The notes under the pieces were generated by a model that was given only the letters and a program-made list of their open reading frames with translations, was not told the origin of the DNA and ran no database searches. From the NCBI GenBank assembly GCA_019244235.1, contig JAFASY010000122.1, forward strand, positions 1-45,743: a stretch of DNA of 45,743 nucleotides, given 5' to 3'. The translations under genes and the position numbers were made by a program. Each line of letters begins with the position of its first letter. The first letter of the stretch is position 1. This DNA comes from Chroococcidiopsidaceae cyanobacterium CP_BM_ER_R8_30. GTDB lineage: Bacteria; Cyanobacteriota; Cyanobacteriia; Cyanobacteriales; Chroococcidiopsidaceae. Positions 1 through 45,743 of the stretch are shown one piece after another.

Positions 1-28
1 GTTTGTGTTCTACTTAGCACTAGTAGCC

Positions 29-913
29 TTATTGACCAACCTTGTAGTCACCGATAATTGTCCACTCTTTTGAGTTGGGAGGTGTTGCACTATACATTTT
101 CACTCCTTTGTAAGTTCCAAGCTCAAGGTAATTCTTTGAGTAGAAAAGGTTTCCATACTTGGAATCAGATGGAACGAAGTGACTTGTTAATGATTTTCTA
201 GAAAGACTAGGATCTACTATTGGGAAAGCACCATGCACTATTCTTGATCTCCAAAATATAGCATCTCCCTTGTTTAAAGCGGGAGCGTGAACTTTGTCTT
301 GATTCGCAGCAAAATATTCTTGCATTTTTCCTAACCACAGCGGATGAGGCAAATCGTGAATAGCTGCATCTTCAGAATTTGGTATTAAATAAAATCTGCC
401 TGCTTTTTCATTGATGTCTTCTAGTGCAATCCAAACGGCAACTGAACCACCACCAGGCACTGTATCTAAATAGTACGAATCATGATGCGGAATGGTTTCT
501 CTATTCAAATCAAATAGCAGACTCTGCATCCAGTTGAATGCATCCTTGCCTGTTAGTTGCTTCAAAACATTTTGAATCTCATTACTACAGATTACTTCTT
601 TAACAGCGGAGCTAAAATCAGGAAATTTTTCATAGTTATGGACATCTAAAAAATCCTGTTTCACATAACCAAATTCATTCAGCTCATTAGGCTCGAATTT
701 ATTCGTCATCTGCCGTAAAAAAGGTTCTTTCGACGGAGCTATTTGTTTTTTATATAGGCTAATTAGTTTGTCTATTAAATCTATAGAGACTAAATCTCTG
801 CAAACAACATAACCTTGTGTTTCAAACAACTTTCTACGCTCGCTTATTGTGTTCTCTTGTTCAGCAGCTAAAGAGGTATTGCAAGTATCCATTTTCGTAA
901 CATCCTTTCCCAT
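29..913 (-). CDS. Phytanoyl-CoA dioxygenase (PhyH) family protein
   Basis: The protein looks like an Fe(II)/2-oxoglutarate-dependent oxygenase of the PhyH superfamily, cytoplasmic, substrate unknown. In the 294-residue reading the metal triad is visible as H143-x-D145 (in PHHDSYYLD) and H227 (in RIVHGAFP), with R239 placed to bind the 2-oxoglutarate carboxylate. The N-terminal segment around residues 25-55 has the usual 'F...GYVV..DLVS' opening of the family. The first ATG has no ribosome site. The second ATG, at 892 (residue 8), is preceded by GGAAAGGA about ten bases upstream, so the real protein may be 287 residues. It is AT-rich like the glycosyltransferase at 1720-3504, on the same strand. 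Such enzymes often modify natural products, sugars or lipids; which of these applies cannot be read here. Confidence 0.8.
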   Translation of the reverse strand: MGKDVTKMDTCNTSLAAEQENTISERRKLFETQGYVVCRDLVSIDLIDKLISLYKKQIAPSKEPFLRQMTNKFEPNELNEFGYVKQDFLDVHNYEKFPDFSSAVKEVICSNEIQNVLKQLTGKDAFNWMQSLLFDLNRETIPHHDSYYLDTVPGGGSVAVWIALEDINEKAGRFYLIPNSEDAAIHDLPHPLWLGKMQEYFAANQDKVHAPALNKGDAIFWRSRIVHGAFPIVDPSLSRKSLTSHFVPSDSKYGNLFYSKNYLELGTYKGVKMYSATPPNSKEWTIIGDYKVGQ

Positions 914-1084
914 GACTAAACCAGTATTGTCAGATATGGTTTCATAGAAATAGCATTAAGATGGTCTAGCTAAGTGTTACGGTAGTATTACTTATGTCTG
1001 TCTTTTGTCTGAAGTTTTAACTTAATATCTAAGAGAGCCAGCATAAGGGCTTCTTCAACTGCCAGTGGAGAGAAAATGAGAGAA

Positions 1085-1272
1085 CTACATTGTTCGGTAC
1101 ATCAACAGAATGCCTCCAGTATCTGCGGTAAAGCCCCAACGCTCGTAAAACGGGATCATCTCCGGCAAACAGTAGAGGGCAATCTGCTCAACTAAACACA
1201 ATTTGGGGTGATTGGTAACAGCATCCATTAACTGGATACCCAATCCTTGTCCGCGATGTGTAGATTGGAGTA
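1085..1272 (-). pseudogene. GNAT N-acetyltransferase, C-terminal fragment
   Basis: The minus strand encodes the acetyl-CoA pyrophosphate-binding loop STHRGQGLGIQLMDA followed by the family's C-terminal half (FYERWGFTADTGGILLMYR) and a stop at 1085-1087. The reading frame is closed by an in-frame TAA just upstream of the loop, so only about 60 codons of a roughly 150-residue enzyme remain. It abuts a second, unrelated acetyltransferase fragment at 1274. This is a decayed remnant, too short to be active. Confidence 0.6.
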
Positions 1273-1273
1273 A

Positions 1274-1435
1274 TTAGAGACTTAGTTTAAATATTTGACG
1301 AGTGATGGTTCCTCCCCTTGTGCTATCTTGATACTCTTTACAGAGAATGAAGCCAAATTTTTCGTAGAGATGACGAGCTATCTCAAGCCCAGCGAAAGTC
1401 TTTAAATAAACTTGCTTAAATTTTGCCTTATGACC
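1274..1435 (-). pseudogene. Second GNAT acetyltransferase fragment (MarR-GNAT type C-terminus)
   Basis: About 50 codons read in one frame and contain KTFAGLEIARHLYEKFGF followed by CKEYQD and ITRQIFKLSL, ending at a TAA at 1274-1276. The 'TF.GL..ARHLYE..GF' pattern is the C-terminal signature of acetyltransferases often fused to MarR-type DNA-binding domains. No N-terminal part is present. The frame differs from the fragment at 1085-1272 and the two cannot be one gene with a single frameshift, because both contain the same C-terminal structural element. Confidence 0.55.
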
Positions 1436-1650
1436 TAGATTATGGCTTCACCCAACTAATGTGGGAGCGATCACCCTCAGTCCAGGAACAACCCGTTTTA
1501 GTGGGAGCTGTGACAACAGGGGTTGTTTGGCAATTTGCACGACTCGATCGCACACGCAAACACATCGAGCAGGGCGTGAACAGTTTTCGTGCGCCGCAAG
1601 AGCTAGAGTCAATTGTCCGCTTTCTAGTTCGCGCCCTGCAACGAGGTTAA
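1423..1650 (+). pseudogene. C-terminal fragment of a PD-(D/E)XK-like hypothetical protein family
   Basis: The 75-codon frame contains GAVTTGVVWQFARLDR and a helical tail. This matches the C-terminal part of the intact protein at 36429-37058 (GAVTTGTLWRFLKLEEK, then a similar spacing to the end). An in-frame stop lies directly upstream of the TTG at 1423, and the catalytic part of the family (D...E-x-K) is missing. It is therefore a remnant of a paralogue and not a small gene. The first residues may derive from unrelated joined DNA. Confidence 0.5.
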
Positions 1651-1719
1651 CCTGCTTAAGAGCAAGAGGAATGAAGAATGAGCAGCACGCTTGGGAACCC
1701 AACGCAATCTAACTACTAG

Positions 1720-3504
1720 CTATTTTATCAGCAGTGGATCTCTAACATCAGAACACTTTAACTGTTCGTGATTATTAATTAAAAAGTCAATTGTCTTCTT
1801 AAAGTACTCCTGACTATTAGTATTAAAAATTGTCTGACCCAAGTTTACCTGCTTGAGCTTTCTCTGAATATCCATGCGATATTGGTCTTCATGGATCAGC
1901 TTTAAGGTCAAGCGGATGTACTCCTCAGCATTAGTAGCTATCAATTCTTCCAATCCGACTGTTCGCAGCATCTGAGAACCAATACGGTTATACCATTTAT
2001 CTCCTTGGAATGTAACTGTTGGTTTTCTCAAATACAAACTATCAGCTATTATATTAGACCCACCAAAATGGTAGGAGTCAATACAAAGATCTCCCTCCTC
2101 CATCAAAGCCATATATTTTTCGTAGGGTAGATCTAAGATCAGATCAAATTGACCTTTGCATAAAGGAGTATCCAGTGAGAAAGCGTCTAAATCTTTAGCA
2201 AAGGGAATAATACAATTTTTTTGTGATAATGCACCTCCAAGAAATAGTCTAAAAACTATATCTCTTTTAGAGCCTCTAACTATCTCTTGTAGATAACTAA
2301 TTAATTGATAATTTATTTTGTGTGCGTGCCAAGCACAGTTAATAATGAATTCCGGTCTACTTTTCTTCGCATTCTTAATTTGGTAATTTGGCTGGTTATG
2401 AATCAACCCATATCCTGGCAAAAGCACCAATCTCTCTGAATAATTTGATTCGGCCCCTTCTGGAATTTCTACATCTACACCACTGATAAAGAAATCTATT
2501 TCTGAGCCAAATGTACTGACAGGATGACCAGTACCGCAAACCTGAATAGGAGCAAGCCTTAAGTTAGAGAGAAAAATACTTTCTTGAGTCATACCCACAT
2601 CAGGATAAAAAACTACTATGAAATTGTTTTCCCGAAGTGATCCTGTATTCAAAGAATTATTGACAATATTAACGTATTGAACTTCTTTAAAATAACTGAC
2701 ATCCAAGTCATCTCTTTCTTCTCCTAGATGTATTAAAGTCATATCATAATCATTTTTAAGAGACTCTACATACTTGGAAAGGGTACGGTAGACCGAATGT
2801 CTAGGAAACCAAAAAGATGTAACTATGGCTATTTTTCTAGGATAAGGCGTATTCTTAATTTGAATTCCGGTGCAGAATCGACTATTTTTAATAGTCTGGT
2901 TAAGAGTTTGCTTAACTTCTCTATCAAGAGAGTTATCAATGTATGTAGCGCCAAAATAAATAGGGGTAAGCTGATAAAAATTAATTAATCTAATATCTTT
3001 ATACTGCATATGTTCTCTAAGATTCTGATTGACCTCCTTATTAATAAGCCCATAAGAAAAAATTTCATAGAAGTACGAGTACCAGTAACAGGCTAATTGC
3101 GGGTTAGCATTAAATAATTCCCTACGATTAATTTTAAAAGTGTTACGGGCTGAATACAAGGCTAAAATCTTAGCCAAGCTATTAGGCTGATGAATTAGAA
3201 TTTCTATGTAAGCATCTGTCGTTTTGAAGCTAGATATCGCTGCTAGATTAGAAATAATGGGATTAAGTTCAATAAACTTAATCATGTGTTGCTCACTCAA
3301 AACGTAATCTGGTTGAGTAAAAAAATACAAGAAGTTTTTTAGAAATAAATTGAGATTGTACTTATCTTCAGGCAATAATTGAATATAGGTAGTACTTTCA
3401 AAAGCCCTTAAAAACTTAATAAATACTTCTGACAGTTCATTGTATCTTTGGTCTATGTAAAAATCAAAAACTTCTATCAAATCAAGCTGTATATCGTTTT
3501 TCAT
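1720..3504 (-). CDS. GT41-type (HMW1C/OGT-like) glycosyltransferase
   Basis: The 594-residue protein resembles the HMW1C/O-GlcNAc-transferase group (GT41), soluble enzymes that transfer a nucleotide-activated sugar to proteins. Residues 1-200 are helical with no catalytic motif, as in the N-terminal all-alpha domain of HMW1C. A Rossmann-like start follows at about 224 (KIAIVTSFW). The family motif GTGHP is at 324-328. The nucleotide-sugar site follows as DSYHFGGSNIIADSL (476-490) and TVTFQGDKWYNR (496-507). Base composition is strongly AT-rich, unlike the core genes downstream, and there is no clear ribosome site before the ATG. It follows the dioxygenase on the same strand but is separated by the remnants at 1085-1650, so an operon is doubtful. 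The acceptor is unknown. Confidence 0.7.
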   Translation of the reverse strand: MKNDIQLDLIEVFDFYIDQRYNELSEVFIKFLRAFESTTYIQLLPEDKYNLNLFLKNFLYFFTQPDYVLSEQHMIKFIELNPIISNLAAISSFKTTDAYIEILIHQPNSLAKILALYSARNTFKINRRELFNANPQLACYWYSYFYEIFSYGLINKEVNQNLREHMQYKDIRLINFYQLTPIYFGATYIDNSLDREVKQTLNQTIKNSRFCTGIQIKNTPYPRKIAIVTSFWFPRHSVYRTLSKYVESLKNDYDMTLIHLGEERDDLDVSYFKEVQYVNIVNNSLNTGSLRENNFIVVFYPDVGMTQESIFLSNLRLAPIQVCGTGHPVSTFGSEIDFFISGVDVEIPEGAESNYSERLVLLPGYGLIHNQPNYQIKNAKKSRPEFIINCAWHAHKINYQLISYLQEIVRGSKRDIVFRLFLGGALSQKNCIIPFAKDLDAFSLDTPLCKGQFDLILDLPYEKYMALMEEGDLCIDSYHFGGSNIIADSLYLRKPTVTFQGDKWYNRIGSQMLRTVGLEELIATNAEEYIRLTLKLIHEDQYRMDIQRKLKQVNLGQTIFNTNSQEYFKKTIDFLINNHEQLKCSDVRDPLLIK

Positions 3505-4000
3505 TATTTTTTAACTTAAGTATAGCTGTCTTATCTAATGCTGTAGAAACATTATTAACGAACTGCCAAGCACGCCAAGAAAAGAAATAGAGATTTTAAA
3601 GGAATCATTTAGGAGTGCTATATAACAGAGAAAAAATAGGAAAAAGTACAACAATTCCCCTCGGTAATAATTATATAGCAACCCGTGCAGGAGTTGAAAA
3701 CTCTTCTCCCTTGTCCTCTGCGCTCTGGCGGTTCATAACAAAGATACTATTAAGCTCCCATTCCCGAATATTGCTTCAGCCCTCGCCGCCACAGCCAACG
3801 ATTCCAAGCAAAAAACATTAGGGAGCATAACAAATTAGAGTGATTTGTAGATCGTTTTTGCGACACTACCTTTTCTAGCAAATCCACTGTTCATTCAGCA
3901 ACGCCGCTAATGGAGGGTTTCAGGATAAAGTCGAGCTCAAACAATCTGAAGGCAAACCGGAGCAAATGCAGTTTGTAAGTAGGTCAACCAAATAAACTGT
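3505..4000. other. Intergenic stretch without a convincing gene
   Basis: The first 100 bases are the AT-rich upstream region of the glycosyltransferase gene. A short plus-strand frame (about 3615-3821) has no recognisable features. From about 3880 to 3995 a second plus-strand frame is open for about 40 codons (…DKVELKQSEGKPEQ…, stop at 3993-3995) and may be the tail of a lost gene. I see no RNA gene, terminator or repeat here. Confidence 0.5.
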
Positions 4001-4990
4001 TCAATGACTGTTCGAGTTCATTGCTATATCTGCCTTTTCAGGAATGCCCCAGGCGCGACGAAGTTCATCTAGTGGGCAGGAGTCGATCGCAAAGTAGTCC
4101 ATCATCAAGGGGTCTTGGTGGCAGGATTTACCGCGCCGAATCGCATCGGCAATGCGTTCGGGTCCGCCTGGGACTGACAGCGAATGGTGACATCCCGGTG
4201 GCACGACCAGACTGGGCAGTAATCCGCTTTCATAGATGCCGATTGTCCCAATAAATCCTAGAGTGGTTCCCGGCACACGACTGGAACTGGCCATAAACGC
4301 CAGAACCTCCATTTCTCCCATCGGCGTGGTGTCGTAATCCGCCAAAACATGAACCCAGTCATGACGGGCAACGGCTTTATTTACTGCACCCGGAGTTCCA
4401 GGAAAAGCAAATCCCCGCTTCTGGTAAAAATTCCACAGCGCTCGCCCAATACTCCCCGCTGGACAGTTCTTCAATAAGTCCCAGCGTTGGGCTTCTTCTC
4501 GATCCGCTTCAACCGTTAATGCCCACGCCTTAATGCCAGCTCGTTCAAGCTTCTGTTGAAAATCTGGCTGTTTCTGATCCAGTGCGCCAATCCAGTTGAG
4601 GCGGTAAAAATCAACTTTGGCGGCTTCCTTTGCATTCTGTGCCAAGTCCCTTGCAACGACCAGACTCCTGTCTTCCACGCCAAGTTCTTTCGCCCATCGC
4701 TCGATCAACTGAGATAGCCAGGGTGGAATCGGATCGGAAATCACTTCGACGCTCACCATGAGTTCTATCAGCTCAAGGCGTTGCGCCAGGGATGGCAGGG
4801 CATCGCGCGCTGCCTGCGGGGTCGTCGGCTCTAGCGTCTCAAAATCGGCTTTGAACCCCAGCAATTTTTCAAATAACACAGACAGGAATCGGGGTTGCAG
4901 GGGAACATCCCACCCATCACCCCGACAGGCTCCTACTACTGCGGCAGCCAACAAAGGAGCTTGGTCGATGGAATTATGGATTAGAAACAT
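4001..4990 (-). CDS. Coq4-motif protein with helical N-terminal domain
   Basis: The 329-residue protein carries the exact Coq4 zinc-ligand pattern HDxxH-x11-E: H210, D211, H214 and E226 in HDWVHVLADYDTTPMGE. Coq4 proteins take part in ubiquinone synthesis, and Coq4 is proposed to handle the aromatic ring or organise the complex. Cyanobacteria make plastoquinone, not ubiquinone, so the role here is open. Residues 1-135 are mostly helical and acidic and resemble TerB-like domains (tentative). The region after 240 is rich in Gly and Pro. No signal peptide or membrane segment is seen. The ATG has no clear ribosome site. It lies 91 bases downstream of the acetolactate decarboxylase gene on the same strand, so co-transcription is possible. 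Confidence 0.6.
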   Translation of the reverse strand: MFLIHNSIDQAPLLAAAVVGACRGDGWDVPLQPRFLSVLFEKLLGFKADFETLEPTTPQAARDALPSLAQRLELIELMVSVEVISDPIPPWLSQLIERWAKELGVEDRSLVVARDLAQNAKEAAKVDFYRLNWIGALDQKQPDFQQKLERAGIKAWALTVEADREEAQRWDLLKNCPAGSIGRALWNFYQKRGFAFPGTPGAVNKAVARHDWVHVLADYDTTPMGEMEVLAFMASSSRVPGTTLGFIGTIGIYESGLLPSLVVPPGCHHSLSVPGGPERIADAIRRGKSCHQDPLMMDYFAIDSCPLDELRRAWGIPEKADIAMNSNSH

Positions 4991-5081
4991 GGTTGTTGCA
5001 GCCTGGTTGATAGAGTTATCGGAGAGGGGTGTCGTAGGCAGGGTGAAGTTTCTGAGGTTATATAGTTCATAATCCTAAGCG

Positions 5082-5909
5082 TTATTTCTCTGCTTGCAGC
5101 AGTTCTGTTGAGGTGTCACGGCTGAAGTCTGCTTTCAAAAACGCCTCGGTTTCTGGCAGCGACATGCGGAAATCCCCCTCGTGCTGGATTTGAACTCGCA
5201 CCTGGGTAGCGGCGCACTCTAATAAATGACCCCCTGCTTGCTTGTCCGCCGTGAGAAAGTGCAAATGGTAGCCTGGTACGTTAACCGCTTTGACAGATTC
5301 TGGTGTCCAGAAGCCGACCAAGGTCCCGCTTACGGAGTGAAATTCAAACTCTGGCTGGGTAGCAGCTGCTTCTACCAGACGAACTCCCTCTTCTTGCTTG
5401 GCGACGGCACGAGTCCGCACATAATCGAAATTGCCCTCGACGCGGATGGCAAAGAAGACGTTCTCTGACAGGCGTAACTGATCGAGTTTTGCCAACAGTG
5501 TTGCCAGATCAGGGCAATCTGTCAGGTCATGGGTGCGCTCTGGAACAAAGTGAGTCACCACAGCAAAGGGACTGCGCACCTCATCTGTGACTGCGTAGAC
5601 TTTCCCATCGGAGCGCACCTGATAGAAACATCCATCCACTACCACCATCTCTCCATCCAGGTCGTTGAATGTACCAAGCCCAAAGTCACCATGCTGTCTC
5701 AATAGTCCTACGGTGACTTCTCCCTGATGCAAGCCTTCCACCAGTGCCCCGGTGGTAGAGATTTGAAATAAAGTGCTGTGCTCTACCTGGAGATAGTCTG
5801 CCAGAGCTTGCCGAACGATGTGTTGAAGGGATTCTCCTGTGAGACGTTGCCGCTCCTCGATCGCTCGCCACAGAGAATTAGAAACTTTACAGTGAATGGA
5901 ATGCGTCAT
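5082..5909 (-). CDS. Acetolactate decarboxylase with N-terminal RHH domain
   Basis: Residues 45-275 are a full acetolactate decarboxylase (BudA/AlsD family), which converts 2-acetolactate to acetoin and CO2. Visible active-site elements are GTFNDLDGEM (E87), the zinc ligands H215, H217 and H228 in GYHLHFLTADKQAGGH, conserved Arg in the RVEGNF and RTRA segments, and E253. Residues 3-43 (KVSNSLWRAIEERQ…GESLQHIVRQALADYL) look like a ribbon-helix-helix DNA-binding unit, which ordinary family members lack. The joined frame is continuous, with a single ATG at the RHH start and no obvious internal start with a ribosome site. The enzyme diverts pyruvate-derived acetolactate from valine and leucine synthesis to acetoin. 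Whether the added domain binds DNA or only multimerises is unknown. Confidence 0.85.
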   Translation of the reverse strand: MTHSIHCKVSNSLWRAIEERQRLTGESLQHIVRQALADYLQVEHSTLFQISTTGALVEGLHQGEVTVGLLRQHGDFGLGTFNDLDGEMVVVDGCFYQVRSDGKVYAVTDEVRSPFAVVTHFVPERTHDLTDCPDLATLLAKLDQLRLSENVFFAIRVEGNFDYVRTRAVAKQEEGVRLVEAAATQPEFEFHSVSGTLVGFWTPESVKAVNVPGYHLHFLTADKQAGGHLLECAATQVRVQIQHEGDFRMSLPETEAFLKADFSRDTSTELLQAEK

Positions 5910-6336
5910 ATGGTTGTGATATGGAAGTAGTGGTGAGGTAAAATCCTTACCCCCATCAGCACTCTGTATAATATGTAAGCGTAAATATTGATTATGAAAG
6001 CCTTTTTAGTTGAGAATGACCAAAATAATGGAGAATGGTCTACATAAAAGTAGGCTTTTTAGCATTAGTGTTCTCAATTAGAAGAAGTACTTTTCGCTAT
6101 TTCTCTAATTTTAGTGACTAATCTCTGCCGAATTGTCTTCGTATTGAGCTAAATAAGCTACTTATCAGACATCCTCTCAATCCAATCCTTTAAAGCTGAT
6201 AACTTGGCACATGTCCCTTTAACATGCTATGCCTAGCAGTGCAAATCCTCTATAGTTGCTCGATGCGAACTTTGAGGAGCGATCACCCCTACGAAAGCAC
6301 GAACATCACGGAAGCCATGGTTCTTCTTTAGGCGCG
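5910..6336. other. Intergenic region with coding remnants
   Basis: No intact gene is seen. Two short minus-strand coding-like tails can be read: one ends at a TAG at 6158-6160 (…ALKDWIERMSDK) and one ends near 6233 (…RLKKNHGFRDVRAFVG…). Both look like C-terminal scraps of unidentified proteins. The part next to 5909 is the likely promoter region of the acetolactate decarboxylase gene; I cannot place a convincing -35/-10 pair. Confidence 0.4.
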
Positions 6337-6945
6337 CTATGGCAGGGGAGTTAGCACGACTTCCATTTGATAAAACTTGAAGGTGTTGTTTTCGGATGGA
6401 TTGTCGGCAGCGGTTACCTGATAGCGATCGAGGACATCGGTGATGAATGCTGTCCATTCCTGCTCTGGCAAAAACCGCGTCCATTCTGCCAATGTCACAT
6501 GGCAGTATTCAAAGAAAGCCTGACGGGTTTGAAAATTCCACGACTTGTCTTCTACATGAATCTGCAAAACCTCCAGCCCGCTTCGTGCCGCTAAGGTGCG
6601 GTATGCCTCAGGGCTAGGATGGAAGTAAGGCTTGTGATGATTTGTAAAATAATGAACCCAGCGAGGCGACTGACAGATTTCTTCGATAACATCCTCAATG
6701 CATTTGCGTGACCCTTCTGGAACAAACCGCAGGAGTGCTCGTCCGTCTAGTTTTAATGCGGTGCGAATTGAGTGGAGGACTGCATCCTGTTCTGGAATCC
6801 AGTGGATCGCATTGAAGGAAACAATCTGGTCAAATTCCTGCTGGTATGGCAGGCTGCGGGCATCCTCTACCTCGAAATGCAAGTTAGGAGCTTTGTAATG
6901 TTCTTGAGCAAAGGCAATCATGTTCCGTGATGTATCTATGCCCAC
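6337..6945 (-). pseudogene. SAM-dependent methyltransferase, N-terminus removed by IS
   Basis: The 202 readable residues begin inside a class I methyltransferase fold: GIDTSRNMIAFAQ is the end of motif I's second strand with its acidic ribose-binding residue, followed by ARSLPYQQEFDQIVSFNAIHWI (motifs II and III region). The glycine-rich SAM loop that must precede it (typically VLDLGCGxG) is missing because the sequence runs directly into the terminal repeat of the insertion sequence at 6945. The C-terminal part resembles trans-aconitate-methyltransferase-like enzymes. The apparent GTG start at 6945 is an accident of the junction. Without the SAM loop the product should be inactive. Confidence 0.8.
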
Positions 6946-8112
6946 AGGGCTATTTCATTCTGAACAATGTCTTGAGGATGTCTAACCCGAAAGCACATTT
7001 TCTAGAAGCTTGAGCTATATTTTTAAATCCATAAGCCCGATAGGAATTTAAAGCAAAGTTACGAGCCAAAGCCCATATTTGTACTAATGGAGTTGTACGA
7101 ATCCTAGAGGCATCTTCACCTTGAGTAACATCTCTGACATAATGCACTCGATTTTCTACTCCCCAATATCCGCGCACTCGTTGTGCAATCTGCCGAACAC
7201 TTTCAGTGAGCGAACTTATGTAATAATGTACCTGTTTACTCCCAATCAGTAATTCTCCTTTGATGATTTGTCGTTCTGATTCAACTCGAATTATTGTGCG
7301 TAATCCTGGCCAAGCTCGAATGCCTTCGAGAGTCCGACAGATACTAACTGTGCGTTTTTCAATCCGACCATGACCTTTATTCAATTGTTGAGTTGTTGAT
7401 TCTGGAGTGAAATTAGCTTTGACTTCTTTTAGTAAACCTGGCTGATTGCCCTTAAGAGCACCAATGTAATCGTTCTCACTCTCAACAATTAACTGACAAG
7501 TTTTTTTGAGTATTAATCGCGTCAAAAGCAAACACCACTCCTTTGAGTGCTAAAATTTTGATGAATTCTGGCAAAGACTTGATTTCGTTGGTTTTTTTCT
7601 CGACTTCATAAGGTTGCAGGATTAATCCTCGCTCCACCACATATGCACTCACTAGCATAATCGCTGGATGTGACTCGCAATTAGGATTATCTTTTTCTAC
7701 CATAAAAGAACCTCTCACAACTTTACCATCCATAGCAATTGTTTCCCCTGCCTCTGGACAAATATTAAAAAACTTGGCAAGACTAGCAGCATAATCCTGA
7801 TACTCAATACTTAAAAGTGTTCGACGAATCGTGCTATACGAAGGTAAACGATGTTTTTCCATCCCGAATAATTCACTCAGTTGCTCATGATAGGACTTCA
7901 GCCAGTCACCAATCGCTAAGAATCCTTGATTCCCAGCGGTCACAGCTAGAGTAAATAGAGCTAAACACAAAGGTAACGAATGTCTTCTTCCTTGCCGTCG
8001 CCGTTGGTCAGGTAAATCGGCAAACGCCTCTACAATCGCTGCTTGCTGCATTTGGGTTCACTCGTCTTGTTCCATAGCACACTAGTCTAGCATTTAGAAT
8101 GAAATAGCCCTG
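6945..8112 (-). mobile_element. ISAs1-family insertion sequence, 1168 bp
   Basis: The element is bounded by a perfect 17-bp terminal inverted repeat, CAGGGCTATTTCATTCT at 6945-6961 and its complement at 8096-8112. It contains one transposase gene in two frames. The length and the transposase N-terminal domain (FADLPDQRRRQGRRHSLP…) fit the ISAs1 family. The 10 bases outside each end (TCTATGCCCA left, GCCATCTACC right) do not match, so there is no target-site duplication. Different broken genes lie on each side, which points to a deletion or recombination between two copies and not to a simple insertion. Confidence 0.85.
6950..8051 (-). pseudogene. ISAs1 transposase, frameshifted
   Basis: The 5' part (8051 to 7482, 189 codons) has the associated N-terminal domain, the first catalytic Asp in AMDGKVVRGS and the second in FAFDAINTQK. 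The 3' part (about 7531 to 6950) resumes in another frame at KKTCQLIVE and holds GYWGVENRVHY with the catalytic Glu, ending inside the terminal repeat. The break lies in a run of seven A (7501-7507 on the minus strand). Restoring the frame needs loss of one A or gain of two. A -1 ribosomal slip at the A-AAA-AAC heptamer would lead to a stop within four codons, so classical -1 frameshifting does not explain it. It is a disabled transposase unless transcript slippage or a sequencing error is involved. Confidence 0.8.
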
Positions 8113-8208
8113 GCCATCTACCAGGCAAAAAAGCAGGAAGTCGCGATCTCCAAGTCAAACTTACAGCTCAAAGAGGGCGGGAAAGTCAGACAGGTCAGGA
8201 TTCATGTA

Positions 8209-10155
8209 GTGCCGTTGAAAGCTTCCAGAGTGGGAGAAGGTTACTTTTTAGTGCTGTTTGAGAAGAGTCTGGCATTAGTGCCCAGTTCGACAGAGATAGC
8301 TAGTGCAAGTCATTATCAACTAAAACCGGATCAGGTCACAAGTGACGAGCAAGAAATCACCCGACTGAGACAGGAGTTGGCAGTAACTAAAGAGGAGTTG
8401 GCGAGTACCAAAAAGCATTTGCAAGCAATCATAGAGGAGCAGGAAGCCACCAATCAAGACCTAAGAGTTGCTAACGCAGAGATTTCGGCGAGCAATGAGG
8501 AGTTACAAAGCACGAATGAGGAGTTGGAAACTGCCAAAGAAGAGATCCAGGTAACTAATGAAGAACTGACCAGGCTCAATTCTGAACTGCACCAACGAAA
8601 CATTGAAGCTAACCAGGTAAGCAACGATCTACAAAATTTGCTTAGCAGTACAAGTATCCCGATGCTGATGTTAGGGAGAGAGCTTATCATCCGACGCTTC
8701 ACCCCCTCAGCACAAAGCATCTTTAACCTCATTCCCACAGATGTGGGGCGACCGATAGGGGATATCAACCACAACCTGAACATACCAGACTTAGAGGCAC
8801 AGGTCTTAAAGGTGATTCATACTCTCAGTGTCAAGGAGCAGGAAGTTCAGGACCAGGAGGGGCATTGGTATGAGCTGCAAATTCGACCCTATCGCACTCA
8901 TGATAGTCGGATTGACGGTGCAGTCCTGCTCTTACAAGACATCACTCAGCGGAAGCGGTTTGAAGAACAACGTCAGCAGCTGCTAGTCCAAGAGCAGAAG
9001 GCGCGGGAAGCAGCTGAAGCTGCCAACCGTGCTAAGGATGAATTCTTATCAATCATCTCTCACGAACTGCGGTCTCCTTTAAACTCTGTCATTGGGTGGA
9101 GTCAATTGCTGCGTCGGCAAAGCTTTGACACTGCCCAAACAGCACACGCCCTGGAGATGATTGAAAACGCTGCCAAGCTGCAAGCTACGCTGATTGCAGA
9201 TCTCCTAGACATCTCACAGCTCACCACAGTCAATTTCCAACTCAATACTAGCTCGATAGATTTGATGCCTGTGATTGAGACAGCTATAGACCTTGCCCGT
9301 CCACTAGCTGAGGCGAAAAATCTGCAAATGGAGGCGGTGCTGGAACGGAATCCTCTCTTTGTTGCCGGAGATGCACAACGCTTACAGCAGGTGATGGGAA
9401 ATTTGCTTTCCAACGCTGTTAAGTTTACCCCAGCTGGGGGAAAAGTTACAGTTAAACTCGAACGGGCTGAAACGCTAGCCCAGATTCAGGTGAGTGATAC
9501 AGGTCAAGGGATTAGCGCCAAATTTCTGCCTCATGTCTTCGAGCGGTTCACTCAGGCTGATGGTAGCAGAACCAGGGCAAAGGGTGGACTGGGCTTAGGC
9601 TTAGCAATTGTACGTCATTTGGTAGAGCGCCATGGGGGCACAGTCAGTGCCACTAGTCCAGGTGAAGGGCAGGGAGCAACATTCTTAGTGGAGTTGCCGC
9701 TACTTATAGAGAGTCAGAGAGTGGGGGAGAGAGCAGCAATTGCACCTCCTGAGCCTCTAGCTCCCTCATCACTTAACGACTTGCATATCCTTGTTGTAGA
9801 TGACGATCCAGGGATACTGGAGTTACTGAAGATCATTCTGGAACAAATAGCCCAAGTGACGGCAGTGACTTCCGCAGCAGAGGCGATTGCGTTACTCAAT
9901 GCCAATCCTGGGGAGTACGATCTTCTCCTGTCAGACATTGGCATGCCAAATGAAGATGGTTATACGCTTATTCGTCAGGTGAGAGCGCTTGGTGCCGATT
10001 TTAGGAGAATTCCAGCAGTAGCGTTGACAGCATACGTAGGAGGGGAAGAGCCGAGCGAGGTTCTAGCTGCTGGTTTTCAAAGGTATGTCCCTAAACCAGT
10101 CGAACCAGTGCAATTAGTCTCAGTGATTGCGGAACTCATTAAAGCACCACTCTAG
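8209..10155 (+). CDS. Hybrid sensor histidine kinase, 5'-truncated CheB/CheR type
   Basis: The frame is open from 8098, directly at the IS end, and the first residues (about 8101-8280, …AIYQAKKQEVAI…VVPLKAS…GYFLVLFE) are the middle of a CheB/CheR-fusion kinase, so its methylesterase and methyltransferase domains are lost. A GTG at 8209 could start a 648-residue product. What remains is a long coiled coil (about 45-140, with repeated 'EELQSTNEELE' units), a PAS domain (about 145-245), HisKA with phospho-acceptor H285 in SHELRSPLNS, HATPase with N402, DTGQGI (430-435) and GLGLGLAIV, and a C-terminal receiver (about 525-645) with D576, T607-A608 and K629. All catalytic residues are present, so the truncated kinase could still work, but its original input module is gone and its promoter is unknown. 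Confidence 0.85.
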   Translation: MPLKASRVGEGYFLVLFEKSLALVPSSTEIASASHYQLKPDQVTSDEQEITRLRQELAVTKEELASTKKHLQAIIEEQEATNQDLRVANAEISASNEELQSTNEELETAKEEIQVTNEELTRLNSELHQRNIEANQVSNDLQNLLSSTSIPMLMLGRELIIRRFTPSAQSIFNLIPTDVGRPIGDINHNLNIPDLEAQVLKVIHTLSVKEQEVQDQEGHWYELQIRPYRTHDSRIDGAVLLLQDITQRKRFEEQRQQLLVQEQKAREAAEAANRAKDEFLSIISHELRSPLNSVIGWSQLLRRQSFDTAQTAHALEMIENAAKLQATLIADLLDISQLTTVNFQLNTSSIDLMPVIETAIDLARPLAEAKNLQMEAVLERNPLFVAGDAQRLQQVMGNLLSNAVKFTPAGGKVTVKLERAETLAQIQVSDTGQGISAKFLPHVFERFTQADGSRTRAKGGLGLGLAIVRHLVERHGGTVSATSPGEGQGATFLVELPLLIESQRVGERAAIAPPEPLAPSSLNDLHILVVDDDPGILELLKIILEQIAQVTAVTSAAEAIALLNANPGEYDLLLSDIGMPNEDGYTLIRQVRALGADFRRIPAVALTAYVGGEEPSEVLAAGFQRYVPKPVEPVQLVSVIAELIKAPL

Positions 10156-11205
10156 CACCCGATTCCATGCCCACCAAGGATCGGGATCGCCCGTCTGAGA
10201 CTGACTAGTTCTACTACTGAGATAGCCAACATGACCGCCATAACGAGTCAGCAGCAAGTTAATGGCGGGGTTGCAAGCGCAGGCGGCTTTTAAGTCAGCC
10301 ACAATTGTCGGGTCAAACAAAGGGTCATCAAGGGCGTACAGGATGAGAGTTGGTTTTTTTAAATGCGGTAAAAGGTGTAGACCACTACTAGCTGTGTAGT
10401 AAGCTTCAACCGATGGGAAACCTAGTCGTCCAATCACCAGTTCGCGATCGAAACCCCAGATGCTGTTAGCTCGCTCAATAGCGGCGGTATCAATGGCTCC
10501 GGGGTGAGCTGCGTGAATCTGCCAAGCTAGCTTCTTCAGTTCACGCGCGATCGCCTGTTCTAAGTACCTACCTAGAGGAGCGCGGACCAAATAGGATAGA
10601 GAACGAGTGGAATCCAGACTGGGACAAATCACCGCAGCGCCGCCAATATCTCGTTCCTCTAAACCTATCCCTTGTCCAGTTATCAGCTCCTGCGCTGCTT
10701 TCACAGCCCACAGAGCCAGTTGACCACCTAGAGAAAACCCAGTGAACCAGAAGGGTGTAGGACAACCCAGTGCCTTGGCTTGGGCGGCAATGTGGACAAA
10801 ATCTTCTCCCTCGTACAAACCATCAGAAGTTAAGGTTGGAGACAATTGCGCTGTCTTACCATGGGCTCGCCAGTCGAACAGGACTACAGCATAGCCTTGG
10901 GCAAATGCCTTACGTCCTAGGAGTCTCAAAAACCACTGGTTAAAGAGCGAACCTGTGATGCCGTAAGTACCGACTATTGTGCTATGAGGGTTTTCAGGGA
11001 TAGCAAGCCAGCCAAAAATTGGGACTCCACCTGCCCCCAAAAAAATTTGCTCCCGGTAAGGGGGTTCTGGAGCCGCTGTTGTCCTCTCCCACTCTCGGCT
11101 TGCCCAGAGAGACACATATACAGTCATTAAGAGTCCATTCCTCAACCACCATGGTGGAGTGTAGGCATCAGTGGTTGAGAAGAATCTATTGTCACAATCT
11201 GACAT
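10120..11205 (-). CDS. Alpha/beta hydrolase, YheT-like
   Basis: The 361-residue protein has the alpha/beta hydrolase arrangement: oxyanion region about 78-90 (VGTYGITGSLFNQW), nucleophile elbow GFSLGG with S158, acid residue in ALDDPLF (D293/D294) and histidine H325 in RYGGHVGYL. The 'YGGHVG' ending is characteristic of the YheT-like esterase group. A hydrophobic stretch near 24-36 may associate with a membrane. Its 3' end overlaps the convergent kinase gene by 36 bases (10120-10155), with no terminator between them. It is divergent from the response regulator at 11313. Substrate is unknown; lipid or ester hydrolysis is likely. Confidence 0.75.
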   Translation of the reverse strand: MSDCDNRFFSTTDAYTPPWWLRNGLLMTVYVSLWASREWERTTAAPEPPYREQIFLGAGGVPIFGWLAIPENPHSTIVGTYGITGSLFNQWFLRLLGRKAFAQGYAVVLFDWRAHGKTAQLSPTLTSDGLYEGEDFVHIAAQAKALGCPTPFWFTGFSLGGQLALWAVKAAQELITGQGIGLEERDIGGAAVICPSLDSTRSLSYLVRAPLGRYLEQAIARELKKLAWQIHAAHPGAIDTAAIERANSIWGFDRELVIGRLGFPSVEAYYTASSGLHLLPHLKKPTLILYALDDPLFDPTIVADLKAACACNPAINLLLTRYGGHVGYLSSRTSQSQTGDPDPWWAWNRVLEWCFNEFRNH

Positions 11206-11236
11206 TTAATTTTTAGTAAAAGTTTAGAATTCTTCT

Positions 11237-11242
11237 TATAAT
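11237..11242 (+). promoter_or_regulatory. Possible -10 element (TATAAT) of the response regulator gene
   Basis: A perfect TATAAT lies 70 bases before the ATG at 11313. No good -35 hexamer is found 16-18 bases upstream, so this is a candidate only. Confidence 0.3.
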
Positions 11243-11312
11243 CGGTAAAGCAATCTTTGTAGCTTACAAAGGTTCTTATTTAAGCTTAACAAGTAGTAAA
11301 TTCTCTTTAAGA

Positions 11313-12062
11313 ATGCCTCGGATACTTGTCATTGACGATGACCCCGCAATCTCAGAACTAGTCGCAGTCAATTTAGAAATGGCTGGGTACGATGTCAGCC
11401 AAGCTGAAGATGGTATCAAGGGTCAAGCGCTAGCGCTCCAACTTCAGCCAGATTTGATCATGCTCGATCTGATGCTGCCGAGAGTTGATGGGTTCACCGT
11501 TTGTCAACGTCTGCGACGGGATGAGCGCACAGCTGAGATACCTGTGTTAATGTTGACAGCTCTCAGCCAAACTCAAGATAAGGTAGAAGGCTTTAATGCT
11601 GGTGCTGACGATTACCTAACAAAGCCATTTGAGATTGAAGAGATGCTGGCAAGAGTGCGAGCACTACTACGGCGTACTGACCGCATTCCTCAAGCTGCCA
11701 AGCACAGCGAAATTCTCAACTACGGCATGTTAACTCTTGTCCCAGAACGGTTTGAGGCGATCTGGTTTAGACAGACAGTTAAACTCACTCATTTGGAATT
11801 TGAACTCCTGCACTGTTTACTCCAACGGCACGGTCAGACTGTCTCTCCCAGCGAGATTCTCAAAGAAGTTTGGGGTTACGACCCAGACGACGACATTGAG
11901 ACCATTCGGGTTCATATTCGGCATTTGAGAACAAAGCTAGAACCCGATCCTCGCCATCCCCGCTATATCAAGACAGTCTACGGTGCAGGCTACTGTCTAG
12001 AGTTGCCTAGTGATGAACAGGTGACAGCAGAAGCCGGAGCCTTTAGGGGTGATGGGGAGTAG
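11313..12062 (+). CDS. rpaA: RpaA-type OmpR-family response regulator
   Basis: The 249-residue protein is a two-domain response regulator. The receiver (residues 1-120) has acidic D8-D10, phospho-acceptor D52 in MLDLMLP, T82 and K104. The C-terminal winged-helix DNA-binding domain (about 140-235) contains [18 protein letters not shown] and [19 protein letters not shown]. The start [20 protein letters not shown] and the linker [11 protein letters not shown] agree with my recollection of cyanobacterial RpaA, the regulator that carries SasA/CikA circadian output and affects phycobilisome association. RpaB and NblR differ at these places. Its 3' end is convergent with chlP and shares a perfect stem. 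No kinase partner is adjacent, which is normal for RpaA. Family assignment is from memory of the sequences, not from a search. Confidence 0.8.
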
Positions 12063-12093
12063 AAGAGAGCAGGGGGTCTCCCCTGCTCTCTTC
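12062..12093. terminator. Bidirectional stem between rpaA and chlP
   Basis: GAAGAGAGCAGGGG (12062-12075) pairs perfectly with CCCCTGCTCTCTTC (12080-12093) across a four-base loop GTCT. The 5' foot is the last base of the rpaA stop codon TAG (12060-12062), and the 3' foot lies in the chlP stop (12092-12094 on the other strand). There is no T-run, but a 14-bp GC-rich stem joining two convergent stops should end or protect both transcripts. Confidence 0.75.
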
Positions 12094-13312
12094 AGGGTGC
12101 CAAGGCATTACCACGAATTAGGCTGCCAACGGTTTTGGCCGTAATCTTCAGCTGGGTAAGGGGGTTGGCTGGCACAACGGTTTTGTAAAGGTAGCTATCG
12201 AATGTTAGCCGCTGTACATCTAAGTCAGAACACATCTCCACGAACGCTTCACGAGTGGCATCGGAGCGGTAGAAGACTGTTTGCAGGATATCCAACACTT
12301 TGTAGGTGAGACCATACTTTTGATCCCAACGCTTGATATAAAGTTTGAGTTCTTTTTCTGTGGGAATGCGATCGCCCCCATTCGATATTTCTACAATTGT
12401 CTCGGCACACATCCGGGCTGACTTAGCTGCAAAGTAAATTCCTTCACCAGAAGATTTAGTCACGTAGCCAGCAGCATCTCCGACTAGGGCAACTCGACCA
12501 ACAACACGCCGAGGTCTAGGATGTTCGGGAATTGGATGAGCTTCTACTTTGATGATTTGACCGCCGACGAGTTTTCTTGCTGCACGGGCACGAATTCCGG
12601 CTTGCAGCTGTTTGATGCTGGCTTTATTTACCTGCATGGTGCCAGTGCCAACAGCTACATGGTCATATTTTGGGAAGACCCAGGCGTAGAAATCGGTGGA
12701 AACGTCGTTGCCAACATACATTTCTGCTAGGTCGTTGTAATAAGCCATTTTGTCAGCTGGGAGACGAATGCGCTCTTGAAAGGCGATCGCGTAGTTGTAA
12801 TCTCCCGCATCAATTTCTTTCGCAATCCGGGAATTTGCCCCATCTGCCCCAATCACCAAATCTACTGAGAGCGTTTTTGCTATCCCCTGCGCCCCACCTT
12901 CTGTATGGTCAACATAATGGATGGTGTAAGGGTCAGTGTTGTTTTTGGGAATATCAAGTTTGTGAACTGTCGCATTAATCAGATTAGCTCCCAGCTGCGC
13001 CGCGCGATCACGCATGAACCCATCCAATACCTCACGGCGGCACATCCCAATATATTCTTCTTCTTTGATCAGATTGATGTCCACCTCCCGATTAGAGGGC
13101 GAGATCATCTTCATCTTCCGCACCCGACGGTCAATAATGTGTGGCGGCAGATCAAATTCACTCACCATGCAAAGCGGAATCGCACCGCCACAGGGTTTGG
13201 CGTTGTCTAGCTTGCGCTCAAACAGATAAGTTTCGATTCCAGCTTTCGCCAAGGTCTCAGCAGCAGAGGAACCCGCAGGACCTGACCCTACAACAGCAAC
13301 CCGTAGTGTCAA
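12092..13312 (-). CDS. chlP: Geranylgeranyl reductase ChlP
   Basis: The 406-residue flavoprotein reduces the geranylgeranyl group to phytyl (free diphosphate or on chlorophyll), needed for chlorophyll a, tocopherol and phylloquinone. The FAD-binding VAVVGSGPAGSSAAETLAKAG is at the N-terminus, followed by the family signature KPCGGAIPLCMVSEF (about 39-53), a second FAD motif LVIGADGANSRIAKEI, and VALVGDAAGYVTKSSGEGI near 275-295. The length is normal. The start is a TTG at 13312 with GGGAG seven bases upstream, and the N-terminus MTLRVAVVGSG is complete from there. It fits a phototroph and sits close to psbA, though not in an operon with it. Confidence 0.92.
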   Translation of the reverse strand: MTLRVAVVGSGPAGSSAAETLAKAGIETYLFERKLDNAKPCGGAIPLCMVSEFDLPPHIIDRRVRKMKMISPSNREVDINLIKEEEYIGMCRREVLDGFMRDRAAQLGANLINATVHKLDIPKNNTDPYTIHYVDHTEGGAQGIAKTLSVDLVIGADGANSRIAKEIDAGDYNYAIAFQERIRLPADKMAYYNDLAEMYVGNDVSTDFYAWVFPKYDHVAVGTGTMQVNKASIKQLQAGIRARAARKLVGGQIIKVEAHPIPEHPRPRRVVGRVALVGDAAGYVTKSSGEGIYFAAKSARMCAETIVEISNGGDRIPTEKELKLYIKRWDQKYGLTYKVLDILQTVFYRSDATREAFVEMCSDLDVQRLTFDSYLYKTVVPANPLTQLKITAKTVGSLIRGNALAP

Positions 13313-13536
13313 AGCTTTTCTCCCAATCTTTAATCGCTAGCAAAGCATCGTATCACGGACTTTTTGCCCCTCTCACGGGGGTATGGCAGATCCGTTCAAT
13401 TTGAAATACAGCTTAACAAGTGGCTGTAAAAATACTTAACATCTAGAGTGTTTGGAATTAACGACAGTTCCGCCAAAAAGGCTTAAGTATGAAAGACTAG
13501 ATAGATTGTTTCGGTTGTTAACGCCATTATTTATCA

Positions 13537-15201
13537 ATGCTAAACAGAAGCGCTGCTCACCAATCTAGCCAACGGCAGCGGATCGGACAAATCCTCAGTT
13601 TATTTTGTGCGTGCTTGTTTCTGGTTATTAGTTGTAGTCAACGCCCAGCACCTATTGCTTCAGTCGGTTCACAAAAGCCCGATGCTAGTCATGGTCGAAT
13701 TACAATCGGCACAACTTTGAAGCCAAGACTCCTCGATCCAGCGGATGCGTATGAGATTCAATCGCTTGGTCTGATCTATAACATGAGCGATCGCCTCTAT
13801 ACTTACAAACAAGGAACAATAGAACTGATCCCCCAGTTGGCAACAGCATTACCAAAGGTCAGCTCAGATGGCTTAACTTACACTATCCCTGTCAGAAAAG
13901 GTGTTATCTTTCACGATGGCACGGCTTTCAATGCAGCCGCCATGGCATTTTCTCTGCAACGCTTTATCAAAAATGCTGGTAAGCCGTCCTTCTTGCTATC
14001 TGATGTTGTTGCATCGGTAAAAGCAACTGGAGAGTATGAGTTAAGCATCAAGCTGAAAAAACCATTTGCTGCGTTTCCCTCCTTGTTAGCATTTGCTGGT
14101 GCCTGTGCAGTTTCACCCAAGGCTTACGAGATTGGGGTAGGGAAATTTAAGCCTGACATCTTTGTCGGAACTGGACCTTACAAGTTGGCTCAGTACAATA
14201 CTGACTCTCTGCGGTTTGATGTATTTGATCGGTACTGGGGTGAGAAACCAGCAAATCGCGGCATTAATTTGCAAATATTCGATAATAATTCTGCCAATCT
14301 GTACAATTCCTTCCGTACTGGTGCTGTAGATGTCGCCTACTTATCCCTCGATCCAGACCAAATTCGCAGTTTGGCTGCTGATGCCAAAAATCGTGACTAT
14401 CAAGTCAGCGCAGTTCAGGGAAGTGTGATTAACTATCTCATTCTTAACTCAACGCAGAAGCCGTTAGATAACCCTGCTGTCAGGCAGGCGATCGCTATGA
14501 TGATGGATCGACAACTGATGAATCAGAGGGTCCTCTACGGTCAAGCTGAACCACTTTACAGTTTAATCCCAACGACATTAGATGTTTATCAACCAGTGTT
14601 TAGAGCTAAGTATGGTGATGGGAACATAGAAAAGGCAAAACAGTTGTTGAATCAATCTGGGTATTCTCAGAAGAACCCTCTGAAGCTGGAGCTTTGGTAT
14701 GAAGCTAACGAGCCGACTTGGGGACTAGCTGCTGTTACACTTGAAGCCCTTGCTAAGGAACGGTTGGGCGGGCTCCTCAAATTTGAATTGAATGCTGTCG
14801 AAGCCACCACTGCTTTTAAAGAGCTAGGTAATGGCATTTATCCTACGTTCTTGCTGGACTGGTATCCTGACTTTCTTGACCCAGACAATTATATTGAGCC
14901 ATTTTTGGCTTGTGAAAAGGGGTCAAAGGCAAAGGGTTGCGAACAGGGGCCAAGCAAAACTCAAGGAGCATTCTATTATAGTGAGCGCGTCAATCAGTTG
15001 ATTAATCAGGAGCGCCAAGAGCAAAACCCCAAGCAACGCCAGAAAATTTTTGCTGAAATTCAAGACCAATTGGCACAAGATGTCCCTTACATTCCCTTAT
15101 GGCAAAACAAGGACTACGTCTTTGGGCAAAAAGGTATTACTGGTATAGATCTTAGCCCAACTCAGTTTCTTCCGTACTTGAAAATACGAGAACAAGGCTA
15201 A
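13537..15201 (+). CDS. Peptide/nickel-type ABC transporter substrate-binding lipoprotein
   Basis: The 554-residue protein is an SBP_bac_5 (DppA/OppA/NikA-like) solute receptor. The N-terminus has a charged stretch, a hydrophobic core and a lipobox LVISC with C33, so it should be a lipoprotein facing the periplasm. Family landmarks are RLLDPADAYEIQSLGLIYNMSDRL, TIPVRKGVIFHDGTAFNAAAM and FVGTGPYKL. It is followed 27 bases later by a DppB-type permease on the same strand, and the pair form an operon. The solute cannot be told from sequence; oligopeptides, nickel or opine-like compounds are typical. No ATPase gene is nearby. Confidence 0.85.
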   Translation: MLNRSAAHQSSQRQRIGQILSLFCACLFLVISCSQRPAPIASVGSQKPDASHGRITIGTTLKPRLLDPADAYEIQSLGLIYNMSDRLYTYKQGTIELIPQLATALPKVSSDGLTYTIPVRKGVIFHDGTAFNAAAMAFSLQRFIKNAGKPSFLLSDVVASVKATGEYELSIKLKKPFAAFPSLLAFAGACAVSPKAYEIGVGKFKPDIFVGTGPYKLAQYNTDSLRFDVFDRYWGEKPANRGINLQIFDNNSANLYNSFRTGAVDVAYLSLDPDQIRSLAADAKNRDYQVSAVQGSVINYLILNSTQKPLDNPAVRQAIAMMMDRQLMNQRVLYGQAEPLYSLIPTTLDVYQPVFRAKYGDGNIEKAKQLLNQSGYSQKNPLKLELWYEANEPTWGLAAVTLEALAKERLGGLLKFELNAVEATTAFKELGNGIYPTFLLDWYPDFLDPDNYIEPFLACEKGSKAKGCEQGPSKTQGAFYYSERVNQLINQERQEQNPKQRQKIFAEIQDQLAQDVPYIPLWQNKDYVFGQKGITGIDLSPTQFLPYLKIREQG

Positions 15202-15228
15202 GGAGCAAAACTCTCCTTCATATTTACT

Positions 15229-16254
15229 ATGTCTCGTTCCAAAGCCCTACAGTATTACATCCTTATCCGTCTGCTCCTAGCTCCACTCATGCTGTGGACA
15301 ATGGTCACATTGGTCTTTTTGCTACTACGCGCTACCCCGGGCGATCCAGCTGACGCTATTTTAGGTGCCCGCGCTCCAGAAAGTGATAAGGAGGCTTTAC
15401 GTAAGCAGATGGGATTGACAGACCCCCTATGGCTGCAATACATCAACTACTTATGGGGGTTGCTACATCTAAATTTGGGCACATCCTTGACAAGTCGAGG
15501 GCAGCAAGTCTCACAAATCATTGCACAGTATTTCCCCGCAACGGTGGAATTGGCGGTGTTTAGTATGGCGATCGCTCTGGTTGTGGGCGTTGTACTTGGC
15601 ACTCTTTCTGCTTCTCGCCCAGGCACCGTAATAGATGTTGGCGGTCGGCTATTTGGCATCATTGCCTATTCGCTCCCCCTTTTCTGGGTGGGGATGGTTC
15701 TACAATTAATCTTCTCAGTTCAGCTCGGCTGGTTCCCTTTAGGAACACGCTTTCCCCCTTCGTTACCTGCGCCGCAAGGGTTTACTGGTTTATACACAGT
15801 TGATAGTATCCTCAGTGGTAACCTTAGCCAATTACTGACAACTTTGTACTATCTTGCCTTGCCCAGTCTAACGTTAGGCATCATCTTCAGTAGCATTTGT
15901 GAGCGGATAGTACGGGTAAATATTAAGCAAACGCTCCGAGCAGATTATGTAGAAGCAGCCCGTGCTAGAGGCATTCCTGAACGACGCATCCTGATATCGC
16001 ATGCCCTAAAGAATGCTCTCATTCCAGTTATTACAGTGCTTGGGTTGATATTTGCTTCCCTGCTAGGCGGTGCAATTTTGACAGAGGTAACGTTTTCTTG
16101 GCCTGGATTAGCTAATCGCCTCTACGATGCAATTTCGTCGCGGGACTACCCAACAGTACAAGGAATACTCGTATTCTTAGCAGCGATTGTCGTCTTTGCT
16201 AGTATCATTATTGACATCGTAAACGCCTCCATTGACCCTCGAATTCGGTATTAA
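15229..16254 (+). CDS. ABC transporter permease, DppB-type
   Basis: The 341-residue integral membrane protein has about six transmembrane segments and the inner-membrane permease signature EAARARGIPERRILISHALKNALIP (roughly residues 242-266), which contacts the ATPase. The N-terminal part with TLVFLLLRATPGDPADAILG is typical of DppB-like permeases. The 27-base gap to the binding-protein gene contains a small inverted repeat AAGGAG…CTCCTT (15200-15218), which could hold the ribosome site. A second permease (DppC type) and ATPase subunits (DppD/F) are expected for function but psbA follows directly, so they must be encoded elsewhere. Confidence 0.88.
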   Translation: MSRSKALQYYILIRLLLAPLMLWTMVTLVFLLLRATPGDPADAILGARAPESDKEALRKQMGLTDPLWLQYINYLWGLLHLNLGTSLTSRGQQVSQIIAQYFPATVELAVFSMAIALVVGVVLGTLSASRPGTVIDVGGRLFGIIAYSLPLFWVGMVLQLIFSVQLGWFPLGTRFPPSLPAPQGFTGLYTVDSILSGNLSQLLTTLYYLALPSLTLGIIFSSICERIVRVNIKQTLRADYVEAARARGIPERRILISHALKNALIPVITVLGLIFASLLGGAILTEVTFSWPGLANRLYDAISSRDYPTVQGILVFLAAIVVFASIIIDIVNASIDPRIRY

Positions 16255-16297
16255 ACTTCATCGTAAGATAAATTTATGTAACAAAATGCATGAGAAA

Positions 16298-16326
16298 TTG
16301 CACGATTCTTAGTGAATTAATGTAAA
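16298..16326 (+). promoter_or_regulatory. Candidate psbA promoter
   Basis: TTGCAC (16298-16303), 17 bases, then TGTAAA (16321-16326). This is a reasonable spacing with moderate matches to the sigma-70 consensus, giving a leader of about 60 bases. No direct evidence of the start site. Confidence 0.35.
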
Positions 16327-16338
16327 GATATTAAGCAA

Positions 16339-16355
16339 GAGCAAATTTTTTGCTC
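16339..16355 (+). promoter_or_regulatory. Hairpin in the psbA leader
   Basis: GAGCAAA (16339-16345) pairs with TTTGCTC (16349-16355) over a TTT loop, about 40 bases before the psbA ATG. It lies downstream of the candidate promoter, so it would be in the 5' leader and could affect transcript stability or translation. It could alternatively end read-through from the permease gene. Confidence 0.5.
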
Positions 16356-16396
16356 CTATCCATTTTCTAGATAGTTAGTTCAGCAATCATAGAACA

Positions 16397-17458
16397 ATGA
16401 CAACAACATTACAGAGACGCGAAAGCACATCTGTGTGGGAACAGTTCTGCGAGTGGGTAACATCCACCGACAATCGGCTGTACGTCGGCTGGTTCGGCGT
16501 GCTGATGGTCCCCACATTGCTAGCTGCCACAATCTGCTTCATCATCGCCTTCGTTGCCGCCCCCCCAGTAGACATCGACGGCATCCGCGAACCAGTTTCG
16601 GGCTCGCTGCTCTACGGCAACAACATCATCACAGGTGCTGTTGTCCCCTCCTCCAACGCTATCGGCTTGCACTTCTACCCGATCTGGGAAGCAGCCAGCC
16701 TGGACGAGTGGCTATATAATGGCGGTCCCTACCAGCTAGTCGTGTTCCACTTCCTGATCGGCATCTTCTGCTGGCTGGGACGGCAGTGGGAGCTAAGCTA
16801 CCGCTTGGGAATGCGCCCCTGGATTTGTGTGGCATATTCTGCGCCCGTGGCAGCTGCAACCTCGGTATTTTTGATCTACCCACTGGGGCAAGGCAGCTTT
16901 TCTGACGGCATGCCCCTCGGCATCTCTGGGACTTTCAATTTCATGTTCGTGTTTCAAGCGGAACACAACATCCTGATGCATCCTTTCCATATGTTAGGTG
17001 TAGCTGGGGTGTTTGGTGGAGCCCTATTCAGCGCCATGCACGGTTCCTTAGTGACCTCCAGCTTGGTGCGTGAGACCACGGAAAACGAGTCCCAGAACGA
17101 AGGCTACAAGTTCGGTCAAGAGCAAGAAACCTATAACATCGTAGCGGCCCATGGCTACTTTGGGCGGTTAATCTTCCAATACGCCAGCTTCAACAATAGT
17201 CGTGCATTGCACTTCTTCTTGGCAGCGTGGCCAGTAGTTGGCATCTGGTTTACGGCCTTGGGCATCAGCACCATGGCTTTCAACCTGAATGGCTTCAACT
17301 TCAACCAGTCGGTCCTCGACTCCCAAGGTCGTGTGGTTGGTACCTGGGCTGATGTGCTCAACCGGGCGAACCTAGGGTTTGAAGTGATGCACGAGCGCAA
17401 CGCTCACAACTTCCCTCTAGACCTAGCAGCAGTTGAAGCTCCTGCTCTCGACGCCTAG
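16397..17458 (+). CDS. psbA: Photosystem II reaction centre protein D1
   Basis: The 353 residues follow standard D1 numbering exactly. All manganese-cluster ligands are present: D170, E189, H332, E333, H337, D342 and the C-terminal A344. Tyr-Z Y161 and its partner H190, P680 ligand H198, iron ligands H215 and H272, and QB-site H252 and S264 are also in place. This is a functional water-oxidising D1, not a rogue or chlorophyll-f-synthase form. G80, F158 and T286 argue against the low-oxygen D1' type, and Q130 is the low-light-type residue. Oddities are W126 where Tyr is usual (next to the D1 pheophytin), N230 and E235 in the DE loop, and a 9-residue C-terminal extension (AVEAPALDA, cleaved after A344) instead of about 16. 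The gene is monocistronic with its own terminator. Confidence 0.97.
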
Positions 17459-17480
17459 TTTCTAGTCCTTAGTTAATAGA

Positions 17481-17509
17481 AGAGCGCTTCCACAAGGGAG
17501 CGCTTTTTC
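17481..17509 (+). terminator. Rho-independent terminator of psbA
   Basis: AGCGCTTCC (17483-17491) pairs with GGGAGCGCT (17496-17504) with one G-T wobble over an ACAA loop, followed by a run of T (17504-17508). It lies about 25 bases after the psbA stop. Confidence 0.85.
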
Positions 17510-17621
17510 ATTTGTGGTTGACAAGACCGCCACATTGACTTCTTAATTAATGCGTAACACGAAAAGATAAGAGAAATGCAACGGACTTGGGAAGGGGCAC
17601 ACCCAGTCTTATGATTAAACG

Positions 17622-18884
17622 ATGAATAAAAATTTCGCGATACTCCGTACCTTGCCTCGTCACTCCCAATGGCAACTACTTGCAGTAGTCCTTTTTATCA
17701 TTATAGGCAGCGCTTTGAGACTCATATGGGCAACAGATATGGAGTGGAAAAGCGAAGAAAAGTGGATGTTTGAACAAGCCCAACAGATTGCCAGAGGATT
17801 AGAACCTCTTCCTATAGAGGGGATGCGCAGTGGAGTGAAAATTCCTAATCCAGGAATGACAGTGTGGTGGTTTGCACTGATAGCGGTATTTGCCCATAAC
17901 CCGACCGCAATGGTACGTTGGGTCCAATGCGTGAACATATTAACAATTTGGCTATTCTTTGGATTTGTCTTCTGGCAGATTGCACCGCAAAAGAGACAAC
18001 CTTGGTTGTGGGGTTTAGCAATTGCTAGCGTCAATCCACTAGCGGTAGTACTATCTAGAAAAATCTGGATACCAGACCTGTTAACACCTTTTTGTTTTCT
18101 AGTATTTCTCGGACATTGGTTCCGAAAAAAGTATTGGGGAGGTTTCTTATGGGGAATAGCGGGGGCTTTGATCGGGCAAGTTCACATGGGTGGATTCTTC
18201 TATGCCTTTGGACTTTTGCTGGCAACCATTTGGTACGATAACAAACACAAAACTTTTAAAGAAACAGCATGGGTGGCATGGCTCCTAGGCACTGTGCTAG
18301 GGAGTATTCCACTCATACCTTGGCTGTGGGCAGTTTTACCTCATATGGGCGGGTATACCCGAACTGCCGTCAGCCTCCTAGTACCAAAATTTTACTTCCA
18401 TTGGTGGACGACTGCCCTCGGAGTCAACCTTAGCAACCCCCTTCAAAAAGCTTTCTGGTCATACTTTCTTCGAGAACCCGTCATCTTCAACATACCTACA
18501 TATTTAATGATACCAACCCACCTATTTTTGCTAGGTATAGGTATATATCCGATTTATAGATACTTCAAAACTCGAAAACAACTACGCATATCTGCGAGTA
18601 AAGAGCAAATAGATGCCGACCTCAACTTCTATCTCAAAGCACTAGCATTTGGCGTTGGAGGAGTCTTTACCCTATCAGAAGTGACAGTCCAGCCATACTA
18701 CATCATTATAGTTTTTCCCTTCCTCTTCATCTGGCTAGCTCTAGTTTACAAAAACAAAACTCGACTTTTAATAACAATTACTCTACTCCAACTCTTTATC
18801 ACCCTGACGTTCCTAACTTTCATTCATCGTACAGGAGGAGTACCAGGTCCAGGTTACGGCATCGTCTATCGACTGACAAGTTAA
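17622..18884 (+). CDS. Polytopic membrane protein, GT-C/PMT-like
   Basis: The 420-residue protein has about ten predicted transmembrane helices. The loop after the first helix (residues about 35-60) is acidic and charged (DMEWKSEEKWMFEQA), as in GT-C glycosyltransferases of the GT39/ArnT type, where an acidic residue in this loop is catalytic. Such enzymes use lipid-linked sugars on the periplasmic side. I recognise no specific subfamily. It stands alone after the psbA terminator, and convergent with the stress protein gene at 19055. Assignment to GT-C is from topology and the loop only. Confidence 0.5.
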   Translation: MNKNFAILRTLPRHSQWQLLAVVLFIIIGSALRLIWATDMEWKSEEKWMFEQAQQIARGLEPLPIEGMRSGVKIPNPGMTVWWFALIAVFAHNPTAMVRWVQCVNILTIWLFFGFVFWQIAPQKRQPWLWGLAIASVNPLAVVLSRKIWIPDLLTPFCFLVFLGHWFRKKYWGGFLWGIAGALIGQVHMGGFFYAFGLLLATIWYDNKHKTFKETAWVAWLLGTVLGSIPLIPWLWAVLPHMGGYTRTAVSLLVPKFYFHWWTTALGVNLSNPLQKAFWSYFLREPVIFNIPTYLMIPTHLFLLGIGIYPIYRYFKTRKQLRISASKEQIDADLNFYLKALAFGVGGVFTLSEVTVQPYYIIIVFPFLFIWLALVYKNKTRLLITITLLQLFITLTFLTFIHRTGGVPGPGYGIVYRLTS

Positions 18885-18954
18885 GACTCAATTTTTGCAA
18901 GGTTGTTTTACAGATTGCAGAGATCAGAAGCTAATTTAGAAGTCAGCAAAAGTG

Positions 18955-19002
18955 CATGAAGGCGACTAGTCCAGGTTAAGGTTTCCCTCATCTGCCTTCA
19001 TG
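18955..19002. terminator. Inverted repeat between convergent genes
   Basis: CATGAAGGC (18955-18963) and GCCTTCATG (18994-19002) form perfect 9-bp arms around a 30-base loop, between the 3' ends of the membrane protein gene (+) and the stress protein gene (-). The long loop and missing T-run make termination uncertain. Confidence 0.4.
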
Positions 19003-19054
19003 GTCGTATCAAGGTAGAAAACAATAAGTGAGAGATAGCTTTCTAAACTTCCTG

Positions 19055-19747
19055 CTACCGAACTTCAGTCCGGCGATCAATGATTTCTACATCATCTTGG
19101 CTAGTACCGATAGTATTGCCTGAAGTCATGGGAGATACATTAACACTGCTAGTACTGATTTGAGGAGGGGTTACAGTGGTGCTGGAGCTAACGGGCTGGT
19201 CATATCCACTCATATCAGCTGCATCATAGATACCCCATTCTTGAATCCCTCGATTACTCAAAATTGAGGCGGCACGAGTGACCTCTTCTTCGGAGCCATC
19301 TACGATTACCAAATATTCACCCCGAGAAACCGAATTGCTGTAAACTTTGGCTTGCTCTTCTGGAATCCCTAATCCTACTAAACCTCCAATTAGAGCACCT
19401 CCTGCTGCACCAATACCAGCACCCGCAAAGGAGGTAGCTAAAGCACCAGCCGCTAGAAAAGGTCCTGCCCCTGGAATAGCCAAAGCACCAAGCCCAAGGA
19501 GTATACCACCGGCACCGCCTAAAGCTGTACCTGCCACGGCACCCGCTCCAGCACCTGTCCTAGACTGATTGCCAACATGAGCCTTCACCTCGGCTCCAGC
19601 AATGCTGGTACCGCTGTCTTCGTCCTTACCGATCACAGTAACTCGCTCCATAGGAAAACCGCAATCTCTGAGTTCATTCAGCGCTTGTTCTGCTGCTTGC
19701 CGGGTAGAAAATGTACCGACTGCACGCTGATGTCTTCCAAATGCCAT
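19055..19747 (-). CDS. General stress protein (YflT-like) with glycine-rich core
   Basis: The start is taken at the ATG at 19747 (MAFGRHQRAV), because AAGGAGGAAAGA lies directly before it; a longer reading from 19765 would place the ribosome site inside the gene. The resulting 230 residues begin with a YflT-type alpha/beta domain (VGTFSTRQAAEQALNEL…VTVIGKDE), then a long Gly/Ala-rich segment (about 65-130) with the glycine-zipper pattern of membrane-associating proteins, then a second alpha/beta part (GEYLVIVDGSEEEVTRAASIL), and a Ser/Thr/Pro-rich tail. Proteins of this kind are stress induced in cyanobacteria, but their molecular role is not known. Confidence 0.7.
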   Translation of the reverse strand: MAFGRHQRAVGTFSTRQAAEQALNELRDCGFPMERVTVIGKDEDSGTSIAGAEVKAHVGNQSRTGAGAGAVAGTALGGAGGILLGLGALAIPGAGPFLAAGALATSFAGAGIGAAGGALIGGLVGLGIPEEQAKVYSNSVSRGEYLVIVDGSEEEVTRAASILSNRGIQEWGIYDAADMSGYDQPVSSSTTVTPPQISTSSVNVSPMTSGNTIGTSQDDVEIIDRRTEVR

Positions 19748-19991
19748 TCTTTCCTCCTTGCACAAGTAGAAATGTGGTTACATACATTGACTCTCGTGCT
19801 ACTCTACTTACATATCTAGCTTGACTTTTTGAGTCTAAATATACATCAGTCTTTTGGTTTGACTATGGATCTATCAGAAGAGGGGAAAAGCTATACAGAT
19901 TTTAGTACGGGTAGCTGGTCCTCTCAGGTTTTTCCGTCTGTATTTAGGGCAAGAGCAGCATTAATAGCATCCATTGCTGAACTTTGCCTGA

Positions 19992-20252
19992 TCGCATCAG
20001 CGCTATTTGAGTGCCTTTCTCCTTGGCACTGGACTGCTGATATCAGGCTGCGGCACGCTACCAGAAGCTGCAACCAATGCCCAATCTCAGCCACATCAGA
20101 CTGTAGGACGCCGAAAACCAACACCAGTGGATATTGCGATCACTCAGATCGCCAAAGTGGACTCAGAACTCGAATACACTGGCACCACGAGTCCAGTACG
20201 GCAAGTATCACTCCGGTCCCAAGTCGAGGGGCAAGTGCTATCACTACCAATT
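19992..20252 (+). pseudogene. RND membrane-fusion (adaptor) protein, N-terminal fragment
   Basis: The frame contains a lipoprotein signal (AFLLGTGLLISGCG), a linker, and the first beta strand of an HlyD/AcrA-like adaptor (VDIAITQIAKVDSELEYTGTTSPVRQVSLRSQVEGQVLSLPI). It stops matching the family at about 20252, exactly where the opposite-strand Uma2 gene ends. A proper ATG is missing (a TTG at 20007 is available; an in-frame stop lies at 19989). The remaining 300 residues of the adaptor are not found. It is a decayed pump component; the intact adaptor of the window is at 25957. Confidence 0.65.
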
Positions 20253-20795
20253 AAACTCTGGTGCCCAGATACTGGAGACTTCCATCTCCCAACCGGGTAG
20301 GAGTTCTGGGACGGTGAAGCAATCGCCATTATGCAGGATAATGGGGTCTGCCTGGTTTCGGTAAACTTCAATTATCTGGGTGCGATAGTCCACGAGTGCG
20401 CCAACAGTGGTGCCGAGGTCAAGAAAGTCACGAATTTTGGCTCTAAGGGTATCGAGGTCATCGGTTTTGGAGCGGACCTCAAAGATTAGATCGGGAACCA
20501 GGTTGGCAAAGTCTTCGGTGGTGCGTCTGAGCCTCTCTGCTTTGACAAAGGAAGCATCCGGGGCACGGACATCTTCACTGACATTTGGCAGTTTGAAGCC
20601 CGCACTGGATGCAGTGACGCGCCCCAGCTTGCGAGGTCGTACCCAATTTCGCAGTTGGGCAATTATCTCAGCGGCAATTTCATCCGATTCATATCCAGAT
20701 GGACTCATGACAATAATGGCTCCATCGACGAGTTCGAGACGGTGATCGGGGTGTTGCTGCTGGAACCGTTTGAGGTCTTCGACAGTGAGGGGCAT
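20244..20795 (-). CDS. Uma2-family (DUF820) putative endonuclease
   Basis: The 183-residue protein belongs to the large cyanobacterial Uma2 group with a PD-(D/E)XK nuclease fold. Visible landmarks are LELVDGAIIVMSPSGYESDEIAAEI near the N-terminus, the acidic pair region VRAPDASFV, and the core PDLIFEVRSKTDDLDTLRAKIRDFLDLG (about 118-145), where the usual E-x-K reads EVRS. The ATG has AGGAG five bases upstream. Cyanobacterial genomes carry many copies and their function is unproven. Its 3' end overlaps the adaptor fragment on the other strand, so it seems to have arrived with the event that broke that gene. Confidence 0.85.
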   Translation of the reverse strand: MPLTVEDLKRFQQQHPDHRLELVDGAIIVMSPSGYESDEIAAEIIAQLRNWVRPRKLGRVTASSAGFKLPNVSEDVRAPDASFVKAERLRRTTEDFANLVPDLIFEVRSKTDDLDTLRAKIRDFLDLGTTVGALVDYRTQIIEVYRNQADPIILHNGDCFTVPELLPGWEMEVSSIWAPEFNW

Positions 20796-20911
20796 GGGTA
20801 CTCCTAAAGGTTATTGGCGATCGCCTCTTTGAGATTTAAGGAACAACTACTGCATCAGGAGTTCTGGTGAGTCGCTTGTGTCTGTCGAGCGTCGAAGTCT
20901 CGTCACCGTCA

Positions 20912-21319
20912 CTAGTGAAGCAGACGCAAAGAAGAAACACTATCATTTATCCCTAGAGTACCAAGGTTGCCATAGTAGCCAGGAGGTAATCTAACGCAGT
21001 AACCTTTATAGGAAACAGCAGTACAAACTTGCCATATACCTGACTGGACAGTTATTGAAGAGACTTTGTCTTTAAGTCCTAATTGAGATAAATCTGGTTG
21101 GTTATTGTGTAAGGTGACTTTACGTCCCGCTGCACCCTTAGCAGTAAAGAGAGTAATACTACCTGGTCGACTTGGAGAGTTATTGCCATTGACCCTTTGC
21201 CCACAAACTGTCTGACCTTTGTTAGTACGAACACACACTTGCTCAGCTGAAGATGGGATAGCAAAAGTAGTCATTATCAGAAAGGTCATAGATGTCATGA
21301 CTCCGAACTTTAGTTGCAT
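20912..21319 (-). CDS. Secreted beta/gamma-crystallin-like protein
   Basis: The 135-residue protein has a Sec signal (cleavage probably after SSA at residue 25), then one beta/gamma-crystallin unit of two Greek-key motifs. Each motif carries the calcium-binding pattern (N/D)(N/D)xxSS: KDKVSS at 83-88 and NDSVSS at 125-130. The segment WQVCTAVSYKGYCVRLPPGYYGNLGTLGI is typical of the second motif. Four cysteines in the mature part (29, 39, 99, 108) may form disulfides. AGAAGGA lies about ten bases before the ATG. It is on the same strand as the RND pump gene, 78 bases downstream of it. Calcium binding in the periplasm or outside the cell is the likely property; the role is unknown. Confidence 0.7.
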   Translation of the reverse strand: MQLKFGVMTSMTFLIMTTFAIPSSAEQVCVRTNKGQTVCGQRVNGNNSPSRPGSITLFTAKGAAGRKVTLHNNQPDLSQLGLKDKVSSITVQSGIWQVCTAVSYKGYCVRLPPGYYGNLGTLGINDSVSSLRLLH

Positions 21320-21397
21320 ATAGTTGAGTTCCTTCTATCTTTTACCTTTCAAGAGTTGCAGTTTAAAGAATGAAAAATAAACTACCCCATTAATTGC

Positions 21398-24013
21398 TCA
21401 TACTATATCATTGCCTCGTTTAGTCCTTTGACCTTTAAAAACTCGGAACTGCCAATCCTCCAGCAGAGTATAAACCACAGGAACAACAATCAAGCTGAGG
21501 AGAGTGGAAACGATCAACCCACCAATAATTGCTACAGCCATAGGAGAGTATAACTCTGAGCCTGCTCCTAATCCTATAGCAATTGGTAGCATACCAAGTA
21601 GAGCAGCAACAGTTGTCATAAGAATTGGTCGCAGGCGTAACGGTCCTGCCTTTAAAATGGCCTTAGAGCGAGTTAATCCTGAATGGCGTAGTTGGTTGAT
21701 GTAGTCTACAAGCAAGATCGCATTCTTGTTAGTCAAACCAAATAAAAAGATAACGCCGAGTGCTGAGACCAACCCAAATTGACTTTGACTCACGAGTAGT
21801 GCTAGCATTGCCCCCGCTAGCGATAGAGGCAAGGAAAATATAATTGCTATCGGTGCTACCCAACTACGGAATAGCACGAGCAACAAGACCAGAATACATA
21901 CAACTGATAGCCCTAGGGTTGTACCGAAACTGCCCAAAATTTGACCTATCCGACCAGAGTCTCCTTCTAACTTTAAAGAAATAGAAGAGGGAAGGATTGT
22001 CTTGGCAGCAGCTACAACTTGGTTAGTCGCATTTCCCAGTGCCAAATTATTATTGATGTCAGCACTCAGGTAAACGACTCGATGGGTATCGCGATGTTCA
22101 ATCTCCACGATTTTGCCAGATGCACTCTCTGCACCCGTAATGGTGACATCGGCAAATCCTGGGAGGTGCTGCAATTTTTCTTTAAGCTCCAAAGCTTTCT
22201 GGCTAAGGAGTGCAAGGTCATTGCCATACAAGCCCACCTGCAGAGGTTTTTGATCTCCCACGTTAACCAATTGAATATCTTGAATACTCGTAGTCACCTG
22301 CGGAATATCAGGCAACGACTGCCGCAACTGGTCTTCTAGTTTAGGAGTTGAGATTGTACGGTCAGGGCGGAGCTTGACGTAAATTTCACCCTGATTCGGT
22401 CTACCTTGTTGGGAACCCACCGTTGTCAACACTGATTGAACCTGAGGCGAACGGCGCAAAAATGCTGCTAGTTTCTGAGCATAGGTACTAGATTGGCTTA
22501 AAGAAGTAGAGGCAGGTGCCGTATAAAGCACATTAAACTCACCGCGATCGAGTTGTGGGATAAACCCCTTGGGAATCAGCGGGAACAGCGATAATCCCAA
22601 AATAAAAATTGATAGTGCTAACCCCAGCACGACTCGGCGGTGACTTAAAGACCATTGCAGTAAATGCCGATATTTTCGTCCCCAGCCTGACCAAAAGAGC
22701 CGTGTTTTCACAGAGCGCTTGGGCTCAAGCCAGTAAACAGAAAGTAGAGGCGAGAGAGTACGAGCAACTAGTAAAGAGGTTAGAACTGATGCCGAGATGG
22801 TCAGCCCAAAAGGTTTAAAAAACTGACCTAAGAAACCTCCCATGAAGCCAACTGGCAGAAAAACTGCCACGATTGTCAGGGTTGCTGCTGTTACTGGTAG
22901 ACCAATCTCATCGGTGGCATCAATCGCTGCTTGTCGAGGAGATGCACCTTCTTCGATATGGCGGTTAATGTTCTCTACATCGACAATTGCATCATCTACG
23001 ATGATCCCAACTACCAAAGCTAAGGCAAGAAGGGTGATAATATCCAAGTTGAATTTGAAGACAGCCATAGCAATGAACGTCCCCAACAAAGAGATAGGGA
23101 TAGCCAATGCCGAAATCAACGTCGCCCGCCAATTCCTCAAAAAAGTTAAGATGACTAAGATTGACAGGACAACTGCCAGAGCTAAAGCCTCGATCATGAC
23201 CTGAATGGCTTCGCGAATATACCCTGCTTGAGAAGCTGCCAATGTTATTTGGACGTTAGGTAGTTGAGAGCGCAACTGCTGCACAGCTTTCTCAACCTGA
23301 CCAACGACTTCCAGGGTATTTGCGTTACCATGCTTGATCACTGCCAGAGAGAGAGCTGGTTGACCGTTGAATCGTACTATTGATGGAGCGCCTTGGGTTA
23401 GTGCTGCTTGACTAACTGCCGACTTGGGGGCAGAGGCTGAGATCGGAACGCCTAAAAGCTCTACTTTGAGGACACCCGGTAAACGTTGCACAGTCGGCAC
23501 TATTTGCTTTTGGGCAATTTGGGTTAACTCTTCTAGCGTCTTTTTGTGACTCAAGATGGCATAGCTGATGACAGAGGATTCGTTCAAGTTGAGGGGGATA
23601 ACGTTAAGTGTTGTTCCCTTAGGAAGGCTGAGTTGCTTGAGAGCTGTTTTCACCCGATTATTTGACTCTTCTAAACTCGTCCCTTCTTTGAAGGAGAGAC
23701 TGACAGTAGTTTGACCTGGATAGGTAGAAGAGCTAATTGAATCCAATTCTGCTAAAGAGTTCAGCCGCTGCTCCAATGGTCGTGTGAGCTGTGCTTCTGT
23801 CGCTAAAGCAGTTGGGAAAGGGGCTTGAGCATTTACTACCACGACTGGATAGGTGATGTCAGGTAACAGAGCATACTTGAGAGTACTAAAAGCTAAAACT
23901 CCAGCCACCATCACGGCAATCCAAAAACCGACCGTCAGCCAGGGATGGGCGATCGCTAGTCTAGAAATATTTAAGCGTTCTCTTAAGGATTGATTGCGAG
24001 TTGGCTCGATCAT
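21398..24013 (-). CDS. RND efflux permease, shortened second periplasmic loop
   Basis: The 871-residue protein is an AcrB/MdtB-like RND transporter, but about 150-180 residues shorter than usual. The first half is complete: TM1, a porter domain, TM2-TM6 with the proton-relay pair in LALALVVGIIVDDAIVDVENI (TM4). TM7-TM12 are complete too. The deficit is in the second large loop: after GFADVTITGAES the sequence passes directly to ASGKIVEIEHRDTHRVVYLSA, so much of the PC2/docking region that normally holds the 'ELGL…DV' strand is missing, in frame. The start overlaps the stop of the antiporter fragment by four bases (ATGA), indicating coupling. Whether the pump works is doubtful. Confidence 0.8.
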   Translation of the reverse strand: MIEPTRNQSLRERLNISRLAIAHPWLTVGFWIAVMVAGVLAFSTLKYALLPDITYPVVVVNAQAPFPTALATEAQLTRPLEQRLNSLAELDSISSSTYPGQTTVSLSFKEGTSLEESNNRVKTALKQLSLPKGTTLNVIPLNLNESSVISYAILSHKKTLEELTQIAQKQIVPTVQRLPGVLKVELLGVPISASAPKSAVSQAALTQGAPSIVRFNGQPALSLAVIKHGNANTLEVVGQVEKAVQQLRSQLPNVQITLAASQAGYIREAIQVMIEALALAVVLSILVILTFLRNWRATLISALAIPISLLGTFIAMAVFKFNLDIITLLALALVVGIIVDDAIVDVENINRHIEEGASPRQAAIDATDEIGLPVTAATLTIVAVFLPVGFMGGFLGQFFKPFGLTISASVLTSLLVARTLSPLLSVYWLEPKRSVKTRLFWSGWGRKYRHLLQWSLSHRRVVLGLALSIFILGLSLFPLIPKGFIPQLDRGEFNVLYTAPASTSLSQSSTYAQKLAAFLRRSPQVQSVLTTVGSQQGRPNQGEIYVKLRPDRTISTPKLEDQLRQSLPDIPQVTTSIQDIQLVNVGDQKPLQVGLYGNDLALLSQKALELKEKLQHLPGFADVTITGAESASGKIVEIEHRDTHRVVYLSADINNNLALGNATNQVVAAAKTILPSSISLKLEGDSGRIGQILGSFGTTLGLSVVCILVLLLVLFRSWVAPIAIIFSLPLSLAGAMLALLVSQSQFGLVSALGVIFLFGLTNKNAILLVDYINQLRHSGLTRSKAILKAGPLRLRPILMTTVAALLGMLPIAIGLGAGSELYSPMAVAIIGGLIVSTLLSLIVVPVVYTLLEDWQFRVFKGQRTKRGNDIV

Positions 24014-24405
24014 ATTTTTGTGCTTTGAACGCGATTGCCATAGAGCTTAGCCAAGGGAACAGCGGTAATTCCATGGGCAAATATTGAGGCACAGATGAGT
24101 AGACTACCCACTACCCAGGTTGACTCTAAACCCGTGTGCCGTTGCGAGAGTGCCACCCCCATCACTTGCATGGCAATCGCAAGTCGAGAACCCTGCTCCA
24201 AGATGGTTTCCGGTTTACCCCAACTTGCCAGGTCGATGAACCCCAGTACAGACGGTCCTACTAGCGCCCCGACTAGCACAGCTACCATTGGTTCTGACAG
24301 GAAAAGACGCTCTTTGATAAATCCAGAGAGCAACCCAAGCACCATAATCAGCCCACTCAGGGTGAATAGGGCTATATTTGGCTCAGTTGAGCCTGACTCG
24401 CTCAT
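24010..24405 (-). pseudogene. Cation/proton antiporter, internally deleted in frame
   Basis: The 131 codons join the N-terminus of a CPA-type antiporter (residues 1-86: FTLSGLIMVLGLLSGFIKERLFLSEPMVAVLVGALVGPSVLG…) to its extreme C-terminus (VVGSLLICASIFAHGITAVPLAKLYGNR). The roughly 250-300 residues between, with the ion-binding helices, are absent, yet the frame is kept and the gene still overlaps the RND start by four bases. The family differs from the intact antiporter at 34829. As drawn it has three or four membrane segments and cannot transport by the usual mechanism. It may be a pseudogene or a leader cistron kept for translation of the pump. Confidence 0.6.
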
Positions 24406-24471
24406 AGGTTTAATCCTGATAGAAATGTAATTTTTGCACTCTTGCTAAGATGAACTAGACATCGCCCCAAG

Positions 24472-24604
24472 TCATGACTCTTTAGAAGTAAACAAATATA
24501 AAGCCATTGCTACTCACAGTTAGTTCTCTTCTTTAGCGGCAAGAATTTGCTCCAATAGTGGTGAGAGTTGCTGATCGAGTAGCCTGTTTCTGGTTAATTC
24601 GGCA
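24472..24604. repeat. 133-bp partial copy of the NhaP-like gene's 3' end and flank
   Basis: This segment matches 34791-34922 in the same orientation over its whole length with scattered substitutions. Both begin TCATGACTCTTTAGAAGT and end ATTCGGCA. The copy comprises about 48 bases of downstream flank and the last 28 codons of the antiporter gene. Confidence 0.85.
24520..24604 (-). pseudogene. C-terminal remnant of a CPA1 antiporter paralogue
   Basis: Reading AELTRNRLLDQQLSPLLEQ then ILAAKEEN and a TAA at 24520-24522. The intact gene at 34829 ends AELTRNGLLDQQLSPLLEQ then IIAAREENPPE. Nothing upstream of AELTRN matches. It is the surviving tail of a second copy. Confidence 0.8.
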
Positions 24605-24638
24605 CTACAGTTGTAGATTATGAAAACGATGAGAAAAA

Positions 24639-24654
24639 ATAAGAATTTTCTTAT
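24639..24654. promoter_or_regulatory. Dyad ATAAGA-N4-TCTTAT, copy 1
   Basis: ATAAGA ATTT TCTTAT, a perfect 6-bp dyad with a 4-bp spacer. It lies in the divergent region between the antiporter fragment/RND operon (-) and the exported protein/RND operon (+), 285 bases before the ATG at 24940. A related palindrome TCGTTAACGA follows at about 24657-24666. Putative operator; the binding protein is unknown. Confidence 0.6.
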
Positions 24655-24803
24655 CGTCGTTAACGATGACAAAGATCTGAATCATTTCTTTTGCTCGTTT
24701 AGCTTCAACAGAACAAAATGAAATTAAGGTGAAATTACTCTGGTCTTTGAGGAACAAATGAGTCTAGCACTTTTAGGATAACTATATGCATAACCAAACT
24801 AGA

Positions 24804-24819
24804 ATAAGAGTTTTCTTAT
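24804..24819. promoter_or_regulatory. Dyad ATAAGA-N4-TCTTAT, copy 2
   Basis: ATAAGA GTTT TCTTAT, 120 bases before the ATG of the exported peptidoglycan-binding protein gene, the first gene of the efflux operon. The position fits an operator at or upstream of its promoter. Confidence 0.6.
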
Positions 24820-24939
24820 CTTTTTTTCATTGCTTTTATAAATTCTTTTGGCAGTATTGAAGATAAAGGAGTTACAGCTTGTAGTCACTTTGACGACGTT
24901 AATAACGAAAGATTTAACAATAGGAACTAGGGGATAGCG

Positions 24940-25908
24940 ATGAAACTTGAAAAACAGATTTTAGGAATTGCAAGTGCGGCGGCTTTAATGACTGGGATGA
25001 CTGGTATAGGGTTCGCCATGAGTCGTCCGGCTCAAGCTGCCATGACAACTGGCACCAACTCCTCCAAAGTCACAGAGCTACAGCAGGACTTGAAAGCCGA
25101 CGGATTTAATCCTGGACCAACAGACGGCGTTTTTGGTCCCAGAACGGAAGCAGCAGTAGTCGCTTTCCAAAAAGCCCATGGTCTCTATCCAGATGGAATT
25201 GCTGGACCAAAAACTCTAGCGGCTGTAGACAACACAAACAGTCAGACGGCCAGCGCTCAGTCTCAGATGGACAACAAAGAGGGTTCCGAGGGGAATGCTA
25301 CTCCGGCTGCAACGAATACAACAACGAATGCTAATCAAGTCCCAACCTCTGTCACTAAAGTGGGTGAATACGGTGAGAATATTTATGATGCAGCACAGGC
25401 GAATAACTGGACGCAAGCCACTGCCAGCCTCACTTCCCTGAAGCAGGCAGCCCAAAAACTAGACAATGAGCCCAGGATTGGGGAAAATCCCAATGAAGAT
25501 CAGCTTGACACAGTGATCGCGGCTCTCGACAAATCTGTTCCAGCCAAAGATCAGCTAGCAACAATGCGTTCTGCTAACCAAGTGACACTACTAGCTGCCA
25601 ACTTGTCCGCGCCGTTCAATCCCCAAGTGCCAGTGTCAGTGGTTAAGCTTGACTACTACGGTCGGCAGTTGCAGGTTGGAGCAGCCGCAAATAACATGAC
25701 TCAGCTCCAAGAAACAGCCAAAGACATTAGTCAAACCTGGAATGCTGTACGCCCAACTGTTGAGTCTCGCGGCGGCTCGGCTCAAGCGCAGAAATTCAAC
25801 AGTTTGGTGGCACAGGTCGAGGCGGCCAAGTCCTCCAGTCAGTATAATAGTCTCGCCACTCCTTTCCTGAATCAAGTGGACAATCTTGAAAAGGTTTTTA
25901 CACACTAA
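24940..25908 (+). CDS. Exported peptidoglycan-binding domain protein
   Basis: The 322-residue protein has a Sec signal (cleavage probably after AQA at residues 31-33), then a PG_binding_1 domain (about 41-95) with the typical repeats VTELQQDLKADGFNPGPTDG and FGPRTEAAVVAFQKAHGLYPDGIAG. A Ser/Thr/Asn-rich linker (about 96-135) leads to a helical C-terminal domain of about 180 residues made of two similar halves (…YGENIYDAAQANNWTQA…, …YGRQLQVGAAANNMTQL…). I do not recognise that domain. AGGGGA precedes the ATG by about six bases. The gene is 48 bases before the RND adaptor and probably begins its operon, which suggests a periplasmic or wall-associated partner of the pump. Two ATAAGA dyads lie upstream. 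Confidence 0.75.
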   Translation: MKLEKQILGIASAAALMTGMTGIGFAMSRPAQAAMTTGTNSSKVTELQQDLKADGFNPGPTDGVFGPRTEAAVVAFQKAHGLYPDGIAGPKTLAAVDNTNSQTASAQSQMDNKEGSEGNATPAATNTTTNANQVPTSVTKVGEYGENIYDAAQANNWTQATASLTSLKQAAQKLDNEPRIGENPNEDQLDTVIAALDKSVPAKDQLATMRSANQVTLLAANLSAPFNPQVPVSVVKLDYYGRQLQVGAAANNMTQLQETAKDISQTWNAVRPTVESRGGSAQAQKFNSLVAQVEAAKSSSQYNSLATPFLNQVDNLEKVFTH

Positions 25909-25956
25909 CAGTCACACTTTTGACGAGACACAAAAAACTGACTTAAAGCGAAGCTA

Positions 25957-27126
25957 ATGCCTCCAAAACTGCTTCTCCCAGCAAGCTATGTATTGTTACT
26001 CGCACTATCAGCTTGTCAAGCTTCGTCTTCCACTTCCACCACATCTGCCGGGTCATCTCCAGCCCCAGTGAGTGTACCCCTTGTTCAGGTACAGCAGCAA
26101 AACCTCCCTGTTATAGTCAGCATTCCCGGCACTGTAAATGCTCTGCCTAGTCAGTCGGTTAAGGTCAGCTCGCCTGTGTCTGGTAGAGTGATTGCGATTC
26201 CTGTGGTTCCGGGTCAGCAGGTGCAACGCGGTCAGGTCATTGCTCAGCTTGATAGCCAACAGTTAAAAGAGCAGCTATCTAGAGCAACTGCTACGGTGAA
26301 AGTGGCGGAACATAATGTTGCTAAAGACAAGGAAAATTTGCAGTTAGCACAGAGTAATTTAGAACGCTATCGCTTGCTGTACAAAGCAGGGGCTATCTCC
26401 CAACAAAGCTTGACAACCTATCAAAATCAGGCAGAAGTTGCTCGCTCCCAACTGGCTGCTGACCAGTCCCTGGTGAAACAAGACCTTGCCTCCCGTGCTC
26501 AAGCACTAACTCAACTCGGATACACTACAGTCCGCAGCCCAATTTCTGGCACTGTGGCCAGTATTCTACTCCAAGTTGGTGATACGGCAGCTGGTGCGAC
26601 GGCGAGTCCCTCTACGCCCATTGTCCAGATAGTTAACCTGAATCCAGTTATCATTGACTCCAATCTGCCTGCGGACCAACCTGCTAATGTGCATGTCAAT
26701 CAAAAGGCAGATATCAAAAGCGTGGCTCTGCCAGGAGTCACTTTTGAGGGCACAGTCACCACCGTTAGCCCTGTGGTCAACCCCAAAAGCAATACGATTA
26801 ATATCCGGGTGCGCACTCCCAATCCTCACAAGCAGTTGAAAGTGGGGCAAGTGGTGAGTGTCTCAATTATGACAGGGGTACACAAAAACGCTCTGACTGT
26901 GCCAAAAACGGCTCTAGTGCCGAACCCAAACCAGAGCCAGGGAAAAATGGTTTACATTGACCAAGCAGGTAAAGCCAAGCCTGTTCCGGTAAAAACAGGG
27001 ATTGAGCGGGATGGACAAGTTGAGATTTTAAGTGGACTACAGGCAGGGGAAACAGTGGTGGCTAAGGGGGCTTACGGCCTACCTGCAGGTACTCCGATCA
27101 AAGTTGTAACGGGGGCAAAACAGTGA
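25957..27126 (+). CDS. RND efflux periplasmic adaptor lipoprotein (HlyD/AcrA family)
   Basis: The 389-residue protein has a lipobox ALSAC with C20, a first beta-barrel/lipoyl half (about 65-105: SVKVSSPVSGRVIAIPVVPGQQVQRGQVIAQLD), a coiled-coil hairpin (about 105-175, VKVAEHNVAKDKENLQLAQSNLERYR…), the second lipoyl half (YTTVRSPISGTVASILLQVGD) and beta-barrel and membrane-proximal domains. It bridges an inner-membrane RND pump to an outer-membrane TolC-like channel. The stop overlaps the GTG start of the pump gene by four bases (GTGA), so the two are translationally coupled. The outer-membrane channel is not in the window. Confidence 0.9.
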   Translation: MPPKLLLPASYVLLLALSACQASSSTSTTSAGSSPAPVSVPLVQVQQQNLPVIVSIPGTVNALPSQSVKVSSPVSGRVIAIPVVPGQQVQRGQVIAQLDSQQLKEQLSRATATVKVAEHNVAKDKENLQLAQSNLERYRLLYKAGAISQQSLTTYQNQAEVARSQLAADQSLVKQDLASRAQALTQLGYTTVRSPISGTVASILLQVGDTAAGATASPSTPIVQIVNLNPVIIDSNLPADQPANVHVNQKADIKSVALPGVTFEGTVTTVSPVVNPKSNTINIRVRTPNPHKQLKVGQVVSVSIMTGVHKNALTVPKTALVPNPNQSQGKMVYIDQAGKAKPVPVKTGIERDGQVEILSGLQAGETVVAKGAYGLPAGTPIKVVTGAKQ

Positions 27127-30100
27127 TTCGTTACACCAGGCTGCTGCAATCTCAGGCTAAAGCCCTCTATCTAATTTTCATCCTGATTGCCTTAGCAGGA
27201 CTACTGGCGTTCTTGAATTTGCCTTCTGGCGTCTATCCAAACCTTTCCTTTCCCCGAATTGCTGTTGTTGCGTCAGTTGGTAATAGTTCGCCCGAAGAGC
27301 TGGTGCTGACTCTAACTCGCCCAATGGAGGAAGCTGCTAGTCGAGTTTATGGAGTGCGATGGGTGCGCTCCACCACCATCCGGGGAGCTACGGAAATTTC
27401 CATCGAGTTTCAGCACAAAACTGACATTTTACATGCTCTACAGCAGCTACAGTCGCGGATCGCCGAGGTGCATAACACTTTGCCTACTGGGGTGAATCTG
27501 AATATTTATCGGGTGACCCCAGCCACTTTTTCTCCAATAGTGACCTACAACGTCACCTCAGACACTCTAACCTTAGCAGACCTGCGAGACATTGCCCAAT
27601 ATCAACTCAAGCCGAATCTAACGGGGGTAGCGGGGGTAGCCGAGGTCCAGATTCAAGGGGGATACGCCTCCCAAGTGGAAGTGCAGATCGATCCAAAAGT
27701 ACTCAAGAGCTACGATCTATCGCTCACCCAGGTGGTCAATGCCCTAAAGCGCTCGAATCAAAATTTGGCAGTGGGTAGGATTGATAAACTCTACCAGCAG
27801 AATTTGGTGATTACTGTCAACCGGGCCCCCAACATAGAGGCTTTGGGGAACATCGTAGTGACAACTCTGGGTCCAGGAAAACCCGTCTTTCTCCGAGAGC
27901 TGGGGCAGATTTCGCTCTCGCATGCGGTCCAAACCCAGATTGTCAGTGCTCATGGCGAACCTGGACTGACTGTTAACATTTTTCGCCAGCCCAATAGCAA
28001 CGTGGTTTCTGTAGCTGCCGGAGTGCGCAAAAAACTAAAGACCCTACAGCAGCAACTGCCCCCCGGAATCCAAATCAGCCCTGCCTACAACGAATCAGGT
28101 CTAGTGGTCGCCGCGATCGCTAATGTGCGCGATTCCATCGTCATCGGCATCATCCTCGTTGTCATTGTGCTGTACGTCTTCCTACGCGAATGGCGCAGCA
28201 CCCTGATTGCGGCTTTAACTATTCCGCTGTCGGCGCTAGCAGCATTTATCACCCTGAAAGTGGCGCACCAGACTCTCAATCTCATGTCCTTGGGCGGGAT
28301 AGCCGTGGCTATTGGCTTAGTGATTGACGATGCCATTGTAGTCATTGAAAACATCGACCGACAGCTCAAACAGCAACTTCAGGGAACGCCTGTGGTAGCT
28401 CCGGGGGCTAGCCCTCGCAAGCTCAATTCCAATGCGGCTGTGGCTGCTGCCATGGGGGAGTTAGTGGCACCAGTGGTCAGTTCCACAGCCACGACAGTGG
28501 CGGTGTTTTTACCCTTAGGTCTGACTTCAGGAATAACTGGTCAGTTTTTTACCAGCCTAACAATCTCCTTGGCGACAGCAGTCCTCTTCTCGCTGTTGCT
28601 AGCCTTAACTCTGACGCCCTTGTTAGCTAGCCGATGGCTAAGAGGTACTAAGGCCCACAACAAGCGCAACTTCGTAAATCGTCTGGACACTTGGTATACC
28701 AACCTGTTACGTCGGGTGCTGCGAAAGCCGCTGTGGGCAGGTCTCATTGCTGTCGGACTGCTGGTAGGTGGCGTAGCTCTGTTTAACCAGTTGGGGTCAA
28801 ACTTTTTGCCGGAATTTGATGAGGGCAGCTATCTCGTGGATTACCGAGCACCAGCGGGTACCTCTCTAGCAGAGACGAATGTTTTAGCCAGCAAGTTGGA
28901 AGCGATTTTGGCTAAAACTCCTGAGGTCGTCACTTGGACTAGGCGCACTGGCACACAGGGGGGGCCCTCCATCACCGAGCCTAGCAAAGGCGATATTTTG
29001 GTCATCCTTAAACCTCAGAGTCAGCGCTCTAAGAGCGTTTTTCAAATCTTCAAAGAGCAGCGCCAACAGTTTGCCCAGCAGGTACCACAATTGCAGGCCG
29101 AATTCCACCAGATCCTTCAAGACGAACTTAATAGCCTGTCTGGTTCATCAAATCCGATTGAAGAACGCATCTATGGTCAAAACCCAACAGTGCTACGTGA
29201 CTTGGCTAGTCAGACACAGAAACGCCTTCAGAATGTCCCTGGTTTGGTTGGCTTGGCAGCTACCGGTACTTTACTGATACCGCAAATCGATGTCCATGTA
29301 GATCCCTTGCAGGCAGGACAATTGGGTCTGACGCCTGAGGATGTTGCTATGCAGGTCCAGACGGCGCTACTGGGTCAGGTGGCTACTCAGCTCCGCCAGG
29401 GCGATCACTTCGTGGGCGTGCGCGTCCACTTGACAGACAGCAGGCGCTACAACCAACAGCAACTTGCCCAATTGCCCGTTGTGGGTAAACAAGGACAAGT
29501 GCTACCTCTAGCTGCTGTGGCTCACCTCAACCCCAGCACTTCCGTAGAGCAAATTTTGCGTGAGAATCAGCAGCGTTATGTTTCCGTTCATGCCAATCTT
29601 CAGGGCAATAGTCTCAGTGCCGCTGTCCAGGCAGTCCGGCAACGGCTCAAGGGTCTGAACCTGCCTCAAAGCTATTCCCTGACAGAAGCCGGACTCCATG
29701 TCAGCCAGCAGAAATCATTCAAACAGTTATTCCTGGTCTTAGCGCTGGGGATTCTGCTAGTTTACTTGGTGCTGGTCATCCAGTTCCGCTCCTATATCCA
29801 ACCTTTGGCAATCCTTACGGCTCTTCCCCTAGCCCTGTTTGGGGTAGTAGTAGCTTTGTGGTTAACCCAAATTCCCTTGAACATTTCATCATTTATGGGC
29901 ATTATTTTGCTCGTAGGGCTAGTTGTTAAAAACGGCATCATTCTCCTACAGTTTACAAATCAACTGCATGAAGCAGGTAAGCCTTTGGAAGAAGCACTAG
30001 TCGAAGCGGGTGAAATCCGTTTGCGACCTATCCTGATGACAACTCTGTGCGCCATCCTCGGACTGCTGCCTTTGGCATTAGGTCTGGGTGCGGGCTCAGG

Positions 30101-30275
30101 TTTGCAAAAGCCCTTAGCAGTCGCCGTTATCGGTGGGCTATCTCTGTCCGCCATCTTCACCCTGCTATTTGTGCCAGTTGTGTTTCTGGTACTCTCTGAG
30201 TTGAGCGTTAGCAAGTTCAATCGGCAAATCCGGCATCAATTGGCTCGGCTGCGACGTAGGATTCGGCATCGCTAG
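27123..30275 (+). CDS. RND efflux permease, full length
   Basis: The 1050-residue protein is a complete RND transporter: TM1 (about 13-32), first porter loop, TM2-TM6 with GGIAVAIGLVIDDAIVVIENIDR (TM4, with the paired Asp of the proton relay), TM7, second porter and docking loop (with PQIDVHVDPLQAGQLGLTPEDVAMQVQ, absent from the pump at 21398) and TM8-TM12. TM4 carries the DD pair typical of HAE-type pumps for organic compounds rather than the HME metal-pump pattern, but the adaptor lacks clear markers, so the substrate stays open. It starts with GTG inside the adaptor stop. Confidence 0.9.
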   Translation: MIRYTRLLQSQAKALYLIFILIALAGLLAFLNLPSGVYPNLSFPRIAVVASVGNSSPEELVLTLTRPMEEAASRVYGVRWVRSTTIRGATEISIEFQHKTDILHALQQLQSRIAEVHNTLPTGVNLNIYRVTPATFSPIVTYNVTSDTLTLADLRDIAQYQLKPNLTGVAGVAEVQIQGGYASQVEVQIDPKVLKSYDLSLTQVVNALKRSNQNLAVGRIDKLYQQNLVITVNRAPNIEALGNIVVTTLGPGKPVFLRELGQISLSHAVQTQIVSAHGEPGLTVNIFRQPNSNVVSVAAGVRKKLKTLQQQLPPGIQISPAYNESGLVVAAIANVRDSIVIGIILVVIVLYVFLREWRSTLIAALTIPLSALAAFITLKVAHQTLNLMSLGGIAVAIGLVIDDAIVVIENIDRQLKQQLQGTPVVAPGASPRKLNSNAAVAAAMGELVAPVVSSTATTVAVFLPLGLTSGITGQFFTSLTISLATAVLFSLLLALTLTPLLASRWLRGTKAHNKRNFVNRLDTWYTNLLRRVLRKPLWAGLIAVGLLVGGVALFNQLGSNFLPEFDEGSYLVDYRAPAGTSLAETNVLASKLEAILAKTPEVVTWTRRTGTQGGPSITEPSKGDILVILKPQSQRSKSVFQIFKEQRQQFAQQVPQLQAEFHQILQDELNSLSGSSNPIEERIYGQNPTVLRDLASQTQKRLQNVPGLVGLAATGTLLIPQIDVHVDPLQAGQLGLTPEDVAMQVQTALLGQVATQLRQGDHFVGVRVHLTDSRRYNQQQLAQLPVVGKQGQVLPLAAVAHLNPSTSVEQILRENQQRYVSVHANLQGNSLSAAVQAVRQRLKGLNLPQSYSLTEAGLHVSQQKSFKQLFLVLALGILLVYLVLVIQFRSYIQPLAILTALPLALFGVVVALWLTQIPLNISSFMGIILLVGLVVKNGIILLQFTNQLHEAGKPLEEALVEAGEIRLRPILMTTLCAILGLLPLALGLGAGSGLQKPLAVAVIGGLSLSAIFTLLFVPVVFLVLSELSVSKFNRQIRHQLARLRRRIRHR

Positions 30276-30854
30276 CTGCCAGGAAACTCCAACCCAAATC
30301 CCACAGACTGCTTTGGGAATCTGCAAGTCTTCTAGAAGACAATCGTATCTCAGAGACTATCTTTTGCCCCAGGCTGTGTCTGGAAAAGAAACCGCTTGTG
30401 CACTAGTACTCCTCGCGCGACTGTCAAATGTCTTTTTGTATTAGGCATTGCTATAGACAGCAGCTTTTTACGTATTCGACTACGACAACAAATCCCTATA
30501 TTATAGACCATCACTACTCATGAATATTACTTTACCTATTCTTAAACTTAAACTTAATCAAAGCTGGTTTCTTTATTAAGTATGAGATTAAGGCTATAAA
30601 CTAAGAAGAAGATGAGACGACAATAAGAAAGTTCTTATTTTTGTATTTATTGAATTGCAATAGACATAAGTACTATCAATAATGTATAAGGGCTATGCAG
30701 TTTATCCTGATTGCATCCAAGCCTTTTTGGTTGCCATCTTAGGTTAGGTTGTTATGTCAAGGATCTGTATTTCCTAAATCAATTAGTCCAAACTCCAGTT
30801 GACTAGCGTCGCAAATTTTGTAGTAAGATGTCGGCTATAGGAGGAGTCGTTGGG
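30276..30854. other. Long intergenic region after the RND operon
   Basis: No gene is seen. It contains a perfect 14-bp palindrome GTCTTCTAGAAGAC (30327-30340), an AT-rich stretch and the third ATAAGA dyad (30623-30638), all upstream of the GT2 gene. The length, with an operator-like site 217 bases before the next start, suggests a separate promoter for the GT2 gene. Confidence 0.5.
30623..30638. promoter_or_regulatory. Dyad ATAAGA-N4-TCTTAT, copy 3
   Basis: ATAAGA AAGT TCTTAT, located between the RND permease gene and the GT2 gene. The bases before it (GATGAGA) also precede copy 1, which may indicate a shared extended site. Confidence 0.6.
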
Positions 30855-31583
30855 ATGTTGAAGGTAGCAGTCATATTACCTGTCTATAATGAAGCAAAAT
30901 GTATAGCAAAGACATGGGATTCCGTTCTACAATTCTCAAATACAAGACCTTATTATCACTTTACTTTTGTCAATGATGGCTCTACAGATCAAACAAAACA
31001 GATTTTAGATGCAAAATTGACTGCGGCATCAAATAGTAGAATAAAAGTGATTGAATATGAGGAAAACAAAGGGAAAGGTTTTGCAATAAAAACCGCAGTA
31101 GAATCTGTACATGAAGATTACATCTGTTTTATAGATAGTGATTTAGCATATTCTTTAGAACATTTAGATCTTCTAGTTGAGAAGTTAGATGAGTTTGATG
31201 TTGTTATTGGTTGTAGGAATCTGATACCAGAGAGTATTGAACGGGTTAATTTAACCAGAAAGTTAGCTGGTAAGAGCTTCAATACTATATCAAGAAAGCT
31301 GCTCAACTTGCCTTTTTGTGACATGCAAGCAGGAATAAAAGGATTCAAAAAAAATGTGGCGAAAGAAGTATTCCAGAAACAGAAGATAGCTGGGTTCTCC
31401 TTTGACGCTGAGCTAATATTTTTAGCTAAAAAGAAAGGATACAAGATTGGTCAGATTCCAGCTATGGTATCAGAGAAGCATTTAAATAAAGTCTCCAAAG
31501 TCAACTTACTGATAGACTCTGCAAGAATGTTACTCGATTTGTTAAAGATAAGATGCAATGACATAATGGGAAAATATGAGTAA
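30855..31583 (+). CDS. GT2 glycosyltransferase, dolichyl-phosphate-mannose-synthase-like
   Basis: The start is set at the ATG at 30855, because AGGAGG (30839-30844) lies ten bases before it and because the fold begins at once (MLKVAVILPVYNEAKC); an ATG at 30828 would put the ribosome site inside the gene. The 242 residues have DGSTD (41-45), the metal and sugar-binding DSD (94-96) and FCDMQAGIKGF (about 163-173), the pattern of DPM1/GtrB-like enzymes that load a sugar onto a polyprenyl phosphate. No C-terminal membrane helices are seen. Low GC sets it apart from the RND genes before it. Lipid-linked sugars of this kind are substrates for GT-C enzymes. Confidence 0.85.
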   Translation: MLKVAVILPVYNEAKCIAKTWDSVLQFSNTRPYYHFTFVNDGSTDQTKQILDAKLTAASNSRIKVIEYEENKGKGFAIKTAVESVHEDYICFIDSDLAYSLEHLDLLVEKLDEFDVVIGCRNLIPESIERVNLTRKLAGKSFNTISRKLLNLPFCDMQAGIKGFKKNVAKEVFQKQKIAGFSFDAELIFLAKKKGYKIGQIPAMVSEKHLNKVSKVNLLIDSARMLLDLLKIRCNDIMGKYE

Positions 31584-31626
31584 AATTATTTTCTTGATCT
31601 TTGACCCCTGACTCCTTCTTTGTGAA

Positions 31627-31737
31627 AAGACCTCAGGTAATGAGATGGTCGAACGATTGGAACAGTATCTACGTTGGCTGAAAAGTCAAGGCGACTTTAT
31701 TTGGTTTTCTGAGTTCAAACAAAAATTCCTCCTGTAA
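31627..31737 (+). pseudogene. C-terminal coding fragment, possibly polysaccharide deacetylase
   Basis: A 36-codon frame, KTSGNEMVERLEQYLRWL then KSQGDFIWFSEFKQKFLL and a stop, lies after the GT2 gene. It resembles the end of NodB-type polysaccharide deacetylases (…L..YL..L...GD..F…) but the catalytic part is absent. Identity is tentative. Confidence 0.35.
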
Positions 31738-31768
31738 AATATCCTTTCTTTATTCAAGCAACTCTTCA

Positions 31769-31784
31769 ATAAGAGCATTCTTAT
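31769..31784. promoter_or_regulatory. Dyad ATAAGA-N4-TCTTAT, copy 4
   Basis: ATAAGA GCAT TCTTAT, between the GT2 gene and the methyltransferase gene, 254 bases before the ATG at 32039. It is the only other occurrence found in the window beyond copies 1-3. Confidence 0.6.
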
Positions 31785-31929
31785 TCTTCTCTCACTGTTT
31801 CCTTAATTTTTATCAGTATTCTATAAGGTGTCATAGTTATCAGTTTACAAACAAGCTTGAAAAATCAAATTGTGTACAGCGCCATTAATCTGTTCAACAC
31901 CTTTCACTCTTTAGTTTTTCAGGATTGCA

Positions 31930-31979
31930 CTTGAGCTTGCTCAAGGGTTTGCCAGAGTTCGCTTCGGCAAACCCTTGAG
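31930..31979 (+). promoter_or_regulatory. Mutually exclusive hairpins before the methyltransferase gene
   Basis: CTTGAGC (31930-31936) can pair with GCTCAAG (31939-31945). Alternatively CTCAAGGGTTTGCC (31940-31953) pairs perfectly with GGCAAACCCTTGAG (31966-31979). The two stems share 31940-31945, so only one can form. The block ends 24 bases before a GTG and 60 before the likely ATG start. Confidence 0.55.
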
Positions 31980-32038
31980 TATCACTATTCTTATAAAGCC
32001 AAGTGCATTCTAGTACTAAAGTTGTTTTTACTATTAAG

Positions 32039-32869
32039 ATGAGTAAATCCTTTTTTCCAATTGAGTGTCTTTCTGATACTGCCTATGGAGTAGCTTACTG
32101 CCGAGCGATGGAAACTGAGCGTCCAGATGCTCATTTCCAGGATATCTTTGCTAGAGAATTAGCGGGTAAGCGAGGAAAGCTGATTATGGAGACAACAGGA
32201 GAGTCTAGTAGCTGGTTATTCGTTGTGCGTACTTGCATTATAGATAAATTGATATTAGAAAGCATTGAGAAGAAAGGGATTGATACTGTCATCAATTTGG
32301 GTGCAGGACTTGATACAAGACCATACCGTTTATCTCTTCCATCTTCGCTTCACTGGATAGATGTAGATTTGCCATCTATCCTCGATTACAAGGAGCAAAA
32401 GCTTGCTAGTCAACAGCCGATATGTTTTCTTGAATCTGTTAAGTTAGACGTCACTGACATTACTTTAAGCAGTGCTTTATTTACAAGGATTAACGCGGAA
32501 GCAAAACAGGTACTGGTGATAACCGAAGGACTCTTAGTTTATTTGACCTCTGAGCAGGTTGCCTTGCTCACTATTATCCTAGGAATACAGCCTAACTTTC
32601 GCTGGTGGATTTTAGATCTTGTATCACCATTATCGTTGAAGTTAGCTCGGACAAAGTATGTAAAAGAACTGACTGCTGCTAATGCTATACAACAATTTGC
32701 TCCATCAGAAGGGACAGATTTTTTTCAAAGTTATGGTTGGAAAGTAGTTAAGTTTCAGTCTCTTTTAAAAGAGGCACATCGTCTTAAGAGGAAACCAGCA
32801 TTGAATTGGCTGTGGCAACAACTACCATGTTTTAAGAATGAAGGTGTTGTCTTACTTAGACGAACGTAA
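32039..32869 (+). CDS. LCMT-family SAM-dependent O-methyltransferase
   Basis: The protein belongs to the leucine carboxyl methyltransferase family (PF04072), which methylates carboxyl or hydroxyl groups of metabolites. From the ATG at 32039 it has 276 residues; a GTG at 32003 would add 12. SAM-binding motif NLGAGLDTRPYRL is at 86-98, with the acidic D108/D110 in HWIDVDLPSI, and VLVITEGLLVYL follows at about 160-171. AT-rich, like the GT2 and DUF2079 genes around it. The competing hairpins at 31930-31979 and dyad copy 4 lie in its upstream region. Substrate unknown; in bacteria these genes often serve natural product or lipid tailoring. Confidence 0.75.
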   Translation: MSKSFFPIECLSDTAYGVAYCRAMETERPDAHFQDIFARELAGKRGKLIMETTGESSSWLFVVRTCIIDKLILESIEKKGIDTVINLGAGLDTRPYRLSLPSSLHWIDVDLPSILDYKEQKLASQQPICFLESVKLDVTDITLSSALFTRINAEAKQVLVITEGLLVYLTSEQVALLTIILGIQPNFRWWILDLVSPLSLKLARTKYVKELTAANAIQQFAPSEGTDFFQSYGWKVVKFQSLLKEAHRLKRKPALNWLWQQLPCFKNEGVVLLRRT

Positions 32870-33111
32870 TCATTTTTCTATCTAACTAAATTCTCCAATA
32901 TAAACAAGGGAAAATATTAAGTCTATTGCAGACTTCCTCTAGAAGAGGCTCGAATAAAACAAACCTCTCAACGAGTAAGCTTTGATAATTTTAAAAAAGA
33001 CTTTCTAGTTTCAAACCTGAACCTATGAATATTTGCCAATTGATTTTATCAATGACATAAATAGTCGGCAAACGACTCTTTTATAAGATGTAAGACAAAA
33101 AAAAGAAGCTA

Positions 33112-34779
33112 ATGCAAAAATTATTTCCGTCACTCAATTTCTTAATAAAGAATAAACAAGCAGGTCAAAGAACAATATTTACAGTTGCAGCACTATTCTT
33201 TATTTTTATGATATTTTCCTGTCTCAATCGCTACTATAGTTTTTATGCCACTTACGATCAAGGACTTTTTAACCAACTTTTTTGGAATAATTTACATGGA
33301 AACTTCTTTCAAAGTTCTCTTTCCTCAGATCAGTCAAGTGCTGTCATTGACAACGGTCAAATCGCAAAGTCATCTTATTATCATTTAGGTCAGCATTTTG
33401 TCTTAGACTTCTTACTTTGGATACCTATATATGCATTATTCCCTTACGATGCTACCTTAGTCATTTTACGAATTATCTTAATTACTTTAGCTGGAATTGT
33501 TTTGTATGCTCTAGCTCGCCATTATCTTTCCTTCCCAATTGCTGTTTTAATCACTACTAGTTTTTATGGTGCTATGGCAGTAATGGGACCAACATTCGGT
33601 AATTTCTATGAACACTGCCAAATACCTCTATTCGTTTTCAGTCTGCTACTAGCTTTAGAAAAGTGTAGATGGCAACTCTTTTGGCTTTTTGTAGCTTTAA
33701 CTCTGGGAATCCGAGAAGACACAGGTTTAATTATTTTTAGTATTGGTATTTATTTGATTGTAAGCCGTCGCTCGTTACGCTTGGGGTTAGCTTTATGCTT
33801 GTTAAGTTTCAGCTACGTTATATTAGTAACAAATGTAATTATGCCATTCTTCTCTAATGATAATTCTCGGTTATATTTGAAGTCTTATTTTAGTCAATAT
33901 GTTCGGGAAAACGATCCTAGCACTCTTCAGCTTCTTTGGGACATTGCCAGCCATCCTAAAGAAATTATAATAAGTTTATTTACTCCCTTTCCAAGACGCG
34001 TTGAATATTTCTTCCTTCAATGGCTACCTTTAGCATTCTTTCCTGCTATCTCCCCCTCAACTTGGATACTTATAAGCTTTCCATTGTTAGAATTGTTACT
34101 GCAAGACAGCAGTAAAGCTCTTGCTATCAATATTCGTTATGCTTTAACTATAGTCCCAGGTTTATTCTATGGAGCAATTTTGTGGTGGTCGCAACATAAG
34201 TATAGATTTAAGCCCTGGGTGCGTCATTTTTGGGTTGGATGTACTACCCTCTCAGTTATTTTGGCAGTTCTCACTAGTGGTCAAGGAAATTTCTACTTTT
34301 TGATTCCTGATTTTGGTCACCCTGTGCTGCGTGTTTCTCTTAGTCGCCAGTGGGAACATGCCAGATGTATACGGGCGTTAATGAACTTAATTCCACCACA
34401 GGCTAGTGTTTCAGCAACTGCTTTTTTGATTCCGCCGCTTTCTGGTCGGCGAGCAATTATAGAGATGAGGAATGAGTATCCGCCATCTTTAATGCTACAA
34501 AATGACAGAAGAGAGATAGTAGAAGTCGAATATATATTAGCTGATTTATGGCACCTACAACGATACCAAGCAGTCATGTTCCATGATCGAAAAAGTCTAC
34601 AAACTCTTGCTCCTTTCATCAATAAACTTATTGTTCAAGGTAAGTATGGAATTCTTAATGTGCAAGATGGTGTTGTTCTCTTGCAAAGAGCAACTGCTTC
34701 TGATTTCCAAGCTATGACGGACTGGTTGAAGCTCTATGCAGAATTGAGGCCATTTTTGCCTCATACTGAGATGAAATAG
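33112..34779 (+). CDS. DUF2079 polytopic membrane protein
   Basis: The 555-residue protein has about eleven hydrophobic segments and the DUF2079 landmarks: YDQGLFNQLFWN (48-59), YYHLGQHFVLDFLL, GNFYEHCQIPLF and GIREDTGL. The family is thought to have a GT-C-like fold, and the acidic residue in the first periplasmic loop (YATYD) fits that view, but no reaction is proven. A polyprenyl-phosphate-sugar synthase-like GT2 lies two genes upstream, which would provide a fitting donor. It is AT-rich and convergent with the antiporter gene. Confidence 0.8.
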   Translation: MQKLFPSLNFLIKNKQAGQRTIFTVAALFFIFMIFSCLNRYYSFYATYDQGLFNQLFWNNLHGNFFQSSLSSDQSSAVIDNGQIAKSSYYHLGQHFVLDFLLWIPIYALFPYDATLVILRIILITLAGIVLYALARHYLSFPIAVLITTSFYGAMAVMGPTFGNFYEHCQIPLFVFSLLLALEKCRWQLFWLFVALTLGIREDTGLIIFSIGIYLIVSRRSLRLGLALCLLSFSYVILVTNVIMPFFSNDNSRLYLKSYFSQYVRENDPSTLQLLWDIASHPKEIIISLFTPFPRRVEYFFLQWLPLAFFPAISPSTWILISFPLLELLLQDSSKALAINIRYALTIVPGLFYGAILWWSQHKYRFKPWVRHFWVGCTTLSVILAVLTSGQGNFYFLIPDFGHPVLRVSLSRQWEHARCIRALMNLIPPQASVSATAFLIPPLSGRRAIIEMRNEYPPSLMLQNDRREIVEVEYILADLWHLQRYQAVMFHDRKSLQTLAPFINKLIVQGKYGILNVQDGVVLLQRATASDFQAMTDWLKLYAELRPFLPHTEMK

Positions 34780-34828
34780 ATACTGCTCCATCATGACTCT
34801 TTAGAAGTTAACAAGTACAGTGCCATTG

Positions 34829-36403
34829 CTATTCAGGGGGGTTCTCTTCTCTAGCGGCAATAATTTGCTCTAATAGCGGTGAGAGTTGCTGATCGAGCAG
34901 CCCGTTACGGGTCAATTCGGCATAAGTATCAGCTTCAATATTTAACAGCTTGTCTTGAAGTTGCTCTACGCTCAAGGTACGTAAGAAGGGATGTTGAGTT
35001 TGCAACTTGGTGATTTCTGCCTGTAGGCTTTTGAGTTGCTGTTGCACAAGTTCTAGTTGGTTGCGGTAAAACTCTGGCTCAATCTCTTGGGCGATTTCTA
35101 CTTGAGATAAAAAATCGAGTACCCGCCGTAGAGCAATTCGTCGGGCAATAGCCTTTGAATATTGCTGCCGCAACGGCTGCTTACCCAGAAGTCCCAGCTT
35201 TTGGAGCAACAGTTGGATAGTTAACCCCTGGACTAGCAAGGTAAACAGCACCGTCCCAAAGACAATATCAATAACCATTTCCCTTCCTGGCAGAAGCTCT
35301 GGCAGACTTAAGGCTAGTGCCAGCGAGACAGAACCGCGTAAGCCTCCCCACAAAAGCACCATTTGAGTTTGCCAACCAATTCGGGAGTTTGCCAACCAAT
35401 TGCTTAAACCTCCTAGTCCATAGATGGCAACAGCCCGCGTCAAGAGTAAAGCCCCAATCGTGACGATAATTACGTCTAAATTTTTTCCTAAATTGGCAAA
35501 GTTGATTTGATCGCCAATTAGGAGAAAGACAATTGAATTGACAAAAAAAGCTAAAAATTCCCAGAACTCTGTCACCACAAGCCGCGTGTGTGGACTCATA
35601 CCAATGCGAGAGCCAAAGTTCCCCAAGATTAGACCCACGGTGACAACCCCAATCACCCCTGAGCCTCCCAAATTTTCTGTCAAGATATACGTGCCATAAG
35701 CCGAGACTAGAGTCAGCGATTGCTCGACCAATGGAAGATCAAAGCGTTGGGTGAGGTAGGAAATTCCAAAACCAATTAAGCTACCTACACCTAGACCAAT
35801 ACCGACAACAACCAAGAACTCTGTGACTGTAGTGGCAACAGTTAAGTGATGAATTCCTAGCGGCGTTCCCACCAGTAACCCAAAGGCGACAACAGCCACT
35901 CCATCATTCAACAAACTTTCTCCCTCCATCAAGATAGTTAGCCGTTTCCCCGCCCCCAGTTCCCGGAACAGCGCAATCACAGAAACTGGATCGGTTGCCG
36001 AGAGACTAGCCCCAACCAATAGTGCAGTGGGGAGAGCAAGCCCAGCTATCTGGTGAAGGATGAACCCAATTCCAACCACAGAAATCACAACGCCGATGAC
36101 TGCATAGAGCCCAACTGGCACTCGCTCTCGCTTCAAATCTCGCCACCTTAAGTTCCAAGCAGCTTCAAACAGCAGAGGAGGTAAAAAAATCTCTAGAATC
36201 AATCCGGGTGAGAGGCTAACCAGTCGGATATGTACAGAGGCTAGACCTAACCCGGCAATCACCAGTAGCAAGGTATAGGGAATTTGGCGAAACCAAGTAA
36301 AAACGCGGGAGAGCGTAGCGACACTCAAAGAAACGGAAAGCACTAGCAGAAAATGCTCCAAATCTTGCTTGATAGCCGCTTCACTAGCAGTCTCTAGAGC
36401 CAT
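34829..36403 (-). CDS. CPA1 sodium/proton antiporter, NhaP type
   Basis: The 524-residue protein has about twelve membrane segments and exchanges Na+ (or K+) for H+ across the membrane. The ion site shows as ATDPV (136-140) and GESLLNDG with N166-D167. A cytoplasmic C-terminal tail of about 120 residues has coiled-coil character (QVEIAQEIEPEFYRNQLELVQQQLKSLQAEI…) and may regulate activity. The length agrees with cyanobacterial NhaP/NhaS1 types. The 3' end and its flank are duplicated at 24472-24604. The gene is 25 bases from the nuclease-like gene on the same strand and may be co-transcribed with it. Confidence 0.9.
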   Translation of the reverse strand: MALETASEAAIKQDLEHFLLVLSVSLSVATLSRVFTWFRQIPYTLLLVIAGLGLASVHIRLVSLSPGLILEIFLPPLLFEAAWNLRWRDLKRERVPVGLYAVIGVVISVVGIGFILHQIAGLALPTALLVGASLSATDPVSVIALFRELGAGKRLTILMEGESLLNDGVAVVAFGLLVGTPLGIHHLTVATTVTEFLVVVGIGLGVGSLIGFGISYLTQRFDLPLVEQSLTLVSAYGTYILTENLGGSGVIGVVTVGLILGNFGSRIGMSPHTRLVVTEFWEFLAFFVNSIVFLLIGDQINFANLGKNLDVIIVTIGALLLTRAVAIYGLGGLSNWLANSRIGWQTQMVLLWGGLRGSVSLALALSLPELLPGREMVIDIVFGTVLFTLLVQGLTIQLLLQKLGLLGKQPLRQQYSKAIARRIALRRVLDFLSQVEIAQEIEPEFYRNQLELVQQQLKSLQAEITKLQTQHPFLRTLSVEQLQDKLLNIEADTYAELTRNGLLDQQLSPLLEQIIAAREENPPE

Positions 36404-36428
36404 AGGGGAAATTTAGATTTTTTGATGA

Positions 36429-37058
36429 TTAGGCAAAGGCTGCAGAAGTCTTTGCTCCCTGCACTGTGACCATTTGTACCAATCTGCCCAGAATGGGCTC
36501 ATAGGGCGGTAGCAGATATTCACTTAGGTCAATCGTAACGGTCTTCTCTTCTAGTTTGAGGAAGCGCCAAAGGGTACCCGTCGTGACTGCTCCGTAGATG
36601 GTAGAGATGGAATTTCCTGATTGATCGTTAAACTTCCAGGCAGCGAACATTGCTGCAATGCACTGTCCCAGTCCTCCTTTGAGGTCTTCATTCTTTGCCT
36701 CTATTATTACGGCAACTGGAGCTTTGATGAATAGTTGTTCTGGAGAGCAACTGAATAGATAATCACAGACTCCAGTCAGTCCTGCTTCAGTATCAACGTT
36801 GAATTCCTCCCCTGAAAATAGGCTAATGTTGTTGCTGAGGGCTTCTTTCACCGCCAATAATAGTGGGCAAATTAACAGTTCTGACCTAGCTTTTTCTGTG
36901 TTAAGAGTGATCGCCAGTTGCAGATTTTTGGTCAGGAACTCGTTTAAGTATGGACTCAGAGAGACAGGTTGAACAGGAGTCAGGAAATCTCCTTGTTCAA
37001 TGAGGTTAAGGTTGAAATCGTCCACTACTTTTTTGAGAGTAAACTGGCTGTAAGCCAT
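36429..37058 (-). CDS. Hypothetical protein with PD-(D/E)XK nuclease-like motif
   Basis: The 209 residues contain the order E59…D99…E120-x-K122…Q132 (ARSELL, GVCDYLF, VAVIIEAKNEDL, GQCIAAM). This is the catalytic arrangement of PD-(D/E)XK nucleases, similar to the N-terminal part of type I restriction R subunits. The end GAVTTGTLWRF defines a family whose C-terminal fragment also occurs at 1423-1650. No methylase or specificity gene is near, so it is not a restriction system. Function unknown. Confidence 0.55.
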   Translation of the reverse strand: MAYSQFTLKKVVDDFNLNLIEQGDFLTPVQPVSLSPYLNEFLTKNLQLAITLNTEKARSELLICPLLLAVKEALSNNISLFSGEEFNVDTEAGLTGVCDYLFSCSPEQLFIKAPVAVIIEAKNEDLKGGLGQCIAAMFAAWKFNDQSGNSISTIYGAVTTGTLWRFLKLEEKTVTIDLSEYLLPPYEPILGRLVQMVTVQGAKTSAAFA

Positions 37059-37133
37059 AAGGTAGAGGGATGGACAGCAATACTCTATTGATTTTAACAG
37101 TTCCCTCTTTGCTAATAAGTTATATGCTTTGAG

Positions 37134-38102
37134 TCAATCAGATGAGTAGGATCGGGGGTTAGGACAGTTTGGAGATTGTGTAGATTGTTGAGTGCTAGAT
37201 AGCGACTTAGCTTCGATGAAAATTTGCTTAACATCTGGATGTTGACTACGGATATTTTCTTCCATACGAGCTACAGCCAATGCCACCTGTTCCGCTGACA
37301 AGTTTTGCTGGAATTGAATTTCTAGGTTGAGCAGAACTTCGTGGGGACCAAATTGTAGGGTTAGCAAGCGCAGCACTCCCGCCACCGCTGGATCGGTTGC
37401 TGTTAAAGCTCTGATGCTCTTCACAACCTGCGTATTAGCACTTTCACCTACCAACAGTCCTTTGCATTCATAAGCTAGCAGTAAAGCTACGATAGCTAGA
37501 ATGACGCCAATGATGACAGAGGCAGTACCGTCTAGATAGCGATTGTTGAACAAATGTCCGAAGAAGACTCCGAGGAAGGCAACTGTCAAGCCCAAAAGAG
37601 CGGCGGTGTCCTCAAACAGCACTGAAAAGATAGTGGGGTCTTTACTAGCTCGAACGGCTTGCCAAATATTCGGTTCTCTTTTATTAGCTAGGAGTGCCTT
37701 TAAGGAAACCGTCCAGGAAAAGCCTTCAAATAAAAAGGCAACCCCCAACACAGTATAGTCCCACATCGGGTCTTCTAAAGGTCTCGGCTGAAGCAAACGC
37801 CTGACGCCTTCATAAATCGACATACCGCCACCGATAGAGAAGAGCAAGATAGCAACGATCAATGTCCAAAAGTAGAGTTCCTGTCCGTATCCGAAGGGAT
37901 GGCTGGCATCGGCTGGCTTTTTGCTCAGGCGCACCCCCAGCAGCAATAGCAGTTCGTTGCCAGTATCAACTAAAGAATGAATTCCTTCCGACGTCATGGC
38001 AGAACTACCGCTGATAGCTGCCGCGCCAAATTTAGATAAAGCTATAACTAGGTTAGCAGCAAGGGCAGCGTAAACAGTGTGATTGGACGATTCAGATGTC
38101 AT
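37134..38102 (-). CDS. Cation diffusion facilitator transporter
   Basis: The 322-residue protein is a CDF-family divalent metal/proton antiporter with six membrane segments. Metal-site residues are H42 and D46 in SEGIHSLVD (TM2) and E164-D165 in FEDTAALLG (TM5). HPFGYGQELYFW follows TM2 as usual. The cytosolic C-terminal domain (about 215-300) includes the GPHEVLLNLEI strand. The TM2 H/D and TM5 E/D arrangement resembles the SLC30A9-like branch, which is not limited to zinc; the metal cannot be stated. It is divergent from the MscS gene. Confidence 0.88.
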   Translation of the reverse strand: MTSESSNHTVYAALAANLVIALSKFGAAAISGSSAMTSEGIHSLVDTGNELLLLLGVRLSKKPADASHPFGYGQELYFWTLIVAILLFSIGGGMSIYEGVRRLLQPRPLEDPMWDYTVLGVAFLFEGFSWTVSLKALLANKREPNIWQAVRASKDPTIFSVLFEDTAALLGLTVAFLGVFFGHLFNNRYLDGTASVIIGVILAIVALLLAYECKGLLVGESANTQVVKSIRALTATDPAVAGVLRLLTLQFGPHEVLLNLEIQFQQNLSAEQVALAVARMEENIRSQHPDVKQIFIEAKSLSSTQQSTQSPNCPNPRSYSSD

Positions 38103-38184
38103 AGTTTAATAGTGGTCAAAATGTTCATGCTTAACAAATTAATTCTTAAAAGTCAATAAGTCGGGTAGAAATCGGGTGGCAATT

Positions 38185-39198
38185 ATGAAGTCCGGAGTAT
38201 CAATGGCTTGGGCGAACATTCACGGGACGATCAGAAGTCTGATCGCGATGTTGCCAAACCTAGGGGTGGCCTTCATTGTCTTCATCATTTTTTGTGTCAT
38301 TGGGCTGCTAGTTAAATCAATGGTGAAGCGCGTAACCCGTAGGCACCAGCACGCTCGGAATCTGGGGCTAGTCCTCGGACGTTTATCGCAGGGGGCAATT
38401 GTTTTAGTCGGTCTGTTTGTCGCCTTATCCATCGTCGTCCCATCATTTAAAATGGGGGATTTGATTAACCTGCTGGGTATCAGCGGTGTGGCTATAGGCT
38501 TCGCGTTCCGCGACATCCTCCAGAACTTCCTCGCGGGCATCCTGATCCTCTTAGCTGAGCCGTTCAGGCTTGATGACCAGATTGTCTTCCAAAACTTCGA
38601 GGGAACAGTCGAAAATATCCAGACCCGTGCTACAACAATTAGGACGTATGATGGACGCCGAATCGTCATTCCGAACTCTCAGCTATTCACAAACTCGGTG
38701 ACTGTCAACACTGCCTTCGAAAGCCGCCGATTGCAGTACGATGTTGGCATCGGGTACGGTGACGACATTGCATTGGCAAAGAAGTTAATGCTAGAAGCAG
38801 TGCAGAGTGTGGACGAGGTCTTAAAAGACCCTGCACCCGATGTGCTAGTCATAGCTCTTGCTAGCAGTAGTGTCAATATCCGCGTCCGGTGGTGGATCAA
38901 ACCCCCAAGACGCGCCGATGCTCTCGATGCGCAGGACAAGGTTCTGACTGCCATCAAGAACAAACTGACTGCCAATGGGATTGACATGCCCTTCCCAACT
39001 CAGCAGATCTTATTTCACGATCAGACCGAGGAGAGCGATGGAGATCGCTTGCGCCAGCGTGAGGGATGGCCAGCCGGGAACAACGAAGTGCCGCAGCCGC
39101 GCAGCATCGGCGGTTCGCTCAAGCAGATAGCCAAAATGCGGGCACAAAGAAATGGGGGGAAGAGCGATCGCGCTCCCAACACGAACGATGGCAGATGA
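38185..39198 (+). CDS. Small mechanosensitive channel, MscS family
   Basis: The protein has three membrane segments (about 15-115) and the MscS pore helix and beta domain: GVAIGFAFRDILQNFLAGILILLAEPFRLDDQIV, then VENIQTRATTIRTYDGRRIVIPNSQLF. It opens under membrane tension and releases solutes during osmotic downshift. The ATG at 38185 gives 337 residues; a GTG at 38176 would add three. The C-terminal tail (after about 275) is basic, low complexity and poorly conserved. Its 3' end overlaps the DUF2254 start by 11 bases, so the two genes form an operon. Confidence 0.88.
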   Translation: MKSGVSMAWANIHGTIRSLIAMLPNLGVAFIVFIIFCVIGLLVKSMVKRVTRRHQHARNLGLVLGRLSQGAIVLVGLFVALSIVVPSFKMGDLINLLGISGVAIGFAFRDILQNFLAGILILLAEPFRLDDQIVFQNFEGTVENIQTRATTIRTYDGRRIVIPNSQLFTNSVTVNTAFESRRLQYDVGIGYGDDIALAKKLMLEAVQSVDEVLKDPAPDVLVIALASSSVNIRVRWWIKPPRRADALDAQDKVLTAIKNKLTANGIDMPFPTQQILFHDQTEESDGDRLRQREGWPAGNNEVPQPRSIGGSLKQIAKMRAQRNGGKSDRAPNTNDGR

Positions 39199-40561
39199 AA
39201 AACTCAAGCTCCGCAAACTTTGGGAATCCCTCCACTCCAGCTTCTGGTTTGTACCAACGCTGATGGTAGCGGTAGCAGTCGGCTTGTCGTTTGCGACAAT
39301 AGCGATTGACAATGTAGTCAAAAACAAATGGCTCGACAAGCTGGGGTGGATCTACGCCAACGGACCAGACGGCGCGCGCACGGTTCTATCAACTATTGCT
39401 GGCTCAATGATCACCGTCGCTACTACTGCCTTTTCGATCACCATCGTGGCGCTTCAGCTTGCTTCTGGGCAATTTGGACCGCGACTGCTCCGCAATTTCA
39501 TGCGTGACACAAGCAATCAGATCGTCCTTGGAACGTTCATTTCCACATATATCTACTGCTTGCTCGTGTTGCGGACGATTGAAGGATTTCAAAACAAAAC
39601 ATTTGTGCCGCAAGTTGCAGTGACGTTCGGCATTATGATGGCGGTTGCCAGCCTTGGCGTACTGATTTACTTTATCCATCACACAGCAGAATCTATTCAG
39701 GCAGATAACCTGATTGCCAAGGTGAGCCAGGAACTCAACAAAGCCATCGATCGACTCTTTCCCCTAGACCTAGGACAAGAGCCACCAGAACCCAAACGGC
39801 GGATTGAGGAAATCCCAACAAACTTTGACCTTGAGGCTTATCCAATCTTGGCAACTGGCAGCGGTTATTTGCAGGAGATCGATAACGACTATTTGATGCA
39901 GCTTGCCACACAGAATAACCTCCTGCTGCGTCTCAAGTCTCGCCCAGGAAAGTTTGTCGTGCAAGGTAGTGAGCTAGTTGGAGTTTGGCCTGGGAACAGC
40001 ATTAACAAGAAGCTGACTAAGCAGTTCAATGACGCGTTTATTTGGGGCGTGCAACGTACCGAGCGGCAGGACGTAGAGTTTCCCCTGCACCAACTAGTAG
40101 AGATCGCCGTGCGTGCACTTTCTCCTGCAGTCAACGATCCCTATACAGCGATTAGGTGTGTCGATCGGATCGCTGCTGCCCTTTGCCACCTGGCAGAAAA
40201 GGATATACCATCCCCCTATCGCTACGATAAAGACAACAGACTGCGAATTATTGCTGAGCCAGTGACGTTTGCCGGGATGACCGATACTGCCTTCAACCAA
40301 ATTCGGCAGTACGGAAGCTCAAGTGCAGCAGTGACGATACGTCTGTTGGAAGCGATCGCTGTCATTGCTGCCCATACCGACAACAAGAAACACTGTGCTG
40401 CCCTACTAAATCATGCCTCAATGATCTGGCGTGGCAGCCATGAAGGGTTGCCAGAGGAGCAGGATCGAAAGGATGTTGAAGAGCGATATCAGGAAGTGTT
40501 GAAAACGCTCAAAGCAAAAATGGAGCTGGCTGATGGGTACGGCTCCGCTCCAAGCAGTTAA
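39188..40561 (+). CDS. DUF2254 membrane protein
   Basis: The ATG at 39188 (MADEKLKLRKLWESL) is chosen over one at 39152, since it gives a normal N-terminus and only an 11-base overlap with the MscS gene. The 457 residues have four membrane segments in the first 180, with STIAGSMITVATTAFSITIVALQLASGQFGPRLLRNFMRD, the signature of DUF2254, and a soluble C-terminal half with ALSPAVNDPYTAIRCVDRI. Coupling to an MscS gene suggests a part in membrane-tension or ion regulation, but the family has no proven function. Confidence 0.85.
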   Translation: MADEKLKLRKLWESLHSSFWFVPTLMVAVAVGLSFATIAIDNVVKNKWLDKLGWIYANGPDGARTVLSTIAGSMITVATTAFSITIVALQLASGQFGPRLLRNFMRDTSNQIVLGTFISTYIYCLLVLRTIEGFQNKTFVPQVAVTFGIMMAVASLGVLIYFIHHTAESIQADNLIAKVSQELNKAIDRLFPLDLGQEPPEPKRRIEEIPTNFDLEAYPILATGSGYLQEIDNDYLMQLATQNNLLLRLKSRPGKFVVQGSELVGVWPGNSINKKLTKQFNDAFIWGVQRTERQDVEFPLHQLVEIAVRALSPAVNDPYTAIRCVDRIAAALCHLAEKDIPSPYRYDKDNRLRIIAEPVTFAGMTDTAFNQIRQYGSSSAAVTIRLLEAIAVIAAHTDNKKHCAALLNHASMIWRGSHEGLPEEQDRKDVEERYQEVLKTLKAKMELADGYGSAPSS

Positions 40562-40571
40562 TCCATGTTCC

Positions 40572-41591
40572 CTACCTTGTTGCATCTTTAACAACACAAC
40601 GGAAACCAATGTGGCTGGTTGAAGTGTCTACCATCTCCGGATGCCGTGCTGCCGGACGATAGCGCAAGCAATAATTAGAGGCACAGAGAAATGACCCACC
40701 TTTAAGTACCTTTCTGGGTATTTGAATTTCCGGTATGGCAGTGTCATAACTTTCCTGTTGAGTTCCGCCTCTAGGATTGACCGGAATACAACAGGACTTT
40801 GTTTTGTTTTCAGGGTGTCTATCTCGATACCAGTCCTCTGTCCATTCCCAGACGTTGCCTGCCATGTCATACAGTCCATAACCATTAGGTGCATAGGAAC
40901 CAACGGGTTCAGGTGCGGGAGGACGAGACTTCACGTTCTGCCAGGGAAACTCACCCTGCCATACATTTGCCATTAACCTGCCCTTTGGCGCAAATTCATC
41001 TCCCCAAACGTAGGTTGCTCCGTCTAACCCTCCACGGGCTGCAAATTCCCACTGTGCCTCTGTTGGTAACGATTTACCTGCCCAGGCAGCATAGGTTGCA
41101 GCATCTTCGTAGGCAATATGGACAACTGGATCATTCTCCTGCTCTTTGATCGAACTACCCGGACCCTGAGGATGTCGCCAGTTGGCACCCGGTACATAAC
41201 TCCACCAGCTACAAGTTCGCAAATCAACAGGTTGATCGGGTGCCTGAAATACCAGCGATCCGGGTACTAAAAATTCTGGTAATGCACCGGGGTAATTCTC
41301 TGGTTTAGGTGGACGTTCGGCGACAGTGACATAACCTGTCTCCTTAACAAAGCGTTGGAACTGTTTGTTGGTTACAGTGAATTGATCAATCCAAAAACCA
41401 TCTACCGTGACGTTGTGTGCTGGAGCTTCCTCCGGGTAATGACGATCAGAACCCATCAGAAAAGTACCCCCCTCAATCCAGACCATTCCTTTACCCGGTG
41501 GCTTCCTACGACGAGGAGCAGTTTGCTGATTAGGGTGATGTCTAACTCCATCGCTATTCATTTGCTTTGGGTTTGATATACGCTCTGGCAT
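40572..41591 (-). CDS. Formylglycine-generating enzyme (sulfatase activator)
   Basis: The 339-residue protein belongs to the SUMF1/FGE family, which oxidises the sulfatase active-site Cys to formylglycine. The active-site pair C303 and C308 is seen in GGSFLCASNYCLRYRPAAR, identical in spacing to aerobic copper-dependent FGE. Other landmarks are MVWIEGGTFLMGSD (36-49), SLPTEAQWEFAARGG and YGLYDMAGNVWEWTEDWY. AAGAGGAG lies nine bases before the ATG. It starts 30 bases after the sulfatase stop, so substrate and activator form an operon. No signal peptide is seen, fitting action on the sulfatase before Tat-type export. Confidence 0.92.
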   Translation of the reverse strand: MPERISNPKQMNSDGVRHHPNQQTAPRRRKPPGKGMVWIEGGTFLMGSDRHYPEEAPAHNVTVDGFWIDQFTVTNKQFQRFVKETGYVTVAERPPKPENYPGALPEFLVPGSLVFQAPDQPVDLRTCSWWSYVPGANWRHPQGPGSSIKEQENDPVVHIAYEDAATYAAWAGKSLPTEAQWEFAARGGLDGATYVWGDEFAPKGRLMANVWQGEFPWQNVKSRPPAPEPVGSYAPNGYGLYDMAGNVWEWTEDWYRDRHPENKTKSCCIPVNPRGGTQQESYDTAIPEIQIPRKVLKGGSFLCASNYCLRYRPAARHPEMVDTSTSHIGFRCVVKDATR

Positions 41592-41621
41592 AGCTCACTG
41601 CTCCTCTTACTAAGTTTTAGG

Positions 41622-43085
41622 TTAAATGGTTGGGGCTGTCGGAACGCCTGGAGCTGCTGGAATGCCAAGTGCAGCAGACGGAGATGGAGGCGTTGGAGGA
41701 ATCAGTTCAGGTGGGTAGGGAAGAACTCCTGATTCCCATTGAGCAAAGGTATCACGGAGCTGCGAAAGTATTTGTGGATTAGAACTTTGCAGGTCAGTGG
41801 TCTCCTCGGTATCTGTTGATAGGTCGAAGAGAAATTCGGTGTCTCCTATCTTTAGATACTTCCACTTTCCGCTTCTGGCTGCTTTCTGTGCTCCGCCCGC
41901 ATAACGCCAGAATAGTGCGCGGTGGTAGGGCGATCGCTCGCCGATAATGACTGGTAACAGGTTTTCCCCATCCAACGGAGAGCTGGGGTCGGGACTGGTG
42001 CGAGCTGCGGCTAGGATCGTTGCTGTAATGTCAAAGGTGATGATCGTTTGCTCACTGACCTTGTTGGGGGGAACAACACCGGGCCAGCGGATAATCGTCG
42101 GTACCCGAATTCCACCCTCGTATAGACTGCCTTTACGACCTTGGAAGGGACCAATCAGGGAGTATCGCTCTCCCCCATTGTCGCTGGTAAAGATAACCAG
42201 GGTATTTTCCTCCTGACCAGAATCCCGCAAGGCTTGCAAGACGCGACCGATGCCCTCATCTAGCCTGTTGAGGATGGCTGCGTAGGTTTCCTGCGAACCG
42301 CCTGCTGTGTAGGGATTGGTCGGGTAAAACGTCTGGCTGAGGGCTTCGTCCTCAGGACCTTCCCACGGCCAGTGGGACGCATTGTATTGCAGGCTGAGGA
42401 AAAACGGTTTTTCGCGCGATCGGGTAATAAAGTCGATCGCCTGCTGAGTGTAGAGGTCGGTGGAGTAGCCCGCCAGATCTAGCGGGGTTGTTCCCTCAAA
42501 GAAGTCAAGGTTGCCATCGCCGTCTTTATGGGTGAAGTAATCAATGGCTCCGCTATAGTTGCCATGGTATTCGCCAAAACCGCTCACTAGAGGACCGTAG
42601 GTAGGAGGGTAGCCAGCGTGCCATTTGCCAACCAGAGCCGTTTCGTAGCCCTGTGCATCCAACAGGGAGGCGATCGTCGGTTGATCCGGTGGCAACCCGA
42701 CAGTCTGTCCAACCTCGGCAATGTTAGCCAGAGGTTCTCGCAAGCCCACGTCTGTTCGAGCAGAATAGCGCCCCGTGTAGAAGGCAACGCGGGTAGGGGT
42801 GCAAACCGTTTGATTTGCATAGGAATTGGGAAAGCGAGTGCCCTGACTGGCTAAACGGTCTATGTTGGGGGTTGGGTAGGCAGCTTGTCCATAATAAGAG
42901 CGACCATAAACGCTGATATCAGCCCAACCCAGGTCATCTGCCAGAATGAACAAGATGTTAGGTCGTCGTCGCTGAGCCGCACTTGCGGAAAAGAAGCTCG
43001 AACCTCCAGCGGCAAGCAAAGCACTTGCTGTTGCCGCACCAATAAATGCACGCCGATTCATACCTGATGACGCGACTTTTGTCAT
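41622..43085 (-). CDS. Type I arylsulfatase, Tat-exported
   Basis: The ATG at 43085 (MTKVASSGMNRRAFIG) is preferred, because CAGGGAG lies eight bases before it; the longer reading from 43154 has no support. The 487 residues start with a twin-arginine signal (NRRAFIG, then a hydrophobic stretch ending SASA). The core has metal ligands D50-D51 in LADDLGW and the formylglycine motif C95-T-P-T-R99, the target of the FGE encoded downstream. TSDNGG and GRKGSLYEGGIRVPTIIRWPG are also typical. The end carries an unusual Pro/Ala-rich tail of about 30 residues. It hydrolyses sulfate esters in the periplasm or outside, probably to gain sulfur; the substrate is unknown. Confidence 0.93.
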   Translation of the reverse strand: MTKVASSGMNRRAFIGAATASALLAAGGSSFFSASAAQRRRPNILFILADDLGWADISVYGRSYYGQAAYPTPNIDRLASQGTRFPNSYANQTVCTPTRVAFYTGRYSARTDVGLREPLANIAEVGQTVGLPPDQPTIASLLDAQGYETALVGKWHAGYPPTYGPLVSGFGEYHGNYSGAIDYFTHKDGDGNLDFFEGTTPLDLAGYSTDLYTQQAIDFITRSREKPFFLSLQYNASHWPWEGPEDEALSQTFYPTNPYTAGGSQETYAAILNRLDEGIGRVLQALRDSGQEENTLVIFTSDNGGERYSLIGPFQGRKGSLYEGGIRVPTIIRWPGVVPPNKVSEQTIITFDITATILAAARTSPDPSSPLDGENLLPVIIGERSPYHRALFWRYAGGAQKAARSGKWKYLKIGDTEFLFDLSTDTEETTDLQSSNPQILSQLRDTFAQWESGVLPYPPELIPPTPPSPSAALGIPAAPGVPTAPTI

Positions 43086-43213
43086 GGTTTTTACTCCCTG
43101 AATGTTGTAGGTTGTCCAAAATAGTAGGTGAAAGAAGCTGTAGAACCGCGCCAAAAGCTCAGCACAACTGAATCAAATAATCAGTTAGGAATTGAAATTT
43201 TTGACCAACTCTC

Positions 43214-43270
43214 TGACCGCGGAAGGCGGTCAACGCAGGCACCGCCGTGCAACGGCGGTGTACCGTTGAC
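43214..43270. repeat. Nested and competing inverted repeats
   Basis: TGACCGC (43214-43220) pairs with GCGGTCA (43226-43232). CACCGCCGT (43240-43248) pairs perfectly with ACGGCGGTG (43252-43260), and an outer stem GTCAACG (43229-43235) with CGTTGAC (43264-43270) encloses it. The first stem and the outer stem share 43229-43232. The block is GC-rich inside AT-rich intergenic DNA, like a small mobile palindromic element. Confidence 0.65.
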
Positions 43271-43807
43271 TCCCTACTTTTCAAAGAAGACAGCTCAAAG
43301 AAGCATGTCTTTTTCCAAAAAATACGGTAAATCGATAGACAATTGATATTTTTGTCACAAATTAGTATTGCACAAGTTGTCGAATTTCAAAATAAGTAGG
43401 GTCTTCCGCGATTTTGACGAACCTAGTGATAGGGATTCGTTAGCCAAGTAGCTCTCTGTTCATACTGGGGTGGAAATCGTCACCCGAGATCGCTCCAAAG
43501 CGGTGCGTAAGTGATATTCGGCATTGAGCACCGACGGCTATCTAAGTAGCAGACCGATTTCATCTACTGCAAAACCTGACTGAAACACTGGCTAAAGTGT
43601 TGGTTAATTGAGCGATAGAATGCGTAAAGGCTTTAAAGCACGTTAACTGATCGCGTTCCAATCCTGATTGGAAAGGGTGATTTGTGGCTGATGACAGCCT
43701 TACCAATAAGCAGGCTTCTACAAGATTACCTACTTAAAATAAGATTTGGGCTTGCTCTTAACATCTCAAGAAGAAAAATTACTTGGATTCTGATAGGGAG
43801 ATTAAAT
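43271..43807. other. Intergenic region before dndC
   Basis: No gene is seen in about 540 bases. A plus-strand frame runs into dndC from 43682 but lacks protein-like character. The stretch 43398-43440 (GGTCTTCCGCGATTTTGACG…) looks like a decayed insertion-sequence end to me, without support. I cannot place a promoter with confidence. Confidence 0.4.
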
Positions 43808-45424
43808 GTGGTTGTAACTCAAGACTTGGAGAATCAAGCTCAATATGGTCTAGCAGAGCTAGTTAGGGCAAATGTCGAAAGCCTCACTCTTGAAATCCAA
43901 GCACTTTATTGTCTTGACACAATTCCTTGGGTTGTAGGTTATTCCGGCGGCAAAGACTCTACTGCCGCACTGCAACTCGTCTGGAATGCCATCTTTGCCC
44001 TACCACCTCAGCAACGTATCAAACCTATTCATATTATTTCAACCGATACCCTAGTGGAAAATCCCGTCATCTCTGCTTGGGTTCGCAAATCCTTAGAGCA
44101 AATGATGAAAGCTGCTCAACTGCAAGGATTACTGATTCAACCACATCGACTTCAGCCTGAAGCTGAAGAGACCTTCTGGGTAAACCTGATTGGTAAGGGT
44201 TACCCTGCTCCCCGCAGCAAGTTCCGGTGGTGTACCGAGCGACTTAAAATTCATCCAGCTAACCGCTTTGTGCGAGATCTTGTTAGAGAAAACGGTGAAA
44301 CTATTTTGGTTTTAGGCACTCGTAAGGCAGAAAGTCAGAAACGAGCAGCAACAATGGCAAAACACGCAAAAGGACGGGTTCAAGACAGGCTCAGCCGTAA
44401 TGCCAGTCTTCTCAACTCCTTGATTTACAGTCCGCTTGAAGATTGGAGCAATGACGAAGTCTGGCTTTACTTACACCAGTGGCAAAACCCATGGGGGCAT
44501 AGCAACAAGGAACTTTTTAGAATCTATCGAGGAGCAACTCCAGATAATGAATGTCCTCTTGTAGTCGATACTTCCACTCCTAGCTGTGGCAGTTCCCGTT
44601 TTGGCTGTTGGGTCTGTACTCTAGTTGAGCGTGATAAATCGATGGAAGCTATGGTCCTCAACGAGGAATCTAAGCAGTGGATGCAGCCTTTGCTCGACTT
44701 TCGGGATGAATTAGATTTCAGAACTGACGAAAAACGAGAGCAAGAGCGACAAAACCGGGACTTCCGACGTACTAGAGGTAATGTTCAACTGTTTGAGCGC
44801 AAAGTAGACGGCTCCAAGGAAAAAGAGGTTACTAACATTCCTGGTCCATACATCAAACCTTGGCGAGAGTACCTATTAAAACGTCTACTGGAAACACAAA
44901 TTGCAGTCCGCCAAAAAGCGCCTCCAGATATGAAAGAGATTGAAATCATCACCATGGAAGAACTTAGCGAAATTCGCCGGATCTGGTTGGAAGAAAAACA
45001 TGAATTTGACGATTTCCTTCCCCGCATCTATTACGAAATTACTGGTGAAATCTTTCGCGATCCGCGTCCAGTGGCTGGTAACAGCCTACTCGGCATTGAC
45101 GAATGGAGCATCCTGGAAGAAATCTGTGAAGAGCCTATGCACTTGGAACTAATGACAAGACTTCTCGATACAGAGCGGCAATACCACACTATGTCTCGCC
45201 GGACTGGTATCATTGATACTTTAGAACAATGCTTCGAAACTACCTCTCGCTCAAGAGAAGAAGCAATGGATAATGCCTACTATGATCGAGAGTTGAAAGA
45301 TGCAGCACAAAAGGGTCATGTGGAGATGATTAAGCAGCTCACCTTGGAAAACTCTCCAGGCTGTGAGCACAGTCTGTCTGAAACCAGAACACTTTCTTGG
45401 GCGGAACTGAAATTCAAGGTGTAG
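43808..45424 (+). CDS. dndC: DndC-like DNA phosphorothioation sulfurtransferase, solitary
   Basis: The start is set at GTG 43808, since AGGGAG (43795-43800) lies seven bases before it; the frame upstream is not protein-like. The 539-residue product is a PAPS-reductase/ATP-sulfurylase-like enzyme. The ATP-binding PP-loop SGGKDST is at 46-52. C142 lies in WCTERLKIHP, and a cysteine set C249, C260, C267 and C270 probably carries an iron-sulfur cluster, as in DndC. The family, with DndA or IscS and DndD-E, replaces a DNA backbone oxygen with sulfur. Here no dndB, dndD or dndE is adjacent: a convergent WbuC gene follows and intergenic DNA precedes. Either the partners lie elsewhere or this is an orphan member with another role. 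Confidence 0.85.
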   Translation: MVVTQDLENQAQYGLAELVRANVESLTLEIQALYCLDTIPWVVGYSGGKDSTAALQLVWNAIFALPPQQRIKPIHIISTDTLVENPVISAWVRKSLEQMMKAAQLQGLLIQPHRLQPEAEETFWVNLIGKGYPAPRSKFRWCTERLKIHPANRFVRDLVRENGETILVLGTRKAESQKRAATMAKHAKGRVQDRLSRNASLLNSLIYSPLEDWSNDEVWLYLHQWQNPWGHSNKELFRIYRGATPDNECPLVVDTSTPSCGSSRFGCWVCTLVERDKSMEAMVLNEESKQWMQPLLDFRDELDFRTDEKREQERQNRDFRRTRGNVQLFERKVDGSKEKEVTNIPGPYIKPWREYLLKRLLETQIAVRQKAPPDMKEIEIITMEELSEIRRIWLEEKHEFDDFLPRIYYEITGEIFRDPRPVAGNSLLGIDEWSILEEICEEPMHLELMTRLLDTERQYHTMSRRTGIIDTLEQCFETTSRSREEAMDNAYYDRELKDAAQKGHVEMIKQLTLENSPGCEHSLSETRTLSWAELKFKV

Positions 45425-45460
45425 AAGCAATGATTTTTCAAAAACACAAGCAAATTGAAT

Positions 45461-45743
45461 CTAACTGTCCACAGCAACCAACTCCCTGAAATATCCCTGC
45501 CATATATCGACTAGCTGTCTGGCTGCTACTGTCCCTTCGGGAGGAAAAACCTCTATGAATTCCTTATCAGTATGAGCATTGTATGGTCCTTCTTTAAGTT
45601 CCAGAATTACAGTATCTGTAGCCAAAGCGACTAAGGAGTGATAGGTGCCTTCTGGTAATTCCACCCCACGAGTTGGACCACTAGCTGCAACCCGCTCTTT
45701 ATGTAGAATCTGCCCACTCTCATCCAGAATGAGAATTCCCAGT
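45461..45743 (-). CDS. WbuC-family cupin metalloprotein, 5' end outside the window
   Basis: The minus-strand frame enters from the right edge and ends at 45461. It reads LGILILDESGQILHKERVAA, then GPTRGVELPEGTYHSLVAL and KEGPYNAHTDKEFIEVFPPEG, the cupin barrel of WbuC proteins with the conserved E…H pair (GVELPEGTYH). WbuC genes are found in surface polysaccharide loci; the reaction is unknown. The start is beyond the window, so the Met at 45664 is not the true N-terminus. It is convergent with dndC with a 36-base gap. Confidence 0.75.
   Translation of the reverse strand, partial: LGILILDESGQILHKERVAASGPTRGVELPEGTYHSLVALATDTVILELKEGPYNAHTDKEFIEVFPPEGTVAARQLVDIWQGYFRELVAVDS

Follow-up and report, generated by a model that had tools for sequence, protein, structure and literature searches.

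The locus described here raises the question of what a ribbon-helix-helix (RHH) domain is doing at the front of an acetolactate decarboxylase (ALDC), and whether it acts there as a switch or as a clamp. The gene occupies 5082..5909 on the reverse strand of the window, by which we mean the whole 45,743-nucleotide stretch analysed from Chroococcidiopsidaceae cyanobacterium CP_BM_ER_R8_30, and encodes, as judged from the open reading frame list and the Pfam and NCBIfam profiles, a protein of 275 residues with an ATG start (stop codon included in the coordinates). PutA is the textbook fusion of an RHH domain to an enzyme, and a second such fusion, to an unrelated enzyme, lets the switch and clamp roles of an enzyme-borne RHH be tested against each other. 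The step catalysed by the RHH-ALDC also lies where acetoin fermentation and the synthesis of branched-chain amino acids diverge, and the enzyme bears on dark fermentation in cyanobacteria.

The ALDC domain spans residues 47-275 (5085..5771, reverse strand), a range supported by profile matches, alignment with solved ALDCs and fold. PF03306 matches residues 47-263 of the 275-residue protein with an E-value of 7.9e-79, the curated equivalog cut-off of TIGR01252 is passed over residues 46-272 (248.8 bits versus 180.65), and the predicted structure superposes over residues 43-275 on 4bt2 with a Z-score of 36.6 and an rmsd of 1.4 over 233 residues. All 32 RHH-ALDC sequences have H215, H217 and H228, encoded within 5226..5267 (reverse strand), and also E87, R167 and E274; a phmmer alignment places the six at 4bt2 chain positions 194, 196, 207, 65, 145 and 253, which we take, by the numbering of the Brevibacillus enzyme, to be its three zinc-binding histidines and its catalytic Glu, Arg and Glu. 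The claim of the first-pass annotation that a complete ALDC with all zinc ligands is present is borne out by these results, with the identities of the ligands following the assumed numbering: on profile and alignment evidence, the protein is a complete ALDC with a predicted intact active site. It shares its catalytic domain, its fold and the six presumed active-site residues with the AlsD/BudA enzymes (PF03306, TIGR01252; solved as 4bt2, 5xne and 6inc), from which it differs in that the solved members lack an RHH at the sequence level. Seven distinct solved sequences begin to align by phmmer only at residue 40-46, none earlier, in agreement with the earlier statement that ordinary BudA/AlsD proteins lack this domain; by fold, eight of nine entries align from residue 43-45 and 5yho from residue 32.

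Ahead of the enzyme, the RHH unit proposed for residues 3-43 (5781..5903, reverse strand) is recognisable from family matches to RHH_1, a structure model and profile comparison. It comprises, all on the reverse strand, a putative ribbon strand at residues 3-9 (5883..5903), alternating in pattern with hydrophobic residues at 5, 7 and 9, followed by helix A at residues 11-24 (5838..5879) and helix B at residues 28-40 (5790..5828), both from AlphaFold2 models. For the single protein the call is sub-threshold, with RHH_1 matching residues 1-42 at an E-value of 0.028 and 14.8 bits (curated cut-off 20.5) and PSK_trans_fac matching the whole protein at a sub-threshold 0.064; for the family, the sequence comparisons make it firm. 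Fourteen of 21 cyanobacterial N-termini match RHH_1 at E-values up to 0.1 (best 3.5e-6), all 21 align without gaps when cut at 48 residues counted from the mapped start (L189, a relative added later, is one residue longer ahead of the core), and their profile matches that of 20 free-standing RHH segments from related genomes (L163 left out) at 97.3% over 40 columns. Chance resemblance to an RHH is ruled out by this family evidence, namely the 14 matching N-termini and the profile match.

For the whole protein (pLDDT 88) AlphaFold2 places the two helices at residues 11-24 and 28-40, for the isolated domain (pLDDT 83) at 11-24 and 28-45; residues 3-9 are left as coil in both monomer models, as would be expected if the strand pairs only between chains. 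CopG, CopASO, Arc or PutA account for eight of the ten top Foldseek rows obtained with the isolated domain (E-values 0.30-0.96) and StnY for the other two, no row reaching 0.001, and the best VIA matches are NikR (Z 7.1), CopASO (7.1) and PutA 2gpe (7.0, rmsd 2.1 over 48 residues), in a range common for small folds. The domain has the strand-helix-helix layout, hydrophobic core and turn with G25 and S/T27 of CopG, CopASO and the NikR N-terminus; in contrast to the free-standing RHH repressors and antitoxins, it is fused to an enzyme. A profile search of the PDB with the N-termini was topped by chains of TAL-effector repeats, which we rejected as a summing artefact of about 4 bits or less per repeat; the best single-stretch matches were VapB26 (0.058) and CopG (0.071), neither significant alone.

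Translation starting near residue 45 by a common codon is excluded: there is no ATG, GTG or TTG from residue 2 to residue 56, and the next such codon is residue 57. Among 15 pairs of relatives, 12 gave estimates of both dN and dS for the N-terminal part and the other three had a saturated dS; dN lies well below dS in 11 of the 12; the exception, L006/L009, is a pair that hardly differs (dN 0.042 versus dS 0.035). In Gloeomargarita-type pairs the N-terminus evolves faster than the core at the protein level (L006/L007, dN 0.227 versus 0.046). The substitution patterns and the codon evidence show the N-terminal domain to be real and, as read from these alignments, under purifying selection.

Looking for further cyanobacteria with this fusion, as the first-pass annotation had proposed, we sampled 388 genomes of the class and found an intact RHH-ALDC in 21; the architecture is a recurrent one and no isolated curiosity. 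An ALDC match of any kind occurs in 35 of the 388; three of these 35 carry a broken copy with a trace of the RHH (G132, G161, G361), two have C-terminal ALDC pieces only (G255, G275) and nine have only a non-RHH ALDC, with a leader that looks by eye like a signal peptide in the eight read (G083 left out). In the window's order, 388 sampled genomes gave 16 ALDC matches, of which three are of the RHH form (the window's genome, G621 and G660) and in the remaining 13 the match begins at residue 43-46 or, for G396, there is a leader; the RHH form is patchy in this order. At genus level, ALDC matches occur in five of 34 genomes of g115, one with two internal stops, and in seven of 25 of g107. Broken or partial ALDC copies were seen in several relatives (L170-L176, L203), and L171, L175 and L176 retain a trace of the RHH. 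A second ALDC is present in four of the 21 carriers (G000, G007, G033, G069); the one in G000, the window's genome (L002, G000:C57:49922-50590), is 45% identical over residues 43-263, lacks an RHH and has a leader that resembles a signal peptide by eye.

Outside the class, the best 80 of 118 relatives were kept, two of the 80 being cyanobacterial duplicates of known loci, and among these 80 we recognised by eye an RHH-like N-terminus in 11 proteobacterial ALDCs; six of the 11 match a FitA-like RHH and four RHH_1, the best at 1.3e-4. Profiles and tree do not establish a common origin of the cyanobacterial and proteobacterial N-termini. The two profiles match each other at 96.7%, and generic RHH at 97.3% (cyanobacterial) and 96.2% (proteobacterial). 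In an ALDC tree of 106 rows (111 loci less the broken L028, L036 and L057, which were read in another frame, and the duplicates L032 and L033) all 21 RHH rows from cyanobacteria fall to the same side of a weakly supported branch (75/33), and the 11 proteobacterial RHH rows need five changes.

In the Proteobacteria, at L034:1809-7041, five genes stand head to tail, encoding a STAS protein, the RHH-ALDC, a dCache-SpoIIE phosphatase, a Na/Pi cotransporter and an anti-sigma-type ATPase (STAS PF01740, 1.2e-23; SpoIIE, 1.8e-53; Na/Pi cotransporter, 1.8e-31; HATPase_c_2, 1.6e-25). A STAS match lies in the examined flanks of 16 of the best 80 of 118 loci (tblastn, E-value up to 1e-3), ten of them also with an ATPase match and five also with a SpoIIE match, and none of the 16 is named as Chloroflexi or Anaerolineales. 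In nine loci (L034-L040, L049, L051) the STAS and ALDC genes are immediate neighbours; in L047, L053 and L078 the STAS gene is more distant and oppositely oriented; L100, L101 and L107 have neighbours of this kind too. The 16 STAS loci include five of the 11 ALDCs with an RHH-like N-terminus (L034, L039, L047, L049, L051) and none of the four from Thioalkalivibrio. This gene order resembles that of partner-switching modules and suggests a regulatory tie of the ALDC. The 23 cyanobacterial stretches (the window, L112-L131, L189 and L190, the last two short) have no STAS, SpoIIE or ATPase match at E-values up to 0.01. Among the matches listed, titles and abstract openings contain no link between ALDC and anti-sigma factors.

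The buried strand positions carry hydrophobic residues in 21 (position 5), 20 (position 7) and 21 (position 9) of the 21 cyanobacterial rows; G25, L36 and L40 never vary in these rows, and all 21 keep G25 and S/T27 where helix B begins. Positions 4, 6 and 8 face outward, on what we take to be the side that touches DNA in CopG and PutA; 10, 7 and 7 different residues occur there, and their entropies are close to those in a mixed free-standing RHH set. Mean net charge is -0.38 for residues 1-42 in the 21 rows versus +1.71 in 21 controls (p 0.0014) and 0.38 versus 1.76 for strand residues 2-9 (p 3.5e-5), both values being uncorrected for relatedness. The controls, 21 of 29 RHH segments after eight near-duplicates were dropped by eye (L152, with an internal stop, having been left out beforehand), are free-standing RHH proteins of mixed kinds from related genomes, with putative DNA binding. 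At position 8 a basic residue occurs in eight of 21 rows and ten of 21 controls, no clear difference; the lysine found at this position in the window's protein is in register with PutA Lys9, whose role in PutA we presume. The strand pattern is kept in only three of the 11 proteobacterial relatives, the helices being retained. PutA, taken as a positive control for strand conservation, yielded only three RHH-bearing sequences: of eight plasmid records drawn from 60 of the 241 that matched, plus E. coli K-12, three of nine have an RHH (E. coli, K. aerogenes and Plesiomonas) and the other six have none, and a search of 25 genomes for PutA linker domains gave three matches, none with a recognisable RHH upstream. 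In family f16 the N-termini are often rich in His and Cys (H3 in 15/21, H20 in 11/21, C21 in 10/21, H44 and H45 in 11/21), perhaps forming a metal site.

The non-coding DNA upstream of the gene (5910..6336, reverse strand) is the candidate place for an operator, and no convincing one was found there. A weak direct repeat of 9 bases, 8 of them identical, spaced 11 bases, occurs at 5905-5924, and a 12-base block that is not palindromic is common to three g115 relatives (L018, L021, L022). No operator common to several groups was found in the upstream DNA, a weak test with few close relatives, and the regions upstream of alsS in five carriers gave no convincing alignment.

As for metabolic setting, the curated cut-off for AlsS, the catabolic acetolactate synthase, is passed in three of 21 carriers (G332, G126, G364), and in all three the AlsS gene lies directly upstream of the RHH-ALDC gene. 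Among seven neighbourhoods examined (six of genus g107 and that of G364; G766, at a contig end, left out) alsS is present in five, where it stops 25-40 bases short of residue 1, and none was found within the 4 kb examined in L211 and L212. This is the order that we take the Bacillus alsS-alsD operon to have, in which alsS is followed by the decarboxylase gene. Bacillus uses a separate LysR-type regulator, AlsR, and differs in that its AlsD lacks an RHH and in that the window's gene is not beside alsS. An AlsS-like synthase below the cut-off (462-489 bits) occurs in ten further carriers, including the window's genome, where it scores 483 bits and is on another contig. The remaining eight of the 21, one of them an incomplete genome (G106), have no synthase match above 279 bits; there acetolactate would have to come from weaker-scoring, biosynthetic-type synthases, and the ALDC may drain the branched-chain pathway. 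The suggestion that the protein controls branched-chain amino acid genes finds no backing in the neighbourhood, where the recurring functional neighbour is catabolic AlsS, in three of 21 carriers.

We favour, at a probability of about one half, an oligomerisation device on a cytoplasmic ALDC over a PutA-like repressor-enzyme. The protein would be an ALDC, probably cytoplasmic, that turns acetolactate into acetoin with the RHH domain in front; the RHH would most likely pair two chains through its strand and helices, this pairing would fix or enlarge the enzyme oligomer, and there would be no conserved sequence-specific DNA binding. The oligomer, the location in the cytoplasm and the absence of DNA binding are all things that we infer. 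An oligomerisation device fits the conservation better because the buried core (5/7/9, G25, L36, L40) is kept and the outward strand residues are variable and less positive than in the 21 free-standing controls, and of the two roles proposed in the first-pass annotation, trigger enzyme or multimerisation device, it is the latter that stands better, the fold and the PutA precedent being the only positive evidence for the former. The loss of the strand pattern in most proteobacterial relatives with retention of the helices, and the AlsS gene directly upstream in the three carriers passing the cut-off, also agree with it. According to passages of PMC5293562, grafting the PutA RHH turns a monomeric PutA into a dimer; PutA is nonetheless a shown DNA-binding repressor whose single RHH serves both dimerisation and DNA binding. 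Also against an oligomerisation device are the similar frequency of basic residues at position 8 in rows and controls, with lysine in the window's protein, the solved ALDCs that need no such clamp, and the mixed nature and putative DNA binding of the control proteins. A trigger enzyme in the manner of PutA, in which an RHH dimer on its own or the alsS promoter would bind differently in the presence of acetolactate or acetoin and so control its own synthesis, is possible, yet we consider it rather unlikely. The likeness to E. coli trifunctional PutA (RHH, proline dehydrogenase and P5C dehydrogenase) is considerable, with an N-terminal RHH of about 47 residues on a metabolic enzyme, a fold among the best structural matches and a lysine in the same register, and G25 and S/T27 are kept throughout, some carriers have the alsS-alsD pair, and the upstream repeat and 12-base block could be operator sequences. 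The enzymes are unrelated, however, DNA binding is only putative here, the outward strand residues are variable and of low positive charge, eight of 11 proteobacterial relatives have lost the strand pattern, and neither the repeat nor the non-palindromic block is common across groups, nor do the alsS upstream regions align. The narrower proposal that in the acetoin branch of cyanobacteria the protein is a repressor-enzyme of PutA type, whose RHH dimer occupies its own or the alsS promoter until acetolactate releases it, and that it comes from an ALDC lineage with wider regulatory ties, as its proteobacterial cousins in Cache-SpoIIE/STAS/anti-sigma-type operons would suggest, strikes us as unlikely.

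The RHH might instead serve to dock or sense something else, for instance AlsS, some other protein or a metal, in the way that RHH antitoxins also bind partner proteins. The frequent His and Cys of the N-termini (H3, H20, C21, H44, H45), the pairing with alsS in some carriers and the partner-switching genes beside proteobacterial ALDCs speak for such a role, which is nevertheless quite improbable, given that the His/Cys pattern is not general, the cyanobacterial stretches lack STAS, SpoIIE and ATPase matches and most carriers have no alsS neighbour. That the domain is a decaying leftover of gene fusion, with no present function, would agree with the faster N-terminus of the Gloeomargarita type and the broken ALDC copies in several relatives, but we regard it as very improbable with dN well below dS in 11 of 12 estimable pairs, the hydrophobic core kept across deeply separated families and the domain retained by the intact members examined in the clade.

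No paper bringing together 'acetolactate decarboxylase' and 'ribbon-helix-helix' was found in open-licence PubMed Central. The alsS/alsD acetoin route has been reported for Black Sea Synechococcus genomes, as described in passages of PMC6776005 and PMC8955281 that make no mention of an extra domain. AcnSP, as described in PMC7336809, is unrelated to the RHH-ALDC.

On a minor level, a gene of about 320-340 codons (cluster c14) adjoins the RHH-ALDC gene in three Gloeomargarita-type genomes (L115:8243-9208, L116 and L118), and its L115 copy has no Pfam or NCBIfam match. In the window, the next gene downstream (4001-4990, reverse strand) has a sub-threshold Coq4 match of 19.4 bits versus 22.9, and no NCBIfam match at E-values up to 0.1. 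On the other side, a methyltransferase reading frame at 6337-8051 (reverse strand) lacks the start of the profiles, its matches beginning at profile position 22-49, and adjoins two reading frames that resemble a transposase split in two frames.
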